Positions 1 to 45,101 of a stretch of DNA of 45,101 nucleotides are shown piece after piece; position 1 is the first letter of the stretch; every line of letters begins with the position of its first letter. Made by a program: the position numbers and the translations under genes. This DNA is from Balneolaceae bacterium. Lineage in GTDB: Bacteria > Bacteroidota > Rhodothermia > Balneolales > Balneolaceae. A model generated the notes under the pieces. It was not told where the DNA came from and did not search any database. It saw nothing but the letters and a program-made list of their open reading frames with translations. The stretch is taken from the NCBI GenBank assembly GCA_020832225.1, contig JAFIFA010000127.1, positions 1 through 45,101 of the forward strand, written 5' to 3'.

Positions 1-796
1 CATCCTTGCTGGAGAGTATTCGCTGGGCCTGACTCTGATCGCACCCGTAATAGGCTGTATAGAGAAAGAAACCGCCAATCAGCATCGGCCAAAATCCAAA
101 CTCTCCTCCATCGCCGATGCCGGTAGAGCCGAAATCGACGGCATTAAGACGATCACGGTCCAGATTCTCCAGGAACATACCCCACCCTCCAATCAGATCC
201 AGTGCTATCCATGAGCAGAGAATGAAGCCTAGAAAGAGAATGCCCATCTGTATAACATCGGAGACGACAATCGCCTTCATCCCGCCCAGATAGTCATAGA
301 TCAGAGCCACCACTCCGGTTATGAGGATGTTTATCCAGAGCGGAATCCCAAAGACAGCCTCAAGAACAATGGCAACAGCATAAACGGTGATACCGGCGGC
401 AAAGGCCCGGCTAAACTGGAAGACGGCACTTAGGATTTTGGTCGTGCTACGGTCAAATCGATCGCCCAAATAGGAGTAGACACTGATAAACCCTGATCTG
501 TAGAGTGGAGGAAAGATAAATATGATCAGGAAGATCATGGCCAGGGGTACAGCAAATTCGTAGGTGAGCCACTGGAGACCACCGTTCTGCCTGAGTCCAA
601 CAAAAGCGGGTGCAGAGATAAAACTGACTGCCCCAAGCTGCGTGGCCATAGTGGAGAGCCCCACCTGCCACCATTTGAAATCCCTGCTTCCGAGATAGTA
701 ATCCTCTGTTGTACTCTGACCCCTGCTCAAATACCAGCTGAGTGCGATCAGCCCCGCAGCATAGAGGGTAATGACAATCCAGTCGAGGGAGTTCAT
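1..796 (-). CDS. Sodium/solute symporter (SSS family), C-terminus cut by window edge
   Basis: Inner-membrane secondary transporter that should couple Na+ entry to uptake of a sugar or other small solute. The 265 visible residues start MNSLDWIVITLYAAG and hold about seven hydrophobic segments. They include the family-typical N-terminal stretch TTEDYYLGSRDFKWWQ and the segment YYGCDQSQAQRILSSKD near the window edge, which matches the conserved DQ..VQR region of SSS proteins. A full member has about 500-600 residues, so roughly half is missing. The start is the ATG at 796-794, with only a weak upstream purine run. It is transcribed away from susC, so the two share a 490-bp intergenic region with LacI-type operators. 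That context suggests import of glucose or maltodextrin released by the locus, but the substrate cannot be read from the sequence. Confidence 0.88.
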   Translation of the reverse strand, partial: MNSLDWIVITLYAAGLIALSWYLSRGQSTTEDYYLGSRDFKWWQVGLSTMATQLGAVSFISAPAFVGLRQNGGLQWLTYEFAVPLAMIFLIIFIFPPLYRSGFISVYSYLGDRFDRSTTKILSAVFQFSRAFAAGITVYAVAIVLEAVFGIPLWINILITGVVALIYDYLGGMKAIVVSDVIQMGILFLGFILCSWIALDLIGGWGMFLENLDRDRLNAVDFGSTGIGDGGEFGFWPMLIGGFFLYTAYYGCDQSQAQRILSSKD

Positions 797-1286
797 ATCA
801 GGTTTACAGAGTGGTTAGAGGTAAGCCGATCTGAAAATATGTCACCAAAAACGTAAAAAAGGAAATGGATTTCATACATTTTTAGCTGATACTATTCCTG
901 TACTGATTCCTGTTCTCTGTAAGTTTAACTGTGAGAGAGAGCTACACACTTATATCTGATAGTTCAGATTGACCAAATTCACCCTATTTAAGGCTAAAAA
1001 CGTAAACATAGGCACGAAAGAGGTCTGAACAGATCAGAAAAGCGCATTTCAATCAGGGAATCCCCTACGGGAAAGATTATGAAATTGTTAATGAAAACGC
1101 TTACATTAAAAGGGAATGTAAGCGTTTTCATACGATCCTCACATTTACAGAGTAGGTTTCAGGAGGTATGAAAAGAGTAAACTAGATCATCAATCGAACC
1201 AAATAGAGACAAACACAACTGCTAACTGGCAGTGTTTACCCGTCGACTATTTCATCTAACCAACCAAACGAAAAGGTAGATTATAT
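797..1286. other. Divergent intergenic region between symporter and susC
   Basis: This 490-bp AT-rich region has no convincing open reading frame. It must hold the promoters of both the leftward symporter gene and the rightward susC operon. The only strong signal is the paired LacI-type operator at 1091-1131. No clear Bacteroidota -7 element (TAnnTTTG) was found in the susC-proximal part. An AAAAGG run about 10 bp before the susC ATG is the likely ribosome-binding signal. Confidence 0.6.
1091..1131. promoter_or_regulatory. Paired LacI-type operators in a perfect 17-bp inverted repeat
   Basis: Bases 1091-1107 and 1115-1131 are exact reverse complements separated by 7 bp. Each arm contains a 14-bp LacI-family half-palindromic site: TGAAAACGCTTACA at 1092-1105 and TGTAAGCGTTTTCA at 1117-1130. 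Both fit TGnAAnCGnTTnCA with the central CG. Their centres are 25 bp apart. A perfectly symmetric relative, TGTAAGCGCTTACA, lies at 13147-13160 upstream of the starch-binding lipoprotein. The likely ligand is the LacI-family protein encoded at 11416-12438. The repeat has no T-tract, so a terminator is unlikely. Confidence 0.8.
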
Positions 1287-4200
1287 ATGAAGCTAAAAGA
1301 GCTACTGAGTTTCGTTTTGCTCTTATCTGTCTGTCTGTTTGCCAATGAGGCATACGCACAGCAAGATCACAGAGTAAGCGGAACGGTTATTGAAGAAGAT
1401 ACAGATATCCCCCTCCCCGGGGTGAATATTACCGTTCAGGGACAACCTGATCGCGGAACCACTACCAACATCGATGGAGAGTATACGCTCAGAGTGAATT
1501 CTGACGACGTACTCATCTTTTCCTATATAGGATTCATCACTCAGGAGATCCCTGTTGATGGCCGGGAAAGAATCGATGTGGTGCTCGAAAGTGATGTTGC
1601 AGCACTCGATGAGCTTATCGTAATCGGTTATGGAGTTCGGGAGCGAGGCGACAACACCGGATCGGTGAATGTTGTTAGCTCCAGAGACTTTAACCCCGGT
1701 GCCATTACCTCACCGCAGGACCTCTTCCAGGGCCGTGCAGCCGGTGTAGATGTCGTAACAAACAGTGGTGCTCCCGGTGCCGGTGCAACCATCCGGATTC
1801 GCGGTGGTTCATCACTCTCGGCAAGCAACGATCCGCTATTTGTTGTTGATGGCGTTCCTCTTGATGATGGTGGAATCTCCGGAATGAGGAATCCGCTCAA
1901 TACTATTAATCCTAATGATATTGAGAATATTACCATCCTGAAGGATGCATCCGCAACCGCGATTTACGGTTCACGTGCTTCCAACGGTGTTGTTATTATC
2001 ACCACCAAACGTGGCGAAAGAGGACAGGATCTGCGCGTAAGCTATTCCGGTAAATTCTCTTACCAAACCAACCAAAACAGACTTGGTGTACTCGACGCAG
2101 ATGCCTACCGCGATCTGCTTGAGCGAAACAATGAACTTGGCAGTCCTATCATCAATGCCAATGCACTTGGGCTTACGGGCGATGCCAATACAGACTGGCA
2201 GGATGAAATTTTCCGAAATGCCTTTGGTCAGGATCACAACATCAGCGCCACCGGATCGGTAGCCGATGTGCCCTATCGTGTATCTCTTGGTTTTACAGGC
2301 AGCCAGGGTGTCCTGAGAACCTCCAGCAACGACCGTCTTACCGGTTCACTTGCTGTAAATCCAAGCTTTCTGGATGATGACCTGCGCGTGGATATCAACT
2401 TCCGCGGCATGCAAGACAGCAACCGTTTTGCAGACACAGGCGCTATTGGTGCAGCAGCCATATTTGATCCAACACAGCCTGTTCGAACGGACAATGCAGA
2501 GTTTGATGACTATTTCGCATGGACAACCTCCAGCGGCGCTCCTGTAGGTATTGCACCGGCAAACCCGGTTGCCTTGATCGAACAGCGAGACGACCAGTCT
2601 ACGGTCTACCGTGCACTCGGTAATGTTCAGGTAGCCTACGATCTTCCATTTGTGGAAAATCTGACCGCAACCGTGAATGCAGGATTTGACTATTCGGATG
2701 TTGGAAATGGCCGACTTCGAATTCCGGATACTGCTGCATTTGAGATCAGTAGCTCTGACCCAACCGATCCGCGCGGTATCCGCAGCGACTATGATCAGCG
2801 TAAAGAGAATCAGATTCTCGACTTTTACCTCAACTACGATCGTGATCTTCCGGGCCTCAACAGTGACTTCGACCTTACACTCGGTTACTCATGGGAGTAT
2901 CACTACGAGCGGGGTTCCACCTTCACAACCAACTTCAACACAGATGTGACGGAGAATGTTATTGCAGATAACAGCTATGAGACCGAGTACTATATTGTCT
3001 CATTTTTTGGTCGTGCCAACTACACCTTTGCAGACCGATACCTCTTCACCGCAACTCTGCGGCAAGATGGTACCTCCCGCTTCTCAGAAGATGAGCGATG
3101 GGGACTCTTCCCCTCTTTCGCATTTGCATGGCAGATGCATGAGGAGGATTTCCTGAGCGGAGTTGATCAGATCGATGAACTGAAACTTCGTCTCGGTTAT
3201 GGTGTGACAGGTCAGCAGCGAATCGGACAGGGTAACTACCCTTACCTACCGCAGTACACCTTTGGCCAGAGCACGGCACAGTACCTCTTTGGTAATGAGT
3301 TTGTTCAGACACTTCGTCCGGAAGGCTACAACGCCACCCTGAAGTGGGAAGAGACAACTACCTACAACATCGGTGTTGACTACAGCCTCTTTGATGAACG
3401 CGTATTCGGTACGGTTGAAGCGTACCACCGTGTGACAGACGACCTTCTTAACGTAATTCCGGTACCTGTTGGAACCAACTTCACCAACCAGATTCTGACC
3501 AACATCGGAAGCCTGGAAGTGCAGGGTATCGAGTTTGACATCACAGGGCGTCTGCTATCAACGCAGAACAGCTACTGGCAAGCAGGATTTAACGTCACAT
3601 ACAATCGTGATGAGATTACACAGCTCACCTCTACCGACGACCCGAGCTATATCGGTGTTCAGGTAGGCGGCATTGCCGGCGGTGAAGGAAATACGGTTCA
3701 GATCCACAGCGTGGGTCATCCGCGAAGCTCCTTCTACGTATATGAGCAGGTTTACGGAGAAGATGGACGACCTGTTGAAGGGGTCTTTGTTGACCGGAGC
3801 GGCGACGGCTCTATCTCCAGCAACGATCTCTACCGACATAAGAGCCCGTCTCCCGACTTTACGTTCGGATTCAGCTCACGGTATGAGTATATGAACTGGG
3901 ATGCCTCCTTCTCTGCAAGGGCCAGTGTTGGCAACTATGTTTACAACAACGTTGCTTCCGACATCGGAGCCGCATTCAGTGAGCTTTACAACTCTGCAGG
4001 ATTTGTAACCAATGCATCGGGAAGCCTTGCTGAAACCGGCTTCAGACAACCGCAATACCTCTCTGATCACTATGTAGAGAATGCATCCTTCTTCAGAATG
4101 GATAATGTGACGCTTGGCTATACTTTTGACAGCCTGTTTGACACAGCGACCAACTTGAGACTGTCAGCAACCGTGCAGAATGTCTTCACGATTACCGGGT

Positions 4201-4295
4201 ACAGTGGTATCGACCCTGAAGTTGTGGGTGGAATTGACTACAACCTCTATCCGCGTCCCACAACCTTTGTATTGGGTGTAAACCTCGACTTTTAA
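1287..4295 (+). CDS. susC: SusC/RagA-family TonB-dependent outer-membrane transporter
   Basis: TonB-dependent outer-membrane channel that works with its SusD lid to import oligosaccharides, here probably maltodextrins. The 1002 residues are full length for the family. In order there is a signal peptide ending near YAQ (residue 25), a carboxypeptidase-like regulatory domain (about 29-105), the TonB-box-like LDELIVIGYG (about 107-116), a plug domain with DPLFVVDGVP and ILKDASATAIYGSRASNG (about 180-240), and a 22-strand-type barrel ending in the aromatic FVLGVNLDF. It is first in an operon with susD (19-bp gap) and the susE-like gene. Paired LacI operators lie about 160 bp upstream. The susC/RagA assignment is firm; the glucan substrate is inferred from the neighbouring GH13 enzyme and starch-binding lipoproteins. 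Confidence 0.95.
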   Translation: MKLKELLSFVLLLSVCLFANEAYAQQDHRVSGTVIEEDTDIPLPGVNITVQGQPDRGTTTNIDGEYTLRVNSDDVLIFSYIGFITQEIPVDGRERIDVVLESDVAALDELIVIGYGVRERGDNTGSVNVVSSRDFNPGAITSPQDLFQGRAAGVDVVTNSGAPGAGATIRIRGGSSLSASNDPLFVVDGVPLDDGGISGMRNPLNTINPNDIENITILKDASATAIYGSRASNGVVIITTKRGERGQDLRVSYSGKFSYQTNQNRLGVLDADAYRDLLERNNELGSPIINANALGLTGDANTDWQDEIFRNAFGQDHNISATGSVADVPYRVSLGFTGSQGVLRTSSNDRLTGSLAVNPSFLDDDLRVDINFRGMQDSNRFADTGAIGAAAIFDPTQPVRTDNAEFDDYFAWTTSSGAPVGIAPANPVALIEQRDDQSTVYRALGNVQVAYDLPFVENLTATVNAGFDYSDVGNGRLRIPDTAAFEISSSDPTDPRGIRSDYDQRKENQILDFYLNYDRDLPGLNSDFDLTLGYSWEYHYERGSTFTTNFNTDVTENVIADNSYETEYYIVSFFGRANYTFADRYLFTATLRQDGTSRFSEDERWGLFPSFAFAWQMHEEDFLSGVDQIDELKLRLGYGVTGQQRIGQGNYPYLPQYTFGQSTAQYLFGNEFVQTLRPEGYNATLKWEETTTYNIGVDYSLFDERVFGTVEAYHRVTDDLLNVIPVPVGTNFTNQILTNIGSLEVQGIEFDITGRLLSTQNSYWQAGFNVTYNRDEITQLTSTDDPSYIGVQVGGIAGGEGNTVQIHSVGHPRSSFYVYEQVYGEDGRPVEGVFVDRSGDGSISSNDLYRHKSPSPDFTFGFSSRYEYMNWDASFSARASVGNYVYNNVASDIGAAFSELYNSAGFVTNASGSLAETGFRQPQYLSDHYVENASFFRMDNVTLGYTFDSLFDTATNLRLSATVQNVFTITGYSGIDPEVVGGIDYNLYPRPTTFVLGVNLDF

Positions 4296-4314
4296 ACCAT
4301 TTCAGGAATAGATT

Positions 4315-5901
4315 ATGAAAACTCAACTGAATAAACTGATCGGGTTCGCACTCATTGCAGTGCTGGGCCTCTACGCAACCTCGTGCGTGAACGATCTCAA
4401 TACCTCTCCGATTGATGAGAATATTGAGACTTCCGAACTGGTGTTTGAAAACCCGGAGAATTTCCGGAAAGTTCTTGCCAAAATGTATGCCGGACTCTCT
4501 ATGACGGGCCAGGAAGGCCCTGCCGGACAGGCCGACATCCAGGGCATTGACGAAGGCTTCTCCAGCTATGTTCGCCAATTCTGGACGCATCAGGTAATCT
4601 CAACCGATGAAGCGGTTGTAGCCTGGAATGATCCGGGACTGCCTGTCTACAATTTCCAGCAGTGGAATGCCTCCAATGAGTTCGTACGGGCAATGTACAG
4701 TCGTATCTACTACCAGATCACCCTTGCAAACGAATTCATTCGTGAAGCTTCGCAACGCGATGAAGAGGTGATTCAGGACTACATGAATGAGGCGCGCTTT
4801 CTGAGAGCCCTCTCCTACTGGCACGTGCTTGACCTCTTTGGCGGAAACGTACCATTTGTAACGGAAGAGAATTTAATTGGCGCCGGTATGCCGGAGCCAA
4901 CCAATGCAAACGATCTCTTCAACTATATCGAAAGCGAACTGCTTGAAATCGTTGATGAGCTTCCATCTCCGGGAGCGAACGACTACGGACGTGCCGATCA
5001 GGGCGTGGCATGGACACTCCTCGCCAAGCTCTATCTGAATGCAGAAGTACATACAGGCGATGACCGATATGCAGATGCCTATCAGTATGCCCAGCAGATC
5101 ATCGATTCCGGGGCATATAGCCTGGCTGATGAGTATGAGCACAACTTCCTCATCGATAATGACGAGACCGGCGAGATCATCTTCCCGGTTCGGTTTGATG
5201 GTGACAATGCCAGAACCTTCGGCGGAACCACCTTCCTGATCTGTGCTTCTCTTGGAGGTACTATGAGTTCAGAAGCTTTCGGTACAGGTTGTGCATGGGC
5301 GGGTAACCGAACCACCCCCGAATTTGTATCTCTTTTTGAAGAGGACCCCAATTCGGATGAAGAGTACGCATGGCTGGATGGACGAGCTCTTTTCCATACC
5401 GATGAGCAGACGCTCGAAATTGAAACGCTAAGTGATTTTCAGAATGGATTTGCTGTTGAGAAGTTCCGCAATGTCTCCTCAACCGGAGAGCGTGGAAAAA
5501 ACAGTGACTTCATGGATCTGGACTTCCCTATGTTCCGATTGGGTGATGTCTATCTGATGTACGCTGAAGCTGCAATTCGTGCAGGTGGCGACCTTGGAGA
5601 GGCTGTTAATCGTGTGAATGCTCTTCGTGAGCGGGCATATGGTGACGACTCCGGAAACATCTCTCAGAGTGATCTATCCCTCGACTTCATCATTGATGAG
5701 CGGGGACGTGAACTCTATTGGGAGGGACACCGAAGAACAGACCTGATCCGCTTCGGTCTCTATACCGGTGGCGACTATGTATGGTCTTACAAAGGTGGCA
5801 GCCAGGAAGGGAGCGCAACAAGCGATCACCTTCAGCTCTTCCCGATCCCATCTGCCGACCTGAACGAAAATCTCAACCTGGAACAGAATCCGGGCTACTA
5901 A
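4315..5901 (+). CDS. susD: SusD/RagB-family glycan-binding outer-membrane lipoprotein
   Basis: Cell-surface lipoprotein that caps the SusC channel and binds the oligosaccharide. The 528 residues begin with a lipoprotein signal, GLYATSC, with the acylated cysteine at residue 24. TPR-type SusD architecture follows: an N-terminal region with RFLRALSYWHVLDLFGGNVP and a C-terminal RagB/SusD domain with VNALRERAYG and IIDERGRELYWEGHRRTDL, the usual signature near the C-terminus. It ends in the typical NLEQNPGY. It sits 19 bp after susC and 13 bp before the susE-like start, so the three genes are surely cotranscribed. An AGGA run precedes the ATG. The family call is secure; ligand specificity is inferred. 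Confidence 0.95.
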   Translation: MKTQLNKLIGFALIAVLGLYATSCVNDLNTSPIDENIETSELVFENPENFRKVLAKMYAGLSMTGQEGPAGQADIQGIDEGFSSYVRQFWTHQVISTDEAVVAWNDPGLPVYNFQQWNASNEFVRAMYSRIYYQITLANEFIREASQRDEEVIQDYMNEARFLRALSYWHVLDLFGGNVPFVTEENLIGAGMPEPTNANDLFNYIESELLEIVDELPSPGANDYGRADQGVAWTLLAKLYLNAEVHTGDDRYADAYQYAQQIIDSGAYSLADEYEHNFLIDNDETGEIIFPVRFDGDNARTFGGTTFLICASLGGTMSSEAFGTGCAWAGNRTTPEFVSLFEEDPNSDEEYAWLDGRALFHTDEQTLEIETLSDFQNGFAVEKFRNVSSTGERGKNSDFMDLDFPMFRLGDVYLMYAEAAIRAGGDLGEAVNRVNALRERAYGDDSGNISQSDLSLDFIIDERGRELYWEGHRRTDLIRFGLYTGGDYVWSYKGGSQEGSATSDHLQLFPIPSADLNENLNLEQNPGY

Positions 5902-5914
5902 ACAAGGAATGAAT

Positions 5915-6973
5915 ATGAAATCTTTAAAGTATCTATCGATTCTTATTGCAGGCCTCCTGGTCTTCACCGCGTGTGAAGACTCACAAGGGCCGGTACTGAA
6001 CAGCGACGTTGAACCTCCGGTGATTGAATCTCCGGATTCCGGCACCAGCTACGTTCTCACCGAGGATGATGAGGAAGAAGAGCTGATGACCATAGAGTGG
6101 AGCACGCCCGATTTTGGCTTCTCCGCAGCTGTGGACTATCGTGTGCAGCTCTCCGTTGATGGCTCATTCGATGACGCCGTCAGGGTTGGAGACAGCAACA
6201 GCAGTTCTCTTTCTCCTACTGTGGGAAGCGTAAATAGCGCACTAATAACTGCGGGCCTTCCGTCCGGAGTTGAAACCGAAGTATCTTTACGGGTACGGGC
6301 AACGCTGAGCGACAGTAATGAAGACCCGCTCTACTCAGATCCAATTATGCTGGGCTTTACACCATATGCACAGGATCTGGATCTGCCGGAAATCTATGCG
6401 ATCGGAAACTTTCTGGAGCCGGGTGGCTATGGTAACGACTGGGACTGGGATTCTGCAGTCGCTCTCTTTGGCTTTGACAGCGAAACCGAATATTCCGGAT
6501 TTCTCTACTTTGATGCAGATGGACTGGAGTATAAGTTCGCTCCCGAGCGCAGTTGGGATCTTGACTGGGGAGATGATGATGCCGACGGCAACCTGGACGA
6601 AGGTGGCTCCAACATCACAATGGAAGATGCCGGATTCTACCGGTTCTCAGTGAACACCGAAAACCTCACCTACTCCTTCGAAAGGAAAGTCTTCGGATTG
6701 ATTGGAGAGGCAGCCGGTGGCTGGGATGACGGCGACGACGTGATCATGGAATATGACACTGAGGAGAACGTTTGGGTTGTTGAAGCCGACCTTGTGGCCG
6801 GTGAAATGAAGTTCCGAGCTAATCAAGAGTGGAACCTGAACTATGGCGATGATGATGGCAATGGCACTCTTCAGGAGGGCGGCGCAAACATCATGGTTGA
6901 TGCAGACGGTACATACCGTGTTACACTAGACCTGAATGGCCCGGTCTACACCTACAGCCTCGAGCTTCTCTGA
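5915..6973 (+). CDS. SusE/SusF-like starch-binding outer-membrane lipoprotein
   Basis: Predicted surface lipoprotein that holds starch near the SusCD complex. The start at 5915 (MKSLKYLSILIAG) is preferred over the ATG at 5909 because AAGGA at 5904-5908 abuts 5909 but is about 6 bp from 5915. The acylated cysteine is residue 20 (FTAC). A SusE-type N-terminal domain (TIEWSTPDFGFSAAVDYRVQ) is followed by two similar C-terminal modules. Each has a YKFAPERSWDLDWGDDDADG or MKFRANQEWNLNYGDDDGNG motif and then EGGANI or EGGSNI, the carbohydrate-binding repeats of SusE/SusF. It is third in the operon, with a strong terminator 60 bp downstream. It is 352 residues from the preferred start, near the usual size of SusE (about 390). 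Confidence 0.88.
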   Translation: MKSLKYLSILIAGLLVFTACEDSQGPVLNSDVEPPVIESPDSGTSYVLTEDDEEEELMTIEWSTPDFGFSAAVDYRVQLSVDGSFDDAVRVGDSNSSSLSPTVGSVNSALITAGLPSGVETEVSLRVRATLSDSNEDPLYSDPIMLGFTPYAQDLDLPEIYAIGNFLEPGGYGNDWDWDSAVALFGFDSETEYSGFLYFDADGLEYKFAPERSWDLDWGDDDADGNLDEGGSNITMEDAGFYRFSVNTENLTYSFERKVFGLIGEAAGGWDDGDDVIMEYDTEENVWVVEADLVAGEMKFRANQEWNLNYGDDDGNGTLQEGGANIMVDADGTYRVTLDLNGPVYTYSLELL

Positions 6974-7033
6974 TCCTAAAACCTTAGAGATATCGACTGC
7001 CGGTATTTAATCAGCAGTTCTTGTAAAAATTAG

Positions 7034-7066
7034 AAGCCCGTCCGGAATATCCGGCCGGGCTTTTTT
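7034..7066 (+). terminator. Rho-independent terminator of the susCDE operon
   Basis: The stem AAGCCCG (7034-7040) pairs with CGGGCTT (7056-7062). The loop contains a further CCGG/CCGG pairing, and a run of six T follows at 7061-7066. It lies 60 bp after the susE-like stop codon. Confidence 0.9.
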
Positions 7067-7082
7067 GTTTACGGGGAAAGGT

Positions 7083-7441
7083 CTCAGGTTCAGGGCTCCA
7101 GGTGCAGCGCATAGCGCCATTCGCTAAGCGCTTAGCGAATGGCCAACAAGTCCCGTCAGGGACTAAACATGGGTAGAATATAGATCCGAGATATGAACCT
7201 CGATTCGCCGAGACGCAATTGTCGTAGAAGAACCCAATACAACCGAGGCGAAACAGGAGGAACCAATTGGGGAAAACCTATAATGGGGCTTTCCCTCTGC
7301 GCCTCGGGTAATGCATTTCCTTTATCGAGGTCAGCCCCTCGTTGCGGAATCTACGCCATTTCCTATCCCCGGGGCTGGCGCCCCGGGCTACCCATGTTTC
7401 ACCCCTACGGGGTGGGTCATGTATTAATTGTTGTTCTCTAA
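7083..7441. repeat. Palindrome-rich intergenic repeat, unit 1 of 3
   Basis: First of three head-to-tail copies of a ~360-375 bp non-coding unit; edges are approximate. It opens with a perfect 26-bp palindrome at 7117-7142. Short stem-loops follow: AGTCCC-gtca-GGGACT (7149-7164), separated CCGAGGCG/CGCCTCGG arms, CCCGGGGC-tggc-GCCCCGGG (7368-7387) and CACCCC-tac-GGGGTG (7400-7414). Short frames open here but none is shared between the three units, so they are not genes. The unit lies between the convergent susE and amylase genes, where REP-like elements usually sit. Confidence 0.85.
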
Positions 7442-7449
7442 ACTGAGCG

Positions 7450-7811
7450 GTTCAGCGTTCAGTGCTCAAGGTACGGGTTGCATTATACAGAGCATTGCGC
7501 CATGCGCTTAACGCTTCGCCAACAAGTCCCGTCAGGGACTACACATGGGTAGAAAAAGGTCCTGGATATCATCCCCCATTCGCCGAGACGCAATTGTTGA
7601 AGATGAACCGATCCATCCGAGGCGAAACGGGATGAATCAGAAAAGGGTAAACCCTTGCCCGGACTTTCCATCTGCGCCTCGGGTTAGGCATTTCCTTTAC
7701 AGAGGTAAGCTCCTCATTGCGGAATCCGTGCCATTTCCTATCCCCGGGGCTGCGCGCCCCGGGCTACCCATGCTTCACCCCGATGGGGTGGGTCCTGAAT
7801 TATATTTGTTC
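7450..7811. repeat. Palindrome-rich intergenic repeat, unit 2 of 3
   Basis: Second copy, offset 376 bp from unit 1 when measured at the AGTCCC hairpin (7525-7540). The stems of the internal hairpins are kept while loops differ: the GC-rich hairpin loop and the last loop (gat instead of tac) have changed. The opening palindrome of unit 1 is degraded here. Preserved stems with varying loops argue that folding, as DNA or RNA, matters. Confidence 0.83.
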
Positions 7812-7817
7812 CCTCAG

Positions 7818-8178
7818 TTGAACGCTTCAGGCTGCAAGGTGGATGGCATAGCGCCATGCGCTTAGCGCTTAGCGCATCGCCAACAAGTCCCGTCAGGGAC
7901 TAAACATGGGTAGAAATAGATCCGAGATATCATCCCCCATTCGCCGAGACGTGATTGTTGAATAAGAATCCGATCCATCCGAGGCGAAACGGGAGGAACC
8001 AATTGGGGGAAACCTATACCGTGGCATTCCATCTGCGCCTCGGATTATGCGTTTCCTTTACAGAGATAAGCTCCTCATTGCGGAATCCGTGCCATTTCCT
8101 ATCCCCGGGGCTGGCGCCCCGGGCTACCCATGTTTCACCCCGATGGGGTGAGGATCTAGTCCAAAGTATTGTTCTCTA
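7818..8178. repeat. Palindrome-rich intergenic repeat, unit 3 of 3
   Basis: Third copy, offset 361 bp from unit 2 at the AGTCCC hairpin (7886-7901). It is very close to unit 1 in its middle part (shared GGAGGAACCAATTGGGG) and to unit 2 in its second half (shared TTCATTGC-like stretch and CACCCC-gat-GGGGTG). This mosaic pattern suggests gene-conversion-like exchange among copies. No coding capacity is conserved. Confidence 0.83.
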
Positions 8179-8220
8179 ATCTTGACAGTACAAGTCGCAA
8201 GTTCCCGGATGCAGGCCGTG

Positions 8221-8470
8221 TTTGACTAAACGCAAGGCGCATAGGGCAAAGCGTAGAATTTGTTTGGTTACTGGTTTGAAGGTTGCTGGTTGAAGGTTCC
8301 GCGATACTGAGATTTGGCAATTGCTGACAGCCCCAATACGAAGCGTGGGATCTGTCAATATTTGCGTTGTTGGTCGTAGACCGTCTTCCCGACGGTTCGG
8401 AACTGCGCCAAAGGCGCAGCACGTCTCACGTCTCACGTCTTTTTACTTTTCACCTTTCACTTCTCACTCC
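8221..8470 (+). repeat. Dispersed repeat family B, copy 1
   Basis: About 250 bp that recur as the reverse complement at 34178-34367. Shared blocks include AGATTTGGC, CCCCAATACGAAGCGTGGGA, AATATTTGCGTTGTTGGTCG, tandem ACGTCTC units and a pyrimidine-rich TTTCACCTTTCACTTCTCAC tail. This copy carries an extra segment at about 8386-8420 with two perfect hairpins: ACCGTC-ttccc-GACGGT (8380-8396) and CTGCGCC-aaa-GGCGCAG (8403-8419). Copy 2 lacks both hairpins. Nothing coding is seen. Together with the three palindromic units it fills the 1.5 kb between the susE-like gene and the amylase. Confidence 0.85.
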
Positions 8471-8524
8471 ACTCCGCGGCGATTCGCCATGCGCTACGCC
8501 CTCTACGTTATGCGCTCAACACCC

Positions 8525-11419
8525 TCACTTAATCAACGTCATCTTCTGTATCACAGAGTAATCTCCACTTGTTAGGCGCGCAATATAGACTCCGCTGCTA
8601 AGCCTTGAGCCATCAAACGTAATCGTAAAAGATCCTACCGGATGGCTTTCGTCATTAATCAACGTAGATATTCTGCGCCCCAGTACGTCGTAAACTTCAA
8701 TTGTGACGGGTGCTTGTTCGGGTACCGAATAGCTCAGGCTTGTCGATGCGCTGAATGGGTTGGGGAAATTGGGTTCAAGAATAAACTCATCGGGCAACCG
8801 GGCAAAATCATCCTCACCCACCGGGAAAAAGACTTCTGCCTCAGCCGGTTCCACAAATTCAGATGTATAGATTCGAAGCTCACCGGGTGCAAGATTTGCA
8901 TTGATGGATAGATCACCCTCAACCATCTCTGAACTCCCCTTCACAAACTCATACCACTCACCTTCTGCTGTGAAATCGATGGAGGTCTCGTTAAAATCGA
9001 CCCCGAAGTTACCTACAATGATGGCGTCCATATCATTGTGCTCCAGTCGTACCCACTTCACTTCTCCGCCCAGCGATGAGTTGAACTCTGTCTCTGCACT
9101 GCTGAACACAGGACTGGAGTGCCTTAGTCTGAGCAGTTCACTCCACGACTTGTAGAGCCTGAGCCGTGATTCATCTTCAAAATAGTCCCATCGCACCGGC
9201 TTCTCATCGGTACGTCCCGGATCAGAAGCTAAACACTCACCATCACTTCCATCGCCAGGCTTAAGGCACTCATTGTCGCCTGCGCCATATCCAAGTTCCC
9301 CGAACTGCCACAGCATCTTGGGTCCCGGAATAGTTAGGAAGAAGGCACCGGTCAGTTTCTGTCGGTTTAGAGCAACCTCAAGTTCTGTCACGTCATGCTC
9401 GGGATTATCGTCGTTGCCAAATGTAACATTCCGATACATCAGCCACTGCTCATCGTGGCTCTCCATATATCCGATAAGGTGTGGAAAATCCCAACCCGAT
9501 CGATTACTCCAATGTATTCCCTGGAAATTGGACTGGGAAGTGTATCCCATACTTGCCTGGCTGTAGTTCCGGTTATGGTTGCCCCAAAGCATCATCCCAT
9601 AGTTGGCCAGTTCACTCTCCTCGGAGTTTGCGGCAAAATGTTCAGCAATAACATAAACACCGTCATCCACCGCCCAAAGCTCATCAGCCATCCTTTTCAG
9701 GTTTTCAATTCGCTGAGGGTTATTTCCATCCAGCAGCGATCTGTCATCCACATTGGATGCAAAACCTTTGGTCAGATCAAACCGATAGCCGTCAACGTTA
9801 TATGTCTCAACCCAGTAGCGGTTCATCCGGTCGAGCCAATATTTGATATAGTCGTGGTCGTGATTGAGATGAAAGAATACGTTATAGGCATGACCCGGAC
9901 CGAGAAGTGGATTTCCGGTTTCAAAACTGTCGCTTCGATTGGTACCAAACGTTCTGATCAGCGGTGAACGGTCGTGTGCATGGTTGTATACCACATCCAA
10001 AATCACGGCAATTCCGCGACTATGGGCTTCATCAACAAACTCTTTAAAAGCCCTTCTCGTACCGTATGATTTGTCGAGTGCACCGTGAAAAACCGGGTTA
10101 TAGCCCCAGCTGAGGTTTCCGTCAAACTCCTGAACAGGCATCAACTCGATCGCATTGATACCCAGTCTCTCCAGGTAGTCAAGAGTGTCGGCCAATACGT
10201 TAAACGAGCTTTCATCAACAAAGTCCCGAAGAAGCAGTTCATAAATAACCAGTTCTTCCTGAGCGGGACGTTCAAAGTCGGTTACCTGCCATTGATACTC
10301 CTCACGACCCGGTTCAACAACTGTTACTTCATAGTCCGTAAGACCAGTTGGGTAAGCGGGCAGATCGGGATAGATCGAGTCATCAATAAATTGATCAAAA
10401 TTTGGATGGAGAACCAGCTCAGAGAAGAGGTCAGCTACACGGATTTCGCCATCGACCAGATACTGAAAACGGTAATAGTCACCCGGTGTAAGGTTCTCGA
10501 CGGTGATCCAGAAATGAGGACTGTCGGGATTGGTGTCGTCCAACTTCATGAAATACTCCTCCTGCACCTCCCACTCAGTTACATCACCAATCAGATAGAC
10601 AAACTCCTTGGCGGGTGCGAACATCGAAAAGGTAACCGTAGACCCATCTTCATGGTAGTTGATTCCATCCTCAATACCTGCGGGGCGCTGTTCACGAACC
10701 ACATCCGGATTTACAATAACGTAGAGGGAATCTTCTTCAACGGCTCCGGATGGATCTTCACCCACAACCCGAAAATCAGTACGCCCTTCATTTGAGACCG
10801 TATAGGTGTACTCTAACGTATTGCTATCCTCTGCAGAAGCAACTTCATTTCCATTCTCGAATAGTGTAATTGATGTGAGGGTTCCTGCATCACTATTCCC
10901 CTCCACCACAAATTCAATTGTCTCATTGAGCTCAGCAAAATAGGGATTGGGTGATGAAACCGATGGCTGACTGAACCGGATAACCAACTCTCCGCTTGCC
11001 AGATCAACAAAAAGATCTGATGTCTGAAGATTTGTATCGGCGCTTCGGAAAACAAAAGCGAGCTGATAGATGCGGTCTTCCGATGCGGGCAGATCATAAA
11101 AATCGCGGGGATTACCGATCTCAAGTTCCCAGATATCTCCCTCAATATTCTGAAGCTGGAGCTCTGGCAGGTTTTCACCCCAATCAGAAACAACATAAGA
11201 CCAGTTTCCGGTATCTCTGTCGTTCTCTGAAACAATTACACCGGTGTGGGCATATATATCTCCATCAAAATCCTCAAGTGCGGTACCCTCTGCATTAAAC
11301 TGAACCGTAATCTCATCATCCTCAGTTGGGAAAGAGGGAGTAGTCGAGATTGTTTGGGCAAAGATAGAAAGTGGCAGAAACAGCATTAACGCTGTCGTGA
11401 AAAGTAAACTTCGTTTCAT
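8525..11419 (-). CDS. Secreted GH13 alpha-amylase-family enzyme with T9SS sorting domain
   Basis: Glycoside hydrolase that should cut alpha-1,4-glucans at or outside the cell surface. The 964 residues start with a signal peptide (MKRSLLFTTALMLFLPLSIFAQ). Beta-sandwich domains follow (about 25-240), then a CBM48-like module (FSMFAPAKEFVYLIGDVTEW, about 262-340), then the GH13 barrel. Its conserved regions are DVVYNH (475-480), GYRFDLTK with nucleophile D548, VIAEHF with acid/base E593, and ESHDEQ with H655-D656. The last ~85 residues form a Por-type sorting domain (FILEPNFPNPF, YDVLGRRI, SSGVYIARL), so export by T9SS is expected. The start codon overlaps the lacI stop by ATGA, giving translational coupling. 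Exact specificity (amylase, pullulanase or neopullulanase type) is not settled. Confidence 0.93.
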   Translation of the reverse strand: MKRSLLFTTALMLFLPLSIFAQTISTTPSFPTEDDEITVQFNAEGTALEDFDGDIYAHTGVIVSENDRDTGNWSYVVSDWGENLPELQLQNIEGDIWELEIGNPRDFYDLPASEDRIYQLAFVFRSADTNLQTSDLFVDLASGELVIRFSQPSVSSPNPYFAELNETIEFVVEGNSDAGTLTSITLFENGNEVASAEDSNTLEYTYTVSNEGRTDFRVVGEDPSGAVEEDSLYVIVNPDVVREQRPAGIEDGINYHEDGSTVTFSMFAPAKEFVYLIGDVTEWEVQEEYFMKLDDTNPDSPHFWITVENLTPGDYYRFQYLVDGEIRVADLFSELVLHPNFDQFIDDSIYPDLPAYPTGLTDYEVTVVEPGREEYQWQVTDFERPAQEELVIYELLLRDFVDESSFNVLADTLDYLERLGINAIELMPVQEFDGNLSWGYNPVFHGALDKSYGTRRAFKEFVDEAHSRGIAVILDVVYNHAHDRSPLIRTFGTNRSDSFETGNPLLGPGHAYNVFFHLNHDHDYIKYWLDRMNRYWVETYNVDGYRFDLTKGFASNVDDRSLLDGNNPQRIENLKRMADELWAVDDGVYVIAEHFAANSEESELANYGMMLWGNHNRNYSQASMGYTSQSNFQGIHWSNRSGWDFPHLIGYMESHDEQWLMYRNVTFGNDDNPEHDVTELEVALNRQKLTGAFFLTIPGPKMLWQFGELGYGAGDNECLKPGDGSDGECLASDPGRTDEKPVRWDYFEDESRLRLYKSWSELLRLRHSSPVFSSAETEFNSSLGGEVKWVRLEHNDMDAIIVGNFGVDFNETSIDFTAEGEWYEFVKGSSEMVEGDLSINANLAPGELRIYTSEFVEPAEAEVFFPVGEDDFARLPDEFILEPNFPNPFSASTSLSYSVPEQAPVTIEVYDVLGRRISTLINDESHPVGSFTITFDGSRLSSGVYIARLTSGDYSVIQKMTLIK

Positions 11420-12438
11420 ACAACTACTCGTTTGTTCAGGTCCGGTTCGGATGATTTTCTTATGATCAGTTCTGGTTTAAATATTTCATGGCTCAGCGAC
11501 ATCTCACCATTGTCTTCCTGCAACCGGGAAATTAGCTTTTCAGTGGCGTTGTGGCCCATCCTGTACATTGGCTGACTTACCGTTGAGAGTTCCACATACT
11601 CGGAAATGCTCAGATTATCGAAGCTAATCATTGGAATTCGACGTCCGGCTTCCCGCATCGCTTTCTGAGCACCAACGGCCTTAATATCAGACATACAGAA
11701 ACAGGCATCAGGCACTTTTTTTGACTTCAAGATTTTTTTCATGCCTTGATAGCCGCTGAGTTCAGTAAATCCGTCCCTTTCCATGTTCTCTCCGGTAAAT
11801 ACCAGAGAGCTGTCGAATTCCATTTTGTTATCCGAAAGAGCCTGCTTGTAGCCTTCAAGGCGTCCGATTATTGGAATAGAGTCTTCCCTTGCAGAGAGAA
11901 GCGCAATACGACGATGTCCTTTTTTCAGCAGGTAGTCTGTAGCTATCATAGCGCCTTCGCGGTTGTCAAAACTGACGGAGTCGAAATGGGCGCTATAGTC
12001 GTCTACCAAACTGATCGGCACATCGTATCGTTTCAGTGATTTCAATTTCTTCTCAGGAAGGTGCAGTGAAACAAAGAGATATCCCTCTGCCCATCGTTTT
12101 TTCAGGTGCATCTCTACCTGTGCAAACGGATTGCCATCGTGATTGATATTTACAATCGAGAGTTCAATTTGATGCTTAGAGAGGCTGTCCTGAACTCCCC
12201 TGAGGATCTCGGTGAGGAAGTAGTTGGACATTACCGGGACCAGCATCATGATTCGCTTCTTATTCTTGCTGGCGAGGCTTTGGGCGTAGACATGTGGCTG
12301 ATACCCCATTTGGTCGGCCACTTTCAGAATCTTTTCCCTTGTTGCAGGCTTAACCCGTTCAGCCTCATTAAATACCCTCGAAACCGTGGCAATGCTGACA
12401 CCCGCAGATTTGGCTATGTCGTAGATTGTTTTTGGCAA
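11416..12438 (-). CDS. LacI-family transcriptional regulator of the glucan locus
   Basis: DNA-binding repressor or activator, 340 residues, full length for LacI/GalR proteins. The N-terminal helix-turn-helix with hinge is clear: TIYDIAKSAGVSIATVSRVF (about 4-23), then VKPATREKILKVADQMGYQP and the LAS hinge helix. The rest is a periplasmic-binding-protein-like effector domain (RIMMLVPVMSNYFLTEILRG, RIALLSAREDSIP, PDACFCMSDIKAVG). Its recognition sequence should be the TGnAAnCGnTTnCA palindrome found at 1091-1131 and 13147-13160. It precedes the amylase with a 4-bp overlap and lies 126 bp after the starch-binding lipoprotein gene, from which a hairpin separates it. The inducer is presumably a maltodextrin or glucose derivative, by analogy with LacI regulators of other Bacteroidota starch loci. 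Confidence 0.92.
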   Translation of the reverse strand: MPKTIYDIAKSAGVSIATVSRVFNEAERVKPATREKILKVADQMGYQPHVYAQSLASKNKKRIMMLVPVMSNYFLTEILRGVQDSLSKHQIELSIVNINHDGNPFAQVEMHLKKRWAEGYLFVSLHLPEKKLKSLKRYDVPISLVDDYSAHFDSVSFDNREGAMIATDYLLKKGHRRIALLSAREDSIPIIGRLEGYKQALSDNKMEFDSSLVFTGENMERDGFTELSGYQGMKKILKSKKVPDACFCMSDIKAVGAQKAMREAGRRIPMISFDNLSISEYVELSTVSQPMYRMGHNATEKLISRLQEDNGEMSLSHEIFKPELIIRKSSEPDLNKRVVV

Positions 12439-12512
12439 AACTGGTGGATTGGAGAAACATACCGCAGCCGCAGAAGGCCTGGGGCAGATTCACATCAGGT
12501 GGTGAAAATAGA

Positions 12513-12538
12513 ATTGGCGGAGAGTGATCTCCGCCAAT
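12513..12538 (-). terminator. Strong hairpin between starch-binding lipoprotein gene and lacI
   Basis: Perfect 11-bp stem (12513-12523 with 12528-12538) around a 4-nt loop. Read on the minus strand it lies 27 bp after the lipoprotein stop and is followed by a T-rich stretch (TTCTATTTTC). It therefore looks like a terminator or a partial attenuator that lowers read-through into lacI and the amylase. The T-run is interrupted, so leaky termination is plausible. Confidence 0.65.
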
Positions 12539-12564
12539 GGTTATTTATAACTTGAGCAAGTAAA

Positions 12565-13059
12565 TTACTCGGGCTGTTCGCCCCAAACATCTTCAACTGT
12601 AACGCCATCTTCCAAGGTCGCAGATCGGTTTGGATCGCCGGCCCATTCGCCACCATCCCAACCTTCATCCACAAAGTTGGAGAAGTATTTGTATTCAACT
12701 CCCTCACCCTCAGCCTGAGCAGGAACAACTGGTAGTTCAGTATCTTCATCAACAATCAGAACAAGCCTGTATTCATCATTCGTGCCAGGCTCGGTCCAGC
12801 CTACCATTGCCCCTGCAATATACACATCATACTCATCCGGGTCGAAACCGGAAACTTCTGACAGGTCTACAGTAAATGTGGCAATGCCACCATCTTCGGT
12901 TTCAAACTGGATGCCATATACCAACTCTATATCACCATTTCCGTTACCGTTGCCATCATCTGGCAATTCGATGGTTGGAATACTGTCTTCAGAACAAGAC
13001 ATCAGTGCGAAAGGCAGTGCAATCGCAACCAAAAAAAGACTTAATCGTTTCAGTTTCAT
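12565..13059 (-). CDS. Starch-binding-module lipoprotein, SusE/CBM20-like
   Basis: Small predicted outer-membrane lipoprotein of 164 residues. The ATG at 13059 is chosen over an upstream in-frame ATG at 13092 because GGAG sits about 10 bp before it and it opens directly into the lipoprotein signal MKLKRLSLFLVAIALPFALM-S-C (acylated C22). A low-complexity linker (DDGNGNGNGD) follows, then one domain with VYIAGAMVGWTEPG, YKYFSNF and GDPNRSATL. These resemble the beta-sandwich signatures of CBM20/CBM48-like starch-binding modules. It likely tethers glucan for the SusCD complex or the secreted amylase. A perfect LacI operator lies 88 bp upstream of the start. The binding-module call rests on motif resemblance only. 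Confidence 0.75.
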   Translation of the reverse strand: MKLKRLSLFLVAIALPFALMSCSEDSIPTIELPDDGNGNGNGDIELVYGIQFETEDGGIATFTVDLSEVSGFDPDEYDVYIAGAMVGWTEPGTNDEYRLVLIVDEDTELPVVPAQAEGEGVEYKYFSNFVDEGWDGGEWAGDPNRSATLEDGVTVEDVWGEQPE

Positions 13060-13146
13060 AGTAAATGTCTCCACATATGTTGTTATTTTCATACCCTGTT
13101 TGGACTTGAAAATTAGCCAACAGAGCGTTTATTGAGGTTCTGCACG

Positions 13147-13160
13147 TGTAAGCGCTTACA
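13147..13160. promoter_or_regulatory. Perfectly symmetric LacI-family operator
   Basis: TGTAAGCGCTTACA is a complete 14-bp palindrome with the central CG typical of LacI/GalR operators. It matches both operator arms at 1091-1131. It lies 88 bp upstream of the starch-binding lipoprotein start, in the 166-bp gap after ispG. A possible minus-strand promoter (TTGCAA, 19 bp, TATTGA) runs directly into it, so repression by promoter blocking is plausible; the promoter itself is weakly supported. Confidence 0.8.
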
Positions 13161-13225
13161 TCAATATGGGCAATTTTACATTTTGTTGCAAAAAAATTTC
13201 GCCCTGAACGATAATTCCTATCCGT

Positions 13226-14461
13226 TTATTTAGCCGTCTCTTCAGAGGTTTCTTTACGGCCGTAGTTTTTCGCGATGTAATCCTCAAGAATCTGACGGAA
13301 CTCCGCTCCAATTCCATCCCCTCTAAGCGTTTTATAGTGCTCTCCATCTACATAGACCGGTGCTTTTGGCTCTTCAAATGTTCCCGGAAGTGATATTCCG
13401 ATATTTGCATGACGTGACTCGCCCGGTCCGTTTACCACGCAACCCATTACGGCAACATCCATCTCTTCAACACCGGGATAGATCTCTCTCCAGACCGGCA
13501 TCTGCTCGAGAATGTAGTTTTGGATGTCATCAGCCAGCTCCTGAAAGTAGGTGCTTTTTGTTCGGCCACAACCCGGGCATGATGTAACCTGTGGGATGAA
13601 GCTTCTGATTCCGAGAGACTGAAGAATCTGCTGAGAAATTCTCACCTCCTCTGCCCTGTCGGCACCCGGCATCGGTGTAAGAGAGACGCGGATTGTATCG
13701 CCTATACCCTTCTGAAGCAGAACCGCCAGAGCCACGGAGCTGGCAACGGTACCTTTCATCCCCATTCCGGCCTCTGTAAGCCCTAAATGAAGCGGGTAGG
13801 TGAGATCTTTCGCAATTCTCTGGTAGACACTGATCAGATCCTGTACGCCACTCATTTTGCAGCTTACAATGATCTTATCTGATGATAGCCCTACATCTTC
13901 AGCTAATTCAGTAGAGCGACGGGCACTCTCCACCATGGTATCAAGCATCACCTCTTTCGAGGATTTTGGTTTTTTTCTGGAGTTGTTCTCATCCATATAG
14001 TGCGCGAGGAGCTGTTGATCCAGCGACCCCCAGTTCACCCCAATCCGGACAGGCTTGTCATATTTTATCGCCTGCTCAACGATGGTGCAAAAGTTCTTAT
14101 CCCGTGTCTTTGTCCCCGTATTTCCCGGATTGATTCGAAACTTGGAGAGAGCATTCGCCATATCCGGGTACTTGGGTAGCAGCAGGTGACCATTGTAGTG
14201 AAAATCCCCAATTATAGGAACCGTTACCCCTCTGTTGATCAGCTTCTCTTTGATATGGGGAACTGCCTTTGCAGCGGCGTCATTGTTCACTGTGATTCGG
14301 ACCAGCTCCGAACCCGCCTTGTGGAGATGATCGATCTGCTCAACGGTTTCATCGATATCGGCCGTATCGGTGTTGGTCATCGATTGAACAACAATCGGAT
14401 GTCCTCCGCCAACAGGGACATCACCAACATAAACCGTTCCGGATTCTCTTCTATCTGTCAT
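13226..14461 (-). CDS. ispG: 4-hydroxy-3-methylbut-2-enyl diphosphate synthase (IspG/GcpE)
   Basis: Fe-S enzyme of the MEP isoprenoid pathway. It converts methylerythritol cyclodiphosphate to HMBPP in the cytosol. The 411 residues show the TIM-barrel start ([20 protein letters not shown]) and the C-terminal [4Fe-4S] domain. The cluster ligands are visible as CPGCGR (C295, C298) and CVVNGPGE (C341), the latter also holding catalytic E348. The length is that of the common two-domain bacterial form. The larger three-domain form frequent in Bacteroidia and plants is not present. It lies downstream of the rhomboid genes with a 130-bp gap, so it may have its own promoter. It supplies precursors for quinones and carotenoids. 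Confidence 0.96.
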
Positions 14462-14591
14462 AAACCTACCTCTGTCTGAGATCTTTTAGTAGAGTAAATT
14501 CTTATGGATGTATCTGTAAGAGCAAATCAAATTTTGTGCCTGTAAAGTTCTTTAGCCCAAAAATGTCAACCTGTTCTGCGACTGAACGTGA

Positions 14592-15479
14592 TCAGTTCTT
14601 CTTGCTCAGATCAAAGAGCTTCCTCTTCTCCTCTGCCGTGAGGGCGTCATACCCTTCTTTGGAGATCTTTTCGAGAATTTCGTCAAGTTCAGACTGACTG
14701 GTCTCCTCCACAATCTCAACATCACTTACAGAGTACATCTTTTTATTCTTCGGGCTTTTTTTAGCCTTCTTGGTTTTCTTCCCGCCAGCCAAATCAGGGT
14801 TCCATATCTTCTCGATCGGTCGTACAAATTTGGAGAGGTCCACGCCCTTATAGTGTGCTTTTATCAACAGATAGCCAAATCCTGCACCGCCCAGGTGAAC
14901 CAGGTGAGCTATACCATCTCCCGATCCTACAAAGAGGACACCAAAAGCAATCAAACCTGCAACCACAAATCGAGCCTCAATTGGCGGCAGTAGCAGAAGC
15001 ATGATGGGCATTTTTGGATACATATAGGCAAAGGCTACCATAATTCCGTAAACCGCACCGGATGCACCAATAACATTACTGTATCCAAAGAGAAACCCTA
15101 AAGCCATATGAACAAGAACACCACCGATCCCTGCGCCAAAGTAGATCACAGAGAATGTTCTTGGTCCGAGCCCCTCCTCCACAGCACGACCCATCCACCA
15201 GAGCCATAGCATATTAAATATAAGGTGGAAGCCGCCCCCATGCAGAAACATGTAGGTTACAAATCGCCAGGGCTGCGTTACAGCCGTTGTAAATTCAGAT
15301 GAGAATCCGAACCAGGTTAACAAAAACTCATTCACTGAACTCTCTCCGATACGGATTCCCCCAAAGAGAGCCTGTACAAGAAAGACAATAACGTTTATTG
15401 CAATAAGCGTACGGATGATCGTTGGCATCCGCATAAAACCACGTTTAAACGCTTCCCAAAATGAATCTTGCTGATACAT
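14592..15479 (-). CDS. Rhomboid-family intramembrane serine protease with C-terminal extension
   Basis: Inner-membrane protease that cleaves transmembrane helices. The 295 residues show six hydrophobic segments, the HGGGFHLIFNM oxyanion-region motif, the catalytic serine in GASGAVYG (S140) and the catalytic histidine in HLVHLGG (H195). The last ~75 residues are soluble and lysine-rich, ending in SELDEILEKISKEGYDALTAEEK-type sequence, a small helical tail seen on many Bacteroidota rhomboids. It is 8 bp after another rhomboid gene, itself coupled to an FAD oxidoreductase. No substrate can be named. The two active-site residues indicate an active protease, not an inactive iRhom-like form. Confidence 0.92.
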   Translation of the reverse strand: MYQQDSFWEAFKRGFMRMPTIIRTLIAINVIVFLVQALFGGIRIGESSVNEFLLTWFGFSSEFTTAVTQPWRFVTYMFLHGGGFHLIFNMLWLWWMGRAVEEGLGPRTFSVIYFGAGIGGVLVHMALGFLFGYSNVIGASGAVYGIMVAFAYMYPKMPIMLLLLPPIEARFVVAGLIAFGVLFVGSGDGIAHLVHLGGAGFGYLLIKAHYKGVDLSKFVRPIEKIWNPDLAGGKKTKKAKKSPKNKKMYSVSDVEIVEETSQSELDEILEKISKEGYDALTAEEKRKLFDLSKKN

Positions 15480-15487
15480 AAATTGTG

Positions 15488-16114
15488 CTAATAGTTTTGG
15501 CCTTCACCCTTCAGACCCCAGTATTTGATCAGAATAAAACCGATCACCATACCACCAAGGTGGGCAAAGTGAGCAATACCGCTGTCTGGACGCATCAGTC
15601 CGGATGCCAACTCAATAACACCAAATATAGCGACAAAATATTTCGCTTTAATGGGTATTGGCGGAATCAACAACATAATGTAGCGATCGGGAAACATCAT
15701 CCCGAAAGCAAGCAGAATGCCAAATACAGCGCCGGAAGCACCTACTGTAGGCGCTCCTGTTCCGCCGATCCACATATGGATCAGTGCGGCACCGATACCG
15801 GTTAGAAAGTAGTAGACCACAAACCGCTTGGTTCCCCAGAAATTTTCAATACCCTGGCCAAATATCCATAACGCAAAGAGGTTAAAGAAGACATGCCCCA
15901 AGCTCGCGTGAAGGAACATGTAGGTAACCAGCTGCCAGGGGCCGAAGTTACCAGATCCCACTGGCCACAAGGCTCCAAACTCCATCAGAAACTGCTGCAG
16001 CATCGGGTTGGTCAATGCAAAAAAGACCAGCAGATTCACAATAAGCAGGTGCTTTACTGCCGGTGGAAAGATCGAAAACTGCGTATTGGGAGAATAGTTG
16101 TCGTTATAATTCAA
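15488..16114 (-). CDS. Rhomboid-family intramembrane serine protease
   Basis: Second rhomboid, 208 residues, essentially the bare six-helix core. The motifs are HASLGHVFFNL, GASGAVFG with catalytic S127, and HFAHLGG with catalytic H185. It lacks the soluble tail of its downstream neighbour. Its start overlaps the stop of the preceding oxidoreductase as ATGA (16114-16111), so translation is coupled. The two rhomboids differ enough outside the motifs to suggest an old duplication, or recruitment of two subfamilies, and not a recent copy. Both catalytic residues are present. Confidence 0.93.
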   Translation of the reverse strand: MNYNDNYSPNTQFSIFPPAVKHLLIVNLLVFFALTNPMLQQFLMEFGALWPVGSGNFGPWQLVTYMFLHASLGHVFFNLFALWIFGQGIENFWGTKRFVVYYFLTGIGAALIHMWIGGTGAPTVGASGAVFGILLAFGMMFPDRYIMLLIPPIPIKAKYFVAIFGVIELASGLMRPDSGIAHFAHLGGMVIGFILIKYWGLKGEGQNY

Positions 16115-17613
16115 TGAACCGGATCGTTGATTAAACTTTTTATGATTTTGTACCAGGCGTTAAAGCCACTCAGTGCTACACCCGGGATTCCCTGTCCGGG
16201 AAAAACCGTATCGCCACAGAGATAGAGTCCCTTAACCGGGGGTGTATTGGACGTCCAGTCCAGCAAGGACCGGTCCATACTCTGAGGAATTCCTCCCACT
16301 CTGCCTCTCTTTCTGTATACCCAGTTACTCCAGCTAACCGGAGTGGAGGAGAATGCGACTTTTATTTCAGACTCATTAAAATAGGGAAGTTTTTTACGCA
16401 GAACACGTAAAATCTGATTATGTGCCTGCTCCTTCGTTTCATCGTATCTGCCATTCAGGTTAAACCAAAAATCCGGCCTGGCATGTGTGGAAACATTTAG
16501 TACTCGCTCTCCCTTTGGGGCCCGCTTCTGATCTTCCGGATGGGAAAAAGAGACAAAAACAGAGCCTGATTCAATACCTGCAACTTGATCATCTTGATCG
16601 AGATGGATCTGATGGTGAATGGCCATGTCTTCAGGATAGACATCCGTAGTGGCAATACCCATTGTAAAGGCACCCCACGCCTCACTGTACTTATCCGATT
16701 CTCTTTTAAAATACTCCCTTCCCTCTCCTTTCAAAATATCGGCCATATTCCACACGGGAAGGTTTGAAACCACTTTTTTAGCTCTGTAGACCTCCTTTGA
16801 GCTTCGAACCTCGAAGTAGCCTTCCTTTTTCTCAATAGTCCCAACCGGCTCTTTCACGTGAAGTACTCCACCCTTCTTCTCAATAGAGCCCTGAATAACC
16901 CGAATCATCTCCAGCAAACCACCCGGCACGTAGTAGTTCGTAGAGTTTGTGTAGGTGATGGCGGGGGCTCCAAAGAGAAATGGCGTATCGTGAGATGGTG
17001 ATTGGGCCGAAATAATAAGCTGCTCATCCAAAAACCTGAAAAAATCGGGGTTGCTGATTCCCGTTTTTCTTGCGGTCTCCTTCACCGATCGAAATGCATA
17101 GGGAAGCACCCATGAATCGGCAGGATTGTTTTTGAGTAGTGAGAGCCACTCCCCCGCTCTCTCGGGTGGAAAGAGCGGATTGCGGCCCGATACTTTCCAA
17201 ACTATATCGGACACATCAAATGCCAGGTTCCAGAAAGATGCCTGCTCTTCCGGCTCATCAAATGCTTCAGCCGCCTCATCAATCCACTCCTTACGGCCCC
17301 TGTGGCGAGTAATCACCTTTCCATTCATATGGACAGCCATCGATGGTTCCAGAGCGATTTTGGGGATCTCTATACTCAGTTTCTCCTCCAGCATGCGAAG
17401 CGGCTGGTGTTGATCGAACCCAATAAGGGTCGTTGCACCCGATTCAAAGATGTAACCCTTTCTGAAATAGGACGAGCTACAGCCGCCGGGTACATGAGAG
17501 GCTTCCAGTATTAATACCGAAAGACCCTCTGAAGCGAGAAGCGCCGCGGCTGTCATGCCGCCCATGCCAGAACCGGCTACAATAACATCAAAATTATTTG
17601 TTTTTTGGATCAT
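16111..17613 (-). CDS. Phytoene desaturase-like FAD-dependent oxidoreductase
   Basis: Flavoprotein of the CrtI/CrtD/CrtISO/retinol-saturase superfamily, 500 residues. The N-terminal dinucleotide-binding motif is clear: VIVAGSGMGGMTAAALLASEG, then LILEASHVPGGCSSSY and FESGATTLIGF. The C-terminal FAD-contacting motif GLYLCGDTVFPGQGIPGVALSG is intact. Likely roles are carotenoid desaturation, isomerisation or another hydrophobic polyene reaction, but no carotenoid gene (crtB, crtY, crtZ) is nearby. It lies 66 bp after an ABC-transporter ATPase gene and overlaps the next rhomboid start by 4 bp. ispG, 1.6 kb downstream on the same strand, gives loose support for an isoprenoid link. Exact reaction unknown. 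Confidence 0.85.
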   Translation of the reverse strand: MIQKTNNFDVIVAGSGMGGMTAAALLASEGLSVLILEASHVPGGCSSSYFRKGYIFESGATTLIGFDQHQPLRMLEEKLSIEIPKIALEPSMAVHMNGKVITRHRGRKEWIDEAAEAFDEPEEQASFWNLAFDVSDIVWKVSGRNPLFPPERAGEWLSLLKNNPADSWVLPYAFRSVKETARKTGISNPDFFRFLDEQLIISAQSPSHDTPFLFGAPAITYTNSTNYYVPGGLLEMIRVIQGSIEKKGGVLHVKEPVGTIEKKEGYFEVRSSKEVYRAKKVVSNLPVWNMADILKGEGREYFKRESDKYSEAWGAFTMGIATTDVYPEDMAIHHQIHLDQDDQVAGIESGSVFVSFSHPEDQKRAPKGERVLNVSTHARPDFWFNLNGRYDETKEQAHNQILRVLRKKLPYFNESEIKVAFSSTPVSWSNWVYRKRGRVGGIPQSMDRSLLDWTSNTPPVKGLYLCGDTVFPGQGIPGVALSGFNAWYKIIKSLINDPVH

Positions 17614-17679
17614 GCCGGACTAACAAATAACTCTCCCTGGTGGTTCAATCCCCCGAACTTTTTCCGTGTGAAAAGAAAC

Positions 17680-18411
17680 TCAGGCCGGTTCGAGAAGATT
17701 GGACTGGCCGGCCAGTACAGGATTGGCAACCTGTTCGTCAGATTCGATCACTCCGTCGCGCAGACGCAGAATTCTGCGAGCGTGATTGGCAATATCATTC
17801 TCGTGAGTAACAAGTATAATTGTGTTGCCCGCCCTGTAGAGCTCTTCGAAAAGGCGCATGATCTCCTCACCGGTTTTGGTGTCGAGGTTACCGGTAGGCT
17901 CATCAGCGAGCAGAATAGACGGGTCGTTTACAAGAGCACGGGCTATCGCTACCCTCTGGCGCTGTCCGCCCGACAGTTCATTTGGCTTATGGTCAAGGCG
18001 GTCGCCAAGCCCGACTTTTTCAAGAGTGGAGATCGCTTTCTGCTTTCGTTCTGAGCTTTTCATTCCGGCGTAGATCAGAGGCAACTCCACATTTTTCAGA
18101 CAGTCGGTTCTTGGAAGAAGGTTAAAGGTCTGAAAAACAAAACCAATCTCGCTGTTTCGAACCTGTGCTAGCTCAGAATCATCCAATTCACTAACACGAT
18201 GGCCGTTCAGTATATATTCACCGGATGTGGGCGTGTCCAAACAGCCGATCATGTTCATCAGTGTCGATTTACCTGAACCGGACGGCCCCATAATCGCAAG
18301 GTACTCGTTCTCCTCAATATCAAATGTAACTCCATTGAGTGCCTTCACGATCGATTGGCCCATCTTGTAGTGACGGGTAAGATCGGTAATCTTTATAATG
18401 TTCTTTTTCAT
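17680..18411 (-). CDS. ABC transporter ATP-binding protein (MacB/LolD type)
   Basis: Cytoplasmic ATPase subunit, 243 residues. Walker [10 protein letters not shown], the Q-loop in [11 protein letters not shown], the ABC signature [10 protein letters not shown], Walker [13 protein letters not shown] and the switch His in LVTHE are all intact. The [14 protein letters not shown] and [13 protein letters not shown] context is typical of the MacB/LolD subfamily, which pairs with FtsX-type permeases. It is 2 bp after the membrane-fusion protein gene, with tolC before that. The matching permeases are probably the two MacB-type genes at 22478-24939. The pump would expel a drug, peptide or lipid; the substrate is unknown. 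Confidence 0.93.
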
Positions 18412-18413
18412 CG

Positions 18414-19784
18414 TTAATTACCCCTTCTTGCCATGGTTTGGCGGTTTTGAACACGAATAGCATCACCGTCATTGAGCTCTCTGGAGAGAACACGATAGCT
18501 GCCGGTAATCACTTCTGCTCCGTCCTCAAGACCTTTCACTACCTCAATGTAGGAGTTGTCGCTGATTCCGGTCTCCACTTCAACTCGTTTCGCAATACCG
18601 TTGTCATTCACAAATACAACTCTTCGGAAATCCTCACGGCTGCTGCTTCTGCGGGTGCGAGTCTCTTCACCGTTGGTTGAAGTGGTATCGCTGACTGCAG
18701 AACGGTCGCGGGCAAAATCCCGAACGGTAACCGCCTGAATTGGCACCGATACGGCATCAAAAACGGTATTGGTACGGATATCGACAGTTGCAGACATTCC
18801 CGGTTTAAAGTTGGGATTGAAAACGGTACCCGGTGACTCCTCCAGAGGTTGCTCAGCAATCAGATCTGAGGTCATTCCAAGATTGTGTGGTGTCAGTACG
18901 CGAATTTTCACCATGTAGTTGGTAACCTGATCGGCCGATCCTGACCCCGTAACCTCAGCAGAGTTGGCGATCTCTGTAACCATACCCTCAAATACACGGT
19001 TCGGATAGGCATCGATCTCAATATCGGTTGTGTCGTTCACGCTTACGTTGACGATGTCGTTTTCGTTGACATCAACCCGAACCTCCATCTGCTCCATACG
19101 TGCGATTCGCATAATTTCGGTTCCGGCTGTTTGAGCCTGACCAAGAACGCGTTCACCACGTTCAACCGCCAGTTTGCTAATGGTTCCGTTTTTAGGTGCC
19201 CGGATAACGGTCTGCTGTAACTCCTCTTCTGCTTGCCGAAGTTGAGCTCGTGCGCTTTCAATCTGATATTCTGCGGCCCTGAAATTGGCTTTCTGGGCTT
19301 CATAATCATTCTCAGAGCGTAGATACTCAAGTTCAGAGATCAACTCACGATCGTGAAGCTGACGATTTTTACGGAACTCCACCTCAGACTGAAGCATGGC
19401 TGCCCTGGCCTGCTCCATTCTCGATTTTTGCGTCAGCAGTACGGCGTTCAGTTCATCAATTCGGGCTTCATATAGATCGGGCTTGATTCGAAGCAGAAGG
19501 TCTCCTTCTCGCACAAAGTCACCCTCGCGAACATTGAGTTCGATGATCTCTCCTGATACGTCGGGACGAATAACCACTTCAACTTCCGGCTGTATGCGTC
19601 CGGACGCTGAAACCAGCTGAGTTATGGTTCGGAGCTCCGCAGCTTCGGTTTCAACCGTTTTTTCTGCGGGACCACCATCCAGCCAGCCCATCATATTGGC
19701 TGTAATACCGAGCACGACCACCAAAAGGATCATGACACCAAGTATTTTCAGAAGTTTTTTTGTAAGTGATTTTTTCTTTGCCAT
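18414..19784 (-). CDS. Periplasmic adaptor (membrane-fusion protein, MacA/HlyD type)
   Basis: Links the inner-membrane ABC pump to the outer-membrane TolC channel. The 456 residues have an N-terminal membrane anchor ([22 protein letters not shown]), a split biotinyl-lipoyl domain ([28 protein letters not shown]), and a long alpha-helical coiled-coil hairpin (about 100-190, [14 protein letters not shown]). Then come the second lipoyl half ([18 protein letters not shown]), a beta-barrel domain and a membrane-proximal domain ending [23 protein letters not shown]. It sits between tolC (23-bp gap) and the ATPase gene (2-bp gap). A short charged insert around [18 protein letters not shown] interrupts the C-terminal part. 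Confidence 0.92.
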
Positions 19785-19807
19785 CCCGACGTGATTTTAG
19801 TTCATGG

Positions 19808-21172
19808 TTATTCGAATCTCAGGTTTTCATCCAACTGACCGATATAGTAGTCGAGTAGTTTTTCCTGAAATACAAAGCTGTAAATGGCCTGAACGCGGTC
19901 AGACTGTGCCTGCACAAAGTTCGCGTTGGCCTGGTTTAATTCAATCAAAGTGGTAGATCCTACTTCATAACGCTGCTGCTCGGTTTCAAACGCGCGCTCA
20001 GCGGCGATCAATGCCTTTTCTGAGGATTCAAGTTCTTTTACCAAAGATTGGTAGTCGCTGTAGGCTTGTCGAACTTCTTCTGTAATTTGAAAACGGACGT
20101 TATCGAGCTCCAATTCACTATTTCTGAGGGAGATTTGTGCTGCCTGCATGTTGGTTCGATTGTCCCACCTGTTGAAAATCGGAATAGAGATGCTGAAACT
20201 AATGCTACGGTTCACCTGGTCCGAGAAAAACTGATCAGTAAATGGCACAACATCCCCAAGAACAGCAAACTGATCACTGTAACGAGTGTTAATTCCGGCA
20301 TTTGCTGTCACAGTGGGCAGAAAGTTTGCTCGTGCCATGGTAATATCCTGCCTGTTGCTTTCAATGGCATACTCCTGAGCGCGGTAGTCACTACGGTTTG
20401 AGATAGCTGCTTCAATCATCTCCTGAAGATCAACTTCAACCGGCATCAGTGCCAGATCATCAATTGATGGCATCTGGGTTTCAACACGATCTATAGAACC
20501 ATCCTGCATAATTCGGATTAATTGAGCCATACTCACATCATAAGAGTTTTCCCGCTGTATAAGGAAAAGCTCATCACTTGCAACCGTCGCTTCCTGATTG
20601 TAAAGATCAACGGTGGGCCTTGATCCAACCTCAACTTGTGCTTCTACCTGCTCAAGCTGACTTCTGGACGCTTCGAGTGTAGCCTCAGCGATTTTCAGAA
20701 GTTCCTCATCAAGTACAACCTGCAGATATCGGCTTGCCGTATTAAAAATGATGTTTTCCCTGAGCCGATTCAGATCCTCTTCCTGAGTGGAAAGGTTTGC
20801 CCGTGCCTGTCTGAGATTGGCGATATTTGAAAAGCCATTAAATATAGTAACGTTGGTGCTAATGCTACCGGTCAGGTTATAAGCAGTTCTGTCTTCAAAC
20901 GAGAGATCATCCTGAATAAACTGACGACCGGTGCTGCGCGAGCCTCCAAAGCTTGCGTTTAAGTTCGGAGCAAAATCCATCTTTGCACTAAAGACTCGTG
21001 TATCGGAGACATCGCGGTTGTTTCTGGCCTGTTTTAACTGGTAGTTGTTCTCAAGGGCTAACTCAACGGCTTGTTCAAGAGTTAGAGAGGCTGTACCATT
21101 TTGGGCGCTTTGACCGAAAGCCAAAAGCGGAAAAATCAACAGTAATGTGGTTAGTAGTAATTTTTGCATCAT
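19808..21172 (-). CDS. TolC-family outer-membrane efflux protein
   Basis: Outer-membrane channel of a tripartite efflux system. It has 454 residues with a signal peptide ending LLAFGQ and two internally similar outer-membrane-efflux repeats. The first starts SLTLEQAVELALENNYQLKQARNN and the second ELVQEMIEAAISNRSDYRAQEY-like, each followed by long amphipathic helices (NRWDNRTNMQAAQISLRNSELELD, SDYQSLVKELESSEKAL). It is first in the tolC-MFP-ATPase run. The 127-bp upstream gap holds a 9-bp inverted repeat (21260-21281) that could be its operator. A second ATG one codon downstream (21169) is an equally possible start. Confidence 0.92.
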   Translation of the reverse strand: MMQKLLLTTLLLIFPLLAFGQSAQNGTASLTLEQAVELALENNYQLKQARNNRDVSDTRVFSAKMDFAPNLNASFGGSRSTGRQFIQDDLSFEDRTAYNLTGSISTNVTIFNGFSNIANLRQARANLSTQEEDLNRLRENIIFNTASRYLQVVLDEELLKIAEATLEASRSQLEQVEAQVEVGSRPTVDLYNQEATVASDELFLIQRENSYDVSMAQLIRIMQDGSIDRVETQMPSIDDLALMPVEVDLQEMIEAAISNRSDYRAQEYAIESNRQDITMARANFLPTVTANAGINTRYSDQFAVLGDVVPFTDQFFSDQVNRSISFSISIPIFNRWDNRTNMQAAQISLRNSELELDNVRFQITEEVRQAYSDYQSLVKELESSEKALIAAERAFETEQQRYEVGSTTLIELNQANANFVQAQSDRVQAIYSFVFQEKLLDYYIGQLDENLRFE

Positions 21173-21259
21173 GAGGTTATTTGGTTGATTTATGGAGTTA
21201 CACGGTAAAGTTTAATCAGAGTTGCACTAAATTTATTCCTGACGCGAAAATAAATACGT

Positions 21260-21281
21260 TTTTTAACAACCGTGTTAAAAA
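21260..21281. promoter_or_regulatory. AT-rich inverted repeat upstream of the tolC efflux operon
   Basis: The arms TTTTTAACA and TGTTAAAAA are perfect complements around ACCG. The site lies about 90 bp upstream of the tolC start and 19 bp after the stop of the preceding gene. There is no T-tract after the stem on the minus strand beyond the stem itself, so an operator, for example for a TetR-type repressor often linked to such pumps, is more likely than a terminator. No TetR gene is in the window. Confidence 0.45.
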
Positions 21282-21299
21282 TAAGCAGTAGATAGGGCT

Positions 21300-21713
21300 T
21301 TATTGCTCGTCAGACGTATCTTTGAGCTCAGAGATCTGTCGGTCTATAAGCTCGGATAGGTAAAACATCGCTTTTCTTGCAGCAAGATGTTTCATTTCGT
21401 TCATCAACATGGAGGTGAAACCGCTGCCTGAAGACGGTGGAGATACCGGTGTAGCTGGAGCAGCAGATGATTTTTTCCGGCTTTTGCGTGAGCGCCTGAG
21501 AATTCCAGCCAAAAATCCAACACCTGCGGCTATTGCAACAGACTTGAGTGGTTTTTCCCTGATTTTTTGAACAGGAGTGGTAATACTGTTCAGCTCACCT
21601 TTAATTTTGGTAATTCGATCGCTAAATCCCGTTTCAAGACCTCTAATCTCATTTTGAAGACGCTCTCTTTGCTCTTTGATTTCATCTAATGAGTATTCAT
21701 TTTTCTTCTTCAT
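21300..21713 (-). CDS. Small YqjK-like envelope protein, unrecognised in detail
   Basis: A 137-residue protein with an N-terminal coiled-coil (SLDEIKEQRERLQNEIRGLE), then KPLKSVAIAAGVGFLAGILRR, a short hydrophobic segment followed by arginine/lysine-rich sequence, and a Ser/Pro-rich linker before a C-terminal helix. The KPLKSVAIAAGVGFLAG motif resembles the C-terminal membrane motif of DUF883/YqjD proteins, as in the gene at 22123-22335. It overlaps the upstream holin-like gene by 17 bp, and the three genes form an order like E. coli yqjD-yqjE-yqjK. The function is not known; yqjD-type proteins are reported at the membrane and bind ribosomes in E. coli. Confidence 0.7.
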   Translation of the reverse strand: MKKKNEYSLDEIKEQRERLQNEIRGLETGFSDRITKIKGELNSITTPVQKIREKPLKSVAIAAGVGFLAGILRRSRKSRKKSSAAPATPVSPPSSGSGFTSMLMNEMKHLAARKAMFYLSELIDRQISELKDTSDEQ

Positions 21714-22113
21714 CGAGCTCCTCCTCTCTTTTCCGTCTGTTTGCCATCAAATTTTGTTCAACAGACTCCATTGCTTTGGAGATCATTTCAGCCTGAATTT
21801 TCGCCGTCAATTTTTCAGATTTATTCTTCATGAAAATGTATCCGGCAATCAGCAGAGGAGCAGACACAATCAAAAAACCCAGACCGGTGCTATTTACGAG
21901 GTCTGAAATAAAATAACCTAGTGCAAACCATATAAAAAAGAAACCACCGCCTATCAGAAGCACACCAATCAGCTTCTGAAACGATTCAGCTATAATCCTG
22001 GAGACCTGTTCGGCGATGACGATTGTGAGTAGCTGTATTCTCTTTTCTACATACAAACGTACTTCATCACCAATACCCGTTTCACTGTTATTTTGATTGG
22101 CTTCTTCGCTCAT
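21697..22113 (-). CDS. Phage-holin-superfamily III / YqjE-like membrane protein
   Basis: A 138-residue membrane protein. An N-terminal amphipathic helix (YVEKRIQLLTIVIAEQVSRII) is followed by two hydrophobic segments (LLIGGGFFFIWFALGYFISDL and GLGFLIVSAPLLIAGYIFM) and a charged C-terminal tail ending in EELDEEEK. This layout is that of the Holin-X/YqjE family, which despite the name is chromosomal and not phage-linked. It lies 9 bp after the DUF883-like gene and overlaps the next gene by 17 bp, so the three are one translation unit. The role is unknown; stress-related membrane remodelling is only inferred. Confidence 0.72.
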   Translation of the reverse strand: MSEEANQNNSETGIGDEVRLYVEKRIQLLTIVIAEQVSRIIAESFQKLIGVLLIGGGFFFIWFALGYFISDLVNSTGLGFLIVSAPLLIAGYIFMKNKSEKLTAKIQAEMISKAMESVEQNLMANRRKREEELDEEEK

Positions 22114-22122
22114 GGGGGGAGA

Positions 22123-22335
22123 TTAGCGAAAAATACGAGCTACGAGATAACCGGTTACTGCGCCTATCACTACACTTTTGAGGGGATGTTTGCGTATCAG
22201 AAGTTCCGCTTCTGTTCGGAGTTCTTCAAGCTTTTCTTGGATTTCGGCGTTTTCCAAAATGGAATGTCCCTCTTCAATCACGCCTTCAAGTTCGTCATTC
22301 AGATCGTTTATGATATCTTCATTCATCTTAGGCAC
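22123..22335 (-). CDS. DUF883 (ElaB/YqjD)-like small membrane-anchored protein
   Basis: A 70-residue protein with a long acidic amphipathic helix (about 1-45) and a C-terminal membrane motif, LLIRKHPLKSVVIGAVTGYLVARIF, the signature of the ElaB/YqjD/DUF883 family. E. coli YqjD and ElaB are tail-anchored in the inner membrane and are induced in stationary phase. Here the gene heads the three-gene group that lies between the efflux permeases and tolC. There is a 142-bp gap to the upstream permease gene, so a separate promoter is possible. Confidence 0.8.
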   Translation of the reverse strand: MPKMNEDIINDLNDELEGVIEEGHSILENAEIQEKLEELRTEAELLIRKHPLKSVVIGAVTGYLVARIFR

Positions 22336-22477
22336 CTATTTAGTTGTATGTGCAATCTTAAATGGAATTCTAACCGGATTCCGTTCCTTTAACGGCATCT
22401 ACATTAAGATAACATCCTGATCTGTAACGAAAAAGGGAAATGTTCAGTCTGCTTATTACCTCAATATATAGGAAGTT

Positions 22478-23704
22478 TTACTCGTAGCGTAAACTTTCGA
22501 TAGGATCCAACTGTGCAGCTTTATATGCCGGATAGACGCCAAATACTACACCAACGATGGTCATCCCAATTACACCCCCAACTGCTGAACCCCATGGTAT
22601 TACGATTGAGGAGTCTAACCACAATGCAGCCCCGTTTCCAAGAGCCGCACCGGCAAGAATCCCAATTACTCCACCAATCTGACAAATCGCAACAGATTCC
22701 ATCAAGAACTGAGACACGATGGTGCTCTTTTTGGCTCCAACTGCTTTACGAACGCCTATCTCTCTTGTTCGTTCACTAACGGATACCAGCATAATATTCA
22801 TAACACCGATTCCGGCACCCAGTAGCACAATCCCCCCAATCACAAAACCAATGATGTAGAGAACTCCGGTGAAATTCTCAAGAGAACTACTCAGTGTCTC
22901 ATTGGTGGATATCTCAAAATCATTTACAGCACCCGGATCAACCTGCCTGATAGCCCTTAGTATTCCCGTTAATTCATCAATCACCGCATCAATATTGTCA
23001 ACCGACCCGGCACGCACCTGGATACCGATATTCTGATTACGTCCATAAATTCCTGCAGCCTGACTGTATGGAATCAGCACAAACCGATCGAGCGTCTGTC
23101 CAAATACATTGCCTTTAGCCTCTGTTACACCGATTACCGTGTAGGGACGCCCCTCGATACGGATTGTTCTGCCAAGTGCCACTTCCCTTCCAAATAGTGC
23201 CGACTCCACATCAGCCCCAATAATCGCAACCGATCGGGCGTAGTCTATATCTTCGGGAAGAAAATTGCGTCCGCTTTCAATATTGAATGCATTATTGTCC
23301 AGATAGTGTTCATTTCCTCCGATGATGCCGATATTTGGTTCAGTCTCCTCATCTCCGAATGAGACCCTTGTAGTTCTATAGGTTCTATTTGGGCCTATTC
23401 CACCAGCATCTACACTCAGATCTTTCAAACGCTCCATCTGGGCAATGGTTATATCAGGCCGGTTCCTGTAGGTTTCCCAATCCATTGGCCCCATCGATAT
23501 GGCTGGCATCTTGGTTACCGTAACCACGTCGCCCCCCATCAAACTCAACGTATCCCGAAAATAGTTATCCAAAACAAGAACGGCTGTATTTGCGCTGATG
23601 ATTGCAAATACACCAACCGAGATTGCCAAAAGGGTCAGCGAGGATCGCAATTTGTTTGAGCGGATCGAATCAAAAGCCTGCCGAAAAACTTCAAGGATAT
23701 TCAT
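22478..23704 (-). CDS. MacB/FtsX-type ABC transporter permease (second)
   Basis: Inner-membrane permease of 408 residues. Layout: a first TM helix (KLRSSLTLLAISVGVFAIISAN), an N-terminal periplasmic MacB-type core domain (about 45-270, with ARSVAIIGADVESALFG and GRTIRIEGRPYTVIGV), then three C-terminal TM helices carrying the FtsX signature VSERTREIGVRKAVGAKKSTI and ending PIESLRYE. It begins 2 bp after the first permease gene and is paralogous to it. The cognate ATPase is probably the gene at 17680-18411, 4 kb downstream on the same strand. Two distinct permeases suggest a heterodimeric MacB-like pump. Confidence 0.93.
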   Translation of the reverse strand: MNILEVFRQAFDSIRSNKLRSSLTLLAISVGVFAIISANTAVLVLDNYFRDTLSLMGGDVVTVTKMPAISMGPMDWETYRNRPDITIAQMERLKDLSVDAGGIGPNRTYRTTRVSFGDEETEPNIGIIGGNEHYLDNNAFNIESGRNFLPEDIDYARSVAIIGADVESALFGREVALGRTIRIEGRPYTVIGVTEAKGNVFGQTLDRFVLIPYSQAAGIYGRNQNIGIQVRAGSVDNIDAVIDELTGILRAIRQVDPGAVNDFEISTNETLSSSLENFTGVLYIIGFVIGGIVLLGAGIGVMNIMLVSVSERTREIGVRKAVGAKKSTIVSQFLMESVAICQIGGVIGILAGAALGNGAALWLDSSIVIPWGSAVGGVIGMTIVGVVFGVYPAYKAAQLDPIESLRYE

Positions 23705-23706
23705 GA

Positions 23707-24939
23707 TTATTCGTATCTGAGAGATTCAATTGGATCCGACTTTGCAGCCTTGTTTGAAGGCAGGTATCCGAAAAGCAGCCCTACAAATGTACAGATCAGG
23801 ATTGCGTTGACTACCGTGGTCCAGTCCATATAGGCGATAAAGATCTGGTTGATCAGCTCTGTAACCCCTATTGACAGCAAGACACCAATTACACCACCAA
23901 AAAGACAGATTACGATCGACTCCATCAGAAACTGAAGACGGATCTCCCAGGCTTTTGCACCTACTGCCTTGCGAATACCTATTTCCCTGGTTCGTTCTTT
24001 AACCGAGACATACATAATATTCATCACACCGATCCCGCCTACGAACAGTGCAAGACCGGTTAAAAAGATGCCGATACCGTAGATAGCCACCTTCATGGTT
24101 TGAAACTCCTGCTCAAAAAGAGCTGTCTGATTGATGGCAAAATCGTCATCGTCCATTGGATCCAGTCCGCGGATCTGGCGCATTGCTCCAACCACCTCAT
24201 ACTCTCCCTCTACCAACATCGCCTCATCAGGAAATTGAACGGATAGAGTTACGCCAAACCGTATGTCGTAGATTGAGGCCATTGCCGTTATGGGTATAAC
24301 GGCTTGGTTATCGAGATTTTCCATCCCCAGAAAATTACCCTGAGACTCCAGAATTCCGATTACCGTAAAGCGCTGGCCGCGAATTCGCACCCGCTTCCCT
24401 AGGGGATCCTCTTCAGGAAATAGGGCATCGGCCACACTGCTGCCAAGTACCACTACGTTAGCCGCACGATTTTCGTCCGGCTCGCTGAATGCCCTCCCAT
24501 CGGCAATATTCATCCCTGCCGTTTCAAAATAGCTGTGCGTGGCTCCATTTATCCCCACACTCTCAACCGTTCGGTCTGAGTACCGAATGGTTCCCCCTCT
24601 GTTGACACGAGCTGAAACCTGAGATGCGTTTGGTACCAGATTTCGAAGTCGTTCTGCGTAACCAACCTCCATTTCGCGGCGGTTGCGGTACTCCCACCAT
24701 CTGTACTCCCCGCCAAATTCCCATGGCCACTTTTCAACGAACACTACATTGCGGCCCAGCATATCCATGCTTTCATCAAACGATCGGTCAACGCCATCGG
24801 TGATGGTGTTCATCGCCGTTACTGAAACGATTCCGATCACAATACAGGTCGTTGTAAGGGTAGCCCTCATCTTATTCGCCCATAGTGCAGAAAAGGCGAT
24901 TCTGGTACCTTCGATTAGACTGATAAAGAATCGGTTCAT
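23707..24939 (-). CDS. MacB/FtsX-type ABC transporter permease (first)
   Basis: Inner-membrane permease of 410 residues from the ATG at 24939. That start is preferred over an in-frame ATG at 25047 because AAGG lies about 6 bp upstream and the protein then begins directly with MNRFFISLIEGTRIAFSALWANKM, as in homologues. It has TM1, a periplasmic MacB core domain (NVVVLGSSVADALFPEEDPLGKRVRIRGQRF) and three C-terminal TM helices with the FtsX signature VKERTREIGIRKAVGAKAWEI. It ends PIESLRYE like its neighbour. It is the first gene of the long minus-strand run and is divergent from bshB1 across 121 bp. Confidence 0.92.
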   Translation of the reverse strand: MNRFFISLIEGTRIAFSALWANKMRATLTTTCIVIGIVSVTAMNTITDGVDRSFDESMDMLGRNVVFVEKWPWEFGGEYRWWEYRNRREMEVGYAERLRNLVPNASQVSARVNRGGTIRYSDRTVESVGINGATHSYFETAGMNIADGRAFSEPDENRAANVVVLGSSVADALFPEEDPLGKRVRIRGQRFTVIGILESQGNFLGMENLDNQAVIPITAMASIYDIRFGVTLSVQFPDEAMLVEGEYEVVGAMRQIRGLDPMDDDDFAINQTALFEQEFQTMKVAIYGIGIFLTGLALFVGGIGVMNIMYVSVKERTREIGIRKAVGAKAWEIRLQFLMESIVICLFGGVIGVLLSIGVTELINQIFIAYMDWTTVVNAILICTFVGLLFGYLPSNKAAKSDPIESLRYE

Positions 24940-25028
24940 TTTTACCTTGTTGTGAATGTAAAGTGTGGCCACGACAGGAACTGCCGAAACTTCCTTTGCC
25001 TTACGGAATGATTCCCATTTCGTTTCAC

Positions 25029-25036
25029 TATATTTG
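25029..25036 (+). promoter_or_regulatory. Bacteroidota-type -7 element of bshB1
   Basis: TATATTTG matches the TAnnTTTG -7 consensus of Bacteroidota sigma-A promoters. It lies 24 bp before the bshB1 ATG at 25061, which would give a short leader. It falls inside the longer frame that begins at 24965, which argues against that upstream start. A -33 TTTG at the proper distance is not evident. Confidence 0.4.
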
Positions 25037-25060
25037 AAAAAAAGCAATCAATCTATCAAA

Positions 25061-25810
25061 ATGGCGCAACAGACAGACATTCTCGCATTTGGATCACACC
25101 CCGACGATACCGAACTGGGCTGCTCCGGTACACTTGCAAAGCTCACCTCAACCGGAAAAAAGGTAGTGGTTGCCGATCTGACCCGAGGAGAGATGGGATC
25201 GCGCGGCACACCTGAAACACGGTTAAAAGAGGCTCAAAAAGCTGCCGGAATTCTCGGGCTTGCCGATCGGGTAAATCTGGGGCTGCCGGATACAATGTTG
25301 GACAACACTCGTGAGCTACAGCTGCCGATCATATCCTGTATCCGAACATATCGTCCCCACATCTGTATTCTGCCGGCACCTTCAGATCGTCATCCCGATC
25401 ATGGAGACGGGGCCAAGCTTCTAACTGACGCCATCTTCTACAGTGGCCTGATTCGAATTGAAACCCTTGATAGTGAGGGCAAACCGCAGGAGCCTCATCG
25501 ACCTGCCCACATTCTGCACTACATGCAGGACCGCCCTTTCGAGCCCGACTTTGTATTTGACATAACGGATACCCTGGAAGTTAAGGAGAAAGCGATACGA
25601 GCTTTTGCCACACAGTTTGATGTTGCCGACCCAGGTGATGAACCGGAGACCTATATATCAGACCCCTCTTTTTTTGAGGCGCTGAGAGCAAGAGCCCGTC
25701 ACTTTGGGCATCTTGCCGGCTTCAAATATGGAGAGGGCTTTCTCTATGCCGGCAAACCAATTCCTCTCAGGGATTTCGGGTTTCTGTCCGACACCTCCCC
25801 AAAAAGGTAG
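25061..25810 (+). CDS. bshB1: Bacillithiol biosynthesis deacetylase BshB1
   Basis: Zn-dependent LmbE/PIG-L-family hydrolase that removes acetyl from N-acetylglucosaminyl malate in the second step of bacillithiol synthesis. From the ATG at 25061 (MAQQTDILAFGSHPDD) it has 249 residues. The metal-binding HPDD (H13, D15, D16) and HPDHGDG (H111-H114) motifs are visible, and TRGEMGSRGTPETRLKEA is characteristic of BshB1. A longer frame begins 96 bp upstream, but its extra residues do not fit the family and would cross a likely promoter element. It is divergent from the efflux permeases and is followed by a 173-bp gap. Low-molecular-weight thiol synthesis via bacillithiol is common in Bacteroidota. 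Confidence 0.92.
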   Translation: MAQQTDILAFGSHPDDTELGCSGTLAKLTSTGKKVVVADLTRGEMGSRGTPETRLKEAQKAAGILGLADRVNLGLPDTMLDNTRELQLPIISCIRTYRPHICILPAPSDRHPDHGDGAKLLTDAIFYSGLIRIETLDSEGKPQEPHRPAHILHYMQDRPFEPDFVFDITDTLEVKEKAIRAFATQFDVADPGDEPETYISDPSFFEALRARARHFGHLAGFKYGEGFLYAGKPIPLRDFGFLSDTSPKR

Positions 25811-25983
25811 AGTGCACTTCACGTTTACAACTTTTTGCTTTCTGCTTTCAACTTCAGAGTTATTTTCATTAGTTGGATACGGCTTCACGGGCTCTCTACA
25901 CTTTTCAATCCGGTTCAGAACCATTACCGGACCTCCCTCCGCCTGCTCCCATTCACTCATTAACCTTAACCTGATTCAGATTT

Positions 25984-28953
25984 ATGATGAACTCCTACCA
26001 TGATGTATCTCTGCAGATAAGGCGTGTCGGGAAATCGATTTCCCTGTTCGCTATGCTGATGATACTGCCGCTTACCATTGCGGCTCAATCATTCACCTCC
26101 CCTACCGACGGGATGAAAGTAAACACCCCGGGTGTGCATGCCTTTACCAACGCCACCATTATTACCGCACCCGGCGAAACCATCGAGAACGGTGCTCTCG
26201 TTATTCGTGACGGAGTTATTGAAGCCGTTGGCAGCAATGTGGATATTCCATCAGACGCCCGCGTTTGGGAGATGGATGGAAAAACAATCTACCCCGGCTT
26301 TATCGATGCGCACTCTGCTGTTGGAATGCAAAATCCACGATCTGAACTGGATCGCGGAAACCTCTCGTGGAACGCTCAAATCCGTGCCCATTTGAATGCA
26401 GAGCATGAATTTGAATCAGAGGGCGACGCCAGCTCCAGATTACGCTCTCAGGGCTTTACGTCTGCACTATCAGTTCCGCCCCTTGGAATATTCCGCGGCC
26501 AGACAGCCGTGGTGGACCTGAATGACGGATCGGTTACAGACCGACTGATTCGTACCGGTGTTTCCCAATCTGTGAAGCTTACCAGAAGTCAGGAGCTCGG
26601 GTTTGGATATCCAACTTCTCCGATTGGTGGAATCGCCCTTATCCGTCAGACACTCTACGATGCCGACTGGTATGAGCGTGCCCATGAAACCTATCAGAAC
26701 AACCCATCCGGACTTCAGCGCCCGGAGAATAATGCCGCTCTTGCTGCGCTGCGTGATGCAGTTCACGGTGAGCAACCGCTGCTGTTTCAGACAAACAACG
26801 ACGAAGAGATTCTGCGAGCCATGCGTTTTACTGAGGAGTTTGAGGTTACGCCGTGGCTGCGAGGCAATGGACACGAGTATAAGCTCATCGATTATCTCTC
26901 TGAACGAAACGTACCCCTGATTCTTCCGCTCAACTTTCCGGACAAACCTGAGGTAGACACTCCTGAAGATGCACTTGGAGAAGACCTCTCCGTTCTGCGA
27001 CACTGGTACCTTGCACCGGAGAACCCGAAACGCCTGGCTGAAGCCGGAATTGAGTTCTCATTTACTACAGACGGGCTCGATAATCCAAACCAGTTTCTGA
27101 ACAATTTGCGAAAGGCCGTGCATGTGGGGCTCGACAAAAATGATGCCCTGGCTGCGCTTACCGTAAATCCGGCTTCCCTGCTCGGAATCGACCGAACCCA
27201 TGGCACCCTTGAAGAGGGCAAAGCAGCGAGCTTTGTGATTGCTGATGGTGATCTATTTGAAAACGGATCACGGGTCCTGGATGTATGGGTGGAAGGGCAT
27301 TACAATCGTGTGAACCGTGAAAACACCACAGATGCCAGAGGACGCTGGGAGATCGTATCTACCGATGCATCCATCGATGCTGAGCTCCACATTGAAGAGG
27401 ATCGCCGAGGTCGTCTCAATGGTAAGGTTACAATCAAAGGTGAAGAGATTGACCTGGAATCTGTTAGCGTTCACGACGCTTCACGACGGTTCCGTGTCAC
27501 TTTCCCCGGTGAAGAGATTGGCTACAGTGGAAAAGTTCGCCTGACCGGATCGATCTCCGGCGACGACCTCTTTGGCTGGGCTGAAGTACCGGGTCAAAGC
27601 CGCGTTCAGTGGAAAGGAAATCGCACTGAGCTTCCTGAAGAGTCTGATGACTCCTCTGACAGTGCAACCATAGATAGAGATCTGGTGCTTGAAGATATTC
27701 GTCCGGCCATGGAATATGGCGTTAAATCAATCCCTTCACAGCCACAGCACGTACTCGTACGAAATGCCACCGTCTGGACAATGGGCGAACAGGGAGTTAT
27801 GGAAAATGCCGACCTATTGGTTACCCGTGGTCGAGTTGCCGAAGTTGGGCAGAACCTAAGCGCACCCAGAAATGCCGTTGTTATTGATGGTGAAGGGAAA
27901 CATGTTACTCCGGGCCTGATCGATGCCCACCTCCACTCCGGCGTGACTGGCGTGAATGAGATTGGCAACGCGATTGTACCTGAGGTTCGAATGGGTGATG
28001 TTCTCAACATCAATAATATATGGATGTACAGACAGCTTGCAGGTGGTCTTACCACCGCTCATGTGATGCATGGTTCAGCCAATCCAATTGGAGGGCAGAA
28101 TGTGCATGTCAAGATGCGATGGGGGTCACTCTCTGATGATCTCAAAATTGAGGGCGCTCCAAGAACGGTGAAATTCGCTCTTGGTGAGAACCCAAAGCGA
28201 GTAGGCAGCGATCGATATCCGGAAACCCGTATGGGTGTGGAGCAGATCATTTCAGACCGTTTCAGCATGGCCAGAGATTATGAAGCTCGCTGGAATGAGT
28301 GGGAAGAGAACGGTGAAGGCCTTCCGCCACGCCGCGATCTGCGAATGGATGCAATCGTCGACATTCTGAACGAAGATATCCTGGTGCAGAGCCACAGCTA
28401 CCGTCAGGATGAGATTCTGGCGCTGATTCGTCTGGCTGAAGATTTTGACTTCACCATCAAGGCATTCCACCACGGTGTTGAGGCTTATAAAGTTGCTCCC
28501 GAGCTCGCTGAACATGGTGCCGGGGCCGTTGTATGGTCCGACTGGGGCGGTTTCAAGATTGAGGCATACGACAACACAACCTTCAATGCACGTCTGCTGC
28601 ACGAAGCGGGTGTTTTAACCTCCCTCCACTCTGACAACAGCCAGATTGCTACCCGAATGAACTGGGAAGCTGCCAAGATGGTGCGTGCAGGGGTAGATCC
28701 TGAGACAGCACTTGGAATGGTAACCATCTATACCGCTCAGCTTCTGGGTATCGATGATAAAGTCGGATCCCTTGAGGAGGGCAAAGATGGTGACTTCGTG
28801 ATTTGGAGCGGAGATCCACTCTCTACTCTCTCCAAACCGGAGCAGACCTGGATCGATGGCCGTAAATATTTCGACCTGAGCCAGGATCGACGTATGAGAA
28901 GAGCCATTGAGCGCGAACGCGACCAGCTCATTCAACTTATTCTGGAGGACTGA
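25984..28953 (+). CDS. Secreted tandem amidohydrolase (two imidazolonepropionase-like domains)
   Basis: A 989-residue exported protein. The signal peptide ends near LTIAAQ, at about residue 35. Two amidohydrolase-superfamily units follow. Unit 1 (about 40-440) has GFIDAHSAVGM, so the second His of the metal HxH motif is Ala112; an Asp near FSFTTDGLDNPNQF is kept. Unit 2 (about 590-970) has an intact GLIDAHLHSG (H649, H651), the His-rich IKAFHHGVEAY and the acidic SLHSDNSQ. The interdomain region (about 455-560) is a beta-rich linker. The likely role is a periplasmic or secreted hydrolase of cyclic amides or peptides, with unit 1 structural. Only 2 bp separate it from the next amidohydrolase gene, so they form an operon. 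Substrate unknown. Confidence 0.88.
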   Translation: MMNSYHDVSLQIRRVGKSISLFAMLMILPLTIAAQSFTSPTDGMKVNTPGVHAFTNATIITAPGETIENGALVIRDGVIEAVGSNVDIPSDARVWEMDGKTIYPGFIDAHSAVGMQNPRSELDRGNLSWNAQIRAHLNAEHEFESEGDASSRLRSQGFTSALSVPPLGIFRGQTAVVDLNDGSVTDRLIRTGVSQSVKLTRSQELGFGYPTSPIGGIALIRQTLYDADWYERAHETYQNNPSGLQRPENNAALAALRDAVHGEQPLLFQTNNDEEILRAMRFTEEFEVTPWLRGNGHEYKLIDYLSERNVPLILPLNFPDKPEVDTPEDALGEDLSVLRHWYLAPENPKRLAEAGIEFSFTTDGLDNPNQFLNNLRKAVHVGLDKNDALAALTVNPASLLGIDRTHGTLEEGKAASFVIADGDLFENGSRVLDVWVEGHYNRVNRENTTDARGRWEIVSTDASIDAELHIEEDRRGRLNGKVTIKGEEIDLESVSVHDASRRFRVTFPGEEIGYSGKVRLTGSISGDDLFGWAEVPGQSRVQWKGNRTELPEESDDSSDSATIDRDLVLEDIRPAMEYGVKSIPSQPQHVLVRNATVWTMGEQGVMENADLLVTRGRVAEVGQNLSAPRNAVVIDGEGKHVTPGLIDAHLHSGVTGVNEIGNAIVPEVRMGDVLNINNIWMYRQLAGGLTTAHVMHGSANPIGGQNVHVKMRWGSLSDDLKIEGAPRTVKFALGENPKRVGSDRYPETRMGVEQIISDRFSMARDYEARWNEWEENGEGLPPRRDLRMDAIVDILNEDILVQSHSYRQDEILALIRLAEDFDFTIKAFHHGVEAYKVAPELAEHGAGAVVWSDWGGFKIEAYDNTTFNARLLHEAGVLTSLHSDNSQIATRMNWEAAKMVRAGVDPETALGMVTIYTAQLLGIDDKVGSLEEGKDGDFVIWSGDPLSTLSKPEQTWIDGRKYFDLSQDRRMRRAIERERDQLIQLILED

Positions 28954-28955
28954 TT

Positions 28956-30308
28956 ATGAGAATCCGAAAGAAAAGCATCCGACACGATTTAAATAGAACC
29001 GAAATGCAGAAAAGGACTACCATTATGAAGAGCTCAATTATCGCTCTCTCCCTGCTGCTCATCTCACTCGCTGCTGTGCCTGAAGCTGAAGCTCAGACTC
29101 CGGCACCGAAGCAGAGCGAACCGATCGCACTCACCGGAGGTACAATTCATACCATAAGTGGTGACGTGATTGAGAACGGCACGATCCTGTTTGAGGATGG
29201 CGTAATTACAGCCATTGGCACAAACGTGAACCTGCCGTCAGGAACCCGTGAAGAGGATGTTTCCGGCAAACATATCTATCCGGGCCTGATCGATTCATGG
29301 AACCAGATGGGAATCACCGAAATTGGTGCCGTTCCCATGACTACGGACGTCAATGAACAGGGACCTGTTAACCCGAACGTAAAGGTTGAAAGAGCATTCA
29401 ACCCCGAAAGTCGCTGGATAGGAGTTGGACGTTCCGCAGGTGTTCTGACCTCGGTAACCTCGCCCGGAGGCGGACTTGTATCGGGCCAATCGGCTGCCAT
29501 GATGATGGACGGCTGGGCCTGGGATGAGATGACGCTCAAGTCCGGTGTTGGAATGATCGTTAATTGGCCAAACCCTAACAACGACGACAACTACACTGAT
29601 GCCATCGACATGCTTCGAAGTACATTCGCGGATGCCAGATCCTACATGCATGCGAGGATGGCCATGGAGAACGGCGGACCACGTCACGACTTCGATACCC
29701 GATGGGAAGCTATGATTCCAGTATTTCAAGGCGAGCGTCCTGTTGTGGTTAGTGCTAATGAAGTAAGACAGATTCAGGATGCAATTATCTGGGCTGAAGA
29801 GGAAGAGGTGGAACTGATCATTCTGGGTGGACGCGACTCCCACATGGTAGCAGATCATCTCCGTTCGAAAGAGATCCCTGTTATCATTACCGAAGTGCTC
29901 ACCTCTCCGAACCGATCCTGGGAAGGTTACGATGCCAGGTATGCACTTCCGGCCAAGCTTCATGAGGCGGGCGTAAAATTCGCTATTGCAGGTGGATCAA
30001 GCGCAGCCTATGTAAACCGTCTTCCCTATGAAGCAGGTGCCGCTGCGGCATACGGTCTGTCTATTGAGCACGCTGTAAAAGCACTTACCCTCTACCCTGC
30101 CAAAATTCTCGGTCTTCGCGATCGTATCGGTGCGCTTGAGGAGGGAATGGACGCAACACTGCTCATCACCGACGGCAACCCGATCGAATATGCCACTCAG
30201 GTTGAGCAGGTATACGTTCAGGGGCGCAAAAGTGATATGATGGATATGCACCGCCAGTTCTACGAGAAGTACCGGGAGAAGGTGGATCAACGACAGGCTG
30301 AAAGATAA
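28956..30308 (+). CDS. Amidohydrolase-family protein lacking the HxH metal motif
   Basis: A 450-residue exported protein with an amidohydrolase fold: a composite beta-sandwich start (ALTGGTIHTISGDVIENGTI), GLIDSWNQMG and the family C-terminus (ALTLYPAKILGLRDRIGALEEGMDATLLITDGNP). At the canonical HxH site the residues are W115 and Q117, so the binuclear metal centre is probably lost. Start choice is ambiguous. GGAGGA at 28944-28949 is ideally placed for 28956, but AAAGGA at 29011-29016 serves an internal ATG at 29025 that opens directly into the signal peptide MKSSIIALSLLLISLAAVPEAEA. It follows the tandem amidohydrolase by 2 bp and ends at a strong terminator. It may be a non-catalytic partner of its neighbour. 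Confidence 0.82.
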   Translation: MRIRKKSIRHDLNRTEMQKRTTIMKSSIIALSLLLISLAAVPEAEAQTPAPKQSEPIALTGGTIHTISGDVIENGTILFEDGVITAIGTNVNLPSGTREEDVSGKHIYPGLIDSWNQMGITEIGAVPMTTDVNEQGPVNPNVKVERAFNPESRWIGVGRSAGVLTSVTSPGGGLVSGQSAAMMMDGWAWDEMTLKSGVGMIVNWPNPNNDDNYTDAIDMLRSTFADARSYMHARMAMENGGPRHDFDTRWEAMIPVFQGERPVVVSANEVRQIQDAIIWAEEEEVELIILGGRDSHMVADHLRSKEIPVIITEVLTSPNRSWEGYDARYALPAKLHEAGVKFAIAGGSSAAYVNRLPYEAGAAAAYGLSIEHAVKALTLYPAKILGLRDRIGALEEGMDATLLITDGNPIEYATQVEQVYVQGRKSDMMDMHRQFYEKYREKVDQRQAER

Positions 30309-30340
30309 TTCCGGCGATTAACATTGCTTCAAAATACTCA

Positions 30341-30382
30341 ACCCGCTTGCTGGCTGTCATGGCCGCAAGCGGGTTTTTTTTT
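30341..30382 (+). terminator. Rho-independent terminator of the amidohydrolase operon
   Basis: The 10-bp stem ACCCGCTTGC (30341-30350) pairs with GCAAGCGGGT (30365-30374) and runs into nine T. It starts 33 bp after the stop codon of the second amidohydrolase. Confidence 0.95.
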
Positions 30383-30472
30383 TAAAAGTGGTGGCAGTTG
30401 TTATGAATGTGTGATGATTTCCTTTATATGAGCACAGATATTGTGTTACTTACAAAAAACATATCTGAATTC

Positions 30473-31201
30473 ATGACCGTCAAACCACATACCATCCTTG
30501 TGGTAGAGGATAATCCGGACCTGCTCAATCTCCTTACCATCAATCTCAAGGATGAGGGGTACTCTGTTCTTGAAGCCAATAACGGAAAGGTAGCTTTTGA
30601 TATCTACCAATCCCACAATCCGGAGCTTGTGATTCTGGATATCATGCTTCCGGTGATGGATGGGTTTGAGGTGTGTAAATCAATTCGAAAAGATGATAAG
30701 ATGACCCCAATTCTTATGCTCACGGCTAAGGCAGAAGAGGTGGACAAAGTGCTTGGACTTGAACTTGGCGCTGATGACTACATGACCAAACCGTTCAGCA
30801 TCCGGGAGTTTCTGGCAAGAGTGAAGGCGATGTTCAGAAGAGTTGATGCCGGAAAAAGTGAACAGGAATCCAGTACTGAGATTCTGCAGTTCGATGGACT
30901 TAGCGTCGATACATCCAAAAGAAAGGTAACCCTTGATGGAAAAGCGATCGAGCTCACCAGTAAAGAGTACGACTTATTAATTCTCTTTTTCAGAAATCCC
31001 GGCAAAGCCTACAGTCGTGAAGAGTTGCTAAATATCGTATGGGGATACAACTATGACGGTTACAGCCATACCGTAAATTCACACATTAACCGTCTTCGAA
31101 ACAAGATTGAAGAGGATCCCTCCGAACCTCATTATATTCGAACAGTTTGGGGTGTTGGATACCGTTTTGCCGATAACGAAGAGAGCAGACAACATGCGTA
31201 G
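30473..31201 (+). CDS. OmpR/PhoB-family response regulator
   Basis: Transcription factor of a two-component system, 242 residues from the ATG at 30473 (MTVKPHTILVVEDNPD). In-frame upstream starts exist at 30407 and 30428, but they add residues outside the receiver fold and none has a good ribosome-binding site. The receiver domain carries the acidic pair in VVEDN, the phospho-acceptor D56 in LVILDIMLPVMDGFEV and the Lys of MTKPF. The C-terminal winged-helix DNA-binding domain reads LTSKEYDLLILFFRNPGKAYSREELL and VNSHINRLRNKIEEDPSEPHYIRTVWGVGYRF. The 3' end overlaps the sensor kinase start by 8 bp. Its targets are not evident. Confidence 0.94.
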   Translation: MTVKPHTILVVEDNPDLLNLLTINLKDEGYSVLEANNGKVAFDIYQSHNPELVILDIMLPVMDGFEVCKSIRKDDKMTPILMLTAKAEEVDKVLGLELGADDYMTKPFSIREFLARVKAMFRRVDAGKSEQESSTEILQFDGLSVDTSKRKVTLDGKAIELTSKEYDLLILFFRNPGKAYSREELLNIVWGYNYDGYSHTVNSHINRLRNKIEEDPSEPHYIRTVWGVGYRFADNEESRQHA

Positions 31202-32663
31202 TTTTTACCTGAAAATAGCCGTTATCTTTTCCACTATTCTCATTGGCTTTGGAGTTTTGGTAGCCATTATCGCCATGAGGGCTTCATCAGACATTGCTCA
31301 GGAGGCGATTCAGAAAACCAATAAGGAGATTGCATCGGTGCTTGCAAAAGAGTTTCAGCCTATGTTGTCTGAAGAGTTTGATCAGGATAAAATTGAGTCC
31401 AAACTCACTGAACTGAGCGGAAAAAACCCTCAGTTCGATTTCTATCTTCTGAGCAGCACCGGATATGTAAAGAGCGTCATACCCGCATCAAAAGATAAGA
31501 TCTCACTCGACAAAATTGTGGTGGATACCGATCCGCTCGACCGCTTTATCAATGGAGAGCCCCTTCCCATCCTGGCTGCTGATCCTCTTAATCCCGATCG
31601 GAAGAAACCGTTTAGCGTTGCAAATATCAGCATTATGGGTTCCGAAGGTTGCTACCTCTATGTCGTACTTGAAGGTGATCAGTTTACACAAGCCACCGCC
31701 ATGATTGCAGACAGCCACATCCTGAGGGGTGCTTTAATCGCCCTGGGGATTGTGTTTTTAATCGCGCTTACAATAGGGCTCTTCATCTTTTCCAATCTCA
31801 CCAAAAGGCTCGACAAGATTAAAAAGACCGTTAAGGAGTTTGAAAGAGGCCAGCTCAATGAGCGGATCCAGGTAGAGGGAAATGATGAGCTTTCTGATCT
31901 GTCGGTCTGCTTTAACCGTATGGCAGATACACTGGTCGACAATATGAAGGAGATCCAAAAAACGGATCGTCTGCGGAGAGAACTTGTAGCCAATGTATCT
32001 CACGATCTTCGGAGCCCTATTGCTTCTATTCAGGGTTATCTGGAGACGATACAGATGAAGGGTGATCAGATCAGCAAAAAGGAACTGGACAGTTATATTG
32101 GCACGGTCGTAAACAATACTAAAAAGCTGAACCGGCTTATCGACGATCTCTTTGAACTGAGTAAACTTGATGCTGAAGAGATTACACCCAACCTGGAACC
32201 GGTATCGATGGCAGAACTGATACAGGACCTCGCTCAGCAGTTCAGGCCGATGGCCGAGAGAAAGGATATTGAACTGGAAACCGTTTTTTCTGATCCACCT
32301 AACACACTGATTGAAGCCGACATGGGCCTTATGAATCGTGCCATTTCAAATTTGATTGATAACGCAATCCGGCACACTCCTGAAGGTGGCAAGGTAACCA
32401 TCGCTTCAGTGAAGAGCGGAGAGGACCTTGCTCTTGAGATCAGCGATACCGGTAGTGGAATTGCACAGGAGGATCTCAACTTTATTTTCGATCGGTTTTA
32501 TCAGGCAGATAAAAGTCGTTCCAGTGGTGAAGGTGCCGGCCTGGGTCTGGCTATCGCACAGAAAATTTTCAAGCTCCATGGTGCAGAGATGATTGTAAAC
32601 AGCGTTGAAAACAGAGGCACGACATTCAGGATAGCCATGTCTGGAAACGGAAAGATTGCCTGA
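31194..32663 (+). CDS. Membrane sensor histidine kinase
   Basis: Partner of the preceding response regulator, 489 residues from the ATG at 31194. That start overlaps the regulator stop by 8 bp and has GAGAG upstream. An earlier in-frame start lies inside the regulator gene and is rejected. Layout: TM1 (about 5-27), a periplasmic sensor domain of about 150 residues with no recognised fold, TM2 (about 180-200), HAMP (TKRLDKIKKTVKEFERGQLNERI), and a DHp helix with phospho-acceptor H270 in VANVSHDLRSPIASIQGYLE. The HATPase domain has the N box AISNLIDNAIRHTP, G1 DTGSGI, F box FDRFYQAD and G2 GEGAGLGLAIAQ. All catalytic motifs are intact. The signal sensed is unknown. Confidence 0.94.
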   Translation: MRSFYLKIAVIFSTILIGFGVLVAIIAMRASSDIAQEAIQKTNKEIASVLAKEFQPMLSEEFDQDKIESKLTELSGKNPQFDFYLLSSTGYVKSVIPASKDKISLDKIVVDTDPLDRFINGEPLPILAADPLNPDRKKPFSVANISIMGSEGCYLYVVLEGDQFTQATAMIADSHILRGALIALGIVFLIALTIGLFIFSNLTKRLDKIKKTVKEFERGQLNERIQVEGNDELSDLSVCFNRMADTLVDNMKEIQKTDRLRRELVANVSHDLRSPIASIQGYLETIQMKGDQISKKELDSYIGTVVNNTKKLNRLIDDLFELSKLDAEEITPNLEPVSMAELIQDLAQQFRPMAERKDIELETVFSDPPNTLIEADMGLMNRAISNLIDNAIRHTPEGGKVTIASVKSGEDLALEISDTGSGIAQEDLNFIFDRFYQADKSRSSGEGAGLGLAIAQKIFKLHGAEMIVNSVENRGTTFRIAMSGNGKIA

Positions 32664-32961
32664 GATTTTATCCCTAATCAATCTCGATCAAAAAACTCAC
32701 TCTATTTTGCAGCTGAGTTCTCTCTAACAATCCCTATTCACTCTGCTATACGCGCATTTTTTTCCCGATAAATCTCTCTTATACCATTTTTACGTAATAG
32801 GCTCATCATCTTTAATCAATTGAGATCAGATTTCAACTGTAGACCTGATCCGTTTAAAATTGGTCACTCTTCTGTTACAGAAACGGGATACATAAACATC
32901 CTCTGCGACTTAGTTTAAGCTCAATCAACCTACATATCATTAAATAATAATCCATCGCAGT

Positions 32962-33489
32962 ATGAAAAAAGGAACAATCACAGCAGTAGCATTTTTAACC
33001 ACTCTCACCCTATTGCTTGCATCTTGCGCAGGAGAAGGTGATTCAGAACGGTCACAATCAGCATCTGATCTTGACAGTGCTCCGGACTTTGAAGTCACAA
33101 CAATCGATGGCGAAATAATCAGCCTCGAGCAGTCACTTGCCGACGGAAAACCAGTTGTTGTCTATTTTATGGCATCATGGTGCTCTACCTGTGCAAGAAA
33201 CTGGCCGGTAATTTCTGAAGTCTACCCGGAGTATGAAGATCAACTCACATTTGTAGCGGTAAGTATCGACCCCACAGATTCCGAAGATGTGATCAGACAA
33301 CTTTCTGCAGACCGTGATTTCAAATTTCCAGCCACTGAAGGAAAGCCGCAACTGATGCTTGATTTTGGTGTCACCGGACAGGCCACGACAGTTGGTGTTG
33401 ACCGTGACGGTAACATTGTCTTTAAAAAACCAGGTCAGGCAATCAGTGCCAGTGAATACAGAGACCTCTTTACCGGACTTCTGAACTAA
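32962..33489 (+). CDS. TlpA/thioredoxin-like lipoprotein
   Basis: Membrane-anchored periplasmic thiol-disulfide protein, 175 residues. Lipoprotein signal LLLASC with acylated C22. The thioredoxin fold (AlkyD-peroxiredoxin/TlpA type) has the active site WCSTC (C74, C77) in YFMASWCSTCARNWP and a cis-Pro-type loop near TGQATTVGVDRDG. It most likely reduces periplasmic substrates using electrons from the CcdA-like protein encoded 7 bp downstream, as in the ResA/CcdA and TlpA/DsbD pairs. The 298 bp upstream hold no gene and no signal I can support. Confidence 0.92.
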   Translation: MKKGTITAVAFLTTLTLLLASCAGEGDSERSQSASDLDSAPDFEVTTIDGEIISLEQSLADGKPVVVYFMASWCSTCARNWPVISEVYPEYEDQLTFVAVSIDPTDSEDVIRQLSADRDFKFPATEGKPQLMLDFGVTGQATTVGVDRDGNIVFKKPGQAISASEYRDLFTGLLN

Positions 33490-33496
33490 ACTGATA

Positions 33497-34168
33497 ATGG
33501 ATTTCTACACCTTCTCCTTTCTGCAGGGCGTACTGGCTTTTTTTGCACCGTGTGCCGTCGCCCTCTTGCCGGGATATATCGTTGCCTTTATTTCGAGAAA
33601 CAGTGAAAACGCGACGCTATCTGCCCGGCTCACCCGAGGAATGAAACTGGCTGTGTTAAGTATAAGCGGCATTTTGCTCATATACGCCGTAGCCGGCGTT
33701 CTGATCGTAACTGCAGCGCATATACTAAAAGCATATATGATGTGGGTTACGATCGGGATGGGTGTGGTACTTATTCTGATCGGTATCCTGATGGCTGCCG
33801 GAAAGAGTTTCTCATTCACCCTGAATGTGAATCATTCTTCACCGGGATCTGAAACAGCGGAAGCATTTACATTTGGTATCGCTTATGCAATTGGTGCACT
33901 TGGTTGCCTCTTCCCCCTTTTTCTTGTAGTTGCAACGCAGGCAATGGCAGCTCCATCGGCCCTTACAGGCGCCGGCTACATTGCCGCCTATTTCGCAGGT
34001 ATAAGTATCATGATGATTGTAGCCATCCTGGGATCTGCAGTTGCTAAAGAGAAGCTGATGAAGCTCCTTCGCAGAATTCTCCCCTATATGGAGAAAGTTA
34101 CCGGCTGGATTTTGATTCTGGCGGGCGGGTACGTGATCTACTATCAAAGTTTTTTGATGTCGTTTTGA
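33497..34168 (+). CDS. CcdA/DsbD-type transmembrane thiol-disulfide transporter
   Basis: Inner-membrane electron carrier of 223 residues with about six hydrophobic segments. It moves reducing equivalents from cytosolic thioredoxin to periplasmic thiol proteins. The two redox cysteines sit in the conserved helical motifs FFAPCAVALLPGY (C19) and GALGCLFPLF (C137). It lies 7 bp after the TlpA-like lipoprotein gene, the likely acceptor. A dispersed repeat begins 10 bp after its stop. It may serve cytochrome c maturation or general periplasmic disulfide repair; no ccm or res genes are nearby to decide. Confidence 0.9.
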   Translation: MDFYTFSFLQGVLAFFAPCAVALLPGYIVAFISRNSENATLSARLTRGMKLAVLSISGILLIYAVAGVLIVTAAHILKAYMMWVTIGMGVVLILIGILMAAGKSFSFTLNVNHSSPGSETAEAFTFGIAYAIGALGCLFPLFLVVATQAMAAPSALTGAGYIAAYFAGISIMMIVAILGSAVAKEKLMKLLRRILPYMEKVTGWILILAGGYVIYYQSFLMSF

Positions 34169-34177
34169 GGGCAAATG

Positions 34178-34367
34178 AAGTGAGAAGTGAAAGGTGAAAA
34201 GACGTGAGACGTGAGACGGTCTACGACCAACAACGCAAATATTGGCAGATCCCACGCTTCGTATTGGGGCTGTCAGCTATTGGCCAAATCTCAGTATCGC
34301 GGAACCTTCAACCTTCAACCTGTCAAATTCTACGCTTTACCCCATGCGCCTTGCGCTTAGCCCAAAC
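34178..34367 (-). repeat. Dispersed repeat family B, copy 2 (inverted)
   Basis: Reverse complement of the repeat at 8221-8470, shorter because it lacks the ~35-bp segment with two hairpins. It fills most of the 242-bp gap between the convergent ccdA-like and ahpD-like genes. The order of shared blocks is kept throughout: purine-rich GTGAGAAGTGAAAGGTGAAA, tandem ACGTGAG units, the GTCTACGACC block, TCCCACGCTTCGTATTGGGG and the GTAGAATTTGA-like end. No gene is evident. Confidence 0.85.
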
Positions 34368-34410
34368 TACTTTCAACCCCTTATTCAAAAGTAACAGCCC
34401 CCAACTCTAA

Positions 34411-34968
34411 TTAATACCGATACCCCTTCATCTCCTCCTCACTGAACTCGACACCGAGCCCGAGAACCATCCGGTTCACAAAGTTGAAATAGGCGATTAT
34501 CTGAACCGCATCGAGAATGGCACGGTCATCCAGGCCGGCTTTTTGAAAAGCGACGATATCATCACTGTAATCCGGGTTGTGATTCAACGTCAGCTTCTCA
34601 GCCAGATCACATAACATCTGGTCTGTTTGAGAGAGATCAATCTCTGATCGATTCCGAACCAGTAGACGGGCTTTTTCCTCATCTTTCCAGTAGGCCAAAA
34701 GCGCCTCCAAATGGTGATTAATGCAGTATTCACAACGGTTCGCTGCAGATGTCACAACCCCCAACATCTCCCTCTGATATCTCTTAAGCGGTGATTTCCC
34801 GAACATGATCGTCATATATAGTTCCATGTGGGCCATCAGCGCTTCCGGATTCAAGCTCTGAATTTTGTGAACCTCTGCAATCTTTCCTCTCGTTTCGGTG
34901 AGGTGATCATAGACTTCACTAAGCCTGCCGTCAGACTCCTCCGGAGCTATCGTTTTGATGTGTGCCAT
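34411..34968 (-). CDS. AhpD/CMD-like peroxidase-related protein
   Basis: Cytosolic all-helical protein of the alkylhydroperoxidase-D/carboxymuconolactone-decarboxylase superfamily, 185 residues. The active-site motif is present: E67 followed by AANRCEYCINHH (C79, C82, H85/H86), matching ExxxxxxxxxxxCxxCxxxH. The remainder (AQTDQ-like region, FNFVNRMVLGLGV) fits the uncharacterised peroxidase-related subfamily. It should reduce hydroperoxides or exchange disulfides, but the donor is unknown. It is divergent from the DUF3179 gene across 153 bp and convergent with the ccdA-like gene. Confidence 0.87.
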   Translation of the reverse strand: MAHIKTIAPEESDGRLSEVYDHLTETRGKIAEVHKIQSLNPEALMAHMELYMTIMFGKSPLKRYQREMLGVVTSAANRCEYCINHHLEALLAYWKDEEKARLLVRNRSEIDLSQTDQMLCDLAEKLTLNHNPDYSDDIVAFQKAGLDDRAILDAVQIIAYFNFVNRMVLGLGVEFSEEEMKGYRY

Positions 34969-35121
34969 AAATTCTTCTGTAAATCTTTTTTATCAATCCC
35001 GTTTGAAGAGATAATAATCAAATACTCCTCTATACCTCAAACTCTTATAAACATGTTACTATTTTGTTATGGTTGTCACTTCGAGGATGATTTACTTGAT
35101 ATAAAGTTGAATAGAATCGCC

Positions 35122-36252
35122 ATGAAGAAATCAATCCACTACATTGTTCTTATTGTTGCAACTTTTGGGTTACTAACACTACTCCATACAGCATCAGAAG
35201 CTCAAAGTCTGCCCGGGTTTGATACCAACCTGGAGAAACGAAGTATTGAATTGAGTGAACTCATTGAGGGAGGGCCCGGAAAGGATGGAATTCCCTCTAT
35301 AGATTCGCCACGATTCATCTCACAGGAAGAGGCTTCAGATTGGCTTAGAGGCAGGGAACCGGTAATTGCCATTGAAATCAACGGGGAGGCTCGAGCATAC
35401 CCTATTCAGATCCTGATGTGGCACGAAATCGTGAATGATGAGCTTGGCGGAGAACCCATTTTGGTTACATTCTGCCCGCTTTGTTATTCAGCCATCGTTT
35501 TTGACCGCCGAATTGATGGAGAGATCTATGAATTTGGCGTATCAGGACTACTCAGAAAATCGGATATGATTATGTACGATCGTACAACGGAGACGCTTTG
35601 GCAACAGTTTTCCGGTGAAGCTCTTGTTGGAGACTATACCGGTAAAGAGCTCACGATTCTGCCAAGCAGACTGATTTCATTCGATCAGTTTCGTGAAACC
35701 TGGCCAGAAGCTGAGGTTCTCTCAAGAGAAACAGGACATCGGCGAAATTACGGTGAGAACCCATATGCCGGCTATGACGATATCAAAAACTCCCCTTTCC
35801 TTTTGGATGAAGAGGTTTCCGGTGAAATCAGCCCGATGGAGAAAGTGATTGGAGTACGTACGGATGCTCAAAAGAAAGGGTATACTTATTCTGTTACCCG
35901 TGTGAGACGTGTTTTACATGATGAAGTAGGCGGAAAGAAGATCGTTATATTTCATTTGGACGGCATGGCTTCCGCAATGGATCAGTCTGCCATTCATCAG
36001 TCTCGTGATGACGGTGCAACCGGTGTCTTTTCACCCTACCACAACGGGGAAAAGCTTACTTTTGAATACAGAGATGGTGACATTCTTGACCGGGAGACCG
36101 GGAGCACCTGGAATATATCCGGAAAGGCAACTTCCGGGTCTCTGGAGGGTGAACAACTCGAAACGATGCTTTATGGAGACTACTTTGCGTTTGCCTGGCT
36201 TGTATTTTACCCCGAGACGGATATGTTGACAAAAGAGAATGAAACGGATTAG
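35122..36252 (+). CDS. Exported DUF3179-domain protein
   Basis: A secreted or periplasmic protein of 376 residues from the ATG at 35122 (MKKSIHYIVLIVATFGLLTL), whose signal peptide ends near ASEAQ. Upstream in-frame starts overlap the divergent ahpD-like gene and are rejected. DUF3179 hallmarks are PYIQILMWHEIVND-type sequence (H101), the CPLC motif in VTFCPLCYSAIVFDR (C118, C121) and an ETGHRRNYGENPYAGYDD region with an equivalent motif. The biochemical function of DUF3179 is not established; the Cys-x-x-Cys and conserved His suggest metal binding or redox. It is followed after 27 bp by an AraC-family regulator gene, with ahpD-like genes on both sides. Confidence 0.85.
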   Translation: MKKSIHYIVLIVATFGLLTLLHTASEAQSLPGFDTNLEKRSIELSELIEGGPGKDGIPSIDSPRFISQEEASDWLRGREPVIAIEINGEARAYPIQILMWHEIVNDELGGEPILVTFCPLCYSAIVFDRRIDGEIYEFGVSGLLRKSDMIMYDRTTETLWQQFSGEALVGDYTGKELTILPSRLISFDQFRETWPEAEVLSRETGHRRNYGENPYAGYDDIKNSPFLLDEEVSGEISPMEKVIGVRTDAQKKGYTYSVTRVRRVLHDEVGGKKIVIFHLDGMASAMDQSAIHQSRDDGATGVFSPYHNGEKLTFEYRDGDILDRETGSTWNISGKATSGSLEGEQLETMLYGDYFAFAWLVFYPETDMLTKENETD

Positions 36253-36279
36253 TTAAAGCCCAATATAGTTAACACACAG

Positions 36280-37122
36280 ATGAAGAAAGTATTTGAAAAC
36301 CACGATATAGGCGCATTTTTCGCAATCTCCACAGGTTTCCCAAAGGATCTGATCTCCAATGGCAGGTACATGATGTTTATCTGGAACGACGGAGAACATC
36401 CGGTTTCTCTCTGCGTGGACGAACGAAACGTAGAACTCAAGCCTGATCAGATCTCATGTCTTACCTACCTCCACCGTGTTGAGAGCGATGGTTCTGAAAA
36501 TGGGCTCAAACTGCTCCTCTTCAATCGCGAATTCTATTGTGTTCATACTTACGACAGCGAAGTATCCTGCAATGGGCTGCTCTTCTTTGGCTCCAACTCC
36601 TCCCCAATACTTCAGCTCGATAGCAGTGAACCTGAGAGGCTAAACACCCTCTTTGGTGTACTGAATGAGGAGTTCACAATCAACGACAGCAACCAAGAAG
36701 AGATGCTTCGTATTCTATTGAAGAGATTTATAATCCGCTGTACAAGGATGGCAAGAGAGCAGATATTGAAAAGAGAGGGAAGCGAAGCCGATATAGATCT
36801 GATCAGGACGTTCAATGTTTTGGTTGAGGAGCATTTCCGAACCAAAAAGACGGTAAGCGAATACGCTGAACTGATGTATAAATCCCCCAAAACGGTGACC
36901 AACGTATTTGGAAAGTATTCAGATAAGAGTCCCCTTCAGGTAATCCATGATCGCGTAATAATGGAGGCAAAACGACTTCTTTACTATACAGATAAATCTT
37001 CCAAAGAGATCGGCTTTGAACTTGGCTATACCGACCCGGCCCAATTTAGCAGATTTTTCAAAACCCACACCGGAACCACGACAACAGAGTTCAAGAAAAA
37101 CAGATCTGTTCTGCCCGCATAG
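36280..37122 (+). CDS. AraC-family transcriptional regulator
   Basis: Transcription factor of 280 residues. The N-terminal ~150 residues form an AraC-type cupin-like sensing domain without recognised ligand signature. The C-terminal ~100 residues hold two helix-turn-helix motifs (KTVSEYAELMYKSPKTVTNVF and DKSSKEIGFELGYTDPAQFSRFFKTHTG), the second with the classic AraC GYTDPAQFSRFFK pattern. It follows the DUF3179 gene by 27 bp and precedes the second ahpD-like gene after a 333-bp gap, which could hold its target promoter. In Bacteroidota such regulators often control adjacent AhpD/oxidoreductase genes. Confidence 0.92.
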   Translation: MKKVFENHDIGAFFAISTGFPKDLISNGRYMMFIWNDGEHPVSLCVDERNVELKPDQISCLTYLHRVESDGSENGLKLLLFNREFYCVHTYDSEVSCNGLLFFGSNSSPILQLDSSEPERLNTLFGVLNEEFTINDSNQEEMLRILLKRFIIRCTRMAREQILKREGSEADIDLIRTFNVLVEEHFRTKKTVSEYAELMYKSPKTVTNVFGKYSDKSPLQVIHDRVIMEAKRLLYYTDKSSKEIGFELGYTDPAQFSRFFKTHTGTTTTEFKKNRSVLPA

Positions 37123-37455
37123 AAATAAAGTGGCAATTGCCCATATGGGAAATATTACAATTTTTCACTCTTCACTTTTCTGTATTGATTCTGACATCTC
37201 ATTTTCGTTAAAAAATTGAGAGTCGTCATCAATTATTAACCTCATCAAGCCTTATTGAGCTTTTTTACTGGTTCGACTTAAGGATGTGCAGCCAATCTAT
37301 TTCAAAACACCTCTCCTTCCCAATACTAACAAATAATTGCCTATCGGGAAGTATTGTCAACTCCGAGTGTCTTCCTGCCATTTCTGCTCACTGCTAATCT
37401 CACGATGTTGGGTACAGATCAAACAAACAACCTCAAAACAAAAAAAGAGGACATT
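37123..37455 (+). other. Intergenic region before ahpD-like gene
   Basis: These 333 bp contain no credible gene. A 10-bp palindrome CCCATATGGG lies at 37140-37149 just after the araC stop. AAGAGGA at 37446-37451 is the ribosome-binding site of the next gene. No terminator with T-run and no clear promoter was found; the AraC target is presumably here. Confidence 0.5.
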
Positions 37456-38004
37456 ATGAGACCATTCGACGTACCCAAACGGGAAGAAGTAAACGAAAAG
37501 AATCAGCAGATCTTTGATGATCTGGAATCAAAACTCGGATTTGTTCCAAATATTTATGCAACCTATGCCTATTCGGAGCATGCACTCTCCCGATATCTGA
37601 CCTTTGCCAATGCAAAGAGCTCACTCAATAATAAGGAGAAAGAGGTGATCAATCTTGTAACCAGTCAGGTTAACGGATGCACCTACTGCCAGGCAGCCCA
37701 CACACAGCTTGGGAAGATGAACGGGTTCACTGAAGATCAAACCGTTGAACTTCGACAAGGAAGCGCTGGTTTTGACAGCAAGTTTGACGCGTTGGTCAAG
37801 TTGGCTAAAGAGATCGCTGAAAATCGCGGTCGCGTTTCTGATGAAATACTGCAATCCTTCTTCAATGCCGGTTATAACAAGGCGAATCTCATAGACGTGA
37901 TTGTGAATGTTGGAGAAAAAGCCATTACCAACTACCTGCACAATCTAACTGAGATTCCGATCGATTTTTCGGAAGCACCTGAACTGGCAGAAGCTAAATT
38001 TTAA
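37456..38004 (+). CDS. AhpD/CMD-like carboxymuconolactone decarboxylase-family protein
   Basis: A 182-residue protein from the ATG at 37456, chosen because AAGAGGA sits 5-6 bp upstream; an earlier in-frame start lacks a site and adds an unrelated N-terminus. Residues NNKEKEVINLVTSQVNGCTYCQAAH give the active-site motif (E63, C75, C78, H82) of AhpD-like proteins. The rest is helical and ends NYLHNLTEIPIDFSEAPELAEAKF, as in peroxidase-related members. It is a second, clearly different AhpD in this cluster. It lies 13 bp before a small membrane-protein gene and is probably under control of the adjacent AraC regulator. Confidence 0.9.
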   Translation: MRPFDVPKREEVNEKNQQIFDDLESKLGFVPNIYATYAYSEHALSRYLTFANAKSSLNNKEKEVINLVTSQVNGCTYCQAAHTQLGKMNGFTEDQTVELRQGSAGFDSKFDALVKLAKEIAENRGRVSDEILQSFFNAGYNKANLIDVIVNVGEKAITNYLHNLTEIPIDFSEAPELAEAKF

Positions 38005-38017
38005 GGAGGATTCGATC

Positions 38018-38446
38018 ATGAGACATCAGATTAGCTGGAAAGATGCGATTCTCGCCGGTTTGGCCGGAACCATTCTCTTTGACCTTTTTGGGCTCGCAAT
38101 GGGAATGGGCTGGTGGGACATCCCCGGCCTTCTTGGCGAGCAGACCGGATTAGGCCTTGCCTATGGAGTTTTCGGGCACTTTAGTAACGGCGTTCTTTTA
38201 GCCGTGCTTTATACCGGTATTGCTCCCTCACTTTGGGGGCCTGCGTGGATTCGTCCATTTATTTTCATCACTGCGCAGACAATCGCACTTGTATGGTTCT
38301 TCATGTTCCCACTCGTGGGAGCCGGAGTGATGGGGCTTAACGTTGGGCCCGACATGGCGATCGGTTCGCTGGTACGCCACTGGGTTTACGCTCTGCCTTT
38401 TGTTTTCCTGATCAACAAGAATCTTTTTTCAGAGAAAGCAGGCTAA
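38018..38446 (+). CDS. Small four-helix membrane protein, unrecognised
   Basis: A 142-residue protein with four hydrophobic segments (about 10-30, 42-70, 78-102 and 118-135) and short loops. AAGGAGGA about 8 bp before the ATG is a very strong ribosome-binding site, and the gene follows the ahpD-like gene by 13 bp, so the two are cotranscribed. The many Gly, Trp and His residues (GMGWWDIPGLL, FGHFSN, VRHWVYALPF) recall small quinone- or haem-associated membrane proteins, but no family is recognised. A terminator follows at 38518-38550. Confidence 0.8.
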   Translation: MRHQISWKDAILAGLAGTILFDLFGLAMGMGWWDIPGLLGEQTGLGLAYGVFGHFSNGVLLAVLYTGIAPSLWGPAWIRPFIFITAQTIALVWFFMFPLVGAGVMGLNVGPDMAIGSLVRHWVYALPFVFLINKNLFSEKAG

Positions 38447-38517
38447 ACTTTTGCCCCATACAACCTGGTGACGTGAGTGGCGTCAGCAGACTTGTCATAC
38501 ATAACAGCCCACTCAAC

Positions 38518-38550
38518 AAAGGGGTACATCTGAGCAAGTGTACCCCTTTT
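38518..38550. terminator. Terminator between convergent genes
   Basis: The 11-bp stem AAAGGGGTACA (38518-38528) pairs with TGTACCCCTTT (38539-38549) around a 10-nt loop. It is followed by TTTTCTATTTTTT on the plus strand, so termination of the plus-strand genes is strong. The opposite gene (inositol monophosphatase) stops 2 bp away; on the minus strand the stem is followed only by GTTG, so bidirectional use is weaker. Confidence 0.85.
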
Positions 38551-38551
38551 T

Positions 38552-39373
38552 CTATTTTTTAATCAAAGCGCGACGCTGCGGTTCTGGTATGAATTGATCG
38601 ATTCGCTCTTTGAGCATCTTGTGGATGGATGGATTCCCTGCAATCAGTCGTTCACCAAATAGCCAGTCATCACCTCCTTCCCAGTCGGAGACCAGACCAC
38701 CTGCCTCGCGTACAATCAGTGACGCCGCAGCTACATCCCATGGCTGAAGGGAGTACTCAAAGAAGCCATCGAAACGGCCAGACGCCACGCAGCATAGATC
38801 AAACGTGGCTGCACCCGGCCTGCGGATTCCCTGCGCCTCATCCATCAGATGTCGAAACAGATTGAGATAGGGTTCAACCAGTGAGAGATCGTTGTATGGA
38901 AATCCGGTTCCAAGAAAAGCATCACGTGGACTTGAGGTATCAGAAACGGAGATCTTCTCACCATTCAAAAAAGCACCTTCACCTGCAACGGCCGTAAACT
39001 CCTCATTGCGGTTCACTTCAATAACCACACCAACCTTTGGCTGTTTTCCTTCCCATAGGGCAACCGATACACAGTAGACCGGAAAGTCATGGGCAAAATT
39101 GGTGGTGCCATCGATCGGATCCACAATCCAGGTTCGGGCATCGGTCAATTTTTCGTGGGCCTCGGTCTCTTCGGCGAGGATCTCATCCTCAGGAAAATGG
39201 TTTCGGATGATTTTGAGAACGGCGGCTTCTGTAGCAAAGTCGGCATCGGTAACAAGATCATGATGCCCTTTTTCGCGTGTGTTCAGCTTTTTATTTTTAA
39301 ACTCTTTAATGGTCTTTACCCCTTTTCGGGCAGCTTCAAGAGCTATTTTCAGATCGGGTAAGGGTTCATTCAT
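38552..39373 (-). CDS. Inositol monophosphatase-family protein
   Basis: Mg-dependent phosphatase of the IMPase/SuhB superfamily, 273 residues, cytosolic. The metal-binding motifs are complete: AEET (EEDILAEET), WIVDPIDGTTNF, and the C-terminal WDVAAASLIVREAGG with the preceding RRPGAATFDLCCVASGRFDGF. It dephosphorylates myo-inositol phosphates or related sugar phosphates; SuhB-type members also act in rRNA transcription. The start MNEPLPDLKIALEAARKG is at 39373, with a 35-bp gap to dnaG, which lies upstream on the same strand. Confidence 0.92.
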   Translation of the reverse strand: MNEPLPDLKIALEAARKGVKTIKEFKNKKLNTREKGHHDLVTDADFATEAAVLKIIRNHFPEDEILAEETEAHEKLTDARTWIVDPIDGTTNFAHDFPVYCVSVALWEGKQPKVGVVIEVNRNEEFTAVAGEGAFLNGEKISVSDTSSPRDAFLGTGFPYNDLSLVEPYLNLFRHLMDEAQGIRRPGAATFDLCCVASGRFDGFFEYSLQPWDVAAASLIVREAGGLVSDWEGGDDWLFGERLIAGNPSIHKMLKERIDQFIPEPQRRALIKK

Positions 39374-39408
39374 TTTCTAAAATCGATTTTTGAGTTGGGC
39401 TAGACTGT

Positions 39409-41463
39409 CTACTTCCTTTCGCCCAGTTTATATTCAAAATGGCCTGAGCCGGGCAGATTTTCGTCACTCTGTTTGAGAAATTCCGGATCATCAAAAAGTT
39501 CATCAGCACCTGTTTTACGAATACGGGAGATCTCCTTCTGCAGTTTGGTTAGCAGCTTCATGTAGCGCGACTTTTCGTCCCCTTCGGCATGTTTGATCTC
39601 ATGGCTCAGTTCCGACCGTTTTCGCTCAAAGTAGTAGAGCTGCAGAGGCTTCATACAGGATTTGGCCGACTTCCAGGGGTTCTTGTCCCGGCGAAATTCA
39701 TTCCCTGTACGCTCTGCGTGACGATCGCTAACTGTATGACGCTCCAGCATGATATCACCCAGCAGGGATGGATATGGTTTTTCGCGATTTGCGTAGTGCT
39801 CGGCTGAGATCTCTTTCTCATCCACATGCCTTTTGATGATATCGTTGTAGAACGCCTTCAAATCCTCATCTTCAAAATGATCGTCAGCAACGTTGTGACC
39901 GATAAATCGAATCATCTTTTCGCCATAGAGAAGCATCAGCCGAATTACCTCCATTTCGTAGTGCGGGCGTTTTTGACTCTTTGCGGGTTCTTTTCTCTGT
40001 TGTTGAGATGATTCTCCTCCATACCGCTCCTCATCGGAAACCGGAATGTGGTCATCATCAGGCGGTGGCGGTTCATCGCCACCCACAGGCTGAGGTACGG
40101 GAACGGATGGTGACTGCCTGAAGCGACGGTTGCGCTCTTCAGCTTCCCGTTTTTCAAGCAGTAGCTTATCGAGCTGTTGAAAGAGCTCGCGGTCGCTCCC
40201 CTTTCTATATTTTTGTGTTTTTTGATGGAGGTGCTGTACAAAGACCTGCCGATCCAGTTCTTCCGGCATCAGCGCAATTTTTTCGAGAATATTTCGAATG
40301 GTAGCAGAACGGTCCCCGGGTCTCTCCATGCTCCCGCTCTTCTCAGCCTGTTGAATTGTAAAGGTCACAAAATCTTCAGCGTTCTTCTTCTTGAACTCCA
40401 GAAATGACTCCTTGCCAAACTGCTTGACAAAGGAGTCGGGATCTTCACCTTCAGGGAGCTGCATCAAAAATACCTCCATCCCCTGCTCTAAGGCTACTTT
40501 CATCCCCCGTTCCATAGCTGTCTGACCGGCGTTGTCTGCATCGTAGATCATCACAATGCGGTTTCCATACCGCTGCAGAATTCTGATCTGACCTGAGGTG
40601 AGTGATGTTCCGCTCGATGCCACCACATTTTTAATACCGTGTACGTTGAGGGTGATCACATCGGTATAGCCTTCAACCAGTATAACCTCTCCCTCCTTTC
40701 GAATTTCATTTTTGGCAAAGTTGATGCCGTACACCACCTCACTCTTATTGTATACCACTGTCTGAGCAGAGTTTATATACTTGGCCGTTTTTTTACTGGT
40801 GTCGAGTATACGGCCTGCAAAGCCAATAACCTTTCCTGATGGATTGAAGATCGGAAACATGAGACGGTCGCGAAACGTATCGTAGTAGTCATCTCCTCTC
40901 TGGCTCTCTTTCACTATATCTCCCCCTGCCAGATATTTTTCCGGGATACCCTCCTTGCGTGCCGCACTCAACAGTGATGAACCCGCCGGAGCATACCCAA
41001 GCCCGAAGGTTCGAATCACTGAGCGGTCATAACCACGCTGTTCCAGATACTCCCTCGCTTTTGAGGCATCATCAGCCTCCATCAACATTCTGTAGTAGAA
41101 GAGTCCGGCAAATTTCAGGGCGTGGTAGATACCTTCCCTGAGCTGGGTCTCTTCATCGTCGCCCTCAGAGTGCTCGTCGGGAACATCAATGCCATAACGA
41201 TCAGCCAGGGATCTTAGCGACTCCGGAAAGCTTATGCCCTCCATCGCCATCACAAAGCTAAAAACATCTCCACTCTCTCCGCAGCCAAAACATTTGTAGA
41301 TGCCCATCGAGGGGTTCACATTAAAAGAGGGGGTCTTTTCATTGTGAAACGGACATAGACCAACGAAGGAGCTCCCTGATTTTTTGAGCTTTACGTAATC
41401 GCCGATCACCTCAACGATATCTGCCGTCTGCCGAATTTCCTCTTTTTTATCTTCGTTAATCAT
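39409..41463 (-). CDS. dnaG: DNA primase DnaG
   Basis: Synthesises RNA primers at the replication fork, 684 residues. The N-terminal zinc-binding CHC2 domain shows C37, H40, C58, C61 (CPFHNEKTPSF and YKCFGCGESGD). The primase core follows (DRYGIDVPDEHSEGDDEE, YYRMLMEADDASKAREYLEQRG), with the Toprim motifs EGYTDV and IYDADNAG. A flexible acidic/proline-rich linker (about 465-510, PPPPDDDHIPVSDEERYGG) then leads to the helicase-binding C-terminal domain. Length is usual. It has an ATG start at 41463 and is divergent from sucD across 180 bp. Confidence 0.96.
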   Translation of the reverse strand: MINEDKKEEIRQTADIVEVIGDYVKLKKSGSSFVGLCPFHNEKTPSFNVNPSMGIYKCFGCGESGDVFSFVMAMEGISFPESLRSLADRYGIDVPDEHSEGDDEETQLREGIYHALKFAGLFYYRMLMEADDASKAREYLEQRGYDRSVIRTFGLGYAPAGSSLLSAARKEGIPEKYLAGGDIVKESQRGDDYYDTFRDRLMFPIFNPSGKVIGFAGRILDTSKKTAKYINSAQTVVYNKSEVVYGINFAKNEIRKEGEVILVEGYTDVITLNVHGIKNVVASSGTSLTSGQIRILQRYGNRIVMIYDADNAGQTAMERGMKVALEQGMEVFLMQLPEGEDPDSFVKQFGKESFLEFKKKNAEDFVTFTIQQAEKSGSMERPGDRSATIRNILEKIALMPEELDRQVFVQHLHQKTQKYRKGSDRELFQQLDKLLLEKREAEERNRRFRQSPSVPVPQPVGGDEPPPPDDDHIPVSDEERYGGESSQQQRKEPAKSQKRPHYEMEVIRLMLLYGEKMIRFIGHNVADDHFEDEDLKAFYNDIIKRHVDEKEISAEHYANREKPYPSLLGDIMLERHTVSDRHAERTGNEFRRDKNPWKSAKSCMKPLQLYYFERKRSELSHEIKHAEGDEKSRYMKLLTKLQKEISRIRKTGADELFDDPEFLKQSDENLPGSGHFEYKLGERK

Positions 41464-41566
41464 TATTCAAAAAATACCGAAATGAAGCGCGGGGTACAAG
41501 GATTAGCGGCTAATGCTGAAGACCCAATTTAATCCGTAATCAACCAACTGCGGACAGGTATCCAGC

Positions 41567-41595
41567 TTGTACCTTGAAAGCAAGGATGGTATATT
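41567..41595 (+). promoter_or_regulatory. Possible sigma-A promoter of sucD
   Basis: TTGTAC (41567-41572) and TATATT (41590-41595) are separated by 17 bp, a classical sigma-70-like spacing. They lie 49 bp before the sucD ATG in the dnaG-sucD divergent gap. Bacteroidota promoters often use a different -7 consensus, so this is tentative. Confidence 0.35.
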
Positions 41596-41643
41596 CTCAC
41601 CGGAATCATACAAACAAAATATATAATCTAATTAACCTGATTC

Positions 41644-42510
41644 ATGAGTGTATTAGTAGGGAAAGATACCCGTTTGGTAGTGCAGGGGTTTACCGGTAGT
41701 GAAGGCACTTTTCACGCGGAACAGATGATCGAGTATGGAACTAGCGTAGTTGGTGGTGTAACACCGGGCAAAGGAGGTCAGAAGCATCTGGACCGACCGG
41801 TTTTTAACACCGTTGCCGATGCAGTTGAAAATGAGGGAGCCAATACCTCCGTAATTTTTGTACCCCCTGCTTTTGCAGGTGATGCAATTATTGAGGCCGC
41901 GATCGCCGGAATTGGAGTCATTATCTGCATTACAGAGGGCATCCCGGTACAGGATATGGTGAAAGCCAAACAGGTATGCAACAATCACGGCTCTATCCTG
42001 GTTGGACCAAACTGCCCCGGTGTTATCACACCAGGCGAAGCAAAAGTGGGTATTATGCCCGGCATGATCTTCTCTCCCGGTAATGTGGGACTGATTTCAC
42101 GCTCCGGTACACTTACTTATGAAGCGGTAGACCAGCTGACCAAGGTTGGACTTGGGCAGAGTACCGCTATCGGAATTGGTGGCGACCCCGTCATCGGAAC
42201 CAACCATACCGATGCCGTTAAGCTTTTTCAGGATGACCCCGACACCAATGCCATTGTTCTTATTGGTGAGATTGGCGGTTCCGCTGAAGAGGAAGCTGCA
42301 GCCTACATTAAAGAGCATGTAACCAAGCCAGTGGTTGCCTTTATCGCAGGAAGCACTGCGCCTCCGGGACGTCGAATGGGCCATGCAGGTGCCATTATCT
42401 CCGGCGGACAAGGTACCGCTGCCGATAAGAAGAAAGCACTTAAAGCAGCCGGAGTAACCGTTGCTGAAAGCCCTGCTGAGATTGGAGCAACGCTGAAAGG
42501 CATTCTTTGA
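41644..42510 (+). CDS. sucD: Succinate-CoA ligase alpha subunit
   Basis: Alpha chain of succinyl-CoA synthetase of the citric acid cycle, 288 residues. The N-terminal CoA-binding Rossmann domain ([33 protein letters not shown], then [10 protein letters not shown]) and the ligase domain ([49 protein letters not shown]) are typical. The phospho-accepting catalytic His is H247 in [10 protein letters not shown]. The beta subunit gene (sucC) is not adjacent, so the two subunits are encoded apart here. A strong terminator follows 30 bp after the stop. Confidence 0.97.
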
Positions 42511-42539
42511 TAAGATCTCAGAAATCATTTGATATTACC

Positions 42540-42576
42540 GAAAGCCATCCGGGTTACCGAGATGGCTTTCTTTTTT
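42540..42576 (+). terminator. Rho-independent terminator of sucD
   Basis: Perfect 10-bp stem GAAAGCCATC (42540-42549) and GATGGCTTTC (42561-42570) with an 11-nt loop, followed by six T. It also separates sucD from the convergent cytochrome gene. Confidence 0.95.
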
Positions 42577-42589
42577 ACCCCTCTCTCTC

Positions 42590-43498
42590 TCAATTTAATT
42601 CATCAGCAGCCGCTATCTGTCCCAGCGAACTGAGGTAGACATACAGAGACTGCAACTCCTCATCGGTCATGGTACCCAAAATTGGGTACGGCATGAACTC
42701 CGCATTCAGTACACGACCATCGGGTGTCCTTCCATCCCTCATCGCACGAAAGAAATCGGCTTCGATCCAGGTAGCCATCGACCCGGCCATGGTCAGGTCG
42801 GTAGCCGGAGGCCAATGTGGCGGTACACCGGGTATGGTTCCGCCCTTCATGTCTCGCCCATGACAACCCATACAAGAGGTAGCCAGATATTGTCCTCTTT
42901 CGTGAAGCGTAACCGGCTCTATAGTGGGTATTGGCGTTGAAAGGTCCACCATCTCTGCCGAGAATAGCGGGATATTACCCTGAAGCACATACATGGCTCG
43001 CATTGGAATGGCGAGCTTGTTATCCGGTAATATGTTGTCTACCGGTTCCACAGACCGGATGTATGAGATAAGCGTTGATAAATCTCTTTCGTGGATCTGG
43101 ATATATTCATAGGCAGGCATGAATAGAGTCGGTTTTCCATCGCTCTTAATCCCTTTTCTGATCGACCGGATCAGATCCTCATCGGTATAACTGCTTCCGA
43201 TCCCCCCTTCCCCCGATGTCAGGTTAGTCGCCACTATTCGGCCGGCAATCGGATCTTCAATAAAAATGCGGCCGGCAAGGTTCTCTCCATGGCAATCCAC
43301 ACAGCCGCGAATGGTTGCAATGTGCCGGCCATGTTCAATCACAGCCGGATCGGCAGAAACTTCCACCGTTTCCATCGTAAGTTCATAGGTCCGGTTCCAT
43401 CGATACTCCGTGATTAGATAGGTCACCAAAACTACTAAAAGAACAGACGTAATCAATACCCCAACTATCACTCCAAGGACTTTGAAAAGTTTACGCAT
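42590..43498 (-). CDS. Membrane-anchored dihaem cytochrome c
   Basis: Electron carrier of 302 residues from the ATG at 43498 (MRKLFKVLGVIVGVLITSV); an in-frame TTG six bases upstream is a weaker start. One N-terminal membrane anchor (about 5-27) leads into two periplasmic c-type domains. Haem motifs are CVDCH (C66, C69, H70) and CMGCH (C209, C212, H213), and candidate axial Met residues lie in FMPAYEYIQI and FMPYPILG. The pattern DLSTLISYIRSVEPV and ELQSLYVYLSSL at each domain end is typical of class I cytochromes c. It is transcribed toward the sucD terminator. Its partner dehydrogenase or oxidase is not visible. Confidence 0.93.
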   Translation of the reverse strand: MRKLFKVLGVIVGVLITSVLLVVLVTYLITEYRWNRTYELTMETVEVSADPAVIEHGRHIATIRGCVDCHGENLAGRIFIEDPIAGRIVATNLTSGEGGIGSSYTDEDLIRSIRKGIKSDGKPTLFMPAYEYIQIHERDLSTLISYIRSVEPVDNILPDNKLAIPMRAMYVLQGNIPLFSAEMVDLSTPIPTIEPVTLHERGQYLATSCMGCHGRDMKGGTIPGVPPHWPPATDLTMAGSMATWIEADFFRAMRDGRTPDGRVLNAEFMPYPILGTMTDEELQSLYVYLSSLGQIAAADELN

Positions 43499-43648
43499 AG
43501 TCAATCACCATTAGGTCTCGTTTCCTATGATGAGTTGGTTTGACGGGCGGCCAAAAGATGAGCAGACAGGCCGGAATCCATCACCCCAAAGCTCTGTCAA
43601 TCAGAGATTAACTACAAAAATGATAAAATGGAATAGCGTCCTGAAACT

Positions 43649-44302
43649 CTAATCTTCATAACCCCATGGCGCAGGAGGTGCATCCACTGTTTCGGAGAGA
43701 TCAAACTCAAGCCTGATGGAGTGTCCTTGTTTTGGCCAGTGAACACCATAGGCAAAGGTCTGTTCATCCATCATGTCGAGGAACCAGAAGTTGTCGAACC
43801 GGTCCGGCAGAATATCCTCGGTATGTTCATCAGCCTCAAAGATCTGACGGGTTTCAAGACCGGGCGAAGGGGCATCACCGCCATACTGACTGATCTCTTC
43901 TTCACGGCCATCCGGGTAACGGTGATCATGCTTTAATCGCAGGGTAGCAGCGGTTTTAGTCAGCATCAGGTTTCGGGAGTGATCGTCATCTACATGCAGA
44001 GAGATATGGATCAGATCATCGGTGCACTCCCTGATCTGTATCCGAAGCTCTTCTGCTTCAGCAATTGAGTCGTAATAGGGCGTGTAATCTCCTACTTGTC
44101 CACTATAGGCGTTTCCGCAATGAGACTGAATCCTCTCCCAGAAAGCCTGCTGAACCGGTGATACACTATACTCCTCCGCTGCCTCTTCCGGTGCGTAATC
44201 AAAACCGGTTTCGGGTTGCTCATCATGCTCACAACCCGTTAACGAAAAAAATATAAATGAGCCCAAAATGGCTAATGAAATCTGTAGGATTGATCTTTTC
44301 AT
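43649..44302 (-). CDS. Unrecognised lipoprotein
   Basis: A 217-residue protein with a lipoprotein signal (SFIFFSLTGC, acylated C24) and an acidic, soluble C-terminal domain. Residues FWERIQSHCGNAYSG and RECTDDLIHISLHVDDDHSRN hold the only other cysteines (near 61 and 92), so a disulfide in the periplasm is possible. Three His/Asp-rich stretches (HVDDDHSRN, LRLKHDHRYPDGREEE, EADEHTED) may bind a metal. I do not recognise the family. It lies 150 bp after the cytochrome c start (opposite end) and 13 bp after a small membrane-protein gene on the same strand, so it is cotranscribed with that gene and glgC upstream. Confidence 0.75.
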   Translation of the reverse strand: MKRSILQISLAILGSFIFFSLTGCEHDEQPETGFDYAPEEAAEEYSVSPVQQAFWERIQSHCGNAYSGQVGDYTPYYDSIAEAEELRIQIRECTDDLIHISLHVDDDHSRNLMLTKTAATLRLKHDHRYPDGREEEISQYGGDAPSPGLETRQIFEADEHTEDILPDRFDNFWFLDMMDEQTFAYGVHWPKQGHSIRLEFDLSETVDAPPAPWGYED

Positions 44303-44314
44303 GATTTGAAAATA

Positions 44315-44848
44315 TTAGTGGGCTGAAAGTTTTCGTTTATCAAAAATTTTAACGATCTCATTCGGATCATTACAGGTAAAATAGACCGGGCGGCCGGAGC
44401 GAAAGTTGAGGCGCACCGCCCTCTTTCCGCTCATGATATATCCCTTCCCCTTAATACCATACCGAATCCCCCAGCCCCCAAAATGGAGCACCGGGCGAAT
44501 CTTTTCAGATTCTACGGATTCAATTTGTTGAATCCGGTAAGCATGCTCTTTTAGGTGAAATGGAAAGTAACGGTAGCAGAACCGGTCATGGTCAATTCGA
44601 ATGGTTAGCCGCGATTTCCAAAGTGCCATTGGAAAGAGAATGCCAAACAGTAACCAGATAGCAACCAGCATCCAGTCCGGAGCGGGCCTGCTGCCCATGG
44701 CCTCACCACCAATAACCTGCGTGAATAATGCAACCCACGCGAACAGAGCAATCATTATCGTAAGCCCTATTATAACCGGTTGTCTGAATCGCTGCGATGT
44801 CACGTACGTGCCATCACCTCTTTCCATTGGGTCAGATGCTGAATCCAT
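44315..44848 (-). CDS. Small membrane protein with PH-like domain
   Basis: A 177-residue protein with two adjacent hydrophobic segments (about 24-47 and 58-77) followed by a compact beta-rich domain (about 80-165). The motif FGGWGIRYGIKGKGYIMSGKRAVRL recalls the bacterial PH-like/DUF6141-type domains, and VYFTCNDPNEIVKIF fits their C-terminal strand and helix. It starts at 44848 and overlaps the glgC stop by 17 bp. An alternative ATG at 44827 leaves a 5-bp gap and is almost as likely. Its function is unknown. Confidence 0.72.
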   Translation of the reverse strand: MDSASDPMERGDGTYVTSQRFRQPVIIGLTIMIALFAWVALFTQVIGGEAMGSRPAPDWMLVAIWLLFGILFPMALWKSRLTIRIDHDRFCYRYFPFHLKEHAYRIQQIESVESEKIRPVLHFGGWGIRYGIKGKGYIMSGKRAVRLNFRSGRPVYFTCNDPNEIVKIFDKRKLSAH

Positions 44849-45101
44849 CCGGTATGACGGCTCCTTTCTGAATAATCACGATACCATCGCGTACATAGTA
44901 TTTGTCGTGCTTGCCATCCTCCAAATGCGTGCCACCCACAATCCGAACGTCATTACCGATACGCACATTCTTGTCAACAATCGCGTTGCTGATAAAACAT
45001 CTCTGGCCAATTCCCATCAGAGGGCGCTCATTCGTTTGGCTGGTGAGCTCTTCTTCGGTTGCAAAGTGGTCGTTACCCATTACGATTGAGTGTTCAATAG
45101 T
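44832..45101 (-). CDS. glgC: Glucose-1-phosphate adenylyltransferase, C-terminal part (cut by window edge)
   Basis: The last 89 residues of ADP-glucose pyrophosphorylase, which makes ADP-glucose for glycogen. The visible part is the left-handed beta-helix domain: TIEHSIVMGNDHF at the edge, then IGIGQRCFISNAIVDKNVRIGNDVRI and the highly characteristic YYVRDGIVIIQKGAVIPDG near the C-terminus. The frame is open to the window edge, so the catalytic domain lies outside. It is first in a run with the small membrane protein (17-bp overlap) and the lipoprotein. It links to alpha-glucan metabolism, like the locus at the other end of the window, though 30 kb away. Confidence 0.93.
   Translation of the reverse strand, partial: TIEHSIVMGNDHFATEEELTSQTNERPLMGIGQRCFISNAIVDKNVRIGNDVRIVGGTHLEDGKHDKYYVRDGIVIIQKGAVIPDGFSI

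Follow-up and report, generated by a model that had tools for sequence, protein, structure and literature searches.

The transposases of the IS200/IS605 family and the RAYT enzymes fold and cleave the ends of their elements as single strands. In IS200/IS605 elements, the left end is not an inverted copy of the right end. Palindrome-associated transposable elements (PATE) derive from IS200/IS605 elements, carry no gene, have hairpin ends and are served by a Y1 transposase.

Subclass 1.2 of the TnpA-Y1 proteins, found in Bacteroidetes, is recognised by the motifs DH[IV]H, WQ and Y---Q--HH and a length of about 150 aa (Quentin et al. 2018, PMC6006769). The same survey lists the subclass as 'REP: no' and states that it 'does not share IS properties' (PMC6006769). 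The search was for canonical REPs with a tag at the hairpin foot, and we infer that a tag lying between two hairpins would therefore have escaped it. A later description of subclass 1.2 ends was not found in the literature searched, which left subscription journals and ISfinder outside. Here we describe a tandem array in a 45,101-nt stretch of DNA from a Balneolaceae bacterium (the window; contig JAFIFA010000127.1 of assembly GCA_020832225.1).

Results

Three units and their flanks are repeated in tandem at a convergent gene junction

Tandem Repeats Finder (TRF) reported a single array in the window, at 7109-8150 (period 361, 2.8 copies, 81% matches, score 1398). Copies of the hairpin AAGTCCCGTCAGGGACT begin at 7148, 7524 and 7885, at intervals of 376 and 361 bp, exactly the spacings of three tandem units given by a first-pass annotation made from the sequence alone. 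From hairpin to hairpin, sequence and alignment placed the element copies on the forward strand at 7148-7414, 7524-7790 and 7885-8150, with a unit length of 267 nt and pairwise identities of ~77-89%. We confirmed that the array lies at a convergent 3' junction, where a SusE-like gene of a SusC/SusD/SusE operon (+) ends at 6973 and an alpha-amylase gene (-) ends at 8525. An apparent SusE terminator, read directly from the sequence, occupies ~7035-7070, and the array follows directly behind it. On the other side, 8200-8520 is degenerate short-word sequence (CACGTCTCACGTCTC.., GGTTACTGGTTTGAAGGTTGC..); sequence of this kind (AACCTGCAACCTTAAACC..) adjoins many element copies across the genome.

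The strandless segments between the copies, spacer 1 (7415-7523, 109 nt) and spacer 2 (7791-7884, 94 nt), were homologous to each other (alignment score reached by 0/1000 shuffles) and to the outer flanks of the array. The duplicated flank before copy 1 (7104-7147, no strand) includes a perfect 28-nt palindrome at 7116-7143. With the homologous spacers included, the duplicated block spans ~7104-8200 and so reaches slightly past the limits of 7083-8178 that had been proposed. CRISPR arrays have short repeats with unique spacers of uniform length; the 267-nt units and homologous spacers here (94 and 109 nt) agree with the earlier view that this is not one. We rejected three independent insertions as the origin of the three copies, since the spacers are homologous; this homology points to one gene-less insertion that was probably followed by tandem duplication of the element with ~100 bp of flank. 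Flanks were less clear in three other arrays (C115, C201 and C98), and for C171, C228 and two other arrays the comparison aligned overlapping bases only, so that we claim no general duplication rule.

Among the relatives inspected for an orthologous junction, only a same-genus species (L156; G018:C15) keeps the SusE/amylase gene pair. Its junction has no such array, which fits an insertion in the present lineage, loss being also possible. Other palindromes are present there at 941-1500, with CTCGTGGCACG..CGTGCCACGAG inverted at both sides and GGCTCCGTAGGAGCC inside, as if such junctions were repeatedly colonised.

Each unit consists of two inverted ends with a tag between two hairpins

Each unit comprises two ~125-nt ends in inverted, face-to-face orientation, and the stretch between them holds no gene. 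An end consists of hairpin 1 (GTCCC/GGGAC-type), ~8 nt, the tag GGGTAG, ~25 nt and hairpin 2. The left side follows this layout with a GTCCC/GGGAC hairpin, and its hairpin 2 is a 45-nt core closed by TTCGCC/GGCGAA. In copy 1, left hairpin 1 (AGTCCC-GTCA-GGGACT) lies at 7149-7164 (+; also 7525-7540 and 7886-7901), and a pattern search placed the left tag CATGGGTAG at 7168-7176 (+; also 7544-7552 and 7905-7913). Left hairpin 2, in which TTCGCC...GGCGAA closes the ~45-nt 'CGAGG core', was delimited from 42 genome copies and lies at 7204-7253 (+).

The right side is the inverse, with a CACCCC/GGGGTG or CATCCC/GGGATG hairpin, the tag, a GC hairpin abutting the tag, and then the 45-nt core. Right hairpin 1 of copy 1 (CACCCC-TAC-GGGGTG) is at 7400-7414 (-; also 7776-7790 and 8136-8150) and the right tag CTACCCATG, from the pattern search, at 7388-7396 (-; also at 7764 and 8124). 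Sequence and alignment placed the adjoining GC-rich hairpin CCCCGGGGC-TGGC-GCCCCGGG at 7367-7387 (-), and genome copies placed the inverse core, CTGCGCCTCGG...CTCGTTGCGG, at 7298-7347 (-). Read as the reverse complement, right ends have GGGTAG followed at once by a hairpin (GGGTAG-CCCGGGGC..), the canonical REP layout with GT[AG]G at the 5' foot of one hairpin; we observed this on the window's right ends and not on left ends or most autonomous ends. In all window-type elements with a tag (27/27), 20-28 nt separate the tag from hairpin 2.

Diverged relatives are dispersed in the genome

Searches of the genome returned 33 matches to the unit, 3 of them the window copies, leaving ~30 diverged relatives; the long relatives outside the window were 69-74% identical to the unit. 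The half element gave 50 matches, and the pattern GGR-N6-YATGGGTAG occurred 55 times (3 for the reversed control pattern). Full copies aligned in the same direction were nearly constant in length (268-277 nt) despite 70-75% identity. The dispersed copies end sharply at the hairpins, and their flanks are unrelated; ~40 solo halves were present, and inverted doublets also occur.

The core was 45 nt long in 38/42 genome copies, and its closing pair shifts from G-C (22) to T-A (11). Entropies by phase were 0.76/0.61/0.65 and therefore showed no clear codon periodicity; upstream heads vary, and we rejected a protein-coding core. A second head without GGTAG (AGCCCTGAAAGGGCG..CACCAACCCAG-CCCGGGGC..) precedes the same core in some solo halves; the hairpin AGCCCTGAAAGGGCG-CACCAACCCAG-CCCGGGGC stands before the core ~15-20 times in this genome (L093-L107, G000). 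A similar head occurs at G023:C3:63693, ~170 nt upstream of a further Y1 gene, whose motif is YIARQEIHH (L248:464-919).

The same kind of end flanks Y1 transposase genes across Bacteroidota

The genome contains two full Y1 genes. One is a Y1 (PF01797) tnpA at L031:782-1243 on contig C90, a contig other than the window's, and encodes a protein of 153 aa (P0001). It is surrounded by ends of the same kind and by three complete gene-less 200-nt elements, and has no left end of its own within 220 nt. Hairpin 2 of this resident element (GTGCC..GGTAC) differs from the 45-nt core of the window units. Orthologues at 69-72% identity in three relatives (G003, G023, G039) have ends on both sides, same-genus relatives of the gene at <=61% are without such ends, and several relatives have the tag without a close tnpA.

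We rejected two other candidate sources on account of the different palindromes in their flanks. The second Y1 gene (L032; C20, 1459-1854, -) is flanked by AGGCTGAAAGCCT and GGGGTTCGCACCCC. The canonical IS200 copies (L033, L034 and L035) are three near-identical IS200-like tnpA starts at the ends of contigs C107, C83 and C9, where a recent multi-copy IS has interrupted the assembly.

A scan of GTDB genomes added 80 further tnpA loci. To score an end, we applied a strict test that required a perfect stem of 5 bp or more, then 4-11 nt and GGTA[GA], within 220-nt flanks. Among 79 related tnpA loci, an end was found upstream of 34, downstream of 38 and on both sides of 22; the rate in shuffled flanks was 1.4% upstream and 1.0% downstream. 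Distant flanks had an end in 38/1996 cases, which probably include some dispersed copies. A second perfect hairpin was present in 149/261 ends (32 after shuffling) and lay 20-29 nt beyond GGTA in 117 of these 149. The strict test found no such end at 42/96 related genes, which may use other tags. End type clustered on the tnpA tree, with 16 changes (shuffled mean 40.9; 0/200 shuffles as low).

Window and autonomous elements thus have in common the order hairpin 1, GGTAG, 20-29 nt and hairpin 2, and differ in hairpin 2 sequence. We observed these ends around genes with subclass 1.2 motifs across Bacteroidota. That this end signature is dispersed and flanks a Y1 gene here and in relatives supports the structure-recognising, Y1-type enzyme that the first-pass annotation had suggested.

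Five same-orientation hairpin-GGGTAG tags, 47-48 nt apart, lie directly upstream of a Cyclobacteriaceae tnpA (L168, 2255-2450). Related transposases outside Bacteroidota occurred in MAGs of Methylococcaceae (L183), Planctomycetes (L187 and L246) and Verrucomicrobia (L235), by horizontal transfer or wrong binning; L183 and L187 carry hairpin-GGTAG ends.

The cognate protein is IS200-like

The L031 protein scored 75.3 bits against IS200 (NF033573; cut-off 55) and 34.5 bits against REP_Tyr_transpos (NF047646; cut-off 80), with 102 bits against PF01797, and is related to solved IS200-type transposases. Its motifs DHVH (D54 H55 H57), WQ (W95 Q96) and YIQNQKEHH (Y115..Q119..H122 H123), together with its length of 153 aa, carry the subclass 1.2 signature. 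By its model scores the enzyme is IS200-type and not a canonical RAYT.

These scores bear on the alternative that the units are canonical REP/BIME (REPIN) elements of a RAYT transposase. The GTAG tag, the inverted doublets, the convergent intergenic site and a cognate Y1 gene between inverted copies would all be expected of such elements, as would the right ends with GGGTAG directly before a hairpin, and tandem reiteration of REP clusters with flanking DNA has been described (PMC3733652). However, the cognate protein is far under the REP_Tyr_transpos cut-off and over that of IS200, and because of this score we disfavour RAYT/REP membership. In most ends, moreover, the tag follows hairpin 1 on its 3' side and precedes hairpin 2 by ~25 nt, instead of standing at a hairpin foot, and the units measure 267 nt as against 20-40 nt. 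The REP likeness noted in the first-pass annotation is therefore close but stops short of a strict REP, given the paired bipartite double-hairpin ends, and we regard canonical REP/BIME elements as unlikely.

Stem changes are compensated among element copies

Earlier inspection had suggested that stems are kept while loops differ. In the three window copies this was true of CACCCC-NNN-GGGGTG and CCCCGGGGC-N-GCCCCGGG, but not of hairpin 1, which is the same in all three, loop included. The consensus structure of 13 aligned element copies was 95% paired. Eight pairs were changed on both sides, compared to a shuffled mean of 4.0 (6/500 shuffles reached 8); structures slid by 1-3 columns were 33-48% paired with 2-3 double-sided changes. 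Right hairpin 1 (helix 9 of the consensus) had compensatory changes among the 13 copies. The left hairpin 1 stem was conserved in 13/13 and so does not bear on covariation there. Genome-wide, hairpin 1 occurs in paired stem variants (GTCCC, CACCCC, CATCCC, GTCTC, GTCGC), and 80/90 tags have a perfect stem of 5 bp or more immediately upstream (2 after shuffling). Given these stem variants and the dispersed relatives, the units are neither unique to this site nor marked by uncompensated stem mutations.

Paired-stem conservation and the near-constant length of the core could also reflect a structured RNA gene family or a regulatory RNA arranged in tandem and maintained because the RNA fold is under selection. 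DNA recognised through its hairpins predicts stem conservation equally, however, and the array lies behind the apparent SusE terminator. The copies, moreover, are scattered and occur with two kinds of head, as solo halves and as inverted doublets, and the array sequence had no Rfam match at the gathering threshold. We consider an RNA explanation very unlikely. Local tandem duplication and drift of an intergenic repeat without mobile character would account for spacers duplicated along with the elements, but the scattered copies, bounded sharply by the hairpins and set in unrelated flanks, refute it as the whole explanation, and the link of the ends to transposase genes leaves it barely credible.

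Discussion

Our data suggest that the window units are, with high probability, non-autonomous mobile elements of TnpA-Y1 subclass 1.2 type, with two complete inverted ends and no gene. We favour this MITE- or REPIN-like reading because the ends match those flanking transposase genes with subclass 1.2 motifs. The presence of the same core behind a second head without GGTAG counts against it, as do the several relatives that have the tag but no tnpA close by. By analogy with IS200/IS605 and RAYT enzymes, the ends would be folded by the transposase while single-stranded on the lagging-strand template; it would then cleave close to the tag and rejoin, and the elements would spread in this way. The window units did not arise simply by deletion from the resident tnpA element, since the two differ in hairpin 2. 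This difference, and the lack of a left end near the resident gene, suggest that the enzyme that spread the window units may have been lost or may be a different relative.

More broadly, we lean towards the view that subclass 1.2 serves as transposase for a large group of elements found across Bacteroidota and marked by an undescribed bipartite inverted end, hairpin-GGTAG-hairpin, and that it drives gene-less elements, single ends and tandem arrays; the derivatives in this genome would share the 45-nt core, also found behind the second head. If so, an HUH subclass that the main family survey left without a substrate gains one, a class of large palindromic repeats between genes of Bacteroidota finds an explanation, and the cutting of symmetric ends by a class 1 Y1 enzyme becomes directly testable. 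The gap between IS200 (class 1, asymmetric ends) and RAYT/REP (class 2, inverted GTAG hairpins) would also narrow.

The units resemble REPINs and BIMEs with their RAYT (Nunvar 2010, PMC2817692; Bertels & Rainey 2011, PMC3116915) in their inverted doublets, GTAG-tagged hairpin, cognate Y1 gene between inverted copies and clustered, intergenic occurrence; unlike those, they have two hairpins per end around GGTAG, a 267-nt length and a class 1 (IS200-like) protein. TIRYT genes likewise lie between inverted TIR repeats with self-complementary tracts, which also occur as dimers and groups, whereas most TIRYTs belong to class 2.1 and bear a different motif, GGGGWSAS (Di Nocera 2013, PMC3733652). Like PATE, the window units are gene-less and have hairpin ends of Y1-transposase type. 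As for IS200/IS605 membership, the protein is an IS200-family TnpA, but the ends are inverted copies and not the non-inverted subterminal hairpins of that family. Subclass 1.2 itself agrees in protein signature, length of ~150 aa and occurrence in Bacteroidetes, and differs in that the genes described here come with bipartite inverted ends that are conserved, and with derivatives that lack a gene.
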